A DNA stretch of 64,000 nucleotides from Acidobacteriota bacterium (lineage in GTDB: Bacteria; Acidobacteriota; Thermoanaerobaculia; UBA5066): contig JAKOVQ010000047.1 in NCBI GenBank assembly GCA_029781975.1, positions 62,001 through 126,000 on the forward strand, given 5' to 3'. Shown here in pieces: positions 1 through 64,000 of the stretch; within the stretch, counting starts at the first letter, position 1; each line of letters opens with the position of its first letter. The notes beneath the pieces are model-generated. The model had not been told where the DNA came from and made no database searches. It saw nothing but the letters and a program-made list of their open reading frames with translations. The position numbers and the translations under genes are program-made.

Positions 1-179
1 TCGAGCGGCCCGGCGGCCACCCGATGACCGAAGACGGGCGCCTCCTCGTCTGCAGCGCCCACGAGGCCCACTTCGTCCCCGAGTCGGGCCTCTGCGTCCG
101 GGGACCGTGCGAGGGGGATTCGCTCCGCCCCCTCCCCCTCTTCCGAGAGGGCGCCGGCTGGACCCTGGTGAAGCCGTGA
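1..179 (+). CDS. Rieske-type [2Fe-2S] protein, C-terminal part (5' end outside window)
   Basis: An open frame read from base 3 ends at TGA 177-179 and gives the last 58 residues of a protein. It contains CSAHEAHF followed by a Gly and a GPCEG segment and then SLRPLPL. This matches the second cluster-binding half of small Rieske proteins (C-x2-H, then a G-P loop). Such proteins carry a [2Fe-2S] cluster and shuttle electrons as soluble ferredoxin-like subunits. The first C-x-H half and the start codon lie outside the window. The stop overlaps the GTG of the next gene by 4 nt, so the two are probably translationally coupled. Family assignment rests on a short segment. Confidence 0.7.
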   Translation, partial: ERPGGHPMTEDGRLLVCSAHEAHFVPESGLCVRGPCEGDSLRPLPLFREGAGWTLVKP

Positions 180-1456
180 GCGTCGGGATCCTCCTCGGGG
201 CGCTCGCGCTCTGCGTCGTCGCGTCGGCGTTCTTCTCGGGGACGGAGACGGCCCTCACGTCGCTCTCCGACACCTCGGTCCACCAGCTCAAGGAGCGGCG
301 GAACCCCCAGGCCAGGCGCCTGGAGGAGCTCCGGGCGGATCTCCCGCGGACCCTCTCGACGCTCCTGATCGGGAACACCCTGTTCAACATCGCGGCGGGC
401 TCCATCGGCACGGCGCTCGCCATCGGGGTCCTGGGCGAGCGGTGGGGCGTCCTGGCGGCGACGGCCGGGACCACCCTCCTCCTCCTCCTCTTCGGCGAGG
501 TGACCCCGAAGACGCTCGCGTCCCGGCGCCCGGAGGCCTTCGCGGTCGCCGTGGCCCCGGCGGTCGCCCTCCTCGTCACCCTCAGCGCACCGATCGCCCG
601 GCTCCTCGCCGGGGCCGCCTCGCCTCTCCTCCGGCCCTTCGGCGCGGGGGTCCCGGGCCCCCGCGCGGTCACGGAGGAGGACGTCCGGAGCGTCATCTCC
701 CTGTCGCACGTGCGAGGGGGCCTGGAGAAGGAGGAGACCGAGATCCTCCAGGCCGTCCTCGACTTCGGCGAGCTCCCGGTGCGCGACGCGATGGTCCCGC
801 TCGCCCGGATGATCACCCTCCCCGTCGGGGCGACCTTCGCCGAGGTCCAGGCGGTCTGCCGGACCCACCGTTACAGCCGTTTCCCCGTCCACTCGGCCTC
901 CCCGGACGACTTCGTCGGGACCCTTCACGTCAAGGACCTGTTCGACGTCACGGACGCCGAGGAGAAGGCCTTCGACCTCGCGCGCCACCTTCGCCCCGCC
1001 GTCTTCGTCCCCGAGCTGAAGCGGGCGGGAGACCTCTTCCGGGAGATGCGGCGGAGGCGGTTCCACATGGCGATCGTGGTGGACGAGCTCGGCTCGGTGA
1101 CCGGGCTCGTGACGCTCGAGGACCTCGTCGAGGAGATGCTCGGCGACATCGCCGACGAGCACGACGAGCCCGACGCCTCCCCCGTCCTCGACGGCGCCTC
1201 GATCCTCGTCGAAGGGTCGTATCCCCTCACGGCCGCCGAGCGCGAGCTCGGCCTCGTCCTCCCCGCGGAGGGGGCCGAGACGGTGGCCGGCTTCCTGATC
1301 CAGGCCTTCGGCAGGATCCCGCGCGCCGGCGCGCGGACCTTCGTGGGGGACGTCGAGCTCGTGGTGGAGCGTGCTTCGCCCCGCGCGGTGGAGCGGGTGA
1401 GAATCACGAGGAAGCCCCGGTCGCCCGGAGGCGGCGAGGAGCGGAAGGCATCCTGA
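176..1456 (+). CDS. CNNM/CorC (HlyC)-family membrane protein with CBS pair
   Basis: This is a 426-residue protein. A hydrophobic N-terminal CNNM domain (helices roughly at 1-22, 63-90, 94-118 and 122-147, with the ETALTS segment near residue 25) is followed by a cytoplasmic CBS pair at about 190-310 and a CorC_HlyC domain at the C terminus. Family members are linked to Mg2+/Co2+ efflux and resistance; the substrate here is inferred. GTG 176 is preferred because translation then begins at the first membrane helix and overlaps the upstream stop as GTGA. An in-frame start at 107 would add a Pro/Arg-rich segment lying inside the Rieske gene. The ferredoxin gene follows after 13 nt. Confidence 0.88.
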   Translation: MSVGILLGALALCVVASAFFSGTETALTSLSDTSVHQLKERRNPQARRLEELRADLPRTLSTLLIGNTLFNIAAGSIGTALAIGVLGERWGVLAATAGTTLLLLLFGEVTPKTLASRRPEAFAVAVAPAVALLVTLSAPIARLLAGAASPLLRPFGAGVPGPRAVTEEDVRSVISLSHVRGGLEKEETEILQAVLDFGELPVRDAMVPLARMITLPVGATFAEVQAVCRTHRYSRFPVHSASPDDFVGTLHVKDLFDVTDAEEKAFDLARHLRPAVFVPELKRAGDLFREMRRRRFHMAIVVDELGSVTGLVTLEDLVEEMLGDIADEHDEPDASPVLDGASILVEGSYPLTAAERELGLVLPAEGAETVAGFLIQAFGRIPRAGARTFVGDVELVVERASPRAVERVRITRKPRSPGGGEERKAS

Positions 1457-1469
1457 AGATGACGAGACC

Positions 1470-1763
1470 ATGGCGAAGGTCGTCTTTCTCGACCAGGGCC
1501 TGAGGGCCGAGGTCCCCGAGGGGACCACCGTGCTCGACGCGGCGCGGCGGATGGGGGTCCGGATCTCCTCGATCTGCGGAGGGAGCGGGACCTGCTCCAC
1601 CTGCCGCGTCTCCTGCGTCGTGAACCCCGAGAACCTCTCCCCCGTGGAGCCCCTGGAGATCGCCTACGACATGGGGCCGGGCGTGAGGCTCGGCTGCCAG
1701 GCCCACGTCCGCGGCGACGTGGGGCTCAGGGTCGTCAAGATCCCGAAGGCGGTGCTCGAGTGA
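1470..1763 (+). CDS. [2Fe-2S] ferredoxin
   Basis: A 97-residue plant/adrenodoxin-type ferredoxin. The cluster ligands are visible as C36, C42, C45 (CGGSGTCSTC) and C76 (LGCQAH), the usual C-x5-C-x2-C-x~30-C pattern. The protein is a soluble one-electron carrier. It sits between a CNNM membrane protein and trmB, and its stop overlaps the trmB start as GTGA. The redox partner is not evident, although the upstream Rieske protein could belong to the same electron-transfer unit. Confidence 0.9.
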   Translation: MAKVVFLDQGLRAEVPEGTTVLDAARRMGVRISSICGGSGTCSTCRVSCVVNPENLSPVEPLEIAYDMGPGVRLGCQAHVRGDVGLRVVKIPKAVLE

Positions 1764-2494
1764 GCCGGCCCTCCCTCCGGCGCGCGCTCCGGCGCGCCGG
1801 CGTCGGCCCCCTGCCGAGGGGGGCCCGCCCCGCAGGGGTCCCGTCGCCGCTCGTCCTCCTCGAGGGCGAGGAGGACGGGAGCGGTCCCGTCGACCTCTCC
1901 GGGGCGTTCGGGCGCGCCGCGCCGACGGAGATGGAGATCGGGAGCGGCAAGGGGCGCTTCCTCCTCGAGAGCGCCGCCGAGCGCCCCGAGCGGAACTTCC
2001 TGGGCGCCGAGCTGGAGGGCGAGTACGCCCGCCTCGCCCGCGCGCGGGCCGCCCGGCGCGGCCTGACGAACGTCCGCTTCGAGCGGCTCGACGGCAAGGC
2101 GTTCGTCCGGGACCGGCTCGCGCCCGGCTCGCTCGCGGCGCTCCACGTCTTCTTCCCCGACCCGTGGCCGAAGAAGCGCCACCGGAAACGGCGCCTCTTC
2201 GACGCGTCGTTCGCGGCGGCCGCCGCGCGCGCCCTCGCCCCGGGCGCCCCGCTCCGGGTGGCGTCGGACCACCTCGACTACTTCGCGGAGATCGTCGAGG
2301 TCCTCGACGCGGAGAAGGGCCTGGCACGCGTCCCCGAGAGCGAGACGGGCCCCTGGACGAGCGGGACCAACTACGAGCTCAAGTTCCTGAAGGAGGGGCG
2401 ACCCATCGGCCGGGGGATCTGGCGCGCGGTGGGACCCGACGGCGCCCCGTCTCCCTCCGGGGCCGGGGAGGGCCGGGACCGGGAGCCGTCCTAG
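1760..2494 (+). CDS. trmB: tRNA (guanine-N7-)-methyltransferase
   Basis: A 244-residue SAM-dependent methyltransferase that makes m7G46 in the tRNA variable loop. The AdoMet-binding motif EIGSGKG lies near residue 59 and the TrmB signature FPDPWPKKRHRKRR at about 131-144. The conserved C-terminal TNYELKF segment is present. The first 50 residues are longer and more basic than in many homologues. GTG 1760 overlaps the ferredoxin stop, so it is probably translated by coupling. The C-terminal 20 residues are low-complexity. It converges with pgsA. Confidence 0.95.
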   Translation: MSRPSLRRALRRAGVGPLPRGARPAGVPSPLVLLEGEEDGSGPVDLSGAFGRAAPTEMEIGSGKGRFLLESAAERPERNFLGAELEGEYARLARARAARRGLTNVRFERLDGKAFVRDRLAPGSLAALHVFFPDPWPKKRHRKRRLFDASFAAAAARALAPGAPLRVASDHLDYFAEIVEVLDAEKGLARVPESETGPWTSGTNYELKFLKEGRPIGRGIWRAVGPDGAPSPSGAGEGRDREPS

Positions 2495-2529
2495 GGCGCG
2501 CGCGGACGTCCCGGAGGGCGCCCGGCTCC

Positions 2530-3105
2530 CTACTCGGCCGCCTTCGGCGAAGGGTCGGCCTCCTTCGCCAGGAGGGGCGGCAGGTACCGGCGGAAGTAGT
2601 CGAACCCCGAGATCAGGGCCATCGCGGTCATCACCCAGAGGGCGGCGCGCCCGGTCTTCCGCCAGAGGCCGATGTCGTCGAGCCGGGCGCCCAGGATCAT
2701 CAGGGAGATCCCGATGATCTGGGCCGCCATCTTCCACTTGCCGAGCCTGGAGGCGGCGATCGGGATCCCCTGCGAGATCGCGATCGAGCGGAGCCCCGTC
2801 ACCGCGAACTCCCGGCCGACAATGATGCAGACGGCCCAGGCGTCGGCCTCCTGCAGGTCGACGAGCGAGATGAGGGCGGCCGAGACGAGGATCTTGTCCG
2901 CGATCGGGTCGAGGAGCATCCCGAGCGTCGTGACCTTCTTCCAGCGCCGGGCGATCCACCCGTCCAGGAGGTCGGTCAGCGCCGCCACGAGGAAGACGCC
3001 GAGGGCGAGGTACTCCTTCGCCGGCATCCGCGTCAGGAGGACCACGACGAGGAGGGGGACGAGGAAGATGCGGAGGAGAGTCAGCCCGTTGGGAACGTTC
3101 AGCAC
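2530..3105 (-). CDS. pgsA: CDP-diacylglycerol--glycerol-3-phosphate 3-phosphatidyltransferase
   Basis: A 191-residue integral membrane enzyme that makes phosphatidylglycerol phosphate, the first committed step to phosphatidylglycerol and cardiolipin. The CDP-alcohol phosphatidyltransferase motif DG-x2-AR-x8-G-x3-D-x3-D is complete (DGWIAR... GMLLDPIAD). The GTG at 3105 gives the usual N terminus LNVPNGLTLLRIF. An upstream ATG at 3171 would add 22 basic residues and overlap the divergent phosphomutase start. A TACAAT -10 element 10 nt before GTG 3105 also favours the shorter form. Confidence 0.93.
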   Translation of the reverse strand: MLNVPNGLTLLRIFLVPLLVVVLLTRMPAKEYLALGVFLVAALTDLLDGWIARRWKKVTTLGMLLDPIADKILVSAALISLVDLQEADAWAVCIIVGREFAVTGLRSIAISQGIPIAASRLGKWKMAAQIIGISLMILGARLDDIGLWRKTGRAALWVMTAMALISGFDYFRRYLPPLLAKEADPSPKAAE

Positions 3106-3115
3106 CGCGGTCCCG

Positions 3116-3121
3116 ATTGTA
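3116..3121 (-). promoter_or_regulatory. -10 element of pgsA
   Basis: TACAAT read on the minus strand, 10 nt upstream of the pgsA GTG. The predicted transcription start would leave a leader of only about 4 nt. No convincing -35 is seen. Confidence 0.5.
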
Positions 3122-3169
3122 GACGGGCGCCTTGCGCGCGCCCTCCCCGCCGGTGAGAATCGCCCCTCC

Positions 3170-4594
3170 ATGACGAACCCGCCCGTCTTCGGGACAGACG
3201 GCTGGCGCGGCCGGATCGCCCGCGACCTCACCTTCGACAGCGTCGCCCGCGTCGTCGACGCCATGGCGGCCTGGACGGTCGACCCGGAGAACCGGGACCC
3301 GGGCGACCCGTGGACCCTCGCCCTCGTCCACGACACCCGGTTCCTGTCGCCGGAGCTGGCGGCCGAGAGCGCCTCGCGCCTCTCGTCCCGCGGGTTCCGC
3401 GTCCTCCTCACCGACCGCCCCGTGCCGACTCCCTGCGCGTCGTGGCACGTCGCGAGCCGCTCTCTCCGCGGCGGGATCGCGATCACCGCGTCGCACAACC
3501 CGGCCGAGTGGAACGGCGTGAAGTACAAGGCGTACTTCGGGGGGAGCGCGCCCCCCGCGACCTACGCCGCCATCGCCGGCCGGGTCGACCGGCTCCTCCC
3601 CGAGCGCCCCGGCGGCTCGGTCGAGCGCCTCGACCTGGCGGCGGACTACCGCGCGGCGATCGCGGCCCGGGTCGACCTCGACGCGATCCGGCGGGCGGGG
3701 CTGACCGTCCTCTTCGACGCGATGCACGGCGCCTCCGGCCGGCTCCTCGCCGAGATCGTCGGCGAGGGGCACCCGACCCGCGTCACGACGATCCGGGCCG
3801 ACCGCGACCCGACCTTCGGCGGGGTCCATCCGGAGCCGATCCCGGAGCACCTCGGCGCGTCGCGCGAGCGGCTGTCGGCCGAGCGGTTCGACGTCGCGCT
3901 CGCGAGCGACGGCGACGGGGACCGCCTGGGGGTCCTCGCGCCGGACGGGACGTTCGTCACCCCCCACCGGATCCTCGCGCTCCTCGCGGAGAGCCTCACC
4001 CTGCGCGGGCGGGTGGCCCCCGGGATCGTGAAGACGTTCTCGACCTCCCTCCTCGTCGACCGCGTCGCGGCCCGGCTCGGCGTGCCGCTCCACCTGACGC
4101 CGATCGGGTTCAAGTACGTCGCCGAGAAGATGCTCGCGGGAGAGGCCGGGATCGGGGGCGAGGAGTCGGGCGGGCTCGGCGTCTCGTTCTACCTCCCGGA
4201 GCGGGACGGGGTCCTCTCCGCGCTGTTGGTCCTGGAGGCGGTCGCGCACTCCGGGGGGAGCTTCGAGGACCTCCTCGCCGACCAGGCGCGGCGCTTCGGC
4301 GCCTTCGCGTACGGGCGGCGGGACGTCCGGCTTCCGCTTCCGCTCCTCAGGCGCTTCGTGGCGGAGCTCGACGCCTCCCCCCCGGACCGCCGCGCGGGCG
4401 AGGCGGTCACCGGCGTCTCGCGGCTCGACGGGCTCAAGCTGGAGCTGGGCGAGAGGGGCTGGCTCCTCTACCGCCTCTCGGGGACCGAGCCGATCCTCCG
4501 CGTCTACGCGGAGCACGAGGATCCCGCGGTCGTCGCCCGGCTCCTCGACCAGACGGAGGCGGCCCTCGCCGCTCAGGCGTCGATCAGCAGGTAG
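3170..4594 (+). CDS. Phosphoglucomutase/phosphomannomutase family protein
   Basis: A 474-residue alpha-D-phosphohexomutase. All four hallmark sites are visible: catalytic phosphoserine S108 in TASHNP, the Mg2+-binding DGDGD (D247, D249, D251), the sugar loop GGEESGG (E331-E332-S333) and the phosphate loop RLSGTEPILR near the C terminus. It interconverts hexose 1- and 6-phosphates; whether the substrate is glucose, mannose or glucosamine phosphate cannot be settled from motifs. ATG 3170 is chosen because FGTDGWRG follows at once. Longer in-frame starts run back into the divergent pgsA. A weak TTGCGC-N16-GAGAAT promoter ends 10 nt before the ATG. The 3' end overlaps the convergent TPR-AIM24 gene by 22 nt. 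Confidence 0.92.
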   Translation: MTNPPVFGTDGWRGRIARDLTFDSVARVVDAMAAWTVDPENRDPGDPWTLALVHDTRFLSPELAAESASRLSSRGFRVLLTDRPVPTPCASWHVASRSLRGGIAITASHNPAEWNGVKYKAYFGGSAPPATYAAIAGRVDRLLPERPGGSVERLDLAADYRAAIAARVDLDAIRRAGLTVLFDAMHGASGRLLAEIVGEGHPTRVTTIRADRDPTFGGVHPEPIPEHLGASRERLSAERFDVALASDGDGDRLGVLAPDGTFVTPHRILALLAESLTLRGRVAPGIVKTFSTSLLVDRVAARLGVPLHLTPIGFKYVAEKMLAGEAGIGGEESGGLGVSFYLPERDGVLSALLVLEAVAHSGGSFEDLLADQARRFGAFAYGRRDVRLPLPLLRRFVAELDASPPDRRAGEAVTGVSRLDGLKLELGERGWLLYRLSGTEPILRVYAEHEDPAVVARLLDQTEAALAAQASISR

Positions 4595-6060
4595 CCGTTC
4601 CCGGCGAAGGAGATCGCCGGGCCCGCGCCCAGCTCGGCGAGCGGGTCCTCCTCCTCCACGAGGTCGACGTCGAGGTCACCGCCCCAGGCGAGGAGCGACC
4701 GGACCGCCACGGTCACGGGCATCTGAACCGTCACCTCGAGCCGCGCGGGAGTCCCGCTCGACGCGAGGGCGACGACGCCGGTCCCGAGGAGCTTGAGGAA
4801 CGGCAGCTCGATCTGCCGCCGGAACTCGAAGGCGGGGTCCTCGCGGTAGCCGAGCGACGCCTCGAACCCGAGGAGCCGGCCCGGGTCCGCCGACAGGAAG
4901 TCGTCCCTCAGATGGACGAGGTGGAGCTGCCGCCGGACGTCGAGGAGCAGGACCGAGCCCTCTCCGGTGGCGCGAGCCAGGGAGCCCGCCAGCGGGCCCC
5001 CGAGGAGGGTGTCCGCCTCGAGGATCGAGCCGCCGGTCCTCCCTGCCAGGACGGTGCGCCTCACGAGGACGCCACCCCGGCAGTCGACCACGACCATGCC
5101 CGCCCCGCGAGAGGCGAAGGGGACCGGGTGACCGAGCACCGGCCTGGGGAGCTCGCCGCTCCGGGGGGCGGTCGAGCGGAGGGCGGAGGGACCGCTCCCG
5201 GTCGGCGCCGGCACCGGCATCGCGAGCGCGTCCTCCGAGGGAGGGGGGACCCGCGGGGCGGTGGCCGCCTTCGCATGGCCCGCCGCCGGTGCGACGGCCC
5301 CGCCCGAAGGCTCCTCGGCGGCCTGGGCCCCGCCCTCGGCCGCGGCAGGCGCGACCGGCAGGATCGGCGCGGTCGGCTCACCCGAGCCGGACGGCTCGGC
5401 CGCGGGAGGCTCCGTTTCGGCCGGCCGTGGCTTGATCACGAGGATCGGCTCCGTCTTGGGCCCCTTCTGCTTCTGCGGCCCCCCCTCCTCGCCGCTCTCG
5501 AACAGCTCGGGCTTCACGGCGGCGGGGGGAGCGGGCCCGGGACGGGCCGCGACGGCGGCCCGCGCGGTGCGCGAGATCGTGTCGTCCCCGTCGATCCCGG
5601 CCTTCCGCTCGGCGCCGGCGATCCGGAGGTGCCGCGCCGCCCTCTCGGTCTGACCGTCCCGCTGGAGGACGAGGCCCAGCGTGAGGTGGGCCTTCCGGTG
5701 GTTCGGCGCGAGGGCGAGGACCCGCTCGAGGGGCTCGCGGGCCTCCGGCCGCCCCGCCTTGTAGAGGATCAGCCCGAGGTTGAAGAGGAGCGGGACCGAC
5801 TCCGCGTGCGAGGAGAGGAGGGAGCGCGTGATCCGCTCGGCGTCGTCGAGGTGCCCGAGGTGGAAGAGCGAGAGCGCCAGGTTCGAGAGGACCTCCGGGT
5901 CCTGCCCACGGAAGCGGCGCGCCTCCTCGAACTCGAGGCGGGCGTCGTCGAACTGCCCCTTCCGGAGGTTCTCCTTGCCGCGGTTCAGGTGCAGCAGGAA
6001 GAGTCCGTGGTCGAAGAACGGTGCCGGCCGCGTCCCGGGGTCGCCCAGGCGGCCGCTCAT
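4573..6060 (-). CDS. TPR protein with C-terminal AIM24-like domain
   Basis: A 495-residue protein in three parts. Residues about 20-160 form TPR repeats (ARLEFEEARRF, LSNLALSLFHLGHLDDAE, LLFNLGLILYKAG, AHLTLGLVLQRDG). Residues about 165-305 form a Pro/Ala-rich low-complexity linker. The C-terminal ~190 residues look like an AIM24-type beta domain (LHLVHLRDDFLSADPGRLLGF, then a GTG-VALASSG segment). AIM24 proteins are broadly conserved but poorly understood, so no reaction is claimed. There is no signal peptide, which suggests a cytoplasmic scaffold. Its ATG overlaps the stop of the upstream lytic transglycosylase as ATGA. The AIM24 call is from pattern only. Confidence 0.65.
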   Translation of the reverse strand: MSGRLGDPGTRPAPFFDHGLFLLHLNRGKENLRKGQFDDARLEFEEARRFRGQDPEVLSNLALSLFHLGHLDDAERITRSLLSSHAESVPLLFNLGLILYKAGRPEAREPLERVLALAPNHRKAHLTLGLVLQRDGQTERAARHLRIAGAERKAGIDGDDTISRTARAAVAARPGPAPPAAVKPELFESGEEGGPQKQKGPKTEPILVIKPRPAETEPPAAEPSGSGEPTAPILPVAPAAAEGGAQAAEEPSGGAVAPAAGHAKAATAPRVPPPSEDALAMPVPAPTGSGPSALRSTAPRSGELPRPVLGHPVPFASRGAGMVVVDCRGGVLVRRTVLAGRTGGSILEADTLLGGPLAGSLARATGEGSVLLLDVRRQLHLVHLRDDFLSADPGRLLGFEASLGYREDPAFEFRRQIELPFLKLLGTGVVALASSGTPARLEVTVQMPVTVAVRSLLAWGGDLDVDLVEEEDPLAELGAGPAISFAGNGYLLIDA

Positions 6061-6821
6061 CGGGACGGCGCGACCCTTCCCAGGAGCGGGGCGCCCCGGG
6101 ACGACGACGCCGCCGCCGGGAGGTTCGAGAGGACGAGCGTGCCGTCGTCCACCCGGAGCTTCACCGGAGCCGCGGGAGGAGACGGGGGGCGCCGGGGCGC
6201 CGGCGCCGGCGCCGGGGTCATCCCCTTGAAGCCTCCGGAGAGGACCGGGACGGCCGCGGAGCCGCGGTAGACGAGCATCGCCCGCCGGACGTACTCCTGC
6301 GTCTCGGGGTAGGGGGGGACTCCGGCGTAGCGGTCGACGGCCCCCGCGCCCGCGTTGTACGCCGCCAGGGCCCGCACCACGTCGCCGCGATAGAGCGTGA
6401 GGAGGTCGGCCAGGTGGCGGACCCCGCCGCGGATGTTCTGCAGCGGGTCGAACGAGTCCCGCACGCCGTAGCGCGCCGCCGTCGCAGGCATCAGCTGCAT
6501 GAGGCCGCGCGCCCCCTTGCGGGAGACGGCGCGCGGGTTGAAGTTGGACTCGACGAGGACGACGCTCCGGACGAGCCCGGGGTCGACCCCTTCCTGGCCC
6601 GCGTGCCGGACGATGGCGTCGTCGTACGGGGTCCGGTCGTTGCGCCGAGCGAGGAGGTAGGCGTCGGACGGCGCCCGCCCGTTCACGTTCCAGCCGCTCC
6701 CGACGTCGTTGAACAGGAGGACCGAGCCGTCGGCCCGGCGCAGGAGATGCACCTTCGCCGCCGCCGGCGGAGCGAGGAGGAGGGCGGCAGCTACCGCTGC
6801 CCGAACGCCTCGGGTCGACAC
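6057..6821 (-). CDS. Lytic transglycosylase (SLT domain)
   Basis: A 254-residue exported murein lytic transglycosylase. An N-terminal signal peptide (hydrophobic run to about residue 22, AAA cleavage region) precedes a short segment and then the SLT fold. The catalytic Glu is in VESNFNP (about residue 92), followed by GLMQLMPATAARYGV and AAYNAGAGAV. It cleaves the MurNAc-GlcNAc bond in the periplasm. The C-terminal ~65 residues are Pro/Ala-rich with no recognised domain. GTG 6821 follows a TATACT -10 by 8 nt, so the mRNA may be leaderless. It is coupled to the downstream TPR-AIM24 gene. Confidence 0.9.
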   Translation of the reverse strand: MSTRGVRAAVAAALLLAPPAAAKVHLLRRADGSVLLFNDVGSGWNVNGRAPSDAYLLARRNDRTPYDDAIVRHAGQEGVDPGLVRSVVLVESNFNPRAVSRKGARGLMQLMPATAARYGVRDSFDPLQNIRGGVRHLADLLTLYRGDVVRALAAYNAGAGAVDRYAGVPPYPETQEYVRRAMLVYRGSAAVPVLSGGFKGMTPAPAPAPRRPPSPPAAPVKLRVDDGTLVLSNLPAAASSSRGAPLLGRVAPSR

Positions 6822-6829
6822 GCCCGACC

Positions 6830-6835
6830 AGTATA
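6830..6835 (-). promoter_or_regulatory. -10 element of the lytic transglycosylase gene
   Basis: TATACT on the minus strand, 8 nt before GTG 6821. It lies between the alaS stop and the transglycosylase start, so this two-gene unit probably has its own promoter and a leaderless transcript. Confidence 0.5.
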
Positions 6836-6846
6836 GCCGCGTCCCG

Positions 6847-9561
6847 TCAGCCCGCGGGCGCCAGCCTCTCCCGGGCGCGCGCCAGCCCCGCTCCGAGGGC
6901 CTCGGCGATCCGCGCCGCGTCCTTCCCCCCCGCCTGGGCGAGGTCCGCCTTGCCGCCCCCCCGCCCCCCGACGATCGGTGCCATCGCCTTCGCCAGCTCG
7001 TCCGCGGAGACGCGGGCCGTCAGGTCCGGCGTCACCGCCGCGAGGAGGGTCACCTTTCCCTCGGAGGAGGTCCCGAGGAGGACGACACCCGACCCGAGCT
7101 TCCCCCGGAACGTGTCGGCCAGGTTCCGGAGCTCGTTCATCGGAAGCGCGGGGACCTCGCGGACGAGGACCTTCGTCCCCCCGACGTCGGTCACGTCCGC
7201 CTCCCCGTCGGCCCTGGCGCCGGAGCCCCCCTCGACCGCGAGCGCCACCTTCAGCCGCGCGATCTCCTTCTCCTGCTCCCGCAGGCGCTGGGTCAGCTCC
7301 CGAAGCTTGACCGGCAGCTCCTCGGCCGCGGCCTGCACCGTCTCGGAGAGCTCGGCCAGGAGCTGCTCGTCCCGCCCGAGCCGCTCGACCGCGTTGAGCG
7401 ACGTGACGGCCTCGATCCGGCGGACACCGGCGGCCAGCCCGCGGTCGGAGAGGATCTTGAACGCGCCGATCTCCCCCGTCCTCCCGACGTGGCAGCCCCC
7501 GCAGAGCTCGGTCGAGAAGCCCGGCACGTCGACGACGCGGACCCTCTCGCCGTACTTCTCGCCGAAGAACATCATCGCCCCGCGGGCGCGGGCCTCGTCC
7601 ATCGACGTGACCTCCTTGGCGACGGGGACGTCGCGGAGGACCTCCTCGTTCACGAGGCGCTCGATGGCGGCGAGGTCGGCGGCCGAGGGGACGTGCGAGA
7701 CCGCGTAGTCGAACCGGAGGCGGTCGGGAGCGACCAGGGAGCCCATCTGGCGGACTCCCTCGCCCAGGACCTTCCGGAGCGCGGCGTGGAGGAGGTGGGT
7801 CCCCGTGTGATTCGCCTGCGTCCTCCGCCGGGTCCACTCGGCGACCTCGAGGGCGACCGAGCCGCCGGCCACGAGGGTTCCCTCCTCGACGCGGACGCGG
7901 TGCTGGACGAAGCGGCCGTTGATCCCCTTGTGGGCCGAGAGGACCTCGGCCCGCCCCCCCGGCCAGGCGAGGGAGCCGACGTCGGAGACCTGCCCGCCCC
8001 CTTCGGGGTAGAAGACGGTCCGGTCGAGGACGGCCAGCCCTTCCGCACCCCTTCCCAGCCGCGCGGCCGGGCCCTCGGCGGTGCCGGCCGGCGTGACCTC
8101 GAAGAGGGCGAGGACGCGCGCGCCCTCGAGCCTCACGAAGTCGTCCTCGGGGTAGCCGCGGAACTCCGTCTCCCACGACGGGTCGACCCTGTCCAGCGGG
8201 AGGAGCGCTTCCCCCGCCTCGAACTTCGACCCGGCCTTCGACCGGGTCCGCGCCTCTTCCAGCTCCCTCTCGAACCCGGCCCGGTCGACCTTCACCCCCT
8301 CGTCGAGGGCCAGCTCCTCGATCAGCTCGAGCGGGATCCCGTGCGTGTCGTAGAAGCGGAAGACCGTCTCGCCCGAGAGGGCCTCCTCCCCCTTCCGCCG
8401 GAGGTCGCTGATCGCCTCGCCGACGCGGTCGGCGCCCGCGGACATCGTCCGGGCGAAGCGGGCCTCCTCGTCGCGGAGGACGCGCGCGATGCTTCCCCCC
8501 TCCCCGGCGGTCGCCGGGTCGAAGTAGATCCCTTCGAAGACCGCCAGGACGGGCGGGACGAGCTCGTGGAGGAACGGGCGGTCGATCCCGAGGCCCAGGC
8601 GGCGCCCGTACCGGAGCGCCCTCCGGAGGATCCGGCGGAGGACGTAGCCGCGCCCCTCGTTCGACGGGAGGACGCCGTCCGAGATGAGCATCGTGGCGGC
8701 GCGGACGTGGTCGGCGACGACGCGGAACGGGGCGTCGGCCTCGGCCATCCCTCCGGCGAAGCCCTTCCCCGAGAGCTCCGAGATCCGCGCCAGGATCGGC
8801 GCGAAGAGGTCCGTGTCGAAGTTGTTGTTCTTCCCCTGGAGGATCGCCGTGATCCGCTCGAGCCCCGCCCCCGTGTCGACGGACGGCTTGGGGAGCGGCG
8901 TCAGCTTCCCCTCGCCGTCGCGCTCGAACTGCATGAAGACGAGGTTCCAGATCTCCATCACCCGGTCCCCGGCGCCGTTCGGGAGGGCGTCGCCCGGCAC
9001 GGAGGGTCCCTGGTCGTAGTGGAGCTCGGAGCAGGGGCCGCAGGGTCCGGTGTCGCCCATCGCCCAGAAGTTGTCCTTCTCGCCGAACCTCAGGATCCGC
9101 TCCTTCGGGAGGTAGCGCTCCCAGAGCGCCGCCGCCTCGTCGTCGTCGCGGTAGACGGTCGCGAAGAGGCGGGACGGGTCGAGGCCGTACCACGCCGGAG
9201 ACGTCACCAGCTCCCAGGCGAAGGCGATCGCGTCCGTCTTGAAGTAGTCGCCGAAGGAGAAGTTCCCGAGCATCTCGAAGAAGGTCTGGTGCCGGGCCGT
9301 GTAGCCGACGTTGTCGAGGTCGTTGTGCTTCCCGCCGGCCCTCACGCACTTCTGCGCCGACGCCGCCCGGGAGTAGGGCCGCGCCTCGCGCCCGAGGAAG
9401 ACGTCCTTGAACTGGTTCATCCCGGCGTTCGTGAAGAGGAGCGTGGGGTCCTCGGCCGGGACGAGCGACGAGGAGGCCACGCGCTGGTGGCCCTTCGACT
9501 CGAAGTAGGACAGGAACGTCTCGCGGACCCTCTGGGAGGTCCAGTCAGCCTTCGTCTTCAT
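6847..9561 (-). CDS. alaS: Alanine--tRNA ligase
   Basis: A 904-residue class II aminoacyl-tRNA synthetase with editing function. The N-terminal catalytic domain shows the SYFESKGH and LFTNAGMNQFKD segments and an HQTFFEMLGNFSFGDY motif. The editing domain has HTGTHLLHAAL near residue 583 and CGGCH near 685, which are the zinc-binding residues. A C-terminal DHHA1 region (GGRGGGKADLAQAGG) follows a coiled coil. Length is typical. The start overlaps the end of recX by 17 nt. Confidence 0.97.
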   Translation of the reverse strand: MKTKADWTSQRVRETFLSYFESKGHQRVASSSLVPAEDPTLLFTNAGMNQFKDVFLGREARPYSRAASAQKCVRAGGKHNDLDNVGYTARHQTFFEMLGNFSFGDYFKTDAIAFAWELVTSPAWYGLDPSRLFATVYRDDDEAAALWERYLPKERILRFGEKDNFWAMGDTGPCGPCSELHYDQGPSVPGDALPNGAGDRVMEIWNLVFMQFERDGEGKLTPLPKPSVDTGAGLERITAILQGKNNNFDTDLFAPILARISELSGKGFAGGMAEADAPFRVVADHVRAATMLISDGVLPSNEGRGYVLRRILRRALRYGRRLGLGIDRPFLHELVPPVLAVFEGIYFDPATAGEGGSIARVLRDEEARFARTMSAGADRVGEAISDLRRKGEEALSGETVFRFYDTHGIPLELIEELALDEGVKVDRAGFERELEEARTRSKAGSKFEAGEALLPLDRVDPSWETEFRGYPEDDFVRLEGARVLALFEVTPAGTAEGPAARLGRGAEGLAVLDRTVFYPEGGGQVSDVGSLAWPGGRAEVLSAHKGINGRFVQHRVRVEEGTLVAGGSVALEVAEWTRRRTQANHTGTHLLHAALRKVLGEGVRQMGSLVAPDRLRFDYAVSHVPSAADLAAIERLVNEEVLRDVPVAKEVTSMDEARARGAMMFFGEKYGERVRVVDVPGFSTELCGGCHVGRTGEIGAFKILSDRGLAAGVRRIEAVTSLNAVERLGRDEQLLAELSETVQAAAEELPVKLRELTQRLREQEKEIARLKVALAVEGGSGARADGEADVTDVGGTKVLVREVPALPMNELRNLADTFRGKLGSGVVLLGTSSEGKVTLLAAVTPDLTARVSADELAKAMAPIVGGRGGGKADLAQAGGKDAARIAEALGAGLARARERLAPAG

Positions 9562-10039
9562 CTGCGGATTCGCCTTCCTTCCGGAGAGCCTCGAGGACGG
9601 CCCCGGGCGCGAAGCCCCGCCGGACGAGGTGGGCGAAGAGTTTCTTCGACCTCTCCGGCCCCGTCAAACCGGGAGGGAGCCTCCCCGCCCGCTTCCGGAG
9701 GGCCTCCTCGAGGGCCGCGCGCTCCTCGGCCGGGTCGAGCCCGGCGAGGGCCCGCGCGGCCGCCTCCGGGTCGACCCCGCGCGCCGCCAGCGACGCCGCC
9801 ACGCGCCGTCGGCCCCGGCCGCGGGCCGCCTCGCTCCGGACCAGCGCCTCGGCCGCCGCCCCGTCGTCGACCAGGCCGATCTCCGCCAGCCCGTCGAGCG
9901 TCGTCGCGATCTCCCCCTTCCCGAAGCCGCGGCGGCCGAGCTTTCGCTCGAGCTCCCGGCGGGCGTGCGTCCGGAGCGCCAGGAGGGCGAGGGCCGCCTC
10001 CCGGCACGACGGCGGGGGGCCGCCCGGGCGCCGGGGCAC
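9545..10039 (-). CDS. recX: Regulatory protein RecX
   Basis: A 164-residue, Arg/Ala-rich helical protein with the RecX three-helix repeats (ALALLALRTHARRELERKL; DDGAAAEALVRSEAARGRGRRRVAASL; ARKR-type C-terminal repeat FAHLVRRGFAPGAVLEAL). RecX modulates RecA filament activity. The start is GTG 10039. It is the first gene of a recX-alaS unit. In many bacteria the order is recA-recX-alaS, but here the gene upstream is pilT and no recA is in the window. Confidence 0.85.
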   Translation of the reverse strand: MPRRPGGPPPSCREAALALLALRTHARRELERKLGRRGFGKGEIATTLDGLAEIGLVDDGAAAEALVRSEAARGRGRRRVAASLAARGVDPEAAARALAGLDPAEERAALEEALRKRAGRLPPGLTGPERSKKLFAHLVRRGFAPGAVLEALRKEGESADEDEG

Positions 10040-10058
10040 CGGTCAGCCCCCGGAAAGC

Positions 10059-10086
10059 CGACGCCCCCCGCTCGGGGGGGGCGTCG
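10059..10086 (-). terminator. Hairpin terminator downstream of pilT
   Basis: An 11-bp perfect stem (10059-10069 with 10076-10086) and a 6-nt loop lie between the pilT stop and the recX start. On the minus strand it is followed only by a short CTTT, so the T-tract is weak. Confidence 0.6.
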
Positions 10087-10113
10087 CGCGGCCGGGGCGG
10101 CGCCGGCCGGTCG

Positions 10114-11289
10114 TCAGCCCTGGTTCGAGAAGTCGAACGGCGACTCCTCCTGGAGCGGGTTGAGCTGGTCCGGCGTCGTGAGGGCGGCGTCCATGTCCTC
10201 CTGGGCGATGTCGGACGTGGAGTGGATCCCCTGGATCCGGAGCTTGAACTCGTTGGGGTTCGACGCCCGGCGGATCGCCTCCTCCAGCGTGATGAGCCCG
10301 GTCCGGTAGAGCTGGAAGAGCGACTGGTCGAAGGTCTGCATGCCGTACTGCGACGTGCCGGCCTTGATGGCGTCGAGGATGTACTTGGTCTTCTCCTTGT
10401 TCTCGATGCAGTCGCGGATGTAGTTCGTCGCGATCATCACCTCGACCGCCGGCACGCGGCCGAGGCCGTCCGCGCGCGGGAGGAGGCGCATCGACACGAC
10501 GGCCTTGAGCACGGCCGAGAGCTGGAGGCGGACCTGCTTCTGCTGGTGGGGCGGGAAGACCGAGATGACGCGGTTGACCGTCTCCGTCGCGTCCATCGTG
10601 TGCAGGGTGGAGAGGACGAGGTGGCCCGTCTCGGCGGCGACGAGCGCCGTCTCGACCGTCTCGAAGTCGCGCATCTCGCCCACGAGGATGACGTCGGGGT
10701 CCTGGCGGAGGGCGGCCCTCAGCGCCGAGGCGAAGGAGCGCGTGTCGACCTCCAGCTCGCGCTGGTTGACGATCGACTTCTTGTCCCGGTGGAGGAACTC
10801 GACCGGGTCCTCGACCGTCATGATGTGCTCGGCGCGGGTCGCGTTGATGTAGTCGATCATCGCGGCGAGCGACGTCGACTTCCCCGAGCCCGTGGTCCCG
10901 GTGACGAGGATCAGGCCGCGCGTCTCCTCGCAGATCTTCTCGATGACGGGCGGCAGGAGGAGATCCTTGACCGTCAGGATGCGCGCCGGGATGACCCGGC
11001 AGACCAGGCCGACCGTCCCCCGCTGCTGGAAGATGTTGCAGCGGAACCGCCCCAGGCCCGGGACCGAGTAGGCGATGTCGATGTCGAGGTTGTTCTTGAA
11101 CTTCTCCTTCTGCCGGGACGACATGATCGAGAACGCCATCGCGATCGTGTCTTCCTGCATCAGGCGCTTGAGGTCGGTGAGCGGAATGAGGTCCCCGTCG
11201 ACGCGGATGATCGGGTGCGCTCCGACCTTGAGGTGAAGGTCCGACGCCTTCCGCTCGACCGCGATCTTGAGCAGGTCGTTGATGTGCAT
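10114..11289 (-). CDS. pilT: Type IV pilus retraction ATPase PilT
   Basis: A 391-residue secretion/retraction ATPase that depolymerises type IV pili for twitching motility. The N-terminal PAS-like domain (MHINDLLKIAVERKASDLHLK) precedes the RecA-like core with Walker A GTTGSGKST (about residue 130), the Walker B region DPDVILVGEMRD and the His box GHLVLSTLHT. The C terminus is about 35 residues longer than in short PilT proteins and acidic/polar. A clear promoter lies upstream and the leader has a GAGAGGAG ribosome-binding site. No other pil genes are in the window; the MglA-type GTPase at 21.3 kb may act in the same motility pathway. Confidence 0.96.
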   Translation of the reverse strand: MHINDLLKIAVERKASDLHLKVGAHPIIRVDGDLIPLTDLKRLMQEDTIAMAFSIMSSRQKEKFKNNLDIDIAYSVPGLGRFRCNIFQQRGTVGLVCRVIPARILTVKDLLLPPVIEKICEETRGLILVTGTTGSGKSTSLAAMIDYINATRAEHIMTVEDPVEFLHRDKKSIVNQRELEVDTRSFASALRAALRQDPDVILVGEMRDFETVETALVAAETGHLVLSTLHTMDATETVNRVISVFPPHQQKQVRLQLSAVLKAVVSMRLLPRADGLGRVPAVEVMIATNYIRDCIENKEKTKYILDAIKAGTSQYGMQTFDQSLFQLYRTGLITLEEAIRRASNPNEFKLRIQGIHSTSDIAQEDMDAALTTPDQLNPLQEESPFDFSNQG

Positions 11290-11336
11290 CCCGAAGGCTC
11301 CTCTCGTCCCGCCCGGACGTCGGTTCGTTCCCGGTC

Positions 11337-11365
11337 AGAATAGGCTCCCCGGGCGACCGGGTCAA
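11337..11365 (-). promoter_or_regulatory. pilT promoter
   Basis: TTGACC (11365-11360), a 17-nt spacer and TATTCT (11342-11337) on the minus strand. The leader to the pilT ATG is about 40 nt. This is one of the best sigma70-type promoters in the window. Confidence 0.75.
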
Positions 11366-11394
11366 CGAATCGAGTCGCGCCGTCGCGCACCCGC

Positions 11395-11400
11395 TAAGAT
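11395..11400 (+). promoter_or_regulatory. Candidate -10 element for mocA-xdhC
   Basis: TAAGAT on the plus strand in the divergent pilT/mocA region, about 84 nt before the mocA GTG. The -35 position is not convincing. Confidence 0.35.
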
Positions 11401-11484
11401 GCCGCGTCGACGGCGAGGGAGCCTGCGGGAGCGGCGGGGCCGGCCCGCGTCGCGGGTCCCTCCCCGGACGGAAGGAGGGCTCGC

Positions 11485-12078
11485 GTGTCCGTCTCCGCGG
11501 TGATCCTCGCGGCCGGCGCCTCGCGGCGCTTCGGAGGGGCCAAGATGCTCGCGCGCGTCGGCGGCGAGCCGCTCGTCCGGCGCGCCGCCCGCGCGTTCTG
11601 CGAAGGGGGCGCGACCGACGTCGTCGTCGTCGTCGCGCCGGACGCCCCGGACGTCCGCGCCGCGCTCGCCCTCCTCCCGGTCCGCGTCGTCGTCAACCCC
11701 CGGCCGGACGAGGGGATGCTCTCGTCGGCGCGCTCGGGGGTCTCGGCGGTCCCGGCGGGGGCGGCCTGGGTCGCCCTCTGCCCCGCCGACATCCCCGGGA
11801 TCACCCCGGCGATCGTCGCCGACGTCCTCGGCCGCCTCCCCGGACCCGCCGCCGGCTCCGGCCCGCGCGCCGTGGTCCCGCTCGCCGGCGGACGCCGGGG
11901 CCATCCCCTCGTCGCCAGCCTCTCCCTCGCGAGCCGGATCCTCTCGTGGGACGCCTCCCGGCGCCTCTCGGACCTCCTGCGCGAGCCGGACGCGGAGGTG
12001 ACGGAGCTCGACGGCTACGGACCCGAGGTCCTGCGCGACGTCGACACGCCGGCGGACCTGGCGGAGGCCGGAAGATGA
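11485..12078 (+). CDS. MocA-like nucleotidyltransferase (molybdenum cofactor cytidylyl-/guanylyltransferase family)
   Basis: A 197-residue NTP-transferase with the start AVILAAGASRRFGGAKML, the LAAGxSxRxG-x-K nucleotide-binding motif of the MobA/MocA group. The acceptor region CPADIPG and the RGHP segment are also typical of MocA. MocA proteins add CMP to molybdopterin cofactor for xanthine-dehydrogenase-type enzymes. The ATGA overlap with an XdhC-family gene supports a role in maturing a molybdenum hydroxylase, but none is encoded in the window. The start is GTG 11485. Confidence 0.8.
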   Translation: MSVSAVILAAGASRRFGGAKMLARVGGEPLVRRAARAFCEGGATDVVVVVAPDAPDVRAALALLPVRVVVNPRPDEGMLSSARSGVSAVPAGAAWVALCPADIPGITPAIVADVLGRLPGPAAGSGPRAVVPLAGGRRGHPLVASLSLASRILSWDASRRLSDLLREPDAEVTELDGYGPEVLRDVDTPADLAEAGR

Positions 12079-12869
12079 CCCTCGACGTCCTGCGGGAGCT
12101 GTCGTCGCTCCTCGAGGAGTACCCGCGCCTCGTGATGGCGACGATCGTCGCCGCCACCGGCTCGACCCCCCGGGCCACCACCGCCCGGATGCTCGTCCTG
12201 CCGGGGGGGCGGACGCGTGGGACGGTGGGCGGGGGCGCGTTCGAGGCGCTCGTCGTGCGCGAGGGCGAGGACCTCCTCGCGAGCGGCAGCTCGCCCCGCC
12301 TGAAGGAGTTCTCGTTCGCCCCGACCGGCCCCGACAGCTTCGGCGGCGTCTGCGGGGGGCGGGCGACCGTCTTCCTCGAGGTGGTGGAGCGCCCGCCGCG
12401 CCTCCTCGTCGTCGGCGCGGGACACTGCGGGCGGGCCCTCGCGCGCGCCGCGGCGTTCTCGGGCTACGACGTCACGGTGGCGGACGACCGGGAGGAGCTC
12501 CTCGACGGGACGCAGTTCCCCCCCTCGGTCCGCCTCGTCCGGACCGCTCCCGACTACTCGGACGTGCCGCTCCCCCGCCCGGAGGACGCGGTCGCGCTCG
12601 TCTCCCGCTCGCACGAGGTCGACGCGCTCGCGCTCCGGCGCCTGCGGGGACGGCCGGCGGCCTGGGTCGGGATGATAGGGAGCCACGCCAAGCGCAAGGC
12701 CCTCCTCGACGGGCTCCGGGCCGACGGGACCCCGGAAGCGGAGCTCGACGCGATCCGCTGCCCGATCGGCCTCGACATCGGCGCCGAGACGCCCGAGGAG
12801 ATCGCGATCGCGATCCTCGCGGAGCTCGTCGCGCGGCGGCGCGGGGCGCCGGGAACGCTCAAGCGCTGA
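12075..12869 (+). CDS. XdhC/CoxF-family molybdoenzyme maturation factor
   Basis: A 264-residue protein with an N-terminal XdhC_CoxI domain (VMATIVAATGSTPRATTARMLV, GTVGGGAFEA, FGGVCGG) and a C-terminal Rossmann domain (LLVVGAGHCGRALARAAAF, then WVGMIGSHAKRKAL and CPIGLDIGAETPEEIAIAILAEL). XdhC proteins bind molybdenum cofactor and help insert its sulfurated form into xanthine dehydrogenase or CO dehydrogenase. It is translationally coupled to mocA. The target enzyme must lie outside the window. Confidence 0.92.
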   Translation: MTLDVLRELSSLLEEYPRLVMATIVAATGSTPRATTARMLVLPGGRTRGTVGGGAFEALVVREGEDLLASGSSPRLKEFSFAPTGPDSFGGVCGGRATVFLEVVERPPRLLVVGAGHCGRALARAAAFSGYDVTVADDREELLDGTQFPPSVRLVRTAPDYSDVPLPRPEDAVALVSRSHEVDALALRRLRGRPAAWVGMIGSHAKRKALLDGLRADGTPEAELDAIRCPIGLDIGAETPEEIAIAILAELVARRRGAPGTLKR

Positions 12870-12910
12870 AGCCGGGCGCCGCCGGTCCCGCGGACCGCCG
12901 GCACCCGGCT
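12870..12910. terminator. Bidirectional hairpin between xdhC and ilvE
   Basis: A long GC-rich imperfect inverted repeat (arms about 12870-12888 and 12892-12910, 3-nt loop) sits between the two convergent genes. It has no T-tract but is well placed to terminate both. Confidence 0.55.
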
Positions 12911-12932
12911 CGCTCGCCCGGGGCCCCCGGCG

Positions 12933-13871
12933 CTACGCCGGGACGGCGGCGCCGACCGGGGTCATCCAGCCGTGGCGGTCCGGGACGCGTCCCTCGACGA
13001 TCTCGAAGAAGGCGCCCTGCAGCTTCTCCGTCATCGGGCCGCGCCGGCCGGCCCCCACCTGGATCCGGTCGATCGACCGGACGGGGGTGACCTCGGCGGC
13101 CGTCCCCGTGAAGAAGACCTCGTCGGCGGCGTAGAGCATCTCCCGCGGGAGGACCCGCTCCTCCACGTCGAGGCCGAGGTCGCGGGCGAGCTGGACGACC
13201 GTCATCCGCGTGATGCCGGGGAGCGTCGACGAGGCGAGCGGGGGCGTGTGGAGGCGCCCCTTCCAGACGACGAAGAGGTTCTCGCCCGACCCCTCGGAGA
13301 CGCGGCCCGTGTCGTCGAGAGCGATCCCCTCGTCGTACCCGTTGACGATCGCCTCCATCTTGATGAGCTGGCTGTTCGCGTAGTTGGCCGTCGCCTTCGC
13401 CATCGCCGGCATCGTGTTCGCGGCGATCCGCGTCCACGACGAGAAGCAGACGTCGACGCCCTCCTCCAGGGCCTTGGCGCCGAGGTACTTCCCCCAGGGG
13501 TAGCAGCCGATCACGACGTCGATGGGATTCGGGAAGGGATTCACGCCGAGCGAGCCGAACCCGCGGTAGGCGAGCGGCCGGATGTAGCAGGCGCGGAACC
13601 CGTTCGCGCGGATCGTCGCGAGCGTCGCCTGCTTCAGCTCGTCCGGGCCGAAGGGGAGCTGCATCCGGTAGATCTTCGCGGACCAGACGAGCCGGTCGAG
13701 GTGCTCGTCCAGCCGGAACACCTCGGGACCACGGGCGGTGTCGTAGCACCGGATCCCCTCGAAGACGCCCGAGCCGTAGTGGAGGGCGTGAGTGAAGACG
13801 TGGACCTTCGCGTCCGCGAAGTCCACGAGCTTCCCGTTCATCCAGACCTTTTTCACATCCTCGAAGGCCAT
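12933..13871 (-). CDS. ilvE: Branched-chain amino acid aminotransferase
   Basis: A 312-residue fold-type IV PLP enzyme that transaminates Ile, Leu and Val with 2-oxoglutarate. Typical segments are VWMNGKLVDFADAKVHVFTHALHYGSGVFEGIRCY, the Lys-containing ANYANSQLIKMEA region and EGSGENLFVV. A strong GGAGGAGG site precedes ATG 13871. It begins 21 nt after the rsmE stop and may be co-transcribed with the heat-shock operon, although a TAGGAT hexamer at 13895-13890 could supply a separate start. Confidence 0.95.
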   Translation of the reverse strand: MAFEDVKKVWMNGKLVDFADAKVHVFTHALHYGSGVFEGIRCYDTARGPEVFRLDEHLDRLVWSAKIYRMQLPFGPDELKQATLATIRANGFRACYIRPLAYRGFGSLGVNPFPNPIDVVIGCYPWGKYLGAKALEEGVDVCFSSWTRIAANTMPAMAKATANYANSQLIKMEAIVNGYDEGIALDDTGRVSEGSGENLFVVWKGRLHTPPLASSTLPGITRMTVVQLARDLGLDVEERVLPREMLYAADEVFFTGTAAEVTPVRSIDRIQVGAGRRGPMTEKLQGAFFEIVEGRVPDRHGWMTPVGAAVPA

Positions 13872-13892
13872 GGACTCCTCCTCCCGGCGATC

Positions 13893-14657
13893 CTAGCCCA
13901 TCTCCGCCGCCCCTCGCGTCCCCGGCTCCTCGACCCCGACCAGGAGGGCGAGCGCCGCGACCGCCGCCGTCTCGAGGCGCAGGATTCGAGGCCCGAGACC
14001 GAATCTCACGGATCCCGCGGCGTCGAGGAGGGCGGCGTCCGCGGGGGAGAAGCCCCCCTCCGGGCCGATCGCGATCGACGCGGGCCCCGAGAGGAGCGGT
14101 CCGGCAGGCGCGGGCGCCCCCGGCCACGCGACGGCGAGGGTCCCGTGGAGCGCCCGGAGCGCGTCGTGAAGCGGCACGGGGCCCGCGACCGCGGGGAGGA
14201 CGCTCCGGTCGCACTGCTTCACCGCCTCGGCGGCGATCCGGCGGAGGCGCTCGACGCGGGAGCTCAGGAGCGCCACGTGCGCCCGCTGCGAGCGCTCGAG
14301 GACGACCAGGACGAACGCGGCCGCACCGCACTCGGTCCCCTTCTCGACGGCCCACTCCACCCGGGCCGGCTCGGCGCACGGCAGGAGGAGACGGATGGCG
14401 CGCGACGGCTCGCCGCGGGAGGGAAGGAGCGCCGAGACGGTCACCGCGCGACCGCCTTGCTCCAGGGCTCCCGCTGCCCGGCCTCCGGCGCCGTCGAGGA
14501 GGACCACCGCGTCTCCCTTCCGCAGGCGCCTCGAGCGGACGTGAGCGGCCTCGTCGGCGGGAAGCTCGACGGTCGCGCCGGGGGCGAGGAGGGCCCCGGC
14601 GACCAGGAGACGGGGCGGGGAGGGCGTCAGCCCCGCGTCGACCGGCTCGCCAGCCAC
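13893..14657 (-). CDS. rsmE: 16S rRNA (uracil1498-N3)-methyltransferase
   Basis: A 254-residue SPOUT-class methyltransferase that makes m3U1498 in 16S rRNA. It shows the PUA-like N-terminal domain (ADEAAHVRSRRLRKGDAVVLLDG), the EKGTECG and QCDRSVLP segments and the knot motif IGPEGGFS followed by LGPRILRLETAAVAAL. GTG 14657 is chosen because GGAG lies 5 nt upstream and the protein then has normal length. It overlaps prmA by 31 nt. The fourth frame position after dnaJ-prmA is the usual order. Confidence 0.9.
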   Translation of the reverse strand: MAGEPVDAGLTPSPPRLLVAGALLAPGATVELPADEAAHVRSRRLRKGDAVVLLDGAGGRAAGALEQGGRAVTVSALLPSRGEPSRAIRLLLPCAEPARVEWAVEKGTECGAAAFVLVVLERSQRAHVALLSSRVERLRRIAAEAVKQCDRSVLPAVAGPVPLHDALRALHGTLAVAWPGAPAPAGPLLSGPASIAIGPEGGFSPADAALLDAAGSVRFGLGPRILRLETAAVAALALLVGVEEPGTRGAAEMG

Positions 14658-15463
14658 TCCCCCTCCGACGCGAGCTCCACGGGCCGGAACCCGTGCGCCC
14701 GGAGGACGCCGAGGAACTCCTCCTCCCGGGCTGCGAGCTGTCCCGACGTCACCAGCTCCCCTGCCGGCGCGACCAGCCGAGCGAGGCCCGGCAGGAGCGG
14801 GACGACCTCCTCCTGCAGCATGTTCGCCACGACCAGGTCGAACCGGGCCGCCGCGCCGAGCGCCTCGACCGGGCCGGCGAGGAACGCGGCGCCGGCGACC
14901 CCGTTCCTGCGAGCGTTCGCGCGCGCCGCGAAGGGAGCGTCGACGTCGATGTCGAGCCCCGCGGCCCACGAGGCTCCCCGGACCCGCGCCGCGAGGGCGA
15001 GGGTCCCGGCGCCGCACCCGACGTCGAGGACGCGCCTCCCCGCCGCCACCTCCGGCCGGAGGAGGCGGAGGGCGAGGCGGGTCGACTCGTGCGAGCCGGT
15101 CCCGAACGCGCGCTCGGCCGGCAGGTGGAGGCGTCGCCGAGAGCCTGCCGCCGTCGCGAGCGGCCCGTCGTGCGGGTCGAGGAGGAGCTCGCCGACGGCC
15201 ACCGCCCTGCGGAGCGCGGCGGATTCGGCGATCCAGTCGCGCGGCGGCTCCAGGAGCTCGGCCTCCACCGGGAGCCCCGCGGAGGCGAGGGCGTCCCGGG
15301 CCGTCGCCGCGTCGTCCGGGGAGACCCAGACGTGGAGCCGCCCGCCCGGCGCCTCCACCCAGGAGGCCGTCAGCGCGTCGAGCGCCTCTTCGAGCCGCTC
15401 GTCCCCTCCCGCGCCGGGAGGGACGACGACGGTGAGGCGGACCGCGCCGGCGGCCCCGCTCAC
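14627..15463 (-). CDS. prmA: Ribosomal protein L11 methyltransferase
   Basis: A 278-residue SAM-dependent methyltransferase. The C-terminal catalytic domain has FGTGSHESTRLALR, the AdoMet site VLDVGCGAGTLALA and VVANMLQEEVVPLLP. The N-terminal substrate-binding domain is present but poorly conserved. GTG 15463 overlaps the dnaJ stop (GTGA). PrmA methylates ribosomal protein L11 and commonly follows dnaJ in heat-shock operons. Confidence 0.93.
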   Translation of the reverse strand: MSGAAGAVRLTVVVPPGAGGDERLEEALDALTASWVEAPGGRLHVWVSPDDAATARDALASAGLPVEAELLEPPRDWIAESAALRRAVAVGELLLDPHDGPLATAAGSRRRLHLPAERAFGTGSHESTRLALRLLRPEVAAGRRVLDVGCGAGTLALAARVRGASWAAGLDIDVDAPFAARANARRNGVAGAAFLAGPVEALGAAARFDLVVANMLQEEVVPLLPGLARLVAPAGELVTSGQLAAREEEFLGVLRAHGFRPVELASEGEWLASRSTRG

Positions 15464-16587
15464 GACTCGAAGAGGTCGCGGATCTTGTCGAAGAAGCCCT
15501 TCTCGTCCCTCGTCGGCGTCCCCGCCTCGTCCTTGAAGACCTCGGCCAGCTTCTGGACGGCCGCCCTCTGGGAGGCGTTCAGCTTCTTCGGGACCCGGAC
15601 GGTCACGACGACGTGCTGGTCTCCCTTCCCCCGCCCGTCGAGGCGCGGGACCCCCTTCCCGCGCAGCGTGAAGACCTTTCCTGCGGGGGTCCCGGCGGGA
15701 AGCTCGAGAGCCTCGTCGCCGTGCAGCGTCGGGACGGTGACCCGCCCCCCCAGCACCGCGACCGGGAAGGGGACGGCCCAGGTGAGGACGACGTCGTTCC
15801 CCTCGCGGCGGAAGAACTCGTGCGCCTTCACGCCCAGGACGACGTAGAGGTCGCCGGGAGGGCCGCCGGCGCGCCCGTGGTTCCCCTCGCCGGAGAGGCG
15901 GAGCCGGGCCCCGTCGTCCACCCCGGCCGGGACCTGGATCGTGAGGCTCCTCTCGCGCAGGACGCGCCCGTCTCCCCGGCAGTCGGGGCACGGGTCCTTC
16001 ACGACCTCGCCCGCTCCCTGGCACTCGGGGCAGGTCCGCTCCATCGCGAAGAACCCCTGGCGGTACTGGATCCGCCCCCGCCCCCGGCACGCGGTGCAGG
16101 AGACGGTCCCGCTCCCGCCGCGGCCGCCCGTCCCCCGGCACGAGTCGCACCGCTCGTAGCGGCGGATGGGGACGGTCTTCTGCGCGCCGAACGCGGCCTC
16201 CGCGAAGAGGAGGGAGACGTCGGCCTTGAGGTCCTCCCCCTCGCTCTGCCTCCCGCGGCGCGCTCCGCCTCCGAAGCCGAAGCCGAAGAAGTCGCCGAGG
16301 ATGTCGGCGAAGTCGACGAAGGCGGTCGGGTCGAAGCCCGCCGCCCCTCCGGCCCCGCGGACGCCCTCGGGACCGAACCGGTCGTAGCGGGCGCGCTTCT
16401 CCGGGTCCGAGAGGATCGCGTAGGCCTCCGCGGCCTCCTTGAACCTCGCCTCGGCCTCGGCGTTGCCGGGGTTGCGGTCGGGGTGGTGCTGGAGCGCGGC
16501 CTTGCGGTAGGCCGACTTGATCGCCTCGGGCGCGGCGTCGCGCGGGACGCCCAGCACCTCGTAGTAGTCGCGGACGGATGCGGTCAT
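15460..16587 (-). CDS. dnaJ: Chaperone protein DnaJ
   Basis: A 375-residue type I Hsp40 co-chaperone that stimulates DnaK ATPase and delivers substrates. The J domain carries HPD (HHPDRNPGN), followed by a Gly/Phe-rich region (FGFGFGGGARRG) and four zinc repeats (CDSCRGTG, CTACRGRG, CPECQGAG, CPDCRGDG). Two C-terminal beta domains follow. It lies 55 nt after dnaK and overlaps prmA by 4 nt. Confidence 0.97.
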   Translation of the reverse strand: MTASVRDYYEVLGVPRDAAPEAIKSAYRKAALQHHPDRNPGNAEAEARFKEAAEAYAILSDPEKRARYDRFGPEGVRGAGGAAGFDPTAFVDFADILGDFFGFGFGGGARRGRQSEGEDLKADVSLLFAEAAFGAQKTVPIRRYERCDSCRGTGGRGGSGTVSCTACRGRGRIQYRQGFFAMERTCPECQGAGEVVKDPCPDCRGDGRVLRERSLTIQVPAGVDDGARLRLSGEGNHGRAGGPPGDLYVVLGVKAHEFFRREGNDVVLTWAVPFPVAVLGGRVTVPTLHGDEALELPAGTPAGKVFTLRGKGVPRLDGRGKGDQHVVVTVRVPKKLNASQRAAVQKLAEVFKDEAGTPTRDEKGFFDKIRDLFES

Positions 16588-16642
16588 TGCGGGAGGGCCT
16601 CGGGCTGGGGGGCCGAACGGGTGACGCCGCGGGGGGGCCGCG

Positions 16643-18472
16643 TCATTCCGGGGCTTCGGCCTTGTCGGTCTTGTAGAGCATCGCGGCGGTGAGGATCCGC
16701 GAGACGCCCTGCATGTCGAGGAGCGCGTTGTCGATCTCCCCCCGCTCCTCCTCGGTGAGCACCTCGCGGGCGTGCTGGAGCGTGCGGCCGACCCGGTCGC
16801 GCTCCTCGGTCCCGAGGAGCTTCCCGAACTCGCGGAAGACCCTCTCGTTCCCGGTGATCAGCCCCTCGAGCTTGTTCTTGAGCTGCCGGATCTCCCGGCG
16901 CTTCTCGTCGGCGTGCTTGTTCTCCTCGGCCTCGTGGATGATCGCCTCGATCTCGTCCTGCGACAGCCCGCCGGCCGGGTTGATCTGGACCCCCTGGACG
17001 CGCCCGGTCGCCATGTCGCGCGCCGAGACGCTGACGATGCCGGACGAGTCGATCGCGAAGGTGACCTCGATCTGGGGGACGCCCCGCGGCGCCGGGGGGA
17101 TCCCGACCAGCTCGAAGCGGCCGAGCGACTTGTTCTCCTTGGCGATCTCGCGCTCGCCCTGGAGGACGTGGACCTCGACGGTCGACTGGTTGTCGGTGAC
17201 CGTCGTGAAGACCATCGCGTTCTTCGTCGGGATCGTCGAGTTGCGCTCGATCAGCTTGACGAAGATCCCCCCGTGCGTCTCGATGCCGAGCGAGAGCGGC
17301 GTCACGTCGAGGAGGACGATGTCCTTGATCTCGCCCTGGAGGACGCCGGCCTGGATCGCCGCCCCGACGGAGACGACCTCGTCGGGGTTGATCGACTTGT
17401 TCGGCGGCTTGGCGAAGATCCGCTCGACCGCCGCCTGGACCTTCGGCGTCCGGGTCTGGCCCCCGACGAGGATGATGTTGTCGATGTCGGACGGCCGGAG
17501 GCCCGCGGCCTCGAGGGCGTTCAGGCACGGGCCTTCCGTCCGCTTCACCAGCTCGTCGACGAGCGCCTCGAAGTGGTCGCGCGTCAGGAGCTTGTTGATG
17601 TGCTTCGGGCCGCTGGCGTCCGAGGCGATGAACGGGAGGCCGATCGTCGTCTCGGTCGCCGCCGAGAGCTCGCACTTGGCCTTCTCGGCGGCCTCCTTGA
17701 GGCGCTGGAGGGCGAGGCGGTCCTGCCGGAGGTCGATCCCCGTCGAGCGGAGGAACTCCTCGAGGAGCCAGTCCATGATGGCCCGGTCGAAGTCCTCCCC
17801 GCCGAGGTAGGTGTCGCCCGAGGTCGAGAGGACCTCGAACATCCCCTCGTCGATCCGGAGGATCGAGATGTCGAACGTCCCGCCGCCGAGGTCGTAGACG
17901 GCGATCGTCTCGTGCTTCTTCCCCTTCTCGAGGCCGTAGGCGAGGGAGGCCGCCGTCGGCTCGTTGATGATCCGGAGGACCTCGAGCCCCGCGATCCGCC
18001 CGGCGTCGCGCGTCGCCTGCCGCTGCGAGTCGTCGAAGTAGGCCGGGACGGTGATGATCGCCTCCTTGATCTCCTCGCCGACCGCCTCCTCGCAGAACTC
18101 CTTCAGCTCCCTGAGCACGAACGCGGCGATCTCCTCGGGGGCGTAGTCGCGGTCGCGGACCCGGATCTTCACGTCGCCGTTCGGCGCCGGGACGATGGGG
18201 TACGAGAGGTGCTCGTAGGCGTGCTTGACCTCCGCGTCCTCCCACTTGCGCCCGATCAGCCGCTTCACGGCGAAGATCGTCTGCGTCGGGTTCGTGATCG
18301 CCTGTCTCTTGGCGATCTGGCCCACGAGCCGCTCCCCGTCCTCGGTGAAGGCGACGATCGACGGGGTCGTCCGCGCCCCCTCCCGGTTCGGGATGACCTG
18401 GGGCGAGCCGAGCTCGATGACCGCGGCGCAGGAGTTCGTCGTTCCCAGGTCGATGCCGATCACCTTGGCCAC
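16643..18472 (-). CDS. dnaK: Chaperone protein DnaK (Hsp70)
   Basis: A 609-residue Hsp70. The nucleotide-binding domain has [35 protein letters not shown] and the [13 protein letters not shown] motif; the substrate-binding domain has [15 protein letters not shown] and [11 protein letters not shown]. It starts with GTG 18472. It is about 30 residues shorter than E. coli DnaK. The lid ends in [11 protein letters not shown], without the acidic EEV-type tail common in bacterial DnaK. It is in the hrcA-grpE-dnaK-dnaJ operon. Confidence 0.97.
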
Positions 18473-18494
18473 TGTCGTCCTCCCTGGTGCGCTG

Positions 18495-19229
18495 TCACGC
18501 CTCGTCCGGCCGGACGGGAGGGGCCGCCGCGACCTTGACGAAGGCCGGGCGGAGGAGACGCTCGTTGAGGAGGTAGCCCTTCTGCAGGACCTCCGTGACC
18601 GTCCCGGGAGCGACCTCCCGGGTCTCCTCCCGCATGACCGCCTCGTGGACGGTCGGGTCGAAGGGCTTCCCGAGGGCGTCGACCTCCACCAGCCCGAACT
18701 TCCGAAGCGTGTCCGCCAGCTGCCGGGCGATCATCTCGACCCCCTTCCGGAAGTCGTCCTCGCCGCCCGGGACCGTGGAGTGGGCCATCGCCCTCTCGAA
18801 GTTGTCGAGGACGGAGAGCAGCTCGCGGAAAGCGTCCGCGAGCGCGTACCTGACGTACTCGTTCTTCTCCCGCTCCGTCCGCTTCTTCAGGTTCTCGAAG
18901 TCGGCGACCTTCCGGAGCAGGGCCTCGCGGAGCCGCCCGGCGTCCTCCTCGGCCTGCTCGGCCCGGTCCTTCTGCTCCGAGAGGCGTCGTTCCAGGTCGC
19001 CCGGCAGGCCGGCGTCGGCCGGCACGGCCTCCGCGCCGACGCGCTCGACGCCGTGCTCCTCGGCCGGGGCCGCCTGCCGCGGGGCCGGGGCCCGATGGCG
19101 CTCCTCCACGGCCGAGACCGCCCTCTCGGCCTCCTCGAGAGCCCGAGCCACGTCGTCGGAGCCGCCGTCGTCGAGGTAGACCACCTCGTCGTCGGACGGC
19201 TCCGGCGCCACCGGCTTCCTCTCGGTCAT
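18495..19229 (-). CDS. grpE: Nucleotide exchange factor GrpE
   Basis: A 244-residue DnaK co-chaperone that releases ADP. The first ~85 residues are acidic and of low conservation. A coiled coil ([20 protein letters not shown]) leads to the GrpE core with [22 protein letters not shown] and [12 protein letters not shown], and the [20 protein letters not shown] beta-wing. ATG 19229 overlaps the hrcA stop (ATGA). dnaK follows after 22 nt. Confidence 0.96.
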
Positions 19230-20287
19230 GTCGAAACCTCCGTCAGCCGCCGCGTCACGTAACGGCCGAGCTCCTCCACCAGCGGGACGACGCGAGGATA
19301 TTCCATCCGGCGGGGCCCGATCACGCCGAGCGCCCCGAGCACCCGGTCGCCCGCGCGGTACGCCGTGACGACGACCGCGCTCTCGGTCTGGGCGGTGAAG
19401 CTGCTGTCCGTCCCGATCAGGACGGCGAGCTCGTCGCGGCCAGAGATGCAGGCGGAGAGCAGGTTGATCAGGCGGGCCTTCTCGTCGAGAGCGCGGAAGA
19501 GCCGGCGGAGCGCCTCGACGTCCCGGTGGAACTCCGGCTTCTCCACGATGGTCTCGGTCCCCTCGACCCAGAGGGCCTCGCCGCCGGGGCGGTCCTCCGA
19601 GAAGACGTGGCGTCCCAGCTCCAGGGTCCGGGCGAGGGCGGCGTCGAAGCGGACCTTCTCCTCCTCCAGCGCCGCGAGGAGGTCCCTGCGGATCTCGAGC
19701 AGGGTCTTCCCGGCGTACTCGGCCGTCAGGCGGGCCGAGGCGGCGTCGAGCTCCGCCTGGGGGAAGTCCTCGCGGGTCTCGATCAGCCGGCTGTCGACGA
19801 GGTCCGCGCCGGAGACCTGCACCACGACGACCTTCCGCTCGGCGACGCGCGTGAAATGGACCGACTTCAGGAGGATCCTGGCCGCGTCCGGCGACGCCAC
19901 GATGCCGACCTCGCCGGTGAGGCGCGAGAGGACGCGCGAGGTGGCGTGCAGGAAGTGGTCGAGGTCGAACTTCTCGGATCCCAGGTCCGCTTCGATCCGG
20001 TCGCGATCCTCCCGCCGGGGGGCCTCGCGGGCCATCAGCTCCTGGACGTAGGCGCGCCACCCGAGGTCGGTGGGGACCCTTCCCGCCGAGACGTGGGGAT
20101 GCGTCAGGAAGCCGAGCTCCTCGAGGTCGGCCATGGCGTTGCGGAGCGACGCGGGCGACAGGTCGAAGCCGCCCATCCTCGAGAGCTGGCGCGAGGAGAC
20201 CGGCACGGCGCTCCGGATGTAGGTCGCGATCACGGAGGCGAGGACCGCGCGTGACCGGCGGTCCAGATCCTTGATCTCACCCCCCAT
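19226..20287 (-). CDS. hrcA: Heat-inducible transcription repressor HrcA
   Basis: A 353-residue repressor of heat-shock genes. An N-terminal winged helix (LDRRSRAVLASVIATYIRSAVPVSSRQLSR... SPASLRNAMADLEELGFLTHPHVSAGRVPTDLGWRAYV, given here in part) is followed by a GAF-like domain and the HrcA C-terminal GVIGPRRMEYPRVVPLV. It normally binds CIRCE operators and is folded by GroEL. I find no TTAGCACTC/GAGTGCTAA copy upstream. ATG 20287 is preceded by GGGAAGGAG. It heads the operon. Confidence 0.95.
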   Translation of the reverse strand: MGGEIKDLDRRSRAVLASVIATYIRSAVPVSSRQLSRMGGFDLSPASLRNAMADLEELGFLTHPHVSAGRVPTDLGWRAYVQELMAREAPRREDRDRIEADLGSEKFDLDHFLHATSRVLSRLTGEVGIVASPDAARILLKSVHFTRVAERKVVVVQVSGADLVDSRLIETREDFPQAELDAASARLTAEYAGKTLLEIRRDLLAALEEEKVRFDAALARTLELGRHVFSEDRPGGEALWVEGTETIVEKPEFHRDVEALRRLFRALDEKARLINLLSACISGRDELAVLIGTDSSFTAQTESAVVVTAYRAGDRVLGALGVIGPRRMEYPRVVPLVEELGRYVTRRLTEVST

Positions 20288-20319
20288 GGCGCTCCTTCCC
20301 TCCCCTGCTGTATGGTTTC

Positions 20320-20346
20320 CGCGTCGCGCCCGAGGCATTCGACGCG
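20320..20346. promoter_or_regulatory. Inverted repeat upstream of hrcA (possible operator)
   Basis: CGCGTCG (20320-20326) and CGACGCG (20340-20346) form a 7-bp inverted repeat with a 13-nt spacer, 33-59 nt upstream of hrcA and in the divergent region shared with the DUF2520 gene. It does not match CIRCE. A regulatory role is a guess from position and symmetry. Confidence 0.3.
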
Positions 20347-20389
20347 GGCAAGGTCCTCCCCTACTCCTTCCCGAGGAAGACGTTACGTG

Positions 20390-21217
20390 ATGATAGCAGC
20401 CCGGAGCCCCGGCTTTCCCGTGTCCGTACTCGGACGCGGGCGGCTGGGGAGGGCGCTCGCTGCCGCCCTCGAGGCGGCCGGAGCGCGGGTCGCCCTCCTT
20501 CCGGGACGCGAAGAGGCCTGTCCCTCCGCGGCGAGGCTGGAGGCGCTCCGCGAGGGAGCCGTCCTCCTGGCCGTGCCCGACGACGCCCTCGAGGAGAGCG
20601 CGCGGGAGCTCGCGTCGCTCCGCGTCCCCCCGGCGGGTCCCCGGTACGCCCTCCACCTCGCGGGGGCCCTGGATTCGTCGGTCCTCCGGCCGCTCGCGGC
20701 GGAGGGGTTCGAGACCGGGTCGTGCCACCCGCTGCAGAGCTTCCCCGGCACGCCCGAGGACGCAGGCCGCTTCGCCGGCTGCGTCCTCGCGATCGAGGGG
20801 AGCGCGGGGGCGCTCGGAGCCGCGGAGGGGCTCGCCCTGCTCCTCGGCTCCCGCGCCGTCCGGGTCGACCCCCGCCGCAAGGTCCTCTACCACGCCGCGG
20901 CCTCGCTGGCGGCGAACGGCCTGACCGGCCTCCTCGGCGCGGCCGTGGACGCCCTCGCCGCGGCCGGTTTCGGGCGCCGGGAGGCCCTGGACGCCCTCGC
21001 CCCCCTCCTCCGCACCGCCCTCGCGGCAACCCTCGCGGACGGACCCGAGAGCGCCCTCACCGGTCCGGTGGCGAGAAACGACGTGCGGACCCTGGCGCGG
21101 CACGGGGAGGCCGTCCTCGCCTGGGACGCGAGCCGGGCGGCGCTCCTCCACGCCCTGGTCCGCGAGCAGCGCCGCCTCGCCGCCCGGAAGGGGTCCGCCC
21201 CGCGTCCCGAATGCTAA
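20390..21217 (+). CDS. Rossmann-fold DUF2520-type protein
   Basis: A 275-residue protein resembling short NAD(P)-binding oxidoreductases of the F420/KARI-like plus DUF2520 type. The N-terminal Rossmann motif is VSVLGRGRLGRALAAAL, followed by LLAVPDDALEESA and a His-containing LHLAGALDSSVL. The helical C-terminal half has GSCHPLQSFPG, DPRRKVLYHAAASLAANGL and GPVARNDVRTLARH, all typical of DUF2520 proteins. The function of this family is not established, though some members sit with pantothenate genes. ATG 20390 is chosen; a GTG 3 nt upstream is equally possible. It diverges from hrcA. Confidence 0.8.
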   Translation: MIAARSPGFPVSVLGRGRLGRALAAALEAAGARVALLPGREEACPSAARLEALREGAVLLAVPDDALEESARELASLRVPPAGPRYALHLAGALDSSVLRPLAAEGFETGSCHPLQSFPGTPEDAGRFAGCVLAIEGSAGALGAAEGLALLLGSRAVRVDPRRKVLYHAAASLAANGLTGLLGAAVDALAAAGFGRREALDALAPLLRTALAATLADGPESALTGPVARNDVRTLARHGEAVLAWDASRAALLHALVREQRRLAARKGSAPRPEC

Positions 21218-21264
21218 GATAACCTGCTGGAGGCGCAAGGACAGGCGGGGCGAACGGCGCAGCG

Positions 21265-22623
21265 ATGGTTTTCTTCAACTACGCAACCATGCAGATGGCC
21301 GCGAAGATCGTCTACTACGGTCCCGGTCTCTGCGGGAAGACCACGAACCTCCACGTGATCTACGGGAGGACGGCGCCGACCGCCCGGGGGGAGATGGTCT
21401 CGCTCGAGACCGAGACGGACAGGACCCTCTTCTTCGACCTCCTCCCGATCGACGTCGGGGTGATCGGCGGCTTCAAGACCCGCCTCCAGCTCTACACGGT
21501 CCCCGGCCAGGTCTTCTACAACACGACCCGCAAGCTGGTCCTGAAGGGAGTCGACGGCGTCGTCTTCGTCGCGGACTCGCAGGCCCCGATGCTCGAGCCC
21601 AACAAGGAAAGCTTCCGGAACCTGGGCGAGAACCTCGCGGAGATCGGCCTCTCGCTCGAGCAGGTCCCTCTCGTCCTCCAGTACAACAAGCGCGACCTCT
21701 CGAACGTCCTCCCGGTCGAGGAGCTCAACGCGGCGCTCAACCCCGACCTCCGATGGGAGTGGCACGAGGCCTCGGCCCGCAACGGCACCGGGGTCTTCGA
21801 GACCCTCAAGGGGATCTCCAAGCTCACGCTGAAGGCCCTCAAGGGGCGGATGACGGCCGACCTCCGGCGCCCCAGCGTCTTCGCCGCCCCGGCGACCCCC
21901 GCCCCCACCCCGCGGTCGACCCCGCCGCTCGCCGCGGCGTCCCCGGCGGCGATCGCCTCGGCCGACGAGGCGCTGGCCGCCTCCCCCGAGGCCGCCGCCC
22001 GCCTCGCGGACCTCGCCGCGGCCGTGGCGAGGCGAGAGCGGCCGCGCGACAGCGGGGCCTTCTCGCGGACGCCTCCCCCCGACGCCGCCGCGCCGCCGGC
22101 TCCGTCCGCCCCGGGGGCCGAGAGCGCGCCTCGCCCGGCGAGGGCCGCCGACGAGGCCGGCCAGGACATCAGCTTCGGCGAGACCCGCGAGCCCGCGCCC
22201 CCTCCGCAGCCGGATGCGCTCGAGGGCTCGGTCAAGCACGTGAAGGTCCGCTCGAACGTCGACATCCTCGCCGAGCTCGACAAGCTGCGGAAGCTCTCGA
22301 CTCAGAAGCCCGCCGGCGCCGCGCCCCAGTCCGGCTCTTTCCGGACGGACGCTCCCGGGAGGTCGAAGACGTCGCCCGGGATGTCCATCGACGACCTTCT
22401 CGCGTCGGGCCTCAACCACAGGAAGGACGTCGCGCGCTCCTTCGACGTCCCGGTCCCGAGGGACGTCCTCGGGCGGAGCCGGCAGGTGAAGGTCGAGCTC
22501 CACTTCACGGACGACGAGGGAAAGAGCCTGAGCGCGGAGTCCTCGTTCGTGATCGACCTCTCGGCCGCGCGGGACCTCCGGAAGCTCCTCCTCTCCCTCA
22601 AGTTCAACGTCGAAGCGGACTGA
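21265..22623 (+). CDS. MglA-type small GTPase with long C-terminal extension
   Basis: A 452-residue protein. Residues 1-195 are an MglA-family Ras-like GTPase: P-loop G19-PGLCGKTT-27, switch II TVPGQVFY (the MglA variant of DxxG) and the NKxD base motif YNKRDL. MglA sets cell polarity and controls type IV pili or gliding, with MglB/Roadblock proteins as its GAP. Typical MglA is about 195-200 residues. Here a Pro/Ala-rich linker (about 196-325) leads to a charged segment (VKVRSNVDILAELDKLRKL) and a C-terminal ~50-residue beta-rich piece (VKVELHFTDDEGKSL ... LRKLLLSLKFNVEAD). The extension has no recognised function. A TAAGAT hexamer lies at 21215-21220. Confidence 0.9.
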   Translation: MVFFNYATMQMAAKIVYYGPGLCGKTTNLHVIYGRTAPTARGEMVSLETETDRTLFFDLLPIDVGVIGGFKTRLQLYTVPGQVFYNTTRKLVLKGVDGVVFVADSQAPMLEPNKESFRNLGENLAEIGLSLEQVPLVLQYNKRDLSNVLPVEELNAALNPDLRWEWHEASARNGTGVFETLKGISKLTLKALKGRMTADLRRPSVFAAPATPAPTPRSTPPLAAASPAAIASADEALAASPEAAARLADLAAAVARRERPRDSGAFSRTPPPDAAAPPAPSAPGAESAPRPARAADEAGQDISFGETREPAPPPQPDALEGSVKHVKVRSNVDILAELDKLRKLSTQKPAGAAPQSGSFRTDAPGRSKTSPGMSIDDLLASGLNHRKDVARSFDVPVPRDVLGRSRQVKVELHFTDDEGKSLSAESSFVIDLSAARDLRKLLLSLKFNVEAD

Positions 22624-22626
22624 AGC

Positions 22627-22692
22627 GTTCCTGGGGGTTTCTCGATCCCCCCAGGACGGCAATGTTCCTGGGGGTTTCTCGATCCCCCCAGG
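22627..22692. repeat. Two tandem 29-bp palindromic repeats
   Basis: An identical 29-bp unit occurs at 22627-22655 and 22664-22692, separated by 8 bp. Each copy contains an inverted repeat CCTGGGGG / CCCCCAGG with a 10-nt loop. The pair starts 4 nt after the mglA stop. It could act as a double terminator, but there is no T-tract, and exact duplication suggests a REP-like element. No further copy was seen in this window. Confidence 0.75.
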
Positions 22693-22811
22693 CCCCCCAC
22701 CGGGGAAAGCGACCGCCAGGATCGGGGGCGCGGGTCAGTTTCGGGGCTTGGCCCCCCGGGCCTCCTGAAGCGAGCGAGCTGCCGGTGCCCGGGGGCCTGC
22801 TGCGACGCAAC

Positions 22812-22842
22812 TTGACCCGGTCGGGCGATAAGGGGGTATCCT
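22812..22842 (+). promoter_or_regulatory. Promoter of the MltD-like gene
   Basis: TTGACC (22812-22817) and TATCCT (22837-22842) with a long 19-nt spacer. The -10 ends 5 nt before GTG 22848, so the mRNA would be leaderless and GTG 22848 is favoured over TTG 22842. Confidence 0.5.
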
Positions 22843-22847
22843 TGGAG

Positions 22848-24827
22848 GTGCACGTCACGAGCGCGGCCCAGCCCGCGACGCCCCCAGCGCCACGCCTGCA
22901 TCCGCGTTCCCGGCTCGGCGCGGGCCTCCTGGCCGCGGCCGCCGCCCTCCTGACGGCGTGCGCCGGCTCCGCGCCGGCTCCCCGTTCGGCTCCGGCTACC
23001 CGACCGGCCGTCGTGGCCGAGCGCCCGTCCGCGCTCACGCCAGCCGAGAGGACGGCGGCAGCCCGACGGATCTCGTCCGACCACTTCTACCGGGGAAAGG
23101 CGCTCGTCCTCTCCGGAGACGCCGATTGCGCGCGTCTCGAGTTCCGGGACGCGCTCGAGTCGTTCCGGGTCGCCTCGCGCGCCGGCGACCCCGAGGACCT
23201 CGAGTTCGCCCAGCGCCTCTACGAGAGCGTCTCTCTCTACGAGCGGCTCGCGGAAGGAGACGGCGCCGAGGCGGCCACGGGGGAGGCGGGGCACGACGGC
23301 CTGATCGCCCAGGCGCCGGACTCGAGCCCGGACGAGGTCGCGGCGGCGGAGCGCGAGGTCGCGGACGCCGGGGCCGGCGTCACCTTCGACGTCCCGATCG
23401 TCGTCAACGACGCCGTCCTGCGCGCCGTCGCGTACTACCAGTTCCGGACGCCCCAGGCCTTCGCCGGCGCGCTCCAGCGGAGCGGACGCTACCTGCCGAT
23501 GATGCGGGCGATCCTGAAGGAGAAGGGGCTCCCGGAGGACCTCGTCTACGTCGCGATGATCGAGTCGGCCTTCAAGCCGCGGGCCCACTCCCGAGCCGCC
23601 GCCCACGGCTTCTGGCAGTTCATCTCCCCCACGGCCCGCCGCTACGGTCTCGAGATGAACGGGGACGTGGACGAGCGGAGCGACCCCGTCAAGTCGACGT
23701 ACGCCGCGGCCGCCTACTTCCGCGACCTCTACGAGATGTTCGGCGACTGGCAGCTCGCGATGGCGGGCTACAGCTGCGGCGAGGGGCGGGTGCTCAAGGG
23801 CCTGCAGCGGAGCGGCGGACGGACCTACTGGGACCTCGCCGAAGGGGGCTTCCTCCCGCGCGAGACGCGCGACTACGTCCCCTTCTTCACCGCCGCCGCG
23901 CTCATCGCGAAGAGCCCGGCGCGCTATGGCTTCGACGTCGTTCCCGACCCGCCGGTCGCGTTCGACGTCGTTCGCGTCCCCCGGCGTGCCGACCTCGGGC
24001 GGATCGCCGAGGCGCTCGGGACCACGGTCGACACGCTCCGCGAGCTGAACGGCGAGCTTCGGGGCCGGACGACGCCCCGGGCCGCCGGCGGATATCCCCT
24101 CCGGGTCCCGCCGGGGCTTGGCCCCGTCCTGACGGCCCGCCTCGAGTCGATCCCCGAGGCGCCCGCGGTCGTCGAGAGGACCGTCCGGATCCGCCGGACG
24201 GAGAGCGTGGCGCGCGTCGCGAAGCGGTACCGGATCCCCGTCAGGGACCTGGCCGACTGGAACAACCTCCGGCACGACTCGCTCGTTCGCAAGGGGACCG
24301 TCATCGTGATCCCCGTCCGAGTCGCCGGCCCGGCCCGCAAGCCGAAGACGGCTCCGGTCCCGGCCCGGCCCGCCGCACCGCCGGAGTCGGTGCTGGCGCA
24401 GGCGCCCCGCCCCGGCTCCGGCGAGGTCCGTGCGCTTCCGACGCCGGCGGCCGCGGTGAGCGACCCCGTGGCGCTCGTCGCCCGCTATCCGGCGCCCGAT
24501 CCGGCCGCTTCCGCCGCGGCCGCCATTCCGGTCCGCCTCGAGATCCCCGCAGGCGGCTTCGTCGACGAGGCCCCCCCGGCGCCTTCGGCCCAGGTCCGCC
24601 CGTCGGCCTCGGCTTCCGGCGCCGTCCGCCGGGCGAAGGTGTCGAAGAGGCCGTCCGCCAAGCCCGTCCGGACGCACACGGTCCGCCGCGGCGACACGCT
24701 CTACTCCATCGCCTCGCGCTACGGGACCTCCGTCGACGCGATCCGGCACGAGAACCGCATCGGACGCCGCGAGCCGCTCCGGATCGGGCGAAGGCTGACG
24801 GTTCCGGCCCACGCAGCCGGCCGCTGA
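22848..24827 (+). CDS. MltD-like lytic transglycosylase lipoprotein with LysM domains
   Basis: A 659-residue envelope protein. A lipoprotein signal (LLTACAGS, Cys near residue 39) is followed by a helical region. The SLT catalytic domain has Glu in MIESAFKPRAHSRAAAHGFWQF and continues to GYSCGEGRV. A LysM-like segment (VRVPRRADLGRIAEALGTTVDTL) and a LysM (VRIRRTESVARVAKRYRIPVRDL) come next, then a Pro/Ala linker and a classic C-terminal LysM (HTVRRGDTLYSIASRYGTS). It cleaves peptidoglycan glycan strands; LysM binds them. An AGGGGG stretch would fit a TTG start at 22842 instead. The ComM-like gene follows after 6 nt. Confidence 0.88.
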   Translation: MHVTSAAQPATPPAPRLHPRSRLGAGLLAAAAALLTACAGSAPAPRSAPATRPAVVAERPSALTPAERTAAARRISSDHFYRGKALVLSGDADCARLEFRDALESFRVASRAGDPEDLEFAQRLYESVSLYERLAEGDGAEAATGEAGHDGLIAQAPDSSPDEVAAAEREVADAGAGVTFDVPIVVNDAVLRAVAYYQFRTPQAFAGALQRSGRYLPMMRAILKEKGLPEDLVYVAMIESAFKPRAHSRAAAHGFWQFISPTARRYGLEMNGDVDERSDPVKSTYAAAAYFRDLYEMFGDWQLAMAGYSCGEGRVLKGLQRSGGRTYWDLAEGGFLPRETRDYVPFFTAAALIAKSPARYGFDVVPDPPVAFDVVRVPRRADLGRIAEALGTTVDTLRELNGELRGRTTPRAAGGYPLRVPPGLGPVLTARLESIPEAPAVVERTVRIRRTESVARVAKRYRIPVRDLADWNNLRHDSLVRKGTVIVIPVRVAGPARKPKTAPVPARPAAPPESVLAQAPRPGSGEVRALPTPAAAVSDPVALVARYPAPDPAASAAAAIPVRLEIPAGGFVDEAPPAPSAQVRPSASASGAVRRAKVSKRPSAKPVRTHTVRRGDTLYSIASRYGTSVDAIRHENRIGRREPLRIGRRLTVPAHAAGR

Positions 24828-24833
24828 CGCGGC

Positions 24834-26366
24834 GTGACGGTCGCCCGGGCCCACGCGGCGTCGATCGTCGGTCTCGAGGCTCGCGGGGTCGTGGTCGAGG
24901 CGGCGGTCGGCGCGGGGCTCCCCGGCCTCACCCTCGTCGGCCTCCCGGACGCCGCCGTCCGCGAGAGCCGCGAGAGGGTCCGCTCGGCGCTGAGGCAGAT
25001 CGGCCTCCCGCTGCCCGGCAGGAACGTGGTCGTCAACCTCGCCCCGGCCGACCTCCCGAAGGTCGGGACGGGGCTCGACGTGGCGCTCGCCGTCGCGATC
25101 CTGGCCGCGAACGGCGACGTGCCGGCCGCCGGGCTGGAGTCCCTCGTCCTCGTCGGCGAGCTGGCCCTGGACGGGCGGCTCCGCCCCGTCCCGGGCCTCC
25201 TGGCGATCGCCGAGACGGCCCGGCGCGACGGCCGGGAGCTGATCGTGCCGGAGGAGAACGCGCGGGAGGCGTCGGCCCTTCCGGGCCTCACCGTCCACGC
25301 GGCCGGGCACCTGGGAGCCGTGGTCGCGCACGTCGCCGGCGTCGAGCTCCTCCCCCCGTTCCGGCCCGTCGCGGACGAGGAGCCTCCCCCGGACGGCGAC
25401 GCCGAGCCCGACCTCTCCGAGGTCCGGGGCCAGGCCCTCCCGCGGCGCGCGCTCGAGATCGCCGCGGCGGGAGGCCACAACCTCCTCCTCACCGGCCCTC
25501 CCGGGAGCGGGAAGACGATGCTCGCCCGGCGCCTTCCCGGCATCCTCCCTCCCCTCACCACCGAGGAAGCCCTGGAGGCGACGCGCATCTGGAGCGTGGC
25601 GGGGCGCCTCCCACCGGGGGCGGGGCTCCTCCGCCGCCGCCCGTTCCGGGCCCCCCACCACGGCGCCTCGGCGGCGGCGCTGGTCGGCGGAGGCGCAGAC
25701 CCACGGCCGGGGGAGCTCTCCCTCGCGCACTTCGGCGTCCTCTTCCTCGACGAGCTCCCCGAGTTCCGGCGCGACGCCCTCGAAGCCCTTCGGGAGCCCC
25801 TCGAGGAAGGTGTCGTCAGCGTCTCACGCGCCTCCGGGAGCCGGTCCTTCCCGGCCCGATTCCTCCTGGCGGCCGCCATGAACCCCTGCCCGTGCGGATT
25901 CCGCGGCGACCCGAAGCGCTCGTGCGCCTGCTCGGAGCACGACCTCGCGCGCTACAGGCGGAAGATCTCGGGACCGCTCCTCGACCGGATCGACCTCCAC
26001 GTCGAGGTCCCCGCCGTCCCGGCGGCCGACTTCCACGCGCCCGGGGCCGGCGAGCCCTCCGCGGAGGTCCGCCGGCGCGTCTCGGCAGCGCGGGATCGAC
26101 AGAGGGCACGGACGGGGGACGCCCGGCTCCTGAACGCGACGCTCCCCTCCCGCCTCGTCGCCGCCTCCACCCGGCCGAGTCCCGAGGCCCGGGACCTCCT
26201 CGCCCAGGCCATGGACCGGATGGGGCTCTCCGCCCGCGCGTACCAGCGGGTCCTGCGGGTCGCCCGCACGGTCGCGGACCTGGCGGGGGCCGGCGACGTC
26301 GGCCCCGCCCACGTGGCCGAAGCCCTGCGCTACCGCCCTCCCGCCCCGTCCCGCTCCCCGCGCTAG
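24834..26366 (+). CDS. YifB/ComM-family AAA+ ATPase (Mg-chelatase-like)
   Basis: A 510-residue protein with an N-terminal Lon-protease-like fold (EAAVGAGLPGLTLVGLPDAAVRESRERV), a central AAA+ module (Walker A TGPPGSGKTML, Walker B LFLDELPEF) and the C-terminal Mg_chelatase domain (AYQRVLRVARTVADLAG). The CxxC-rich NPCPCGFRGDPKRSCACSEHD segment is typical. ComM is a hexameric helicase that extends branch migration during natural transformation; others are uncharacterised. The start is GTG 24834, 6 nt after the MltD-like gene. Confidence 0.93.
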   Translation: MTVARAHAASIVGLEARGVVVEAAVGAGLPGLTLVGLPDAAVRESRERVRSALRQIGLPLPGRNVVVNLAPADLPKVGTGLDVALAVAILAANGDVPAAGLESLVLVGELALDGRLRPVPGLLAIAETARRDGRELIVPEENAREASALPGLTVHAAGHLGAVVAHVAGVELLPPFRPVADEEPPPDGDAEPDLSEVRGQALPRRALEIAAAGGHNLLLTGPPGSGKTMLARRLPGILPPLTTEEALEATRIWSVAGRLPPGAGLLRRRPFRAPHHGASAAALVGGGADPRPGELSLAHFGVLFLDELPEFRRDALEALREPLEEGVVSVSRASGSRSFPARFLLAAAMNPCPCGFRGDPKRSCACSEHDLARYRRKISGPLLDRIDLHVEVPAVPAADFHAPGAGEPSAEVRRRVSAARDRQRARTGDARLLNATLPSRLVAASTRPSPEARDLLAQAMDRMGLSARAYQRVLRVARTVADLAGAGDVGPAHVAEALRYRPPAPSRSPR

Positions 26367-26429
26367 CGCGCGGGGAGCCCCTCGGGGAAGCGCCCGGACC
26401 CCTCCAGGCCGTCTCGGGAAGCCGAACGC

Positions 26430-26457
26430 TTGACGTCCCGGCCGTGGCAGATAAACT
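26430..26457 (+). promoter_or_regulatory. Promoter of the M23 peptidase gene
   Basis: TTGACG (26430-26435), a 16-nt spacer and TAAACT (26452-26457). The inferred leader to GTG 26536 is about 70 nt. Confidence 0.65.
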
Positions 26458-26535
26458 CCCCGAGTTCGTCATGCGGATCGAGGTGGGGACAGCGACGCCT
26501 GGCGAGGCGCGGGACGCGGGGCGGGGGAAGACCCG

Positions 26536-27414
26536 GTGACCCGCCGGACCCACACCATCATCTTCGTACCGCACGCGCGTGCACGGTTTCGCCAGTTTCA
26601 GGTCTCGTCGCGGCTCCTTTGGGCGAGCGCCTCGGGGGCGCTCCTGGCGGTCCTCCTCGGGGGGGTCTTCGGGGTCCTCTGGATCCGGTCGATCCGCGAG
26701 AACCGGGAAGTGTCGGCTCTCGTGGAGCAGAACCGCGACCTGCGCGGCCGGACGAAGACGCTGAACGCCAAGCTCGAGACCCTGGAGAAGAGCCTCGCCG
26801 AGTTCGAGGAGCGGACGCGGAAGCTGTCGATCGTCGCCGGGCTCTCGGGCGTCCAGGACCCGGGGACGGGCGGCGTCGGCGGCCTCACCGCGGTCTCGCT
26901 CGACCCCTCGGTGCGCGCCGAGGCCGGGCTCGAGGAGGCCGCACGCAGGAGCGTCCTCCTCTCCTCGAGGCTCGGGAAGATCGAGGACCGGCTCGCCCTC
27001 GAGGCCGACCAGCTGGCCCTGACGCCCACCCTCGCCCCGGCGGTCGGGGTCCTCACCGCGGGCTTCGGGCCGCGGTCCGATCCCTTCACGGGCCAGCAGG
27101 AATACCACACGGGGCTCGACATCTCGGCCCCGGCCGGCAGCCGGGTCGTCGCTCCGGCGAACGGGACGGTGGTCCGCGTCGGCTGGGAGCACGGCTACGG
27201 CAAGTTCGTCGAGATCGCCCACGGCTTCGGGCTCTCCAGCCTCTACGGACACCTCGAGACCTCGCGGGTCCTGGAGGGGCAGCGGGTCCATCGCGGGGAC
27301 CTCGTCGGGCTCGTCGGATCCACGGGACGATCGACCGGGCCCCACCTCCACTACGAGGTCCACGTCGAGGGGCGGCCCGTGAACCCCCTCGACTACGTCC
27401 TCAACGCCTTCTGA
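26536..27414 (+). CDS. M23-family murein endopeptidase (membrane-anchored, coiled coil)
   Basis: A 292-residue protein with an N-terminal membrane anchor (about 27-50), a coiled coil (about 55-100, QNRDLRGRTKTLNAKLETLEKSL, shown in part by its pattern) and a C-terminal LytM domain. The zinc ligands are visible in HTGLDI and GPHLHYEV. Such proteins either cut peptide cross-links or, when ligands are missing, activate amidases; here the ligands are intact. It faces the periplasm. The start GTG 26536 follows a clear promoter. Confidence 0.92.
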   Translation: MTRRTHTIIFVPHARARFRQFQVSSRLLWASASGALLAVLLGGVFGVLWIRSIRENREVSALVEQNRDLRGRTKTLNAKLETLEKSLAEFEERTRKLSIVAGLSGVQDPGTGGVGGLTAVSLDPSVRAEAGLEEAARRSVLLSSRLGKIEDRLALEADQLALTPTLAPAVGVLTAGFGPRSDPFTGQQEYHTGLDISAPAGSRVVAPANGTVVRVGWEHGYGKFVEIAHGFGLSSLYGHLETSRVLEGQRVHRGDLVGLVGSTGRSTGPHLHYEVHVEGRPVNPLDYVLNAF

Positions 27415-27428
27415 GCTAGTCGTTTCCG

Positions 27429-27447
27429 CGGGGGGCTCGCTCCCCCG
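27429..27447 (+). terminator. Possible terminator hairpin after the M23 gene
   Basis: A 6-bp GC stem (27429-27434 / 27442-27447) with a 7-nt loop, 15 nt after the stop. It has no T-tract. The rest of 27448-27639 holds only a TACGAT hexamer at 27608-27613 as a possible secA -10. Confidence 0.35.
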
Positions 27448-27639
27448 TCCGCCATTCTCCCGCGCGGGGAGCCCCTCCGTCTCCGCCTGCCGTACGAGAG
27501 GGACCGAGGCCCTGATCGCAGCTTCTCGCGAATCCCCCCGGCTCGCCCCGGCGAGTCCCCGGGCGTCCGCCGCGGCGGGCTCCTCCGGCCCCCTTCGGAC
27601 GCTCTGCTACGATCGCCGCCCCGCGCGGCGGGATGAGAC

Positions 27640-30486
<2,847 letters not shown>

Positions 30487-30553
30487 CCGGGGCGTCCCCC
30501 CTCCCCGTCCCGGCGCCGTCCCGGCTCCGCCCCCGCTCCGGCCCGTCCCGTGG

Positions 30554-30559
30554 TATGAA
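30554..30559 (+). promoter_or_regulatory. -10-like element of guaB
   Basis: TATGAA, 5 nt before the guaB ATG, with no recognisable -35. It fits the short-leader pattern seen elsewhere in the window. Confidence 0.3.
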
Positions 30560-30564
30560 GCCCC

Positions 30565-32018
<1,454 letters not shown>

Positions 32019-32040
<22 letters not shown>

Positions 32041-33287
32041 GCCGTCCCTGCCAGCAGGGACCTCACGGCCTCCTCCGTCTCCTTCTTCAGCCTCGCGAAC
32101 CTCTCCCCCGTCGCCGGCCCGTCGAACCCGGTGTGGGTCCTGACGATCCGGTGGCTCCGGTCGAGGAAGAGCGTCGTCGGATACCCCCCGAAGCCGGCCA
32201 GCTGGGCCCGCGGCGCGGAGGAGGCGGCGTCCTTCGTGGTGCCGGCGAGGAGGACCGGGTAGTCGATCCCGTACCGCTCCTTGAACCGGGCGATCTGGCG
32301 GAAGCTCCGCTCGGGGTCGGCCGTGTACTCGTAGGAGAGGGCGACCACGCGGAGCCCCGCCGCCCGGTAGCGGCGTGACAGGTCCACGAGGAGGGGAGCC
32401 TCGTCGTGGCAGTTCGGGCACCACGTCCCCAGGAAGGTGACGATCATCGGCCGCCCCGCGTAGGCGGGGTCCTCCGACGAGACGACCTTGCCGGGAGCCT
32501 CCGGGAGGGAGAAGGTGAACGGGACGGAGGGGTCCTTCGCCCGGACGATCGACCCCCCGTCGGGAAGCCACGTCGCCGCCGAGGCGGCGTCCAGACGGCG
32601 TGCGTGCCACGGCTGCGGGGCGCTCGCCCGCGCCCGGAACTCCCCCGCAAGGCTCCCGTCCGGCCCGACCTCCCCGGTCAACCGGTAGATGAAGAAGCCG
32701 TTGAAGACCGTCAGGACGAGGCGGCGGCCGTCGAAGGTGCCGTGGAGGGGACCGTAATCGCCGCTCGTCGAGAGGAGAGTCCCCCACGCCCGTCCCCCGT
32801 CCTGGCGGAACGAGCCGAGGAGCCGCTCCTCCTTTCCGGCAGGGCCGAGGACCATCCCCCACTCCCCGGCGACCGACGGGGCCCCGGCGGCCGGGACGGG
32901 GATCGCCGGGGCCTTCGGGGAGGCCCGGAAAGGGACCTCGAGGACGACCGTCCCCGTATTCCGCGTGTAGGTGCCGACGAGGCCGTCGCCGTCCCGGTGC
33001 GCCACGATCCGGGCGTCGTACGCCGCGAGCTCGAGGTCGAGGCTCGAACCGTCCCACGACGCGGAGGTGAAGGGGGTCTCGACCGGAGGGTTCCGGAGGA
33101 CGGCCGAGAGTCCCTTCCCCTTCCTCTCGACCCTCAGCTCGAACGCCATCTCCACCCCCGCCGCCGGATCCAGGACCCCGTACCAGAGCCCGGTCGGCGC
33201 CGGCTCCGCGGCAGGGGCGGGGGCGGCGCCCGCGAGGAGGAGGGCGATCGGGGCCAGGTACGCGGCGGAACGGGCGAAGGCGCTCAT
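32019..33287 (-). CDS. TlpA-like thioredoxin-fold protein with N-terminal beta domain
   Basis: A 422-residue secreted protein. The signal peptide ends near residue 27 ([10 protein letters not shown]). Residues about 30-250 form two beta-rich GxW-type modules of unknown function ([38 protein letters not shown]). The C-terminal thioredoxin fold has [14 protein letters not shown] (Cys290 and Cys293) and the cis-Pro region [10 protein letters not shown]. TlpA/ResA proteins reduce disulfides in the periplasm, for example in cytochrome c maturation. The partner here is unknown. The second module resembles the C-terminal part of the protein at 35375-36130. Confidence 0.82.
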
Positions 33288-33297
33288 CGGCGCGAGC

Positions 33298-34659
33298 TTA
33301 CCCCCCCTCGCGTTCCTGCTCCGTCCGCAGCCTGTCGCGCAGGGCGCGGATCTCCGTCAGGCGCTCGCCGAGCTCCCTCTCGCGTCCCCGCGGGCCGGGA
33401 CGGTAGTAGGACCGCCCCGCCAGCGCGTCGGGCAGGCACGAGAGACCAACGGTTCCCTCCGCGAGGTCGTGGGCGTACGCGTACCCCCGCCCGTAGCCGA
33501 GGCGCTCCATCAGGCCCGTCGGGGCGTTGCGGATCGCCAGAGGGGGCGGCTCGTTCGGGCTCTCGGCGACGTCCCGCGCGGCCGCGCCGTAGGCGACGTA
33601 GACGGCGTTGGACTTCGGCGCGAGGGCCAGGTAGAGGGCCGCCTCGGCGAGGGCGAGGGCCCCCTCGGGGAGACCGAGGAAGTGGACGGCGTCGCGGGCG
33701 GCGACGGCGAGCCGCAGCGCCTCCGGGTCGGCCAGGCCGACGTCCTCGGTCGCGGCGCGGACCAGCCGGCGCGCCACGAAGAGCGGGTCCTCTCCGCCCT
33801 CCAGCATCCGCGCGAGCCAGTAGAGGGTCGCGTCGACGTCGGAGTCCCGGAGCGACTTGTGGAGCGCGGAGACGAGGTCGTAGTGCTGCTCCCCGGACTT
33901 GTCGTAGAGGAGGCTCTTCCTCACGAGCGCCGCGGCCAGGACCTCGGGCGTCAGCGGAATCGCCGGCCCGGCGTGGGCGGCCGCCGCCTCCAGCGCGTTG
34001 AGCGCGCGCCGCGCGTCCCCGTCGGCGAACCGCGCGAGCCACGCGAGCCCCTCCTCGGGGAGGTCGACCCGTCCCCCGAGACCGCGCTCGGCGTCCCGTG
34101 ACGCCCGCCTCAGGAGCTCCGACAGCCCCTCCAGCGACAGGGGGGGAAGGACGACGACGACGAGCCGCGAGAGGAGCGCGCCGTTCAGCTCGAACGACGG
34201 GTTCTCCGTCGTCGCGCCGACGAGCGTCACCGCGCCCGCCTCCACGTACGGGAGGAAGACGTCCTGCTGCGCGCGGTTGAACCGGTGGATCTCGTCGACG
34301 AAGAGGAGGGTCCTCTCCCCGCGCCGGCGGAGCTGCTTCGACTCCTCGAGGACCTCCCGGACCTCCTTCACCCCCGAGACGACGGCGGAGAAGTCGAGGA
34401 ACCGTGCCCGGGTCGAGGCCGCGACGACCCGCGCGAGCGTCGTCTTGCCGCTCCCCGGGGGCCCCCAGAGGACCATCGACGGGACGCGGTCCTCGGCGAC
34501 CGCTCGAGCCAGGAACGACCGCTCACCCGACAGGTCCGGGGGGAGGACCATCTCGGCCAGCGTCCGGGGGCGCATCCGCTCCGCGAGCGGCGCGCCTGCG
34601 ACCGGGGCGGGCGGATCGGGCGGCAGGTCGCCGAACAGCTCGCCGGGGCGGGGTCTCAC
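33298..34659 (-). CDS. rarA: Replication-associated recombination protein A
   Basis: A 453-residue clamp-loader-like AAA+ ATPase (RarA/MgsA/WRNIP1 family). Walker A is GPPGSGKTTLA near residue 66, Walker B LLFVDEIHRFNRAQQD, sensor 1 GATTENPSF. The C-terminal tetramerisation domain has SLLYDKSGEQHYDLVSALHKSLRGSD-like sequence. It acts at stalled replication forks. GTG 34659 overlaps the stop of the upstream TPR gene (GTGA). The last ~25 residues are charged. Confidence 0.95.
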   Translation of the reverse strand: MRPRPGELFGDLPPDPPAPVAGAPLAERMRPRTLAEMVLPPDLSGERSFLARAVAEDRVPSMVLWGPPGSGKTTLARVVAASTRARFLDFSAVVSGVKEVREVLEESKQLRRRGERTLLFVDEIHRFNRAQQDVFLPYVEAGAVTLVGATTENPSFELNGALLSRLVVVVLPPLSLEGLSELLRRASRDAERGLGGRVDLPEEGLAWLARFADGDARRALNALEAAAAHAGPAIPLTPEVLAAALVRKSLLYDKSGEQHYDLVSALHKSLRDSDVDATLYWLARMLEGGEDPLFVARRLVRAATEDVGLADPEALRLAVAARDAVHFLGLPEGALALAEAALYLALAPKSNAVYVAYGAAARDVAESPNEPPPLAIRNAPTGLMERLGYGRGYAYAHDLAEGTVGLSCLPDALAGRSYYRPGPRGRERELGERLTEIRALRDRLRTEQEREGG

Positions 34660-35378
34660 CGGGCGGCCTTGTCGATCTCCTCCTCGAGAGCCGCGAGGGC
34701 GGGCATGTCCGGCTTCACCTTCTTCAGCTCGGCGAGGAGCTCCTTCGCCTTCTTCGGGTCCTTCTTGTCGAACGCGTAGACCACGACCCGGTTGAAGATC
34801 GACTGCCAGTGCTTCGGGTCCGCCTTCTGGGCCCGCTCGAACATCTCGAGGGCCTTGTCGATCTGCCCCACGTTTCGGTACGACACGCCGAGGTCGGTCA
34901 GGACGTTCGCGTCGCCGTCCTTCACCTTCAGCGCGCGCTCGTAGGCTCCGACCGCCTTGTCGAACTCCTGCGCGTCGTACGCCGCGTTGCCGAGGTTGAC
35001 CAGCGTGACGTAGTCGTTCGGGAGCTTCTGAGCCGCCTCCTCCGCGTCCTTCAGCCGCTGCCGCGCGGCCGGGTCGGGTGCCGGCGCGGCGGCCGGCGGC
35101 GGCTGCTGCGCCGCCATCTCGGCGAACCCGGGGATCCCGGCATGCGGGTCGACGGGCATCGCGGCCGAGGGGCCGGGCCCCGCCTTGTCGAGATAGAGGT
35201 AGGCCGCCGCGAATCCCAGGAGGAGCCCCACCGCCGCGAAGAGCGCGCGATCGCCCCAGCGCGCGGGCGCCGCGGATCCCTGCGCCTCCCGGCTGGCGGT
35301 CCCGGCTTCGGCCGGCCGGCGGGGCGCGGTCTTCGCCGGCGGCGGGGGAAGGTGGTCGTCGAGGTTCTCGTCGTTCAC
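34656..35378 (-). CDS. Membrane-anchored TPR protein
   Basis: A 240-residue protein. A Pro-rich cytoplasmic N terminus precedes one membrane helix (about 49-70, ALFAAVGLLLGFAAAYLYL) and a Pro/Ala stretch. About four TPR-like repeats follow (YVTLVNLGNAAYDAQEFDKA, NVLTDLGVSYRNVGQIDKA, WQSIFNRVVVYAFDKKD). It probably scaffolds a periplasmic complex; no enzyme motif is seen. GTG 35378 overlaps the upstream stop and its own stop overlaps rarA, so three genes are coupled. Confidence 0.75.
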   Translation of the reverse strand: MNDENLDDHLPPPPAKTAPRRPAEAGTASREAQGSAAPARWGDRALFAAVGLLLGFAAAYLYLDKAGPGPSAAMPVDPHAGIPGFAEMAAQQPPPAAAPAPDPAARQRLKDAEEAAQKLPNDYVTLVNLGNAAYDAQEFDKAVGAYERALKVKDGDANVLTDLGVSYRNVGQIDKALEMFERAQKADPKHWQSIFNRVVVYAFDKKDPKKAKELLAELKKVKPDMPALAALEEEIDKAAR

Positions 35379-36130
35379 TGGGGGGGACCTCCGTCGTCCT
35401 GGTCGGGCAGGGGTGATGCGGACCAGGTCCCCGCCACGGGGCCGATGGCGGGGACGAGGTTCGTCCCCTGCCACGTCCCGGCGAAGCGGCGCCGGTCCGC
35501 GCCCAGCTTACCGTAGAAGTTGGCGTCGGCGCCGCGCTCGGCGTCGACGCGCTGCAGCGTCAGCTTCTCCGCGACGAACGTCCCGCGCAGGGAGCCCCGG
35601 AACCCGCCGCTGAGCGTGTAGTCGCCCGACACGATGGTCCCGTCGAGGACCAGGTGGAAGACCCCCTGCTGGCCGCCCGGGTCGATGGTGACGGCCCACC
35701 GCCCGGTGACCGGGTCCGCGGGAGCCCGGGCGCTCCGCCGCCGGGCGATCTCCTCGGAGAGGAACGCGATCCGGCGGCCCCTCTCCACGAGCCTCACCGC
35801 CAGGGCGCGGCGCGACTCCTGGAGGACTCGGGCACGCCCCTCGGCCTCCGCGACCCGGTCCTCCTCGTCGCGGAGGGTCTCGGGGTCGGGGTCGCCGGTC
35901 CGGGCGAGGTCGAGGACGCGGGCGCGGGCGGCCACGGCGGCAGCCTCGGCGCGGGCGGTCTGGACGGTGACCCGCTCGAGGTCGGCGACGTCCTCTGCGC
36001 GCCCGCGCCGCTCCAGGTCGAGGGCTACGAGGAGGCTCTCGAGCCCCGCGTCGGGGCGGGCGGGCGCCCCGAGGGCAAGGGGTCCGGCGAGGAGGAGCGG
36101 GAGGACGAAGCGGCTCCGGCTCGGGCGCAT
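35375..36130 (-). CDS. Secreted protein of unknown function (coiled coil plus beta domain)
   Basis: A 251-residue protein I do not recognise. The signal peptide ends near residue 25 (LALGAPARPDA). A long Ala/Arg/Glu-rich helical region (about 30-135) probably forms a coiled coil. The C-terminal ~110 residues are beta-rich with G-x-W repeats (GRWAVTIDPGGQQGVFHLVL, GTFVAEKLTLQRV, FAGTWQGTNLVP), a lipocalin-like pattern. It heads a coupled unit with the TPR gene and rarA. A TATAGT -10 lies 6 nt before its ATG, which suggests a leaderless mRNA. Confidence 0.7.
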   Translation of the reverse strand: MRPSRSRFVLPLLLAGPLALGAPARPDAGLESLLVALDLERRGRAEDVADLERVTVQTARAEAAAVAARARVLDLARTGDPDPETLRDEEDRVAEAEGRARVLQESRRALAVRLVERGRRIAFLSEEIARRRSARAPADPVTGRWAVTIDPGGQQGVFHLVLDGTIVSGDYTLSGGFRGSLRGTFVAEKLTLQRVDAERGADANFYGKLGADRRRFAGTWQGTNLVPAIGPVAGTWSASPLPDQDDGGPPQ

Positions 36131-36136
36131 CGCAAC

Positions 36137-36142
36137 ACTATA
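36137..36142 (-). promoter_or_regulatory. -10 element of the 36130 gene
   Basis: TATAGT on the minus strand, 6 nt before ATG 36130. The transcript would start at or next to the A of the start codon. Confidence 0.55.
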
Positions 36143-36188
36143 CGGAAAGCGCGCGCCGCGCGCCGGAGGACCGTGTCCCGAGGGGCCT

Positions 36189-36707
36189 TCAGCGGGCCCG
36201 GGGCGTCGACCGCTTCCGCGCGACGGACCGGTCGAGGGCCCGCTCCACCTCGGTCTCGACCTCGCGCTCGTCGAGGCCGTTGACGAGGGCGATCTCCGAG
36301 ACGACCAGGTAGCGGGCGCGCTCGTACATCTTCTTCTCGCGGAAGGAGAGCGCCTTGTGCTTCTGGACCCAGTTGAGGTTCTTGAGGACGTCGGCCACGT
36401 CGGGGAGGCGGCCCGTCCTCATCTTGTCGAGGTTCTGCTTGAAGCGGCCCTTCCAGTCGCTGGTCGGGTCGAACCCCCCGTCCTCCAGGAGGCGGAAGAT
36501 CGTCCCGACGTCCTGCCGGCGCACCAGCGGGCGAAGGCCGACCCGGTCCGAGTTGGAGACGGGGATCGTGACGCGGGAGTTCGTCCCCAGGAGCCGGACC
36601 TGGTAGCAGGGATGCGCCGAGCCCTCGACGAGGGATTCGTGGATCGTCTCCACCACGCCGACGCCGTGGTTCGGATAGACGAGCTTTTCACCGATCTTGA
36701 AGCTCAA
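36189..36707 (-). CDS. carD: CarD-family transcriptional regulator
   Basis: A 172-residue protein with an N-terminal RNA-polymerase-interacting Tudor-like domain (FKIGEKLVYPNHGVGVVETI, YQVRLLGTNSRVTIPVSN) and an all-helical C-terminal DNA-binding domain (WVQKHKALSFREKKMYERARYLV, in part). CarD/CdnL proteins stabilise open promoter complexes, notably at rRNA promoters. The start is a TTG at 36707 preceded by GGGAGG. A near-consensus promoter lies 30 nt upstream. The C-terminal tail is basic. Confidence 0.93.
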   Translation of the reverse strand: MSFKIGEKLVYPNHGVGVVETIHESLVEGSAHPCYQVRLLGTNSRVTIPVSNSDRVGLRPLVRRQDVGTIFRLLEDGGFDPTSDWKGRFKQNLDKMRTGRLPDVADVLKNLNWVQKHKALSFREKKMYERARYLVVSEIALVNGLDEREVETEVERALDRSVARKRSTPRAR

Positions 36708-36736
36708 GCCGTCGCCTCCCTGAAGAGCGGACGCTC

Positions 36737-36765
36737 AGTCTAAGCGCTCGCGCGGGCCGGGTCAA
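36737..36765 (-). promoter_or_regulatory. carD promoter
   Basis: TTGACC (36765-36760), a 17-nt spacer and TAGACT (36742-36737) on the minus strand. It lies between the tRNA-Leu 3' end and carD. Confidence 0.75.
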
Positions 36766-36822
36766 CGCGCCTCCGGACGGCGATGCGGGGCCGCTCGGGG
36801 GCCCGACCGTGGCCGGCTCGGC

Positions 36823-36909
36823 TGGTGCCGGAGGCGGGACTCGAACCCGCATGTCCGCGAGGGACGGGGGATTTTGAGTCCCCTGCGTCTGCCATTCCGC
36901 CACTCCGGC
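36823..36909 (-). tRNA. tRNA-Leu (anticodon CAA)
   Basis: An 87-nt class II tRNA on the minus strand with encoded CCA (36825-36823). The acceptor arms GCCGGAG / CTCCGGC pair fully. The anticodon stem GGGGA / TCCCC closes the loop CTCAAAA, giving CAA (36876-36874). A long variable arm and the T-arm GGTTCGAGTCC are present. It reads UUG codons. Confidence 0.96.
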
Positions 36910-36924
36910 CCCGGCGGGCGGGCC

Positions 36925-36930
36925 AGTCTA
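36925..36930 (-). promoter_or_regulatory. -10 element of tRNA-Leu
   Basis: TAGACT on the minus strand, 15 nt before the mature 5' end and identical to the carD -10. No clear -35. Confidence 0.45.
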
Positions 36931-36957
36931 GCAGGGCGCCCGGGGCGCCCGGGACGG

Positions 36958-37422
36958 TCAGGCCCAGTCGAGCTCGATCGAGGCGTGGAGGTGGGCCGCG
37001 ACCGCCCCGACGATCGCGCCGACCGTGTTCCAGAAGACGTCGTTCACGTCGGCGGCCCTGGTCGGGAGGAAGAACTGGACGGTCTCGATGCCGACCGAGA
37101 GGACGAGCCCGAGGAACGCGACCTCGAGGTGGGTCCTCAGGCGCGGCCTGTCTCGCCCGTCGACGAGCTTCCAGGCGAGGAAGCCCCACGCCGCGAAGAG
37201 CGCCAGGTTCCCGAGGAGGCCCGCCACCGCCAGGAGGGCCCGGGCGTTCAGGAACCCGGACCGGCCGGCCTGCTGGGCGATCCGGGCCACGTCGTCGAAC
37301 GGGACGAGGTTCGTCCGGACGCCGGGACGGCCCTCCACGACGAGCGTCGCCCCGAGGAGGAGCGCCGTGTAGGCGGCGAGGAGGGCCCCCTGGAGCCCCT
37401 TGCTGACGACGACCTTCCTCAC
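36958..37422 (-). CDS. VanZ-like membrane protein
   Basis: A 154-residue protein with four predicted membrane helices and the VanZ-family pattern (NLVPFDD near residue 38; FLGLVLSVGIETVQFFLPTRAADVNDVFWNTVGAIVGA, conserved ETxQ and D-x-D-N segments, shown in part). VanZ of enterococci gives low teicoplanin resistance, but the role of most homologues is unknown. GTG 37422 follows GGGAGG. It diverges from the MgtE-N/CBS gene. Confidence 0.82.
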   Translation of the reverse strand: MRKVVVSKGLQGALLAAYTALLLGATLVVEGRPGVRTNLVPFDDVARIAQQAGRSGFLNARALLAVAGLLGNLALFAAWGFLAWKLVDGRDRPRLRTHLEVAFLGLVLSVGIETVQFFLPTRAADVNDVFWNTVGAIVGAVAAHLHASIELDWA

Positions 37423-37521
37423 GAGGCCTCCCCCGCCGCCCGGGCCCCGGACCGGACGGGCGCGGCGGCGGGCGACGCGGAACGGATTCGGGCCATCGGG
37501 CGGAGCTTAGCGGAACCGGCG

Positions 37522-37550
37522 TTGACGCCTCCGGCCCCGCCTCCCAGAAT
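37522..37550 (+). promoter_or_regulatory. Promoter of the MgtE-N/CBS-NRAMP operon
   Basis: TTGACG (37522-37527), a 17-nt spacer and CAGAAT (37545-37550). The -10 is only 6 nt before ATG 37557, so there is no room for a leader or riboswitch. Confidence 0.65.
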
Positions 37551-37556
37551 CGGCCA

Positions 37557-38855
37557 ATGAGCCGCGCGAAGCCCGCGGAAGCCCTCCCGCCGACCCGCGA
37601 GAGCTTCTTCGTCTCCGAGTTCCTCGGCTCGGTCGTCCTCGACGTCGCCCGCAAGCCGGTCGGGAGGATCCGCGACTTCGTCGTCGGCACGAGCCAGAAG
37701 GGCCCGTTCCCGCGCGTGACGGGGCTGCTGCTGCGCGAGGGCTTCGAGGTCTTCGTCCTCCCCTGGGAGGACGTGGCGATCTTCGTCCACGGGAGCGTGA
37801 GGACGCGGCTCCAGCGCGAGGACCTCATCCACCGGGCCCCGGAGGACGACGAGATCTTCCTGGCCCGGCACCTCCTCGACAAGCAGATCGTCGACATCAA
37901 CGGCGCCAAGGTCGTCCGCGTCAACGACCTCAAGCTCGACTTCGTCGAGGGGGACCTCGTCCTCACCGCCGCGGACGTCGGCGTCCGCGGCATCCTGCGG
38001 CGCGTCTTCGGGCCCGGCCTGACGCCGACGGGCGGACGGTTCTCCGACGCCTCCGTCCCGCCGCGCCTCATCGCCTGGGACTCGATGCAGCCGCTCCACC
38101 CCAGGCTCGAGCGCCTCGAGACGACGCTGCCCCAGGAGAAGCTCCGGAGGCTCCACCCGGCCGACATCGCCGACCTGATGAGCCAGATCTCCACCAAGGA
38201 GAGGGCCGCCGTCTTCGACAAGCTCGACCTCGAGACCGCCGCCGAGACGCTCCACGAGCTGGAGCCCGAGCTCCAGGTCGAGCTCCTCGAGGACATGCCC
38301 GAGGAGCGGGCGTCGGACATCCTCGAGCAGATGCCGGCCGACGAGGCCGCCGACATCCTCGGCGACCTCGAGGGCGACAGGGCCCAGGACCTGGTGAAGC
38401 GGATGGACAAGGAGGCGGCCGAGGAGGTGACGGAGCTCCTCGTCCACGACGAGGACTCGGCCGGCGGCCTCATGGGGACCGACTACGTCTCCCTGCCCGC
38501 GGGCCTGACGGTGGGCGAGGCCCTCCGCAGGGTCCGGGAGGCGGCCCGCGAGGCGGAGGTCCTCCTGGACGTCTACGTCGTGGGCGAGCGGGACATCCTC
38601 GCCGGCTCGCTCTCGCTCCGCGAGCTCCTCGCGGCCGACGACGAAACGCCCCTCGAGAAGGTGATGCGAGCCCCGGCCCGGAGCGTCCCGTCCTACGCGC
38701 CGGTCTCCGAGGTGATCGACACGGTCGCCCGGTACGACCTCCTGTCGCTCCCGGTCACCGACCCCGAGGGGGTCCTCATCGGGAGCGTGTCGATCGACGA
38801 CGTCGTGGCCCGGCTCTACCCGCAGGAGCGCGCGCACCGGAGGCGCCTCAGGTGA
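37557..38855 (+). CDS. Soluble PRC-barrel / MgtE-N / CBS protein
   Basis: A 432-residue cytoplasmic protein. Residues about 18-165 hold two PRC-barrel-like beta segments (FLGSVVLDVARKPVGRIRDFV; LLDKQIVDINGAKVVRVNDLKL). Residues about 195-305 match the helical N domain of MgtE Mg2+ channels (LHPADIADLM, ERAAVFDKLD, MPEERASDILEQMPADEAADIL). A CBS pair (about 305-425) follows. The MgtE transmembrane pore is absent. In MgtE, the N-CBS module senses Mg2+ and gates the pore. Here it probably senses a cation for the NRAMP protein encoded next; their stop and start overlap as GTGA. Confidence 0.88.
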   Translation: MSRAKPAEALPPTRESFFVSEFLGSVVLDVARKPVGRIRDFVVGTSQKGPFPRVTGLLLREGFEVFVLPWEDVAIFVHGSVRTRLQREDLIHRAPEDDEIFLARHLLDKQIVDINGAKVVRVNDLKLDFVEGDLVLTAADVGVRGILRRVFGPGLTPTGGRFSDASVPPRLIAWDSMQPLHPRLERLETTLPQEKLRRLHPADIADLMSQISTKERAAVFDKLDLETAAETLHELEPELQVELLEDMPEERASDILEQMPADEAADILGDLEGDRAQDLVKRMDKEAAEEVTELLVHDEDSAGGLMGTDYVSLPAGLTVGEALRRVREAAREAEVLLDVYVVGERDILAGSLSLRELLAADDETPLEKVMRAPARSVPSYAPVSEVIDTVARYDLLSLPVTDPEGVLIGSVSIDDVVARLYPQERAHRRRLR

Positions 38856-40141
38856 CCTCGCGTCCCGTGGCGTCCGACGGCGCCCCCCGCCCCACGGGCT
38901 CGCCGCTCGTCAGGCGGCTGGGGCTCTTCCTCGCCGTCATCGGCCCCGGGATCATCACCGCGAACGTCGACAACGACGCCGGCGGGATCGCCACCTACTC
39001 GATCGCCGGCGCGCACTTCGGCTACTCGCTCCTCTGGGTCCTCCTCCCGGTCACCGTGGCCCTCGTCGTCGTCCAGGAGATGTCGTCGAGGCTCGGCGCG
39101 ATCACGGGCAAGGGGCTGGCCGACCTGATCCGCGAGAACTTCGGTCTGAGGATCACCTTCTACCTCCTCCTCGCCCTCCTCGTCACGGACATCGGCAACA
39201 CCGTCGCCGAGTTCGCGGGATGGGCGGCAGCCCTCGAGATCTTCGGCATCCCGCGCTGGATCTCGGTCCCGATCGGCGCCTTCGTCGTCTGGTGGATGGT
39301 CGTCAAGGGGACCTACCGGACGGTCGAGAAGATCTTCCTCATCGCCTGCACGATCTACGTCACGTACATCATCAGCGCCCTCGTCGCCCGGCCGGTCTGG
39401 AGCGACGTCATCCGCCAGACGTTCGCGCCGAACATCGAGTCGAGCGCCGCGTGGCTCCTGATGATCATCGGCATCGTCGGGACGACGATCGCCCCCTGGA
39501 TGCAGTTCTACCTCCAGTCGTCGATCGTCGAGAAGCGGATCGGCCCGGCCGAGTACCGCATCGCCCGGTGGGACGTCATCGTCGGCTGCCTCATCACGGA
39601 CATCGTGGCCTTCTTCATCATCGTCGCCTGCGGCGCCACCCTCTATCCCAAGGGGATCCGGATCCAGGGGGCCGAGGAAGCGGCGCTCGCCCTCGAGCCG
39701 CTGGCCGGGGCGTTCGCCAAGGACCTCTTCGCCCTCGGCCTGGCCAACGCCTCGCTCTTCGCCGCCTCCATCCTCCCCCTGGCGACGGCCTACTCCATCT
39801 GCGAGGGGCTCGGGTTCGAGGCGGGAGTGAACAAGACCTGGGCGGAGGCGCCGCAGTTCCTCGGCCTCTACACCCTCATGATCGCCGTGGGGGCCGGGGT
39901 CATCCTGATCCCGGGAGTCCCCCTCTTCCCCGTCCTGTTCCTTTCCCAGGTCGTGAACGGGCTCCTCCTCCCCTTCGTCCTCGTCTTCATGTGCATCCTG
40001 ATCAACCGGCACGACCTGATGGGCGAGCACGTCAACGGCCGGTTCTGGAACTTCGTCTCCTGGGGGACGAGCGCGGTGATGATCCTCCTCACGCTCCTGC
40101 TCGTCATCGCGTCCTTCTTCCCGGGAAGCGTCCCCGGCTGA
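38852..40141 (+). CDS. Divergent NRAMP-family cation transporter
   Basis: A 429-residue, ~11-helix SLC11/NRAMP-fold transporter. The helix-1 motif, DPGN in classic members, reads DAGG (D42-A43-G44-G45), keeping Asp but losing Asn. The helix-6 motif, normally MPHN, reads APWM (A214-P215-W216-M217), so the metal-binding Met is gone. In classic NRAMPs that Met favours Mn2+ and Fe2+ over Mg2+ and Ca2+. The substitutions resemble NRAMP-related Mg2+ transporters. With the coupled MgtE-N/CBS partner, a hard divalent cation such as Mg2+ is inferred. GTG 38852 overlaps the upstream stop. Confidence 0.9.
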   Translation: MTSRPVASDGAPRPTGSPLVRRLGLFLAVIGPGIITANVDNDAGGIATYSIAGAHFGYSLLWVLLPVTVALVVVQEMSSRLGAITGKGLADLIRENFGLRITFYLLLALLVTDIGNTVAEFAGWAAALEIFGIPRWISVPIGAFVVWWMVVKGTYRTVEKIFLIACTIYVTYIISALVARPVWSDVIRQTFAPNIESSAAWLLMIIGIVGTTIAPWMQFYLQSSIVEKRIGPAEYRIARWDVIVGCLITDIVAFFIIVACGATLYPKGIRIQGAEEAALALEPLAGAFAKDLFALGLANASLFAASILPLATAYSICEGLGFEAGVNKTWAEAPQFLGLYTLMIAVGAGVILIPGVPLFPVLFLSQVVNGLLLPFVLVFMCILINRHDLMGEHVNGRFWNFVSWGTSAVMILLTLLLVIASFFPGSVPG

Positions 40142-40212
40142 CTCCCCGGGAACGAAGGTTGCAGGCAACTCCCCGGACGCCGGGCCGGACCCGGTTCCCG
40201 ACCACGATTGAG

Positions 40213-40228
40213 GACGGCGTGCGCCGTC
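40213..40228 (+). promoter_or_regulatory. Hairpin abutting the ribosome-binding site of the barrel gene
   Basis: GACGGC (40213-40218) and GCCGTC (40223-40228) form a perfect 6-bp stem with a 4-nt loop. It ends directly before the GGAGG site (40229-40233). It could modulate ribosome access or protect the mRNA 5' end. Confidence 0.35.
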
Positions 40229-40238
40229 GGAGGTGAAG

Positions 40239-40925
40239 ATGAAGACGCTCCCGAGCATCCGGTGGGCCGCGGCGGTGCCGCTGGCCCTCGCTTTCGCTCT
40301 CCTCGCCGGGCCCGCCCGGGCCCAGGACCGCCGGGGAACGGTCGAGATCTCCCCGTTCATCGGCGGGTACTTCGGCGGCACCTTCGACTCGGGGACCCTC
40401 GCCTTCTACGAGGGGGACGCCGAGCTGCAGGCCGAGGTCGCCTACGGGGGCCGCCTCGGGTTCAACCTGTCCCGCAACTTCGGCCTCGAGTTCAGCTACC
40501 TCCAGAGCGACCCGAAGCTGAGGGCGAAGGGGTCCGGGGCCATCGGAAGCGTGTCCCGGGACCTGGGCAAGATGAAGATCCGCCTCTACGAGCTGAACAT
40601 GCTCGTCCCGTTCGGCCCCTACGCGGGCGGCCGGGTCCAGCCCTACTTCGTCATGGGGGGAGGCGTGAACACCTTCCAGCCCGACGTCGGCGTGGGGTAC
40701 ACGTCCACCGACTCCCGTTTCACCGCGAACATGGGCCTCGGGCTGAAGGTCTGGGTCGACCCCCACTTCGGGTTCCGGTTCGAGGGAAAGGGGCGGACGA
40801 CGTACCTCAACAGCGACGGCAACTACGACTACTGCAGCCACCACGACAACTACTACTCCAGCTGCAACGATTCCCAGTGGATCTGGGCCGGCGAGGCGAC
40901 CGGCGGGATCGTCATCGCCTTCTGA
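40239..40925 (+). CDS. Outer-membrane beta-barrel protein
   Basis: A 228-residue protein with a signal peptide (ALLAGPARAQD, cleavage near residue 26) and alternating amphipathic strands ending in Phe (GGIVIAF), typical of 8-strand OmpA/OmpX-like barrels (SRNFGLEFSYLQ, VQPYFVMGGGVNTF, HFGFRFEGKGRTTYL). A Cys pair occurs in an Asp/Tyr/His-rich surface loop (YDYCSHHDNYYSSCND). ATG 40239 is chosen because GGAGG is 5 nt upstream; GTG 40233 is an alternative. The 3' end overlaps the convergent tsaE by 14 nt. No specific function is claimed. Confidence 0.85.
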   Translation: MKTLPSIRWAAAVPLALAFALLAGPARAQDRRGTVEISPFIGGYFGGTFDSGTLAFYEGDAELQAEVAYGGRLGFNLSRNFGLEFSYLQSDPKLRAKGSGAIGSVSRDLGKMKIRLYELNMLVPFGPYAGGRVQPYFVMGGGVNTFQPDVGVGYTSTDSRFTANMGLGLKVWVDPHFGFRFEGKGRTTYLNSDGNYDYCSHHDNYYSSCNDSQWIWAGEATGGIVIAF

Positions 40926-41370
40926 CGGACGGCACGGGGCCGGAGAGGGAGACCCTCCGGCCCCCTCCCTCCGCCACGCGGAGGGAGACCCGGTAGGCCG
41001 CCTCGGAGTCCCAGACGCCGCCGGGCCACTCCACCGCCAGCACAGCCCCGCTCTCCCGGGCGTCCGACAGGCCGAGATCCGCGACCTGACGGGGCTCGTC
41101 CGGCGCCCCGAGGAGCCGGTAGAGGTCGACGTGGACGAGGACGGGAGGCCGCCCGGGCGGACCGTACTCGTGAACGATCGCGAACGTCGGGGAGGCCACC
41201 TCGTCCGGGTCGATCCCGAGCCCCTCGGCCAGGCCCCTGACGAAGACCGTCTTCCCCGTCCCGAGCTCGCCGTCGACGAGGACGAGGTCCCCGGGGGAGA
41301 GCCGCCTACCGAGCTCGCGGCCCAGGGCCCGGGTCGCCGGCTCGTCCGGGCAGAGGACCTCCTCCGTCAC
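40912..41370 (-). CDS. tsaE: tRNA threonylcarbamoyladenosine biosynthesis ATPase TsaE
   Basis: A 152-residue P-loop protein of the TsaBDE complex that makes t6A37 in ANN-decoding tRNAs. Walker A is DGELGTGKTVFVRG, followed by SPTFAIVHEY and VDLYRL (family hallmarks), and the late VLAVEWPGG motif. GTG 41370 overlaps the nnrDE stop. It is the last gene of a four-gene coupled operon. Confidence 0.93.
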   Translation of the reverse strand: MTEEVLCPDEPATRALGRELGRRLSPGDLVLVDGELGTGKTVFVRGLAEGLGIDPDEVASPTFAIVHEYGPPGRPPVLVHVDLYRLLGAPDEPRQVADLGLSDARESGAVLAVEWPGGVWDSEAAYRVSLRVAEGGGRRVSLSGPVPSVRRR

Positions 41371-42878
41371 GGCAGGAGCGCCTCCCGGATCGCCTCGAAG
41401 GCGAACGGGAGCGCGTCGACGACGTCCGAGGCGACCAGGGACTCCTCCCCGAGCCGCTCCCGCGCCAGGTCCCCTGCCAGCCCGTGGAGGTAGGCCCCGG
41501 CGCAGGCCGAGTCCCACGGCGACAGCCCCCGGGCCAGCAGGGCTCCGACGATTCCCGAGAGGACGTCGCCCATACCGCCCGAAGCCATCCCCGGGTTTCC
41601 CGACAGGACGTGGGCGACCCTCCCGCCGGGCTCGGCCACGACCGACCGGAAGCCCTTGAGGACGACGACGGCGCCCGAACGGCTCGCCAGGTGCCGGGCG
41701 ATCCCCTCCCGGTCGGCGGCGACCTCCCGCGTCCCGATGCCGAGGAGCCGCGCCGCCTCCCCGGGGTGGGGAGTCAGGACCGTGGGGGCGGGGCGTTTCC
41801 CGTACCGCTCGGGAGCCCCCGCCGCGAGGTTCAGGGCGTCGGCGTCGAAGACGGCAGGGAGGGGCGCCGCCAGGGCCCATTCGAAGACGGTCCTCGCGGC
41901 CTCGGAGGTCCCCAGGCCCGGCCCGGCGACGACGGCTGCGAAGCCCGCGAGCGACGGCCCGTCTGCCGTCGTCGACTCGACGCTCAGGGCGTGGATCGTC
42001 GGGCGGGAGGCCGCCGAGGCGGCGACCGCGGCCTTCCCGGCTCCCGCCCTCAGCGAAGCCCGCGCCGCGAGAGCTGCGGCGCCCGCCATCCCTTCGGCCC
42101 CGCCGCAGACGAGGACGGTGCCGTAGGAGCCCTTGTGCGCCGCGGCGGGGCGTCTCGGGAAGATCGGGGCCACGTCGCGCGCCGTGACCGCTTCCGGCGC
42201 GTCCCCGAGGCCCTCCTCCGACACGGGAAGGAGCCCGATGTCGGCCACCACCACCCTCCCGCAGGCTCCGGCGGCCGGGAGCCTGAGGTGCACCGTCTTC
42301 GGGAACCCGAAGGTCACCGTCAGGTCGGCGACGAAGTGGGGACCGATCGGCTCGGCCCGCGAGGCGTCGAGCCCCGACGGGACGTCCACGGCGACGGCGA
42401 ACGCGCGCCCCGACGACCCGAGCCGGACGGCCTCGGCCGGCAGCGAGCCGGCCTCCAGCGGCCGCGCGAGCCCCGTGCCGAAGAGGGCGTCGACGACCAG
42501 GGTCGCCCGCCGGATCGGCTCGAGGTCGGCAGGCCGGGCCACCGGCCGGACGGGGATGCCGGCCCCGTGGATACGCTGGAGGAGGGCTCGCGGGTCGCCC
42601 GAGACGGCTTCCTCGCGCCCCAGGAGGAGGACCTCGACGGATCCCACGGCGGGGCTCCGGGAGAGGTGAAGCGCCGCGCCGAAGCCGTCCCCTCCGTTGT
42701 TCCCCGTTCCGCACAGGACCACCACCCGCTCGCCGCGCCCCGGGCGGGCGCCGATGGCCCGGACGGCCTCCCGCGCCACCGCCTCCGAAGCGCGCTCCAT
42801 GAGGGTGAGCCCTTCGACCCCGGACGCGATCGTCGTGCGGTCGGCCTCGCGCGAGCGGGCCGCGTCGAGGACCCTCAC
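41367..42878 (-). CDS. nnrDE: Bifunctional NAD(P)H-hydrate epimerase / ADP-dependent NAD(P)H-hydrate dehydratase
   Basis: A 503-residue fusion that repairs hydrated NAD(P)H. The N-terminal YjeF/NnrE epimerase domain (about 1-215) has LMERAS, VLCGTGNNGGDGFGAAL and DALFGTGL. The C-terminal ribokinase-like NnrD domain has HKGSYGTVLVCGGA, VAGPGLG, LTPHPGEAARLLG and the GNPGMASGGMGDVLSG motif. GTG 42878 overlaps the glycosyltransferase stop, and its own stop overlaps tsaE. The nnrDE-tsaE pairing is common in bacteria. Confidence 0.96.
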   Translation of the reverse strand: MRVLDAARSREADRTTIASGVEGLTLMERASEAVAREAVRAIGARPGRGERVVVLCGTGNNGGDGFGAALHLSRSPAVGSVEVLLLGREEAVSGDPRALLQRIHGAGIPVRPVARPADLEPIRRATLVVDALFGTGLARPLEAGSLPAEAVRLGSSGRAFAVAVDVPSGLDASRAEPIGPHFVADLTVTFGFPKTVHLRLPAAGACGRVVVADIGLLPVSEEGLGDAPEAVTARDVAPIFPRRPAAAHKGSYGTVLVCGGAEGMAGAAALAARASLRAGAGKAAVAASAASRPTIHALSVESTTADGPSLAGFAAVVAGPGLGTSEAARTVFEWALAAPLPAVFDADALNLAAGAPERYGKRPAPTVLTPHPGEAARLLGIGTREVAADREGIARHLASRSGAVVVLKGFRSVVAEPGGRVAHVLSGNPGMASGGMGDVLSGIVGALLARGLSPWDSACAGAYLHGLAGDLARERLGEESLVASDVVDALPFAFEAIREALLP

Positions 42879-43546
42879 GTCCCCGCCCCGGAAGCGAGCG
42901 CAGCCGCGGTCCTCGGGGCGACTCCGGGACGGTCGGTCAGGAGGTCGCGGAGCCGCTCGAGGTCCCTCGCGACGTCGACGTCGGGGACGGCCTCGAGCGT
43001 CCGGATCGTCGATCCGATCCTCTCCGCCGCCGCGACGAGGTCGCGGAACGCGTCCGGGCCGGACCACCGGATCCCCGCGAAGAGCGCGGGGACGTCGACC
43101 CCCCGGCCGACGCCGACCAGGGCGAAGCCGCCGTCCGGGGAGGGGCAGGCGACGACGTCCGAGCCCTCCGAAAGGGCGCTGAACGCCCGCCCCACCACCT
43201 CCGCGTCGAGCGTCGGGGCGTCGCTCCCGGCCGCCAGCGCCGCCTCCGCCCCCTCCGCGAGGGCGCGGACGAGCATCCGGGTGAGCCGGTCGCCGAGGTC
43301 CCCGTCACCCTGCGCCCAGAGCTCCCAGGGGGGGCGGAACCGGCTCGTCAGGCCCGGCCCCGGAGAAGGCTCGGCGCACGCCAGCACGGCCCTCCAGCGG
43401 TCCGGCCGGGGGAGGGCCTCGGAGAGGTCGTCGAGGAACGCCTCGTAGAGCCGGGCCGCCCCCTTCGCTCCGACTCCCGCCGCGAGCCGGGTCTTCACCC
43501 GGCCCGGGACGGGCTCCCGGGCGAAGAGGACGACCGCCCGCCTCAC
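42875..43546 (-). CDS. DUF2064 / TIGR04282-type glycosyltransferase
   Basis: A 223-residue GT-A-like protein. Typical segments are VVLFAREPVPGRVKTRLA, LWAQGDGDLGDRLTRM, AAGSDAPTLDAE and SPDGGFALVGV. This family has been linked in some bacteria to arsenosugar synthesis, but most members lack a proven substrate and no ars gene is near. GTG 43546 overlaps the VWA gene stop. It is the second gene of the VWA-GT-nnrDE-tsaE operon. Confidence 0.82.
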   Translation of the reverse strand: MRRAVVLFAREPVPGRVKTRLAAGVGAKGAARLYEAFLDDLSEALPRPDRWRAVLACAEPSPGPGLTSRFRPPWELWAQGDGDLGDRLTRMLVRALAEGAEAALAAGSDAPTLDAEVVGRAFSALSEGSDVVACPSPDGGFALVGVGRGVDVPALFAGIRWSGPDAFRDLVAAAERIGSTIRTLEAVPDVDVARDLERLRDLLTDRPGVAPRTAAALASGAGT

Positions 43547-45273
43547 CGACCGCTCTTCGGCCTCATCTCGGGCGGGAGGACCGAGACGAAGATCGACTTC
43601 TGCACGTAGCTGACGATGTTCGTCGGCTCGTCGCGGACCGCCAGCGAGAGCCGCTGCCCTCCGGGGATCATCAGCATCTTCACGTCGTAGATGAAGTCGT
43701 GCCGGGCGTACGTGTCGACCTTGTCGGTGTCGACCTCGACCGGGACCTGCTGCGTGGCGAGGTCGGACTGCTTCCCGTCCGAGTCGACGACGATGAAATA
43801 GAAGATCAGCCGGCCCCGGGACTTCGGCCCGTCCGGCAGGAGGGTGATCCGGCTGTACGGGATCCTCACCCGGACCGGGACGAAGTAGTTCTGGCTGTCG
43901 GCCGGCGCGGGCTCGCCGATCTCGACCCCGACCCCGAGGGCGTTGTCGTCCCGCGCGAAGTAGAGGGCCGACGTGACCGCCTCCTGGACCCGCGTCTCGA
44001 GGCCCTTCTCCACGTAGGTGCTCCTCGCCCGCACCGTCAGCCCCTTGCGCTTCACCTTCACGACGACCTTGTGCGGCCTGTCGGCCCCGGCGCGCTGGCT
44101 GCGGTACCCGAGCGAGTAGTAGGACGAGAAGTCCTTCTCCACCTCCTTGAGCGAGGGGAGGACGTTGTTCCGGTTGAGGAACGCCTCCCCGCCCGTCTCC
44201 TCCGACATGAAGCTCAGCATCGACTGGAGGTTCGTCCGCTCGACGAAGTCGTCGATCCGCGCCTTCTGGGTCCTCGCCTCGGCCGTCACCGAGGAGTCGA
44301 TGGAGAGTCCCGAGGCGTCGACCGCGTAGATCGTGACGCCGGCGGCGTTGGCGGCCTGGACGATGCCGGAGAAGCCGGTGGTCCGGTCGAACTCGAACTG
44401 CTGCAGGCTCGCGGCGGAGCTGCTCTGGAACTTGTCCTGGATGTACTTCCAGAGCTCGGCGCCCGGCGACTGCGGCAGGCCGTCCGAGACGTGGAGCAGG
44501 ATCTTGCGCCCCTCGACCCCCGCGAGCTGGTTGACGGTCGTCTTGATGGCGTCGAGGGTGAAGTCCAGGTCGTTCTTGTACGAGAGCGCGTACGAGCGCA
44601 CCCGGGCGACGGCCTCGGCCTCCGACTGCGCGTCGTCGATCTGCTGGAGGGCGTCCCGGCGCTCGGAGAGCCGTGCCTGCCCGGGGGCAGAGATCTCCTC
44701 GACCTGCTTGAGGACGTCCGCGATGTCGCGTCCGTCGTTCGTGAACTTCCGCTTCACCTTGAGCGAGCGGTCCCAGGTCACGACCATCGCCTCGACGTTC
44801 CCGTGGATCGACTCCCGTGCCCATTCCTCGACGTTCCGGAGGACCCGGTTCCGGTTGAACGGCGTCAGGTTCAGGTTGTCGACGAAGATCACGATCCGGG
44901 TCTTCGGCACCGGGAGCGGGGCTGCGGCGGGCGAAGGCGGCGCGGCCTCCGCCGGCGCGGGGGCCTCGGGGGGGACGGGCTCGTCGCCGAGGAAGACGAG
45001 CTTCCCGCCGTCGACGGCGTAGAAGTTCGTCAGGAGCTGCTGCTGCCCGTCCTCGATCACCTCGAAGTCGGCCTTCGTCAGGCCCTTGACCCGGTTCCCC
45101 TTGGAGTCGGTGACGACGACGTCGAGGTTGGTGATCGTCACGTCGACCGACCGGATGAACGGTCCCGGCCGGGGGGTCTCGGCCGGAGCCGGCGGCTTCT
45201 GGCCGACGAGCGGGGAGGCGAGGAGGACGGCCGCCGCGGTGAGCGCGAGCCGCGGCGTCTTCAGGCATCTCAT
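43543..45273 (-). CDS. VWFA-related Acidobacterial-type secreted protein
   Basis: A 576-residue protein. A signal peptide (to about residue 24) is followed by a beta domain (DVVVTDSKGNRVKGLTKADFEVIEDG) and a von Willebrand A-like domain (IVIFVDNLNLTPFNRNRVL, ILLHVSDGLPQSPG, YAVDASGL). A C-terminal beta region ends near SVLPPEMRPKSGR. The pattern matches the VWFA-related family known mainly from Acidobacteria, of unknown function. ATG 45273 is 6 nt after a TACAAT -10, so the mRNA may be leaderless. It leads the operon ending in tsaE. Confidence 0.88.
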   Translation of the reverse strand: MRCLKTPRLALTAAAVLLASPLVGQKPPAPAETPRPGPFIRSVDVTITNLDVVVTDSKGNRVKGLTKADFEVIEDGQQQLLTNFYAVDGGKLVFLGDEPVPPEAPAPAEAAPPSPAAAPLPVPKTRIVIFVDNLNLTPFNRNRVLRNVEEWARESIHGNVEAMVVTWDRSLKVKRKFTNDGRDIADVLKQVEEISAPGQARLSERRDALQQIDDAQSEAEAVARVRSYALSYKNDLDFTLDAIKTTVNQLAGVEGRKILLHVSDGLPQSPGAELWKYIQDKFQSSSAASLQQFEFDRTTGFSGIVQAANAAGVTIYAVDASGLSIDSSVTAEARTQKARIDDFVERTNLQSMLSFMSEETGGEAFLNRNNVLPSLKEVEKDFSSYYSLGYRSQRAGADRPHKVVVKVKRKGLTVRARSTYVEKGLETRVQEAVTSALYFARDDNALGVGVEIGEPAPADSQNYFVPVRVRIPYSRITLLPDGPKSRGRLIFYFIVVDSDGKQSDLATQQVPVEVDTDKVDTYARHDFIYDVKMLMIPGGQRLSLAVRDEPTNIVSYVQKSIFVSVLPPEMRPKSGR

Positions 45274-45279
45274 GGCCCG

Positions 45280-45285
45280 ATTGTA
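45280..45285 (-). promoter_or_regulatory. -10 element of the VWA-nnrDE-tsaE operon
   Basis: TACAAT on the minus strand, 6 nt before ATG 45273. The predicted start site coincides with the start codon. Confidence 0.55.
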
Positions 45286-45787
45286 CGGACGGCCCGGAAG
45301 GGCGGTCCTCCCGGGGGCCGGGCGCGGGATCCCGAGGGAGAATCCGCTTGAAGTTTCCGCCGCGCTCGGCCAGAATCCCGCACTCGGGTAACGGCCCTCC
45401 CGAACCCCTCGGGAATCGGTGGCGCCGAGGCCCCCGGAGTCGCGACGCGAGCACTCCGGATCCCCCAGGGACGAGCCGGAAAAGGAACCGCCAGCCTTGT
45501 CAACCCACGCACCCGGGATCAGGACGGACGATCAGACTCTGGCCCCGTGCGTCGGGTACGCTGGAACGCCTCGGCGGGTTTCGACGCGACCCGTCCCCTT
45601 CCCTCCCCTGATTCTTCGTTTCGGCGGTGCTCCCGCTTGACGCGCCTCATCGAGACGGGTGAGCCGACGGGCCGGAGGCGGCCGGGGCGGGCGGAGCGAT
45701 AATCCTATGAGAAGCTGGGAACCTCGCGGCGGACCCCGGGGTCTCCGGGAGAAGGAGAGCGCGGGCTCTCGAAAGGAGTTGAGGGCG
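45286..45787. other. Divergent intergenic region, no gene recognised
   Basis: The largest non-coding stretch of the window lies between the VWA gene and the TPR lipoprotein gene. It contains a 6-bp palindromic stem (TCCCGA 45396-45401 / TCGGGA 45407-45412), a TTGTCA at 45497, a TTGACG at 45637 without a good -10, and a GATAAT hexamer at 45698-45703 that could serve the TPR-TonB operon with a ~80-nt leader. The AAAGGAG at 45772-45778 is the ribosome-binding site. Open frames here lack protein-like sequence. Confidence 0.5.
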
Positions 45788-46699
45788 ATGAGGGAGTGCA
45801 GCACGGAGCGGAAGATCCGGAGGGCCCCGGGCGGGCGCTTCCGCCGGTTCGCCGCCGCGGCGTCGCTCGTCCTCCTGGCGAGCGGCACCTTCGGATGCCA
45901 GAAGCTCGTCGACCAGTTCAAGGCCAAGCAGCTGATCCGGAAGGGGAACGCCTACTTCAAGGAGCAGCTCTACGAGGACGCCCTCAAGACCTACGAGCAG
46001 GCCATGAAGCTGGACCCCAACGAGGTCCGGATCCAGAAGTTCGTCGCGATGGCGAACATGGCCCTCTACAACCCCGGCTCGACCCACGAGAAGGACGAGC
46101 TGGCCCTCGCGAACGCCATCAAGTACTTCAAGTCCTACCTGGCGGCCAAGCCCGAGGACGAGAAGGCCGCGAAGTACCTCGTCACGACCTACATGAACGC
46201 CCGGAAGTACGACGAGGCGATCGACTACTTCAAGGACTGGCTGACGAAGCACCCGGCGGACAAGCAGGCGGTCCAGACCGTGGCCATGCTCTACGCCAAG
46301 AAGGGCGACTTCGAGAAGTCGATGGAGTGGCAGGAGAAGGAGGCCCAGCTCGACCCGACGAACGCCGAGGTCTTCTACACGATGGGCGTCACCTGCTGGG
46401 ACAAGGCCTACAACGCCCCTCCCGAGGAGCTCACGCCGGAGGCCCGGCGCGCCATCGTCGACCGGGGCATGAAGGCCCTGGAGAAGGCCAACTCGCTTCG
46501 GACCGACTACTTCGAGGCGATGCTGTACATCAACCTGATGTACCGGGAGTACGCCAAGCTGGAATCCGACCCCGGGAAGAAGGAGCAGCTCCTGGCCAGC
46601 GCCACGGAATGGCAGAAGAAGGCCCTGGATGCCCGCGCGAGGGTCATGCAGAAGCAGCGCGAGGAAGCGGCCGCCAAGAACCCGCTCGAGGCGCTCTGA
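45788..46699 (+). CDS. TPR lipoprotein of the TonB cluster
   Basis: A 303-residue lipoprotein. A basic N terminus and hydrophobic segment end in LLASGTFGC (lipobox, Cys near residue 37). At least five TPR repeats follow (AYFKEQLYEDALKTYEQAMKLDP, AIKYFKSYLAAKPEDEKAA, AIDYFKDWLTKHPADKQAV, given in part). It probably organises the periplasmic side of the energy-transduction complex or its substrate. ATG 45788 is chosen for AAAGGAG 9 nt upstream; longer frames add only low-complexity sequence. tonB starts 21 nt after the stop. Confidence 0.87.
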   Translation: MRECSTERKIRRAPGGRFRRFAAAASLVLLASGTFGCQKLVDQFKAKQLIRKGNAYFKEQLYEDALKTYEQAMKLDPNEVRIQKFVAMANMALYNPGSTHEKDELALANAIKYFKSYLAAKPEDEKAAKYLVTTYMNARKYDEAIDYFKDWLTKHPADKQAVQTVAMLYAKKGDFEKSMEWQEKEAQLDPTNAEVFYTMGVTCWDKAYNAPPEELTPEARRAIVDRGMKALEKANSLRTDYFEAMLYINLMYREYAKLESDPGKKEQLLASATEWQKKALDARARVMQKQREEAAAKNPLEAL

Positions 46700-46720
46700 G
46701 CCCGAGAGAGGACCCCGACG

Positions 46721-47458
46721 ATGTTTGAAGCCTCCCTGATCGAGTCGGCGAAGAAGAAGGGCACCGGGAACCGCTGGCTCTCGGTCCCGATGTCGATCCT
46801 GATCCACGTCCTCCTGCTCGGGACGGGCATCGCCTTCTCCATGTGGTACATCGAGGAGATCCCCGAGCCGCCGATCCCCGTCCAGTTCTACGCCCAGGCC
46901 GCCCCGCCGCCGCCTCCTCCCCCGCCGCCCCCCAAGGCGGCGGCCCCGAAGCAGGCGCCGAAGGTGGAGCCGGTCAAGCCGACCCAGCTGACCTCCCCGA
47001 TGGTCGTCCCGGACGTCCTGCCTCCCGCGCCTGCCGAGCCCGTCCAGGACACCGGGATCGAGGGGGGCGTCGAGGGGGGCGTGGAAGGCGGCGTGGAGGG
47101 CGGCGTCATGGGCGGCGTCCTCGGCGGCGTCAAGGGCGGCGTCCTCGGCGGGGCGGCCACGGTCGAGGAGCCGATGCGGGTCGGCGGCGACGTCAAGGAG
47201 CCCGTCGAGATCTCCCGCGTCAACCCGATCTACCCGGAGGCGGCCCGGAAGGCCCGCCTGCAGGGGATCGTGATCCTCGAGGCGATCATCACCAAGGAGG
47301 GGAACGTCGAGTCCGTCCGGGTCCTCCGGGGGATCAACCCGCTCCTCGACACCTCCGCCATGCGGGCCGTCCAGCAGTGGCGGTACAAGCCCGCGACCTT
47401 CAACGGGCGTCCGGTCCCCGTCTACCTGACGGTGACCGTGACCTTCAAGCTCCAGTAG
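46721..47458 (+). CDS. tonB: Energy transducer TonB
   Basis: A 245-residue protein with one membrane helix (about 22-42, VPMSILIHVLLLGTGIAF), a poly-Pro stretch (PPPPPPPPPPK), a Pro/Lys spacer, a (GGVx)n repeat at residues 112-144 and the C-terminal TonB domain (NPIYPEAARKARLQGIVIL, QWRYKPATFNGRPVPVYLTVTVTF). It couples the proton motive force to outer-membrane receptors through ExbB/ExbD. No TonB-dependent receptor is in the window. Confidence 0.93.
   Translation: MFEASLIESAKKKGTGNRWLSVPMSILIHVLLLGTGIAFSMWYIEEIPEPPIPVQFYAQAAPPPPPPPPPPKAAAPKQAPKVEPVKPTQLTSPMVVPDVLPPAPAEPVQDTGIEGGVEGGVEGGVEGGVMGGVLGGVKGGVLGGAATVEEPMRVGGDVKEPVEISRVNPIYPEAARKARLQGIVILEAIITKEGNVESVRVLRGINPLLDTSAMRAVQQWRYKPATFNGRPVPVYLTVTVTFKLQ
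47054..47152 (+). repeat. Gly-Gly-Val-x coding repeat in tonB
   Basis: About eight 12-nt units encode GGVE/M/L/K tetrapeptides (residues 112-144) between the Pro-rich spacer and the TonB domain. Similar glycine repeats occur in TonB proteins of related phyla and probably form a flexible periplasmic hinge. Confidence 0.85.
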
Positions 47459-47529
47459 CCGCGACCAACGCGAAAACGACCGCCCAGCTGGAATCACAGC
47501 GGAAGAAGACCTAAGGAGGACCGTTCACC

Positions 47530-48210
47530 ATGGACATGAATTACGGCCACATCTGGTCTCAGATGTCCCCCTTCGTCAAGGGGATCATGGCCATCCTCGT
47601 GTTCCTTTCCATCTACTCCCTCGGGGTTTCGCTCGAGCGCTGGTGGACCTTCAAGAACGCGAAGAGCCAGTCCGTCAAGTTCGCGCTCGAGATCGGGCCT
47701 CTCCTGAAGAAGGAGCAGCTCAAGGAAGCCATCGACCTCGCCAAGAAGTACAAGTCGAGCCACGTGGCGAAGGTCGTCTCGTCGGGCCTCCTGGAGTTCG
47801 CGTACGAGGCGCACGGGGGTAACGTCGCCGGCCACGACGTCGTGGCGGCCGCCGAGCGCGCGATCGAGCGCGCCACCATGATGACCGCGGCCGACATGCG
47901 CAAGGGCCTCGGCGGCCTCGCGACGATCGCGACGACGGCGCCGTTCATCGGCCTCCTCGCCACCGTCCTCGGCATCATCCGGTCGTTCCAGGGCATGGCG
48001 GCTTCCGGCACCGGCGGCCTGGGCGCGGTCTCGGCCGGTATCGCCGAGGCGCTCATCGGCACCGCCGTCGGCCTCTTCGTCGCCATCCCGGCGGTCTGGC
48101 TGTACAACTACTTCGTCAACAAGATCGAGCGCTTCACGGTGGAGATGTCGAACTCCTCGTCCGAGCTCCTCGACTACTTCATCAAGCGGCTCGGCGCCCG
48201 CGCAGCCTGA
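47530..48210 (+). CDS. exbB: ExbB/TolQ/MotA-family proton channel subunit
   Basis: A 226-residue inner-membrane protein with three helices (about 20-35, 135-155, 170-195) and the family pattern GGLATIATTAPFIGLLATVLGII, then GIAEALIGTAVGLFVAIPAVW. With ExbD it forms the proton-driven motor that energises TonB. A strong TAAGGAGGA site precedes ATG 47530. TolQ is the alternative, but the tonB neighbour favours ExbB. Confidence 0.92.
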   Translation: MDMNYGHIWSQMSPFVKGIMAILVFLSIYSLGVSLERWWTFKNAKSQSVKFALEIGPLLKKEQLKEAIDLAKKYKSSHVAKVVSSGLLEFAYEAHGGNVAGHDVVAAAERAIERATMMTAADMRKGLGGLATIATTAPFIGLLATVLGIIRSFQGMAASGTGGLGAVSAGIAEALIGTAVGLFVAIPAVWLYNYFVNKIERFTVEMSNSSSELLDYFIKRLGARAA

Positions 48211-48270
48211 TCCCGTACGGCGTCTCGACCCGGCCCCTCCGGGACCGGGCGACGTCGAGGAGGACGAACG

Positions 48271-48690
48271 ATGGGGATGGAGAACTTCGGAGGCCGGCAC
48301 GAGACCAAGAGCGAGATCAACGTCACGCCGCTCGTGGACGTCGTGCTGGTGCTCCTGATCATCTTCATGGTGGTCACCCCCATGCTCCAGAAGGGCAAGC
48401 CGGTCCTGCTCCCGCAGACCGACAAGCCCGACAAGAAGCCCGAGTCCGACAAGGAGATCCTGGTCTCCATCCAGTCCGACAAGACGATCTTCATCGACAC
48501 CAAGTGGTACCCCGACCGCGAGTTCGGGGACAAGATGAAGGAGCTCGGCGAGCGCGCGTCCGGCAAGGACGTCCTGATCAAGGCGGACAAGAGCCTCACG
48601 TACGGCGACGTCAAGAAGGTCATGAAGATGATCAAGGACGGCGGGTTCGAGAGGGTCGGGCTCATCACCGAGCGCAAGAGCCAGGAATAG
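48271..48690 (+). CDS. exbD: Biopolymer transport protein ExbD (first copy)
   Basis: A 139-residue protein with one N-terminal helix carrying the proton-accepting Asp (INVTPLVDVVLVLLIIFMVV) and a periplasmic domain ending in the VGLITE segment. Its periplasmic part is Lys/Asp-rich. It pairs with ExbB in the motor. A second exbD follows after 19 nt. Confidence 0.93.
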   Translation: MGMENFGGRHETKSEINVTPLVDVVLVLLIIFMVVTPMLQKGKPVLLPQTDKPDKKPESDKEILVSIQSDKTIFIDTKWYPDREFGDKMKELGERASGKDVLIKADKSLTYGDVKKVMKMIKDGGFERVGLITERKSQE

Positions 48691-48709
48691 GAAGGCAGGG
48701 AGAATCGCC

Positions 48710-49153
48710 ATGGGCATGGACGTCGGTGGCAGCAAGGGCGGCCCCAAGAGCGAGATCAACGTCACCCCCCTGGTGGACGTCGTCCTCGTCCTCCTCATCA
48801 TCTTCATGATCCTGCAGCCCATGCTGCAGATGGGCTACGACGTGCAGGTGCCGCCGAACGCCCCGCCCGGAGCGCCGCCTCCGCCCCCGCAGGACCAGAT
48901 CATCGTCTCGATGACCGCCAACAAGGAGATCTACCTCAACAAGGAGAGGGTCGAGCAGGCCCAGCTCCCGATCCGCCTCCAGGAGGTCCTCCGGAACCGC
49001 GGGAACAAGGTGATCTTCTTCTCGGTGGAAGACAGCGTGAACTACGGCGACGCGATGAAGGTCATGGACGTCGTGCGGAACAACGGCGCCAAGAACATCG
49101 GCATCGTCATGGACTGGGTGAACCCCCTGGAGGCCGCCGCCGCCGGCAACTGA
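48710..49153 (+). CDS. Biopolymer transport protein ExbD (second copy)
   Basis: A 147-residue paralogue of the upstream ExbD. The helix is nearly identical (INVTPLVDVVLVLLIIFMIL), but the periplasmic part diverges and has a Pro-rich insert (PPGAPPPPPQDQ). Two ExbD subunits per operon may form a heteromeric motor. A rho-independent terminator follows. Confidence 0.92.
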   Translation: MGMDVGGSKGGPKSEINVTPLVDVVLVLLIIFMILQPMLQMGYDVQVPPNAPPGAPPPPPQDQIIVSMTANKEIYLNKERVEQAQLPIRLQEVLRNRGNKVIFFSVEDSVNYGDAMKVMDVVRNNGAKNIGIVMDWVNPLEAAAAGN

Positions 49154-49194
49154 CGGGCTCCACCGGCGGCCCCCGGTCCCTCGGTCGACCACGT

Positions 49195-49225
49195 GGTCCC
49201 CGGCCGTTCAGCCGGGGACTTTTCC
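49195..49225 (+). terminator. Rho-independent terminator of the TonB operon
   Basis: A perfect 9-bp stem (49195-49203 / 49210-49218), 6-nt loop, then TTTTCCT. It is the best intrinsic terminator in the window. Confidence 0.85.
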
Positions 49226-49314
49226 TGTAGGTAGCCGCCCGGACGCGCTCCGGAAGGCCCGCCCTGACGCCCCCCGACGCCCCATTTCGGAGGAGGAAGA
49301 GAGGACCCGACGCC

Positions 49315-51528
<2,214 letters not shown>

Positions 51529-51551
51529 CCCCGTCGTCCCGACGGGAACGA

Positions 51552-51585
51552 GGGCCGGCGTCCACGGGCGCCGGCCCTTTCCCTT
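51552..51585 (+). terminator. Rho-independent terminator of hppA
   Basis: A 9-bp GC stem (51552-51560 / 51569-51577), 8-nt loop and a TTTCCCTTT tail. Confidence 0.75.
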
Positions 51586-51625
51586 TCCGGGCCGCTGCGA
51601 CCGCCCGCGGGCCGCGGCGACGGCG

Positions 51626-52747
51626 TCAGACGAGGAGCGAGAAGACCTCGTTCGACAGGAGGACGCCCCGGCGGGTCAGCCGCACCCGGCCGTCCCGCCT
51701 CTCGAGGAGGCCCGCCTCCCCGCACTCCCGGAGCCTCGCGCGGGCGGAAGGGGCCAGCGACGCGGACGCCTCCTCGAGGAGCCGCTCGGGGATCCCGGCC
51801 GAAAGCCTCAGCCCGAGGAGCGCCCTCTCCCGGACCGCCGCCTCCCCTTCGACGACCTCCTCGGAGACGAACGCGGTCCCCCCCTCGCGGACCCTCCGCG
51901 CGTACTCCGTCGTCGACCCGCTGTTCGCCCGCCGGACCCTCCCGTCGAAGGAATGGGCCGCCACGCCGAAGGCCAGCGTCGGCGCGCCGGTCCAGTACTT
52001 CAGGTTGTGGCGGCTCTCCTCCCCGGGCCGGGCCCAGTTCGAGACCTCGTAGCGCGGGAGGCCGGCGGCCTCGCAGCGCCCGTCCACCAGCTCCCACATC
52101 TCCGCCATCTCGTCGTCGTCGGCGAAGAGCCCCGGCTCCTCGCGGCGGAGCGCGACCAGGCGGGGCGCCTTCTCGAGCTCGAGGAGGTAGACCGAGACGT
52201 GGCCCACGCCGGCGCCGAGGAGGCCGTCGAGGCTCGCGAGCAGCGTCCCCCGCGTCTGGCCGGGGATGCCGATCATCAGGTCGGCGGAGACCTTCGGGAA
52301 GAGCGCGGCGGCCCGCGACACCGCGCTCCGCGCCGAGGCCGCGTCGTGACGTCTCTCCAGCCACGCGAGCTCGCCGTCGACGAGCGACTGGACCCCCACC
52401 GACAGCCGGCCGACGCCCGCGGCGCGGAGGGCCTCGAGACGGGCGTCGTCGAGGTCGTCCGGGTTCCCCTCGGCCGTCACCTCGGCTCCCGGCGCAAGGC
52501 CGAACGTCTCGCCCAGGAGCCGGACGACGCCCTCGATCCTCGCGGGGCCGACGAACGAGGGCGTCCCTCCGCCGAAGTAGACCGTGTCGAGGGGCCCGCG
52601 CGCCTCCCGCGCCCGCGCGCGGATCTCGAGGCCCACCGCCTCGAAGTAGGCGTCCTCCCCCTCCCGCCCCGCCTGGGCGACGAAGGAGCAGTAGGCGCAC
52701 CGGTGGGCGCAGAACGGGACGTGGACGTACGCCCCGGGGGCGCTCAC
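51626..52747 (-). CDS. hemW: Radical SAM protein HemW
   Basis: A 373-residue heme chaperone (HemW/HemN-like). The radical-SAM cluster motif C-x3-C-x2-C is in FCAHRCAYCSF, with VYFGGGTPSF, RLSVGVQS and DLMIGIPGQT following, and a C-terminal HemN_C domain. HemW binds heme and delivers it to respiratory enzymes; it is not a coproporphyrinogen dehydrogenase. GTG 52747 overlaps the ribE stop. It is the last gene of the long minus-strand array. Confidence 0.93.
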   Translation of the reverse strand: MSAPGAYVHVPFCAHRCAYCSFVAQAGREGEDAYFEAVGLEIRARAREARGPLDTVYFGGGTPSFVGPARIEGVVRLLGETFGLAPGAEVTAEGNPDDLDDARLEALRAAGVGRLSVGVQSLVDGELAWLERRHDAASARSAVSRAAALFPKVSADLMIGIPGQTRGTLLASLDGLLGAGVGHVSVYLLELEKAPRLVALRREEPGLFADDDEMAEMWELVDGRCEAAGLPRYEVSNWARPGEESRHNLKYWTGAPTLAFGVAAHSFDGRVRRANSGSTTEYARRVREGGTAFVSEEVVEGEAAVRERALLGLRLSAGIPERLLEEASASLAPSARARLRECGEAGLLERRDGRVRLTRRGVLLSNEVFSLLV

Positions 52748-53388
52748 GGGCGGTCGTCGAGGAGGCGGCGAAGCCGTTCGTCGCGCCCGCTGCCGACGAA
52801 CCCGGCCACGAGCCTCTCGACGTACTTCGCCAGGACGTCGACCTCGACGTTCAGGAGGTCGGCGCTCCGCCGGTCGGCGAGGGTCGTCGCGGCCCACGTC
52901 GCCGGGATCACGGCCACGACCAGCTCCCGGGAGGTCAGCGACGCCACGGTCAGCGAGATCCCGTCGAGGGCGACGGAGCCCTTCTCCACGACGTAGCGGC
53001 TCCACGAGTCGTCGAGCGCCACCCCGAGGGTCCAGAACCCGCCTTCGCGGCTCAGGCGCGTGACGGCGGCCGTCGCGTCGACGTGCCCCGCGACGACGTG
53101 GCCGCCCAGGCGCGCGTCCGCCCGCAGGGCCCTCTCCAGGTTGACCCGTCCTCCCGGCGCGAGCGACCCGAGCGTGGAACGGCGGAGGGTCTCCGGAGAG
53201 ACGTCGAAGAGGAGCTCCCCCGGGGGCGAGTCGCCCCGGACGGTGAGGCAGACGCCCGACACGGCGACGCTCTCCCCCTCTGCGGCGTCCGCCAAGCGCG
53301 CGGGTCTCTCCACCGCCAGGAGGGCGCCGCCCGAGGCGGGAAGGCGGCGCGTGACGCGGGCGACCGCCTCGACGAGGCCTGTGAACAC
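52744..53388 (-). CDS. ribE: Riboflavin synthase, alpha subunit
   Basis: A 214-residue enzyme that dismutates two 6,7-dimethyl-8-ribityllumazine molecules to riboflavin. It begins MFTGLVEAVARV and has two lumazine-binding repeats (AVSGVCLTV / VALDGISLTVASL) with GGHVVAGHVD. ribD lies 9 nt upstream. No ribH or ribA/B is in the window. Confidence 0.95.
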   Translation of the reverse strand: MFTGLVEAVARVTRRLPASGGALLAVERPARLADAAEGESVAVSGVCLTVRGDSPPGELLFDVSPETLRRSTLGSLAPGGRVNLERALRADARLGGHVVAGHVDATAAVTRLSREGGFWTLGVALDDSWSRYVVEKGSVALDGISLTVASLTSRELVVAVIPATWAATTLADRRSADLLNVEVDVLAKYVERLVAGFVGSGRDERLRRLLDDRP

Positions 53389-53397
53389 GTCCCGATC

Positions 53398-54513
53398 CTA
53401 CGCCCGCGGGCCGTGCGGGACGCGCCCCGTGAAGCGGAGGTCCGGGCCGAGCGTCGAGACCTCCAGACCCTCGAGCCGGACCCCGTCGTCGACCTCGCTC
53501 GCTCCGGTCCCCCCGACCGCGCCGGGCGCGACGCTCCCGCCGAGGACGAGCGGCGCCACGTAACCGGTGACTCGGTCGACGAGCCCCGCGGCGAGGAAGT
53601 CCCACGCCGTCTCGCCCCCCCCCTCCACCAGGAGGGATCGGACCTCGCCCCCCCCGAGCTCGGCGAGAAGCGCCGGGAGGTCCACCCGCCCCTCGCCGGA
53701 CGGCAGCGAGAGGACGCGGACTCCCCTGTCGCGAAACGGCGCCAGGGCGGGGTCGGCCGGGTCGCGCGCCGTGGCGAGCCAGGCCTCTCCCCCCCCGCCC
53801 GGCGAGAAGACGCGCGCCTCGGCCGAGACCCGGAGCCGTCCGTCGAGGACGACGCGGCGGTGGGGGACGATCGACCGGTTGAGGCCCGCGCGGCGCGTGA
53901 GGGACGGGTCGTCCGCCAGGACGGTCCCGGCGCCGACGAGGATCGCGTCGCACTCCTCCCGCAGGGCCATCGCGTCTCCCCTCGCCTCCTCGCCGGTGAT
54001 CCAGCGGGAGGCGCGGGTCCGGGTGGCGATCTTCCCGTCGAGGGACGCGGCCCACTTCAGGTGGACGTACGGGCGCCCGGCCCGGACCGAGGCGAGGAAC
54101 GGCTCGTTCACCCTCTCGGCGCGCTCGCGGTGCGCGCCCTCCTCCACGGCGACCCCCGCCTCGCGGAGACGGGCCGCCCCCCGGCCGGCCGTCCTGGGGT
54201 CCGGGTCGCGCAGGGAGAAGACGACGCGTCCGACCCCGGCAGAGGCGAGCGCGTCGGAGCAGGGCGGAGTCCGCCCGTGGTGCGCGCACGGCTCGAGGTT
54301 GAGGAAGACCGTGGCGCCGCGGGCGCGCGCGCCGGCCGCCGCGAGGGCCACGGCCTCCGCGTGCGGGCCTCCGGCCCTCTCGTGCCACCCCTCGGCGACC
54401 ACGGTACCGTCCGGCGCGACGACGACGGCGCCGACGCGCGGGTTGGGCGACGTCGCGTAGCGGCCCCGCTCGGCGAGCGCGAAGACGCGCTCCCAGATCG
54501 CGGCGTCAGTCAT
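53398..54513 (-). CDS. ribD: Bifunctional riboflavin deaminase/reductase RibD
   Basis: A 371-residue enzyme for two steps of riboflavin synthesis. The N-terminal deaminase has the zinc site HAE (GGPHAEAVAL) and PCAHHGRTPPC. The C-terminal dihydrofolate-reductase-like domain has VHLKWAASLDGKIATRT, WITGEEARGDAM and LLVEGGGETAWDFLAAGLVD. Its start overlaps the ftsY stop by 8 nt. No FMN riboswitch is seen. Confidence 0.95.
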   Translation of the reverse strand: MTDAAIWERVFALAERGRYATSPNPRVGAVVVAPDGTVVAEGWHERAGGPHAEAVALAAAGARARGATVFLNLEPCAHHGRTPPCSDALASAGVGRVVFSLRDPDPRTAGRGAARLREAGVAVEEGAHRERAERVNEPFLASVRAGRPYVHLKWAASLDGKIATRTRASRWITGEEARGDAMALREECDAILVGAGTVLADDPSLTRRAGLNRSIVPHRRVVLDGRLRVSAEARVFSPGGGGEAWLATARDPADPALAPFRDRGVRVLSLPSGEGRVDLPALLAELGGGEVRSLLVEGGGETAWDFLAAGLVDRVTGYVAPLVLGGSVAPGAVGGTGASEVDDGVRLEGLEVSTLGPDLRFTGRVPHGPRA

Positions 54514-55447
54514 CGAGGAGCGCGTCGGCGAAGGCCTTCGGGTCGAAGTCGAGGAGGTCCTCGGCGGTCTCCCCGACGCCGACGTAGCGGACCGGGAGCT
54601 TCAGCTCCCTCACGATGGCGAGGATCACCCCCCCCTTCGCCGTCCCGTCCATCTTCGTCAGGACGAGGCCCGTCACCCCGGCCGACTTGAGGAACTCCCG
54701 GGCCTGGGCCAGGCCGTTCATCCCCGTCACGGCGTCCAGGACGAGGAGGACCTCGTGCGGCGCGCCCGGGACCTCGCGCGCGGCCACGCGGCGGATCTTC
54801 GCGAGCTCCTCCATCAGGTTGTGCTTCGTGTGGAGGCGCCCGGCAGTGTCGACGTAGAGGACGTCGGCCCGGCGCGCCTTCGCGGCGCTGCACGCGTCGT
54901 GGACCACGGCGGCCGGGTCCGCCCCCGGCCGGTGCTTGACGACGGGGACCCCCAGGCGGCCCGCCCAGACCTCCAGCTGCTCGATCGCCGCCGCCCGGAA
55001 CGTGTCCGCCGCGGCGAGGAGCGCCACCTGACCGGAGCCGATGGCCCGGGCGGCCAGCTTGGCGGCGGTCGTCGTCTTCCCGGTCCCGTTCACCCCGACC
55101 ATCAGGACGACGCGGGGCATGCCGGGGGGCGGGGCCGCGGCGGGAGGGGCGGGGAGCGAGAGCCGGCGCTCGATCTCGCCCTTGAGGACCCGCCGGACCG
55201 AGTCCGCCTCGGACACCTCGCGCCGGCCCAGCTCCTCGCGGACGGCCGCCACGAGCTCCGCGGCGGTGGCGGGGCCGACGTCCGCCGTCAGGAGCGCCTC
55301 CTCCAGGGCGTCGAGCGCCCTCGGGTCGGGCGCCACCTTGCTCCGGATGGCGTCGCCCACGCGGGCGATCAGCTCCGTGTGGGTCATGAAGAGCCCGCGC
55401 TTCAGGCGGGCGACGAAGGACTTCTTCGCCGGGGCGTCCGGCGCCAT
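54506..55447 (-). CDS. ftsY: Signal recognition particle receptor FtsY
   Basis: A 313-residue SRP-GTPase that docks ribosome-nascent chains at the membrane. The N domain begins near residue 15; the G domain has GVNGTGKTTTAAKLA, DTFRAAAIEQLEVWA, VDTAGRLHTKHNLMEEL and TKMDGTAKGG. It lacks the long acidic A domain of E. coli FtsY. It starts 5 nt after the Roadblock gene. Confidence 0.97.
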   Translation of the reverse strand: MAPDAPAKKSFVARLKRGLFMTHTELIARVGDAIRSKVAPDPRALDALEEALLTADVGPATAAELVAAVREELGRREVSEADSVRRVLKGEIERRLSLPAPPAAAPPPGMPRVVLMVGVNGTGKTTTAAKLAARAIGSGQVALLAAADTFRAAAIEQLEVWAGRLGVPVVKHRPGADPAAVVHDACSAAKARRADVLYVDTAGRLHTKHNLMEELAKIRRVAAREVPGAPHEVLLVLDAVTGMNGLAQAREFLKSAGVTGLVLTKMDGTAKGGVILAIVRELKLPVRYVGVGETAEDLLDFDPKAFADALLDD

Positions 55448-55452
55448 CGCGC

Positions 55453-55803
55453 TCAGCCGACCTCCGCCGCGAGCACCCGGCGGACGCTCGTCAGCTTCGG
55501 GCGGGCGAGCGCCGGAACCCCGTCGGGGCCGAAGACCACGAGGACGAAGTAGCCCTCGCGGACCGTCGCGGCGAGGATCCGGCCGGACTCGAAGTCGAGG
55601 TCGACCTCGGTCACGTCACCCAGGCCGCCGGGCACCACGGCGCGGCGGATGTCGCTCATCCAGACCGACTGATACGCGCCCAGGCGCTCGACGGCCTCCG
55701 GGTCCCCGACCTGGGCGATGGCCTGCCCTTGCGGGTCGAGGAAGGCGGCCGCCGTCGCCCCCGGCGCCTCGAGGAGCGGAGCGAGGGTGTCGGCGAGGTT
55801 CAT
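55453..55803 (-). CDS. Roadblock/LC7-domain protein
   Basis: A 116-residue protein with a Roadblock/LC7 fold (GATAAAFLDPQGQAIAQVGD, YQSVWMSDIRR, ILAATVREGYFVLVVFG). MglB-type Roadblock proteins activate MglA GTPases, and an MglA-like GTPase is encoded at 21265-22623. It is a bit shorter than typical MglB, so that pairing is inference. ATG 55803 overlaps the stop of the TPR lipoprotein gene. Confidence 0.8.
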   Translation of the reverse strand: MNLADTLAPLLEAPGATAAAFLDPQGQAIAQVGDPEAVERLGAYQSVWMSDIRRAVVPGGLGDVTEVDLDFESGRILAATVREGYFVLVVFGPDGVPALARPKLTSVRRVLAAEVG

Positions 55804-56603
55804 GAGGCCCCCTTCGAGGAGGACGGCTCCGACTCGAGGAAGCGCCTGGCCTTCTTCCCTTCCTCGGACTCGGGCGCGGACTCGGCCGCGCGCTCCATGT
55901 AGCGGAGCGCCAGGTCCCGCCGGGACGACGCGATGAGGCAGAGCGCAGCGTTGTAGTTGGCGACCACGTCCTTGGGATCGTCCTTCAGGACGCGGAGGAA
56001 GTCCTCCAGCGCCCCGGAGAAGTTCTCCAGCCGGAGGCGGACGAGCCCGCGCTCCTTGTAGGCACGGGTGTTGAAAGCGTCGTCCGCGAGGACCAGCGAG
56101 AAGTCGCGCTCGGCGTCCGCCCAGCGCTCCTTCTTCGATGCCAGGAGGCCGCGGTTGAAGCGCGCGTCCTTCACCCCGGAGTTCGGGGCCTTGTCGAGGA
56201 CGGCGTCGAAGTCCTTCTCCGCGAGGGCGAGGTTCCCCATCGAGAGGTACGTCACCCCGCGGTTGTTGAGCGCCTCCCAGAAGTCGGCCTGGAGGTCGAG
56301 CGCGGCGTCGAAAGACTTGATCGCGCGCGGGTAGTCCTTCTTGTAGAGGAAGGCGAGGCCGAGGGCGTTCACGACGTTCGGGTCCCTCGGGTTGGCGGTG
56401 CGCGCGGCCATCAGGAGCTCGATCGCGTCGTCGGCCCGCCCCTCCTGCAGCATCGCGAGCCCGTTCCGGTAGTCGACGAGGTCGGAGACGAGAGGGTTCA
56501 CGCCCATCGGCTTCTGGACCTGGCTCTTGCAGGCCGGGAGCGCCAGCCCCGCCGCCAGGACGCCCGCCAGGAGGGCTCCCCCCGTCCCGGGGACTCGCCT
56601 CAC
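55800..56603 (-). CDS. TPR lipoprotein
   Basis: A 267-residue lipoprotein (LALPACKSQ, Cys near residue 23) with about five TPR repeats (DYRNGLAMLQEGRADDAIEL, VNALGLAFLYKKDYPRAI, ALNNRGVTYLSMGNLALAE, YKERGLVRLRLENFSGALED). It likely scaffolds a periplasmic or outer-membrane complex. Its GTG overlaps the HD-GYP stop and its stop overlaps the Roadblock start, so three genes are coupled. Confidence 0.82.
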   Translation of the reverse strand: MRRVPGTGGALLAGVLAAGLALPACKSQVQKPMGVNPLVSDLVDYRNGLAMLQEGRADDAIELLMAARTANPRDPNVVNALGLAFLYKKDYPRAIKSFDAALDLQADFWEALNNRGVTYLSMGNLALAEKDFDAVLDKAPNSGVKDARFNRGLLASKKERWADAERDFSLVLADDAFNTRAYKERGLVRLRLENFSGALEDFLRVLKDDPKDVVANYNAALCLIASSRRDLALRYMERAAESAPESEEGKKARRFLESEPSSSKGAS

Positions 56604-58351
56604 GCGCTCACCGCCATCCGGGCGGCCTCGCCGACCACGTCGAGGTCCTTCTTCTCGAAGGCCTGCACCAGGGCGTCGATCACCCGCGCGTCGTACCGGC
56701 TCCCGGCGAAAGCCTGGATCCTCGAGACGACGTAGTCGAGCTGCATGGCCTTCTGGTACGGCCTCGTCGTCGTCATCGCGTCGAACGTGTCCGCGACCGA
56801 GATGATTCGAGCCAGCATCGGGATCTCCTCCCCGGCGAGCCCGTCGGGGTAGCCGGTGCCGTCCCACTTCTCGTGGTGGTGCTTCATCCCCGGGATCGAC
56901 CACTTCAGCTGGGGGATCTGCCCCATGATCAGGGCGCCCTTCACCGGGTGGGTCTTCATCACGTCGAACTCGTCGTCGGTCAGCGCCGTCGGCTTGCGGA
57001 GGATCCGGTCGTCGATCCCGATCTTCCCGACGTCGTGCAGGAGCGCCGCGATCCGCACCCGCCTCACCTCCTCGGGAGGGAGGCCCATGTTCCGGGCGAG
57101 GACGACCGCGTAGCGGGCGACGCGCTCCGAGTGGCCCCGGGTGTAGGGGTCCTTCGCGTCGACGGCCGCGGCGAGCGCCCGGATCGAGTTGACGAAGAGC
57201 TCCTGGTTCTCGCGGGCCGCCTGCCGGAGCCCCTCGATCGCCTTCTCGAGCTCGGCGGACATGTGGTTGAACGCCTCTCCCAGCTCGGCGAGCTCCACCA
57301 CCCCGGTGACGTCCACCTTCTGGGAGTAGTTCCCCTGCGCGATCTCGCGCGTCTTCTCCACGAGGCTCTTGACCGGGCGCGACAGGGCGTTGGCGGCGAC
57401 GACGGCGGCCAGGACGGCGAGGAGGAGGGCGAGGGCGCCGCCGAGCGTCGACTCCCGGGTCATCTGGGAGACCGCCGCGAAGGCCCGGGCCTCGTCTTTC
57501 TCGACGATGACGCCCCAGTCCGGCACGTCCGGGGAGGGGCCCACCGGCGAGACCGTCCCGAGGACGCGGCGGGCGTCCGCGCCGTCCCCCCGCAGATAGG
57601 CCCTGGTCAGGCGGACCGGGTGGGCGACGAACTCGGCCACCAGCTCGGTCCGGAGCAGGCCCTCCCGGTCCGCCACGGCCGCCGGGTCGCTCGCGAGGAC
57701 GGGCGCCCCGCGCCGGTCCACGACGTAGGCGACGAGGTCCCGCTTCTTCTCCTGCTCGAGCAGGACCCGGACGGGAGTCAGGGAGACGAAGGCCTCGACG
57801 ACGCCCATCGGCTCCCTCTGCGGCGAGAGGACGGGGACGGCGAGGACGATCCCGCCGTCCGGGAACATCTCGGTCCGGACGGCGTCGCCGACGAACGGGT
57901 TCCCCCGGATCGCGGCCGCGAAGGCCCGCCCCAGCTCGGCCTCGATCGCGGGCTCGACGGTCACCGGCTGGACGGTGCCGCCCTTCCTCTCCGCGTTCAA
58001 CGCCCTGAGGATGAGGAAGTTGGGGTCCGCCGCGCTGTACTCGGCGATGAGCGCGCTCTTCCCGACGAACTCGAACGGGTCGGTCCCGGGGGAGATCGAC
58101 GCGGCGAGCTGGAGGGCCTCCGCGATCTTCCTGACCTGGATCCGCATCGTCCGGACGTACGACTCGATCGCGTCCGAGAGGTTCACCGCGCTCCTCGTCA
58201 GGTACTGCTTCTCGGCCGTCTCGAGCGCTTCCCTGTTGATCTGGATCAGCCGGACGTGGGACGCCACCATCGGGACGACCGCGACGACCACGAAGACCGC
58301 GAGCAGCGCCGTCATGATCCTCAGGCGCGGGAGGCGGGACGCCAGCGTCAC
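56600..58351 (-). CDS. HD-GYP domain sensor (putative c-di-GMP phosphodiesterase)
   Basis: A 583-residue protein. An N-terminal helix (about 15-40), an extracytoplasmic cache-like sensor domain (about 45-275), a second helix with HAMP (about 280-350) and a coiled coil lead to an HD-GYP domain. The metal/catalytic residues are HD (H439-D440, HDVGKIGID) and the GYP motif DGTGYPDGL near 498. HD-GYP enzymes hydrolyse c-di-GMP, lowering the sessile signal. GTG 58351 overlaps the aroB stop. A TACAAT inside aroB, 8 nt upstream, could give an internal promoter. Confidence 0.9.
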   Translation of the reverse strand: MTLASRLPRLRIMTALLAVFVVVAVVPMVASHVRLIQINREALETAEKQYLTRSAVNLSDAIESYVRTMRIQVRKIAEALQLAASISPGTDPFEFVGKSALIAEYSAADPNFLILRALNAERKGGTVQPVTVEPAIEAELGRAFAAAIRGNPFVGDAVRTEMFPDGGIVLAVPVLSPQREPMGVVEAFVSLTPVRVLLEQEKKRDLVAYVVDRRGAPVLASDPAAVADREGLLRTELVAEFVAHPVRLTRAYLRGDGADARRVLGTVSPVGPSPDVPDWGVIVEKDEARAFAAVSQMTRESTLGGALALLLAVLAAVVAANALSRPVKSLVEKTREIAQGNYSQKVDVTGVVELAELGEAFNHMSAELEKAIEGLRQAARENQELFVNSIRALAAAVDAKDPYTRGHSERVARYAVVLARNMGLPPEEVRRVRIAALLHDVGKIGIDDRILRKPTALTDDEFDVMKTHPVKGALIMGQIPQLKWSIPGMKHHHEKWDGTGYPDGLAGEEIPMLARIISVADTFDAMTTTRPYQKAMQLDYVVSRIQAFAGSRYDARVIDALVQAFEKKDLDVVGEAARMAVSA

Positions 58352-59478
58352 GAGGCTGGATTGTACGCGCCGGCCTCCCGGAGCCCCCGGACCAGGAGGT
58401 CCGCCGCGACCCGCGCCACGTGCGCCTCGCCGGGCCTGCGGACGAGGACGGCCCTCAGGCCCAGACGGTCCCCCTTCTTGTCGGATCCGAGGAGCGCGGG
58501 CCAGCCGGCCAGGACCGGCCGGCCGAGCGCCGGGGGACGGACCAGCCCCCGGACCCTCTCGGCGAGACGGCCGGCGAGCGCTTCGGACAGCCCGCTCGCG
58601 GCGACCGACACCCGGAGGATCGCCAGGAGACCCCACGCCACCGCCTCTCCGTGCGCGAGACGGTGACGCGACGCGGTTTCGAGGGCGTGCCCGACCGTGT
58701 GCCCCAGGTTCAGGAGCGCCCGCCGTCCGAGGGTCTCGAAGGGGTCGGCCTTCACCGCGGCGGCCTTGACCCGGAGAGAGCGGGTCACGGCCTCGGCAAC
58801 GGCTTCCGGCTCGCGCGCCTCGAGACGTCCCGCCAGCGCCCCGAACCGCCGGTCGAAGGCGCCGTCGAGAATCGAGCACTTGACCACCTCGGCCAGGCCG
58901 CTCCGGTAGGCGCGCTCGGGGAGCGAGTCGAGGAGGCGCGTGTCGGCCAGGACGAGGCGGGGCTGGTGGACCACCCCCGCGAGGTTCTTGCCCGCCGGGA
59001 GGTTCACCGCCGTCTTCCCTCCGAGCGCGCTGTCGGAGGCCGCGAGGAGGGTCGTGGGGAGCTGGACGACGGGGACTCCCCGCAGGGCGAGCGCGGCGGC
59101 CAGCCCGGCGACGTCCCCGACCGAGCCTCCGCCGAAGGCGACGACGCCCCCGTCCCGCCTGAGGCCCCGCCGCGTCAGGCCGTCGAGGAGCCTGCCGAGC
59201 GAAGCCCAGGACTTCCCTGCCTCGGCGTCTGGGACGAGGAGCGGATCGGGGTCGACTCCCGGCGCGCCGCGAAGGGCCGCGCCGAGCGCCTCCCCCTGGG
59301 CCGAGAGGACCGGGGACGACGAGACGACGAACCACCGGCCGGGCGCGATGCCGGGGAGGGCCGGGGCGAGCCGGGCGAGGGCCCCGGGACCGACGACGAC
59401 GCGGCAGGGGACCCCCGCGGGCGAGAACGAGAACGTGCGGAGCCCCGGGACGCCCGGTGCCGTGCTCGACGGCGCCAC
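58348..59478 (-). CDS. aroB: 3-dehydroquinate synthase
   Basis: A 376-residue NAD+- and Zn2+-dependent enzyme, second step of the shikimate pathway. Typical segments are VVAFGGGSVGDVAGLAAAL, QLPTTLLAASDSALGGKTAVN, GLAEVVKCSIL and LLNLGHTVGHALE. GTG 59478 lies 13 nt after the aspS stop. The last two codons before PAS (Tyr-Asn) contain the TACAAT -10-like hexamer. Confidence 0.94.
   Translation of the reverse strand: MAPSSTAPGVPGLRTFSFSPAGVPCRVVVGPGALARLAPALPGIAPGRWFVVSSSPVLSAQGEALGAALRGAPGVDPDPLLVPDAEAGKSWASLGRLLDGLTRRGLRRDGGVVAFGGGSVGDVAGLAAALALRGVPVVQLPTTLLAASDSALGGKTAVNLPAGKNLAGVVHQPRLVLADTRLLDSLPERAYRSGLAEVVKCSILDGAFDRRFGALAGRLEAREPEAVAEAVTRSLRVKAAAVKADPFETLGRRALLNLGHTVGHALETASRHRLAHGEAVAWGLLAILRVSVAASGLSEALAGRLAERVRGLVRPPALGRPVLAGWPALLGSDKKGDRLGLRAVLVRRPGEAHVARVAADLLVRGLREAGAYNPAS
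58360..58365 (-). promoter_or_regulatory. Possible internal -10 for the HD-GYP gene
   Basis: TACAAT within the 3' end of aroB, 8 nt before the HD-GYP GTG. It matches elements placed before other operon-leading genes. It also encodes Tyr-Asn, so chance cannot be excluded. Confidence 0.35.
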
Positions 59479-59491
59479 GCCCCGCGCCCCC

Positions 59492-61353
<1,862 letters not shown>

Positions 61354-61357
<4 letters not shown>

Positions 61358-62604
61358 CCCTTCAGGTAGGCGGTGAGCTCCGCCTGCGGCACCTCGGCCT
61401 GGGTCCGCTCCACGAGGTCCTTCACCACGGCGGTCCCCGCCTCGCGCTCCCTCTGCCCGAGGAGGACCGCCCTCCGGCAGCCACGCTTCCCGGCGGCCTT
61501 GAGCGCGGCGCCCGGCCCCTTTCCCGCGGGGTCGAGGTCGACGGAGATCCCGGCCGCGCGGAGAGTCCGGGCGAGCGCGAGGGCGGAGGGCCGGTCGGCC
61601 GGCTCGATCGCGACGAGCGCCACCGGCGCGAAGGAGGCCAGCGCCTCCTCGCGGAACGCCTGCGGCAGGACGTCGACCAGCCGGTCCTCGCCGATGGCGA
61701 AGCCGATCCCGGGCGTCCGGGGCCCGCCGAGGTCGGAGACGAGCCTGTCGTACCGGCCGCCTCCGAGGAGGGCGTCCTGGGCCCCGAGGCCGCCGGCCGT
61801 CACCTCGAAGACCGTCCGCGTGTAGTAGTCGAGGCCGCGGACGAGACGGGGCTCGATCCGGAACGGGATCGCGGCGTCCGAGAGGAGCGCCAGGAGCTCC
61901 TCGTGGTGCGCCCGCGAGGCCGGGTCGAGGTGGTCCACCATCTGCGGGGCGCCGGGGAGGACCTCCTTCACGGCCGGGTCCTTCGTGTCGAGGACCCGGA
62001 GCGGGTTGTCCTTCAGCCGCCGGAGGTCGTCGTCCCCCATCCGGCCCGCGAACGGCTCGAGGTACGCGCGGAGGGCCTCCACGAACGCGGGGCGGCACTC
62101 CTGGGTCCCGACGCTGTTGAGCGAGACGGCGAGCCCCGTGAAGCCGAGGCGGCCGAGAAAGTCGAAGAGCATCACGAGGAGCTCGGCGTCGGTGGCGGCG
62201 TCGGCCGCCCCGAGGACCTCGGCCCCGATCTGCCGGAACTCCCGGTAGCGCCCCTTCTGCGGCCGCTCGTACCGGAACTGCGGGCCGGCATACCAGAGCT
62301 TCCTCACGCCGGCCGCCTGCACGAGGCCGTGCTCGACGAGGGCGCGGGCGACGCCGGCGGTGTTCTCCGGCCGGAGGGTGACCGACCGGCCCCCGCGGTC
62401 GACGAACGTGTACATCTCCTTGTGGACGATGTCCGTCGCCTCCCCCACCGTCCTGACGAAGAGCTCGGTCGGCTCGAGGACGGGCGTCCGGACCTCCTCG
62501 AACCCGTGGAGGGCGAAGACCTCCCGGGCCGTCTCCTCGACGCGGCCCCAGACGCGGGTCTCGGGCGGGAGGAGGTCCCGCGTCCCCTTCACGCTTCCGA
62601 TCAT
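61354..62604 (-). CDS. hisS: Histidine--tRNA ligase
   Basis: A 416-residue class II synthetase. It shows KGTRDLLPPE at the start, motif 2 (KLWYAGPQFRYERPQKGRYREFRQIGAE, in part), the histidine motifs LVRGLDYYTRTVFEV and GGRYDRL, motif 3 GIGFAIGEDRL and a C-terminal anticodon-binding domain. The aspS gene overlaps its stop. It is 5 nt after the gamma-carbonic anhydrase gene. Confidence 0.96.
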
Positions 62605-62609
62605 GGCGG

Positions 62610-63173
62610 TCAGAGGACCGGCACGGCGGCGGGGACGGGCCGCCGCCCGCTCCGCGCGTCCTCGCGCAGGTACTCTTCCTTGTACTCGAGGTAGTTCTTC
62701 CAGTAGGTGTCGAGCCCCTCGACCTCGGCCGGCGTCAGCTCCCGCTTGTAGCGCGCCGGGCTCCCGGCCCAGAGCGTCCGGGGCGCCACCCTCGTCCCGG
62801 GAAGGACCACCGCGCCCGCCGCGATCAGGGCCTTCTCGCCGATCTCGGCGTTGTCGAGGACCGTCGCGTTCATCCCGATGAGCGCCGCCCGGCGGATCGT
62901 GCAGGCGTGGACGACCGCGTTGTGACCCAGCGTCACCTCCTCCTCGAGGAGGAGCGGGCCGACGTCCTTCGTCACGTGGAGGGTGCAGCTGTCCTGGACG
63001 TTGGAGCGCGCGCCCACGCGGATGGAGCAGCAGTCCCCGCGGACCACGGACGAGTACCAGATCGACACGTCGTCCCCCAGGACGACGTCCCCGACGACGG
63101 CCGCGGTCTCTGCCAGGAAAACCCGCTCCCCGAGCCGCGGTACCTTCCCTCGATAGGGCCGGATGATGCTCAC
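62610..63173 (-). CDS. Gamma-carbonic anhydrase family protein
   Basis: A 187-residue left-handed beta-helix protein (YrdA/PaaY/Cam type). Hexapeptide repeats run through VFLAETAAVVGDVVLGDDVSIW (in part), and the three likely Zn ligands lie in CTLHV and GHNAVVHAC. Activity of this subgroup is variable. GTG 63173 is 7 nt after a TATCGT -10, so it probably leads the long array ending in hemW. Confidence 0.9.
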   Translation of the reverse strand: MSIIRPYRGKVPRLGERVFLAETAAVVGDVVLGDDVSIWYSSVVRGDCCSIRVGARSNVQDSCTLHVTKDVGPLLLEEEVTLGHNAVVHACTIRRAALIGMNATVLDNAEIGEKALIAAGAVVLPGTRVAPRTLWAGSPARYKRELTPAEVEGLDTYWKNYLEYKEEYLREDARSGRRPVPAAVPVL

Positions 63174-63180
63174 GGCCGGG

Positions 63181-63186
63181 ACGATA
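63181..63186 (-). promoter_or_regulatory. -10 element of the gamma-carbonic anhydrase/hisS array
   Basis: TATCGT on the minus strand, 7 nt before GTG 63173. It may drive the 11-gene unit down to hemW. Confidence 0.5.
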
Positions 63187-63217
63187 GCAGACCCCGGACG
63201 GGCGGGGAGGAGGGGCG

Positions 63218-64000
63218 CTAGACCTTCGTCAGCCGCGCCGCCAGCTCGCGGGCGCGGCGCGGATCGACCGCCCCGCGGACGACGAGGCGGCCGTCCGCGA
63301 AGCGGGTCACGCTCGCCCCTTCCCCCTGGACCGTCACCGAGAGCGCCGAGGAGCGGACCACGCGCCACCCCGTCAGCCGGAGCGCGAGGCTCCGCACGTC
63401 CACGCGGGCCCCCGGCGGCGCGGGGAAGTGGTACGCGCCGGGGGAGCGACGCTCCATGCCGGACCGCTCCTCCTCCGACGGGACGGGGACCTCTCCGAAG
63501 AGGCAGGGGCAGGGCGGGAAGCCCGGCCCCCCCGGCTCGACGGCGCTCACGGCCACGGGGTCGGTCCCCGCCCGGACCGCGACGACGCCGGACGCGACCC
63601 CCGAGAGGAGGAGCGCGAGCCCCCGCTCCACGGCGAGCGCCCCCGCGAGCCTGGCGGCGGACGAGGCGAGCGCGGTCCGCTCGGCGCGGGCCCACGGGTC
63701 CTCCGGAGGAGAGGCGAGCGAGTCGAGCGCTCCCGACGCGCATCGGACACACGGAGGCGCGGGGGGGTGGAACGCGGCGACGACGGCGATCCGCCCCTCC
63801 GTCCGGGCGAGCACCCAGGGCGTCCCGGAGCGGCGGACGGCCGCGTCGACCAGGAGGTGCGCTCCCCGCGTGTCGGTCGCGTCGACGACGAGCCGGGCTC
63901 CCGCGAGGAGCTCGTCGGCGTTGTCGAGCCCCAGCTCGGTCACGACGGGGACGACCTCCACGTCGGGCGCGACCGTCCGGAGCGCGTCCGCGACCGCGAC
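63218..64000 (-). CDS. ThiF/MoeB-family protein, C-terminal part (5' end outside window)
   Basis: At least 260 residues of an E1-like/ThiF protein cut by the window end. The visible start (VAVADALRTVAPDVEVVPV) matches the helix and strand after the nucleotide-binding motif. The metal/adenylation segment reads VDATDTRGAHLLVDAAV, and PPCVRC supplies a Cys pair. A later segment has CPCLFGE, and a C-terminal ~75-residue domain (GARVDVRSLALRLTGWRVV) is unlike MoeB. Such proteins adenylate the C terminus of ThiS/MoaD-like sulfur carriers. The carrier is not in the window. Confidence 0.75.
   Translation of the reverse strand, partial: VAVADALRTVAPDVEVVPVVTELGLDNADELLAGARLVVDATDTRGAHLLVDAAVRRSGTPWVLARTEGRIAVVAAFHPPAPPCVRCASGALDSLASPPEDPWARAERTALASSAARLAGALAVERGLALLLSGVASGVVAVRAGTDPVAVSAVEPGGPGFPPCPCLFGEVPVPSEEERSGMERRSPGAYHFPAPPGARVDVRSLALRLTGWRVVRSSALSVTVQGEGASVTRFADGRLVVRGAVDPRRARELAARLTKV

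Follow-up and report, generated by a model that had tools for sequence, protein, structure and literature searches.

Two overlapping plus-strand genes in the window (the whole 64,000-nucleotide stretch of Acidobacteriota DNA analysed here) are a well-preserved example of a gene pair already in the literature, in which an NRAMP-related metal transporter adjoins a homologue of the MgtE cytosolic domain. ORF1 (37557–38855, + strand, intact, ATG start) encodes an MgtE-like soluble protein of 432 residues, and ORF2 (38852–40141, + strand, intact, GTG start) encodes an NRMT-type transporter of the NRAMP fold with 429 residues. The stop of ORF1 and the start of ORF2 share the four nucleotides GTGA (38852–38855, + strand), with the GTG start codon of ORF2 lying inside the overlap, as an earlier note on this DNA had described. 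The reading favoured here, with a probability of roughly 0.55, is that ORF2 is an H+-uncoupled importer of Mg2+ (and Mn2+) throttled by ORF1, a detached MgtE sensor. The new elements are a survey of the sensor's metal sites and the suggestion that the two proteins switched metal jointly.

ORF2 matches the Nramp family over residues 46–396 (Pfam PF01566, E 9.9e-100) and exceeds the cut-off of the Nramp-family model NF037982 (90.7 vs 50), scoring below those of the MntH models NF001923 (161.9 vs 430) and TIGR01197 (90.1 vs 272.5). The helix-1 break reads DAGG (residues 42–45, D42 to G45; 38975–38986, + strand), and the helix-6 break reads TTIAPWM (residues 211–217, including T211, A214 and M217; 39482–39502, + strand). 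These motifs depart from the classical NRAMP/MntH site, DxxN with A/CxxM, and agree with the DxxG-TxxA/T signature that defines NRMTs in the accessible part of Ramanadane et al. (2022, PMC8806188). The best PDB sequence match is EleNRMT (E 2.6e-110, 372.7 bits), followed by D. radiodurans MntH (E 1.8e-32, 116.2 bits). An ungapped alignment of ORF2 residues 21–420 on EleNRMT 34–433 superimposes D42 on D55, E120 on E133, T211 on T224, and A214 on A227. A214 occupies the canonical Met-ligand position, and M217, three residues further on, is therefore not that ligand; that both the Asn and the Met ligand are gone, as the earlier note had read from DAGG and APWM, is thus borne out by both sequence and alignment. 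The H+-pathway histidines of helix 6b are also missing, with W216 and either L221 or Q222 at these positions (Q222 in the HMMER alignment of MntH, which differs by one), and helix-6b histidines are likewise replaced in the published NRMTs (PMC8806188). The predicted ORF2 model (pLDDT 91.6, pTM 0.89, from 24 sequences) has EleNRMT (7qia) as its best PDB fold (E 1.2e-25). ORF2 thus shares with EleNRMT the four site residues, the fold and the missing histidines, but only 46% identity. EleNRMT carries Mg2+ and Mn2+, not Ca2+, and shows no H+ coupling (PMC8806188). EcoDMT given the NRMT site residues still does not transport Mg2+ (PMC8806188), and the motif is therefore a family mark and no proof of cargo.

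ORF1 combines a weak PRC-barrel match (residues 99–138, whole-protein E 1.9e-5), an MgtE_N domain (residues 199–300, E 1.2e-25) with an overlapping FliG_M match, and CBS sequence (best stretch 367–419, E 1.2e-11), and Pfam finds no MgtE pore domain (PF01769) in it, which confirms the pore-less domain composition proposed earlier. Its score against the MgtE model TIGR00400 is 157 bits, below the cut-off of 232.75. Residues 182–420 align to T. thermophilus MgtE over its cytosolic domain (E 1.2e-34), and the chain ends at residue 432, only 12 residues past the aligned stretch, where MgtE continues into its plug helix and pore. In the predicted model (pLDDT 88.4, pTM 0.67, from 79 sequences), the N-terminal 180 residues are rich in strands and a helical domain precedes the CBS pair; the best PDB fold is the MgtE cytosolic domain 2yvy (Foldseek E 2e-22, TM 0.87 by target length). 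Residues 1–180 (37557–38100) are modelled as approximately two small barrels, of which the Pfam PRC match covers 99–138 only.

In MgtE, site Mg4 comprises D91/D247, Mg5 D226/D250, Mg6 D95 and Mg7 E59, with Mg2/Mg3 (E258/D259) in the plug region, and mutation of D91/D247 or D95 leaves a channel that no longer closes, according to the accessible part of PMC5882242. Alignment to T. thermophilus MgtE, with the numbering offset verified by all six residues, places E59, D91 and D95 on the N-domain codons E230, D262 and D266 (38243–38355, + strand), and D226, D247 and D250 on the second-CBS codons D394, D415 and A418 (38736–38810, + strand). ORF1 therefore resembles T. thermophilus MgtE (2yvy/2yvx) in its N domain, its CBS pair and its Mg4, Mg6 and Mg7 residues, but differs in lacking the pore and the plug helix with Mg2/Mg3, in having lost half of Mg5 (A418), and in carrying the extra N-terminal barrel region.

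In the proposed mechanism, the enlarged ORF2 site without a soft ligand would admit largely hydrated Mg2+ (and also Mn2+), and the transporter, uncoupled from H+, would let Mg2+ run inward along its gradient. ORF1 would represent the MgtE N/CBS sensor freed from the pore, joined to a PRC-type barrel and acting as a cytosolic partner of ORF2. When cellular Mg2+ is high, the ion would bind between the N and CBS domains and compact ORF1, and the compacted protein would inhibit ORF2, just as these domains shut the MgtE channel. Mg2+ is probably the main cargo of ORF2, and physical contact of ORF1 with ORF2, leading to inhibition, is about equally probable. The Mg2+ reading is favoured because EleNRMT is the closest match and has the same D/G/T/A site, because relatives linked to an M-box share the motif, and because the counterparts of MgtE E59, D91, D95 and D247 are kept. 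Weighing against it are the Mn2+ transport of EleNRMT, the loss of half of Mg5, the missing plug helix with Mg2/Mg3, and three points set out below, namely the A. capsulatum pair, the lack of an M-box at the window and the CorA genes of the source genome.

The pairing itself is largely in print. In the accessible part of Shin et al. (2014, PMC4072509), where NrmT is named, most nrmT genes adjoin one that codes for a homologue of the MgtE cytosolic domain, for which a role in cytoplasmic feedback or as a chaperone is proposed. ORF1 and ORF2 fit this description, an NRMT gene adjoining an MgtE-cytosolic-domain gene, so that the separate sensor protein suspected earlier is supported by the published family and its neighbouring gene (PMC4072509, PMC8806188), whereas the novelty that the earlier note implied for pairing and feedback falls away. 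The locus of C. acetobutylicum Ca_c0685 is alike in its DxxG-TxxA NRAMP-related transporter, its MgtE-cytosolic-domain neighbour and the proposed cytoplasmic feedback, but its sensor is split, whereas ORF1 is one gene, and, unlike that locus, the window has no M-box (PMC4072509). The PRC region and the survey of metal sites go beyond the accessible part of that paper. A literature search, with subscription journals mostly outside it, found no later NRMT paper on the MgtE-like protein and no publication combining 'MgtE' and 'PRC-barrel'.

The check on related genomes that the earlier note had proposed reveals a pairing that recurs in many phyla with varying gene order. Within the phylum, 171 of 297 genomes carry an ORF2 match at E up to 1e-3, and the loci sampled comprise the best 30 matches plus 60 hand-picked regions, mainly one per genome, from a longer match list. 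Among the 60 of these loci with at least 44% identity (window included), the sensor gene lies on the same strand within 300 bp in 29, farther away in 12, and is absent from the stretch taken in 19. It is present, always downstream, in all nine loci at 35–39% identity, in none of the nine at 31–34% identity with DPSG/TTIS, and in neither of the two with DAGA. A wider survey of named genome contigs, limited to the best 80 of a larger number of relatives, finds the sensor on the same strand within 300 bp in 55, farther away in 4, on the opposite strand in 2 and absent in 19, nine of the latter having less than 1300 bp on one side; the record titles include Nitrospirae, Deltaproteobacteria, Omnitrophota, Acidobacteria, Firmicutes, Spirochaetes, Chloroflexi and others. 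In the 109 pairs left after removal of one canonical NRAMP row, the sensor gene precedes the transporter gene in 96, follows it in 12 and lies on the opposite strand in one; 20 of the 109 overlap, with starts chosen by a simple rule. In a 60-genome sample of the class, 11 genomes have near-full-length ORF1 matches; ten adjoin an NRMT gene (the window, L006–L009, L081, L185 and L187–L189), and the eleventh (L186) lies at a contig end. No fusion of sensor and transporter appears in the loci scanned, whose tables were checked by eye. Such recurrence across phyla, while the order of the two genes varies, goes beyond chance.

This distribution bears directly on the role of ORF1. A distinctly unlikely alternative holds that ORF1 is co-transcribed with ORF2 without gating it, serving as a metal buffer or chaperone, or as a regulator of another protein such as CorA. 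A chaperone is the alternative of Shin et al. themselves, and the C. acetobutylicum NrmT is functional without its MgtE-like gene (PMC4072509); the 19 phylum loci without a nearby sensor and the 12 with one more than 300 bp away point in the same direction. Gating of ORF2 by ORF1 is favoured over such a role by the persistence of the pairing while gene order changes, and by the adjacency to NRMT genes of ten of the 11 full-length class sensors.

Several loci deserve separate description. The nine phylum loci at 31–34% identity (L088–L096) encode NRAMP-outgroup proteins with DPSG in helix 1 and TTISPYL in helix 6, and have no MgtE-like gene near. Five phylum NRMTs (L070, L072, L073, L074 and L075) carry DASG (EASG in L074) with TTITPFM, and none of the five has a sensor gene near. 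L041 holds tandem NRMT paralogues on the minus strand (3473–4765 and 4870–6111; 54% and 56% identical to ORF2) with the differing motifs DPGG/TTIT and DAGG/ATIA, and likewise no sensor gene near. In L010, a canonical-looking NRAMP (DPGN/ATVM; 3–1352, − strand) lies directly downstream of an NRMT/sensor pair, possibly forming a cluster of Mn2+ and Mg2+ importers, and in L014 an NRAMP piece likewise lies downstream, cut by the locus end.

A challenge to Mg2+ as the main cargo comes from the same phylum. Acp2977 of A. capsulatum behaved mainly as a Mn2+ transporter: it fully rescues a Mn2+ transport defect, whereas Mg2+ transport deficiency is relieved only when Mg2+ is supplied at low millimolar levels, and co-expression of the MgtE-like gene Acp2976 does not improve the rescue (PMC4072509). 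Of the Mg2+-type hard-cation importer proposed in the earlier note, the fit to the NRMT family stands, with Mg2+ as its probable rather than certain main cargo. The genome taken to be that of A. capsulatum ATCC 51196 holds a single NRMT gene by a search at E up to 1e-100 (locus L177), and its pair resembles that of the window in phylum, in gene order (sensor upstream) and in having no M-box reported. It differs in a 104-nt gap between sensor and transporter, as against the 4-nt overlap, and in a transporter 53% identical to ORF2 with helix-1 DPNG in place of DAGG (helix 6 reads TTIA). At E59, D91, D95 and D247, its sensor reads E, S, D and H, compared with E, D, D and D in the window, so that Ser and His replace the Mg4 Asp pair intact in ORF1.

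A tree of 111 rows, with the motif columns removed, places A. capsulatum in a 15-row clade (SH-aLRT 100), all 15 rows lacking both the Asp pair and DAGG/TTIA. In this Acidobacteriaceae clade, the transporters carry DPNG, DSGG or TTIT/TTIS, and Ser, Gly or Ala with His, Gln or Glu form the Mg4 pair of the sensors. The window falls in a different, 16-row set (support 96) with Nitrospirota and delta-type rows, its nearest neighbours being its own family, and the Mn2+ result therefore need not apply to it. Among 108 relatives, DAGG/TTIA accompanies an intact D91/D247 pair in 53 of 62, compared with 25 of 46 with other motifs (Fisher p 0.0005, kinship ignored). The sensor trait changes only four times on the tree, and kinship-corrected independent pairs give no significance. 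Exceptions run in both directions: 25 rows join another transporter motif to an intact sensor, including a seven-row Thermodesulfovibrionia-type group in the window's own clade, and in nine DAGG/TTIA occurs with a sensor that is altered, of which five are Smithella-like or other delta-type rows. A law-like statistical coupling between motif and sensor site is accordingly rejected, and the association rests on one clade-level event. We tentatively suggest, as an idea more doubtful than probable, that the transporter and its detached sensor switch metal in step; pairs with DAGG/TTIA and intact D91/D247, including the window, would then form a Mg2+ import-feedback loop, the Acidobacteriaceae clade of A. 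capsulatum would have switched both halves to Mn2+, and the sensor would label the cargo.

Among 111 MgtE-like sequences, conservation of the metal-site residues is highest at D95 (106 sequences), followed by D247 (86), D91 (79), E59 (68, with Asp in 21 more), D250 (23) and D226 (14), and mean identity is 0.56 at these six positions, compared with 0.30 at the other 47 acidic positions. The counts leave out loci replaced by longer fetches, NRAMP matches spanning fewer than 330 residues of the query, sensors falling clearly short of full length, and the canonical NRAMP row L010. A basic tail at the MgtE plug start occurs in close relatives of the window, but was rejected as a general trait, since net charge is at least 3 in only 36 of 111.

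An Rfam scan at gathering thresholds of all 80 wide-survey loci (the best 80 of more) locates an M-box directly upstream on the same strand in 12 (L111, L112, L114, L116, L121, L122, L123, L125, L132, L157, L168 and L176), of which L125 and L157 are acidobacterial by record title; the Mn2+ riboswitch yybP-ykoY occurs in none of the 80. All 12 M-box-linked transporters carry DAGG/TTIA, as the window does, compared with 43 of the 68 others (Fisher p 0.014, uncorrected), and D91, D95 and D247 are all present in 11 of 11 sensors of M-box loci (Fisher p 0.032 for M-box against the sensor Asp pair, uncorrected for kinship). The M-box label needs six changes on the tree and was therefore gained or lost repeatedly, marking a subset of NRMTs without being a defining feature. 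No M-box appears in the 16 phylum loci scanned, in the window's own 16-row clade, or, together with any other metal riboswitch, in window positions 36700–41000 at E up to 5. The 134-bp gap between ORF1 and the upstream divergent gene (37423–37556) likewise holds no M-box; it contains a single sigma-70-like consensus match (37522–37550), which alone is no evidence of function.

The source genome (5.37 Mb, 96% complete) further constrains the function of the pair. ORF2 is the one NRAMP-family gene found and ORF1 the only MgtE_N gene; because this genome contains no MgtE pore domain, ORF1 cannot serve an MgtE channel here, or be its remnant regulator. There are two CorA genes, by which Mg2+ supply is possible, and two ZnuA-type binding proteins. 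In an alternative that we consider possible but rather unlikely, the pair mainly imports Mn2+, ORF1 senses Mn2+ or divalent ions in general, and Mg2+ enters via CorA. Such a role agrees with the full Mn2+ rescue by Acp2977 from the same phylum and the conclusion of Shin et al. (PMC4072509), with the Mn2+ transport of EleNRMT (PMC8806188), with the two CorA genes and the single NRAMP-family gene, and with the lack of an M-box at the window. Opposing it, A. capsulatum lies in a distant clade with DPNG and Ser/His, compared with DAGG and an intact Asp pair in the window, and one of the two ZnuA-type proteins could belong to a Mn2+ ABC importer. The export of Mg2+ by the pair, an option raised in the earlier note, is highly improbable: no supporting point was found, and an uncoupled carrier cannot export against the inside-negative potential. 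The characterised NRMTs are described as uptake systems in the accessible parts of both papers (PMC8806188, PMC4072509).

Since 2014, the question has been posed explicitly what the MgtE-like neighbour of nrmT does (PMC4072509). If ORF1 gates ORF2, one metal-sensing module would have passed between an ion channel and a carrier of the alternating-access type that is unrelated to it, working on the latter as a separate subunit. The sensor-site survey leads to a sequence-based prediction that separates Mg2+ pairs of the window type from possible Mn2+ pairs of the A. capsulatum type.
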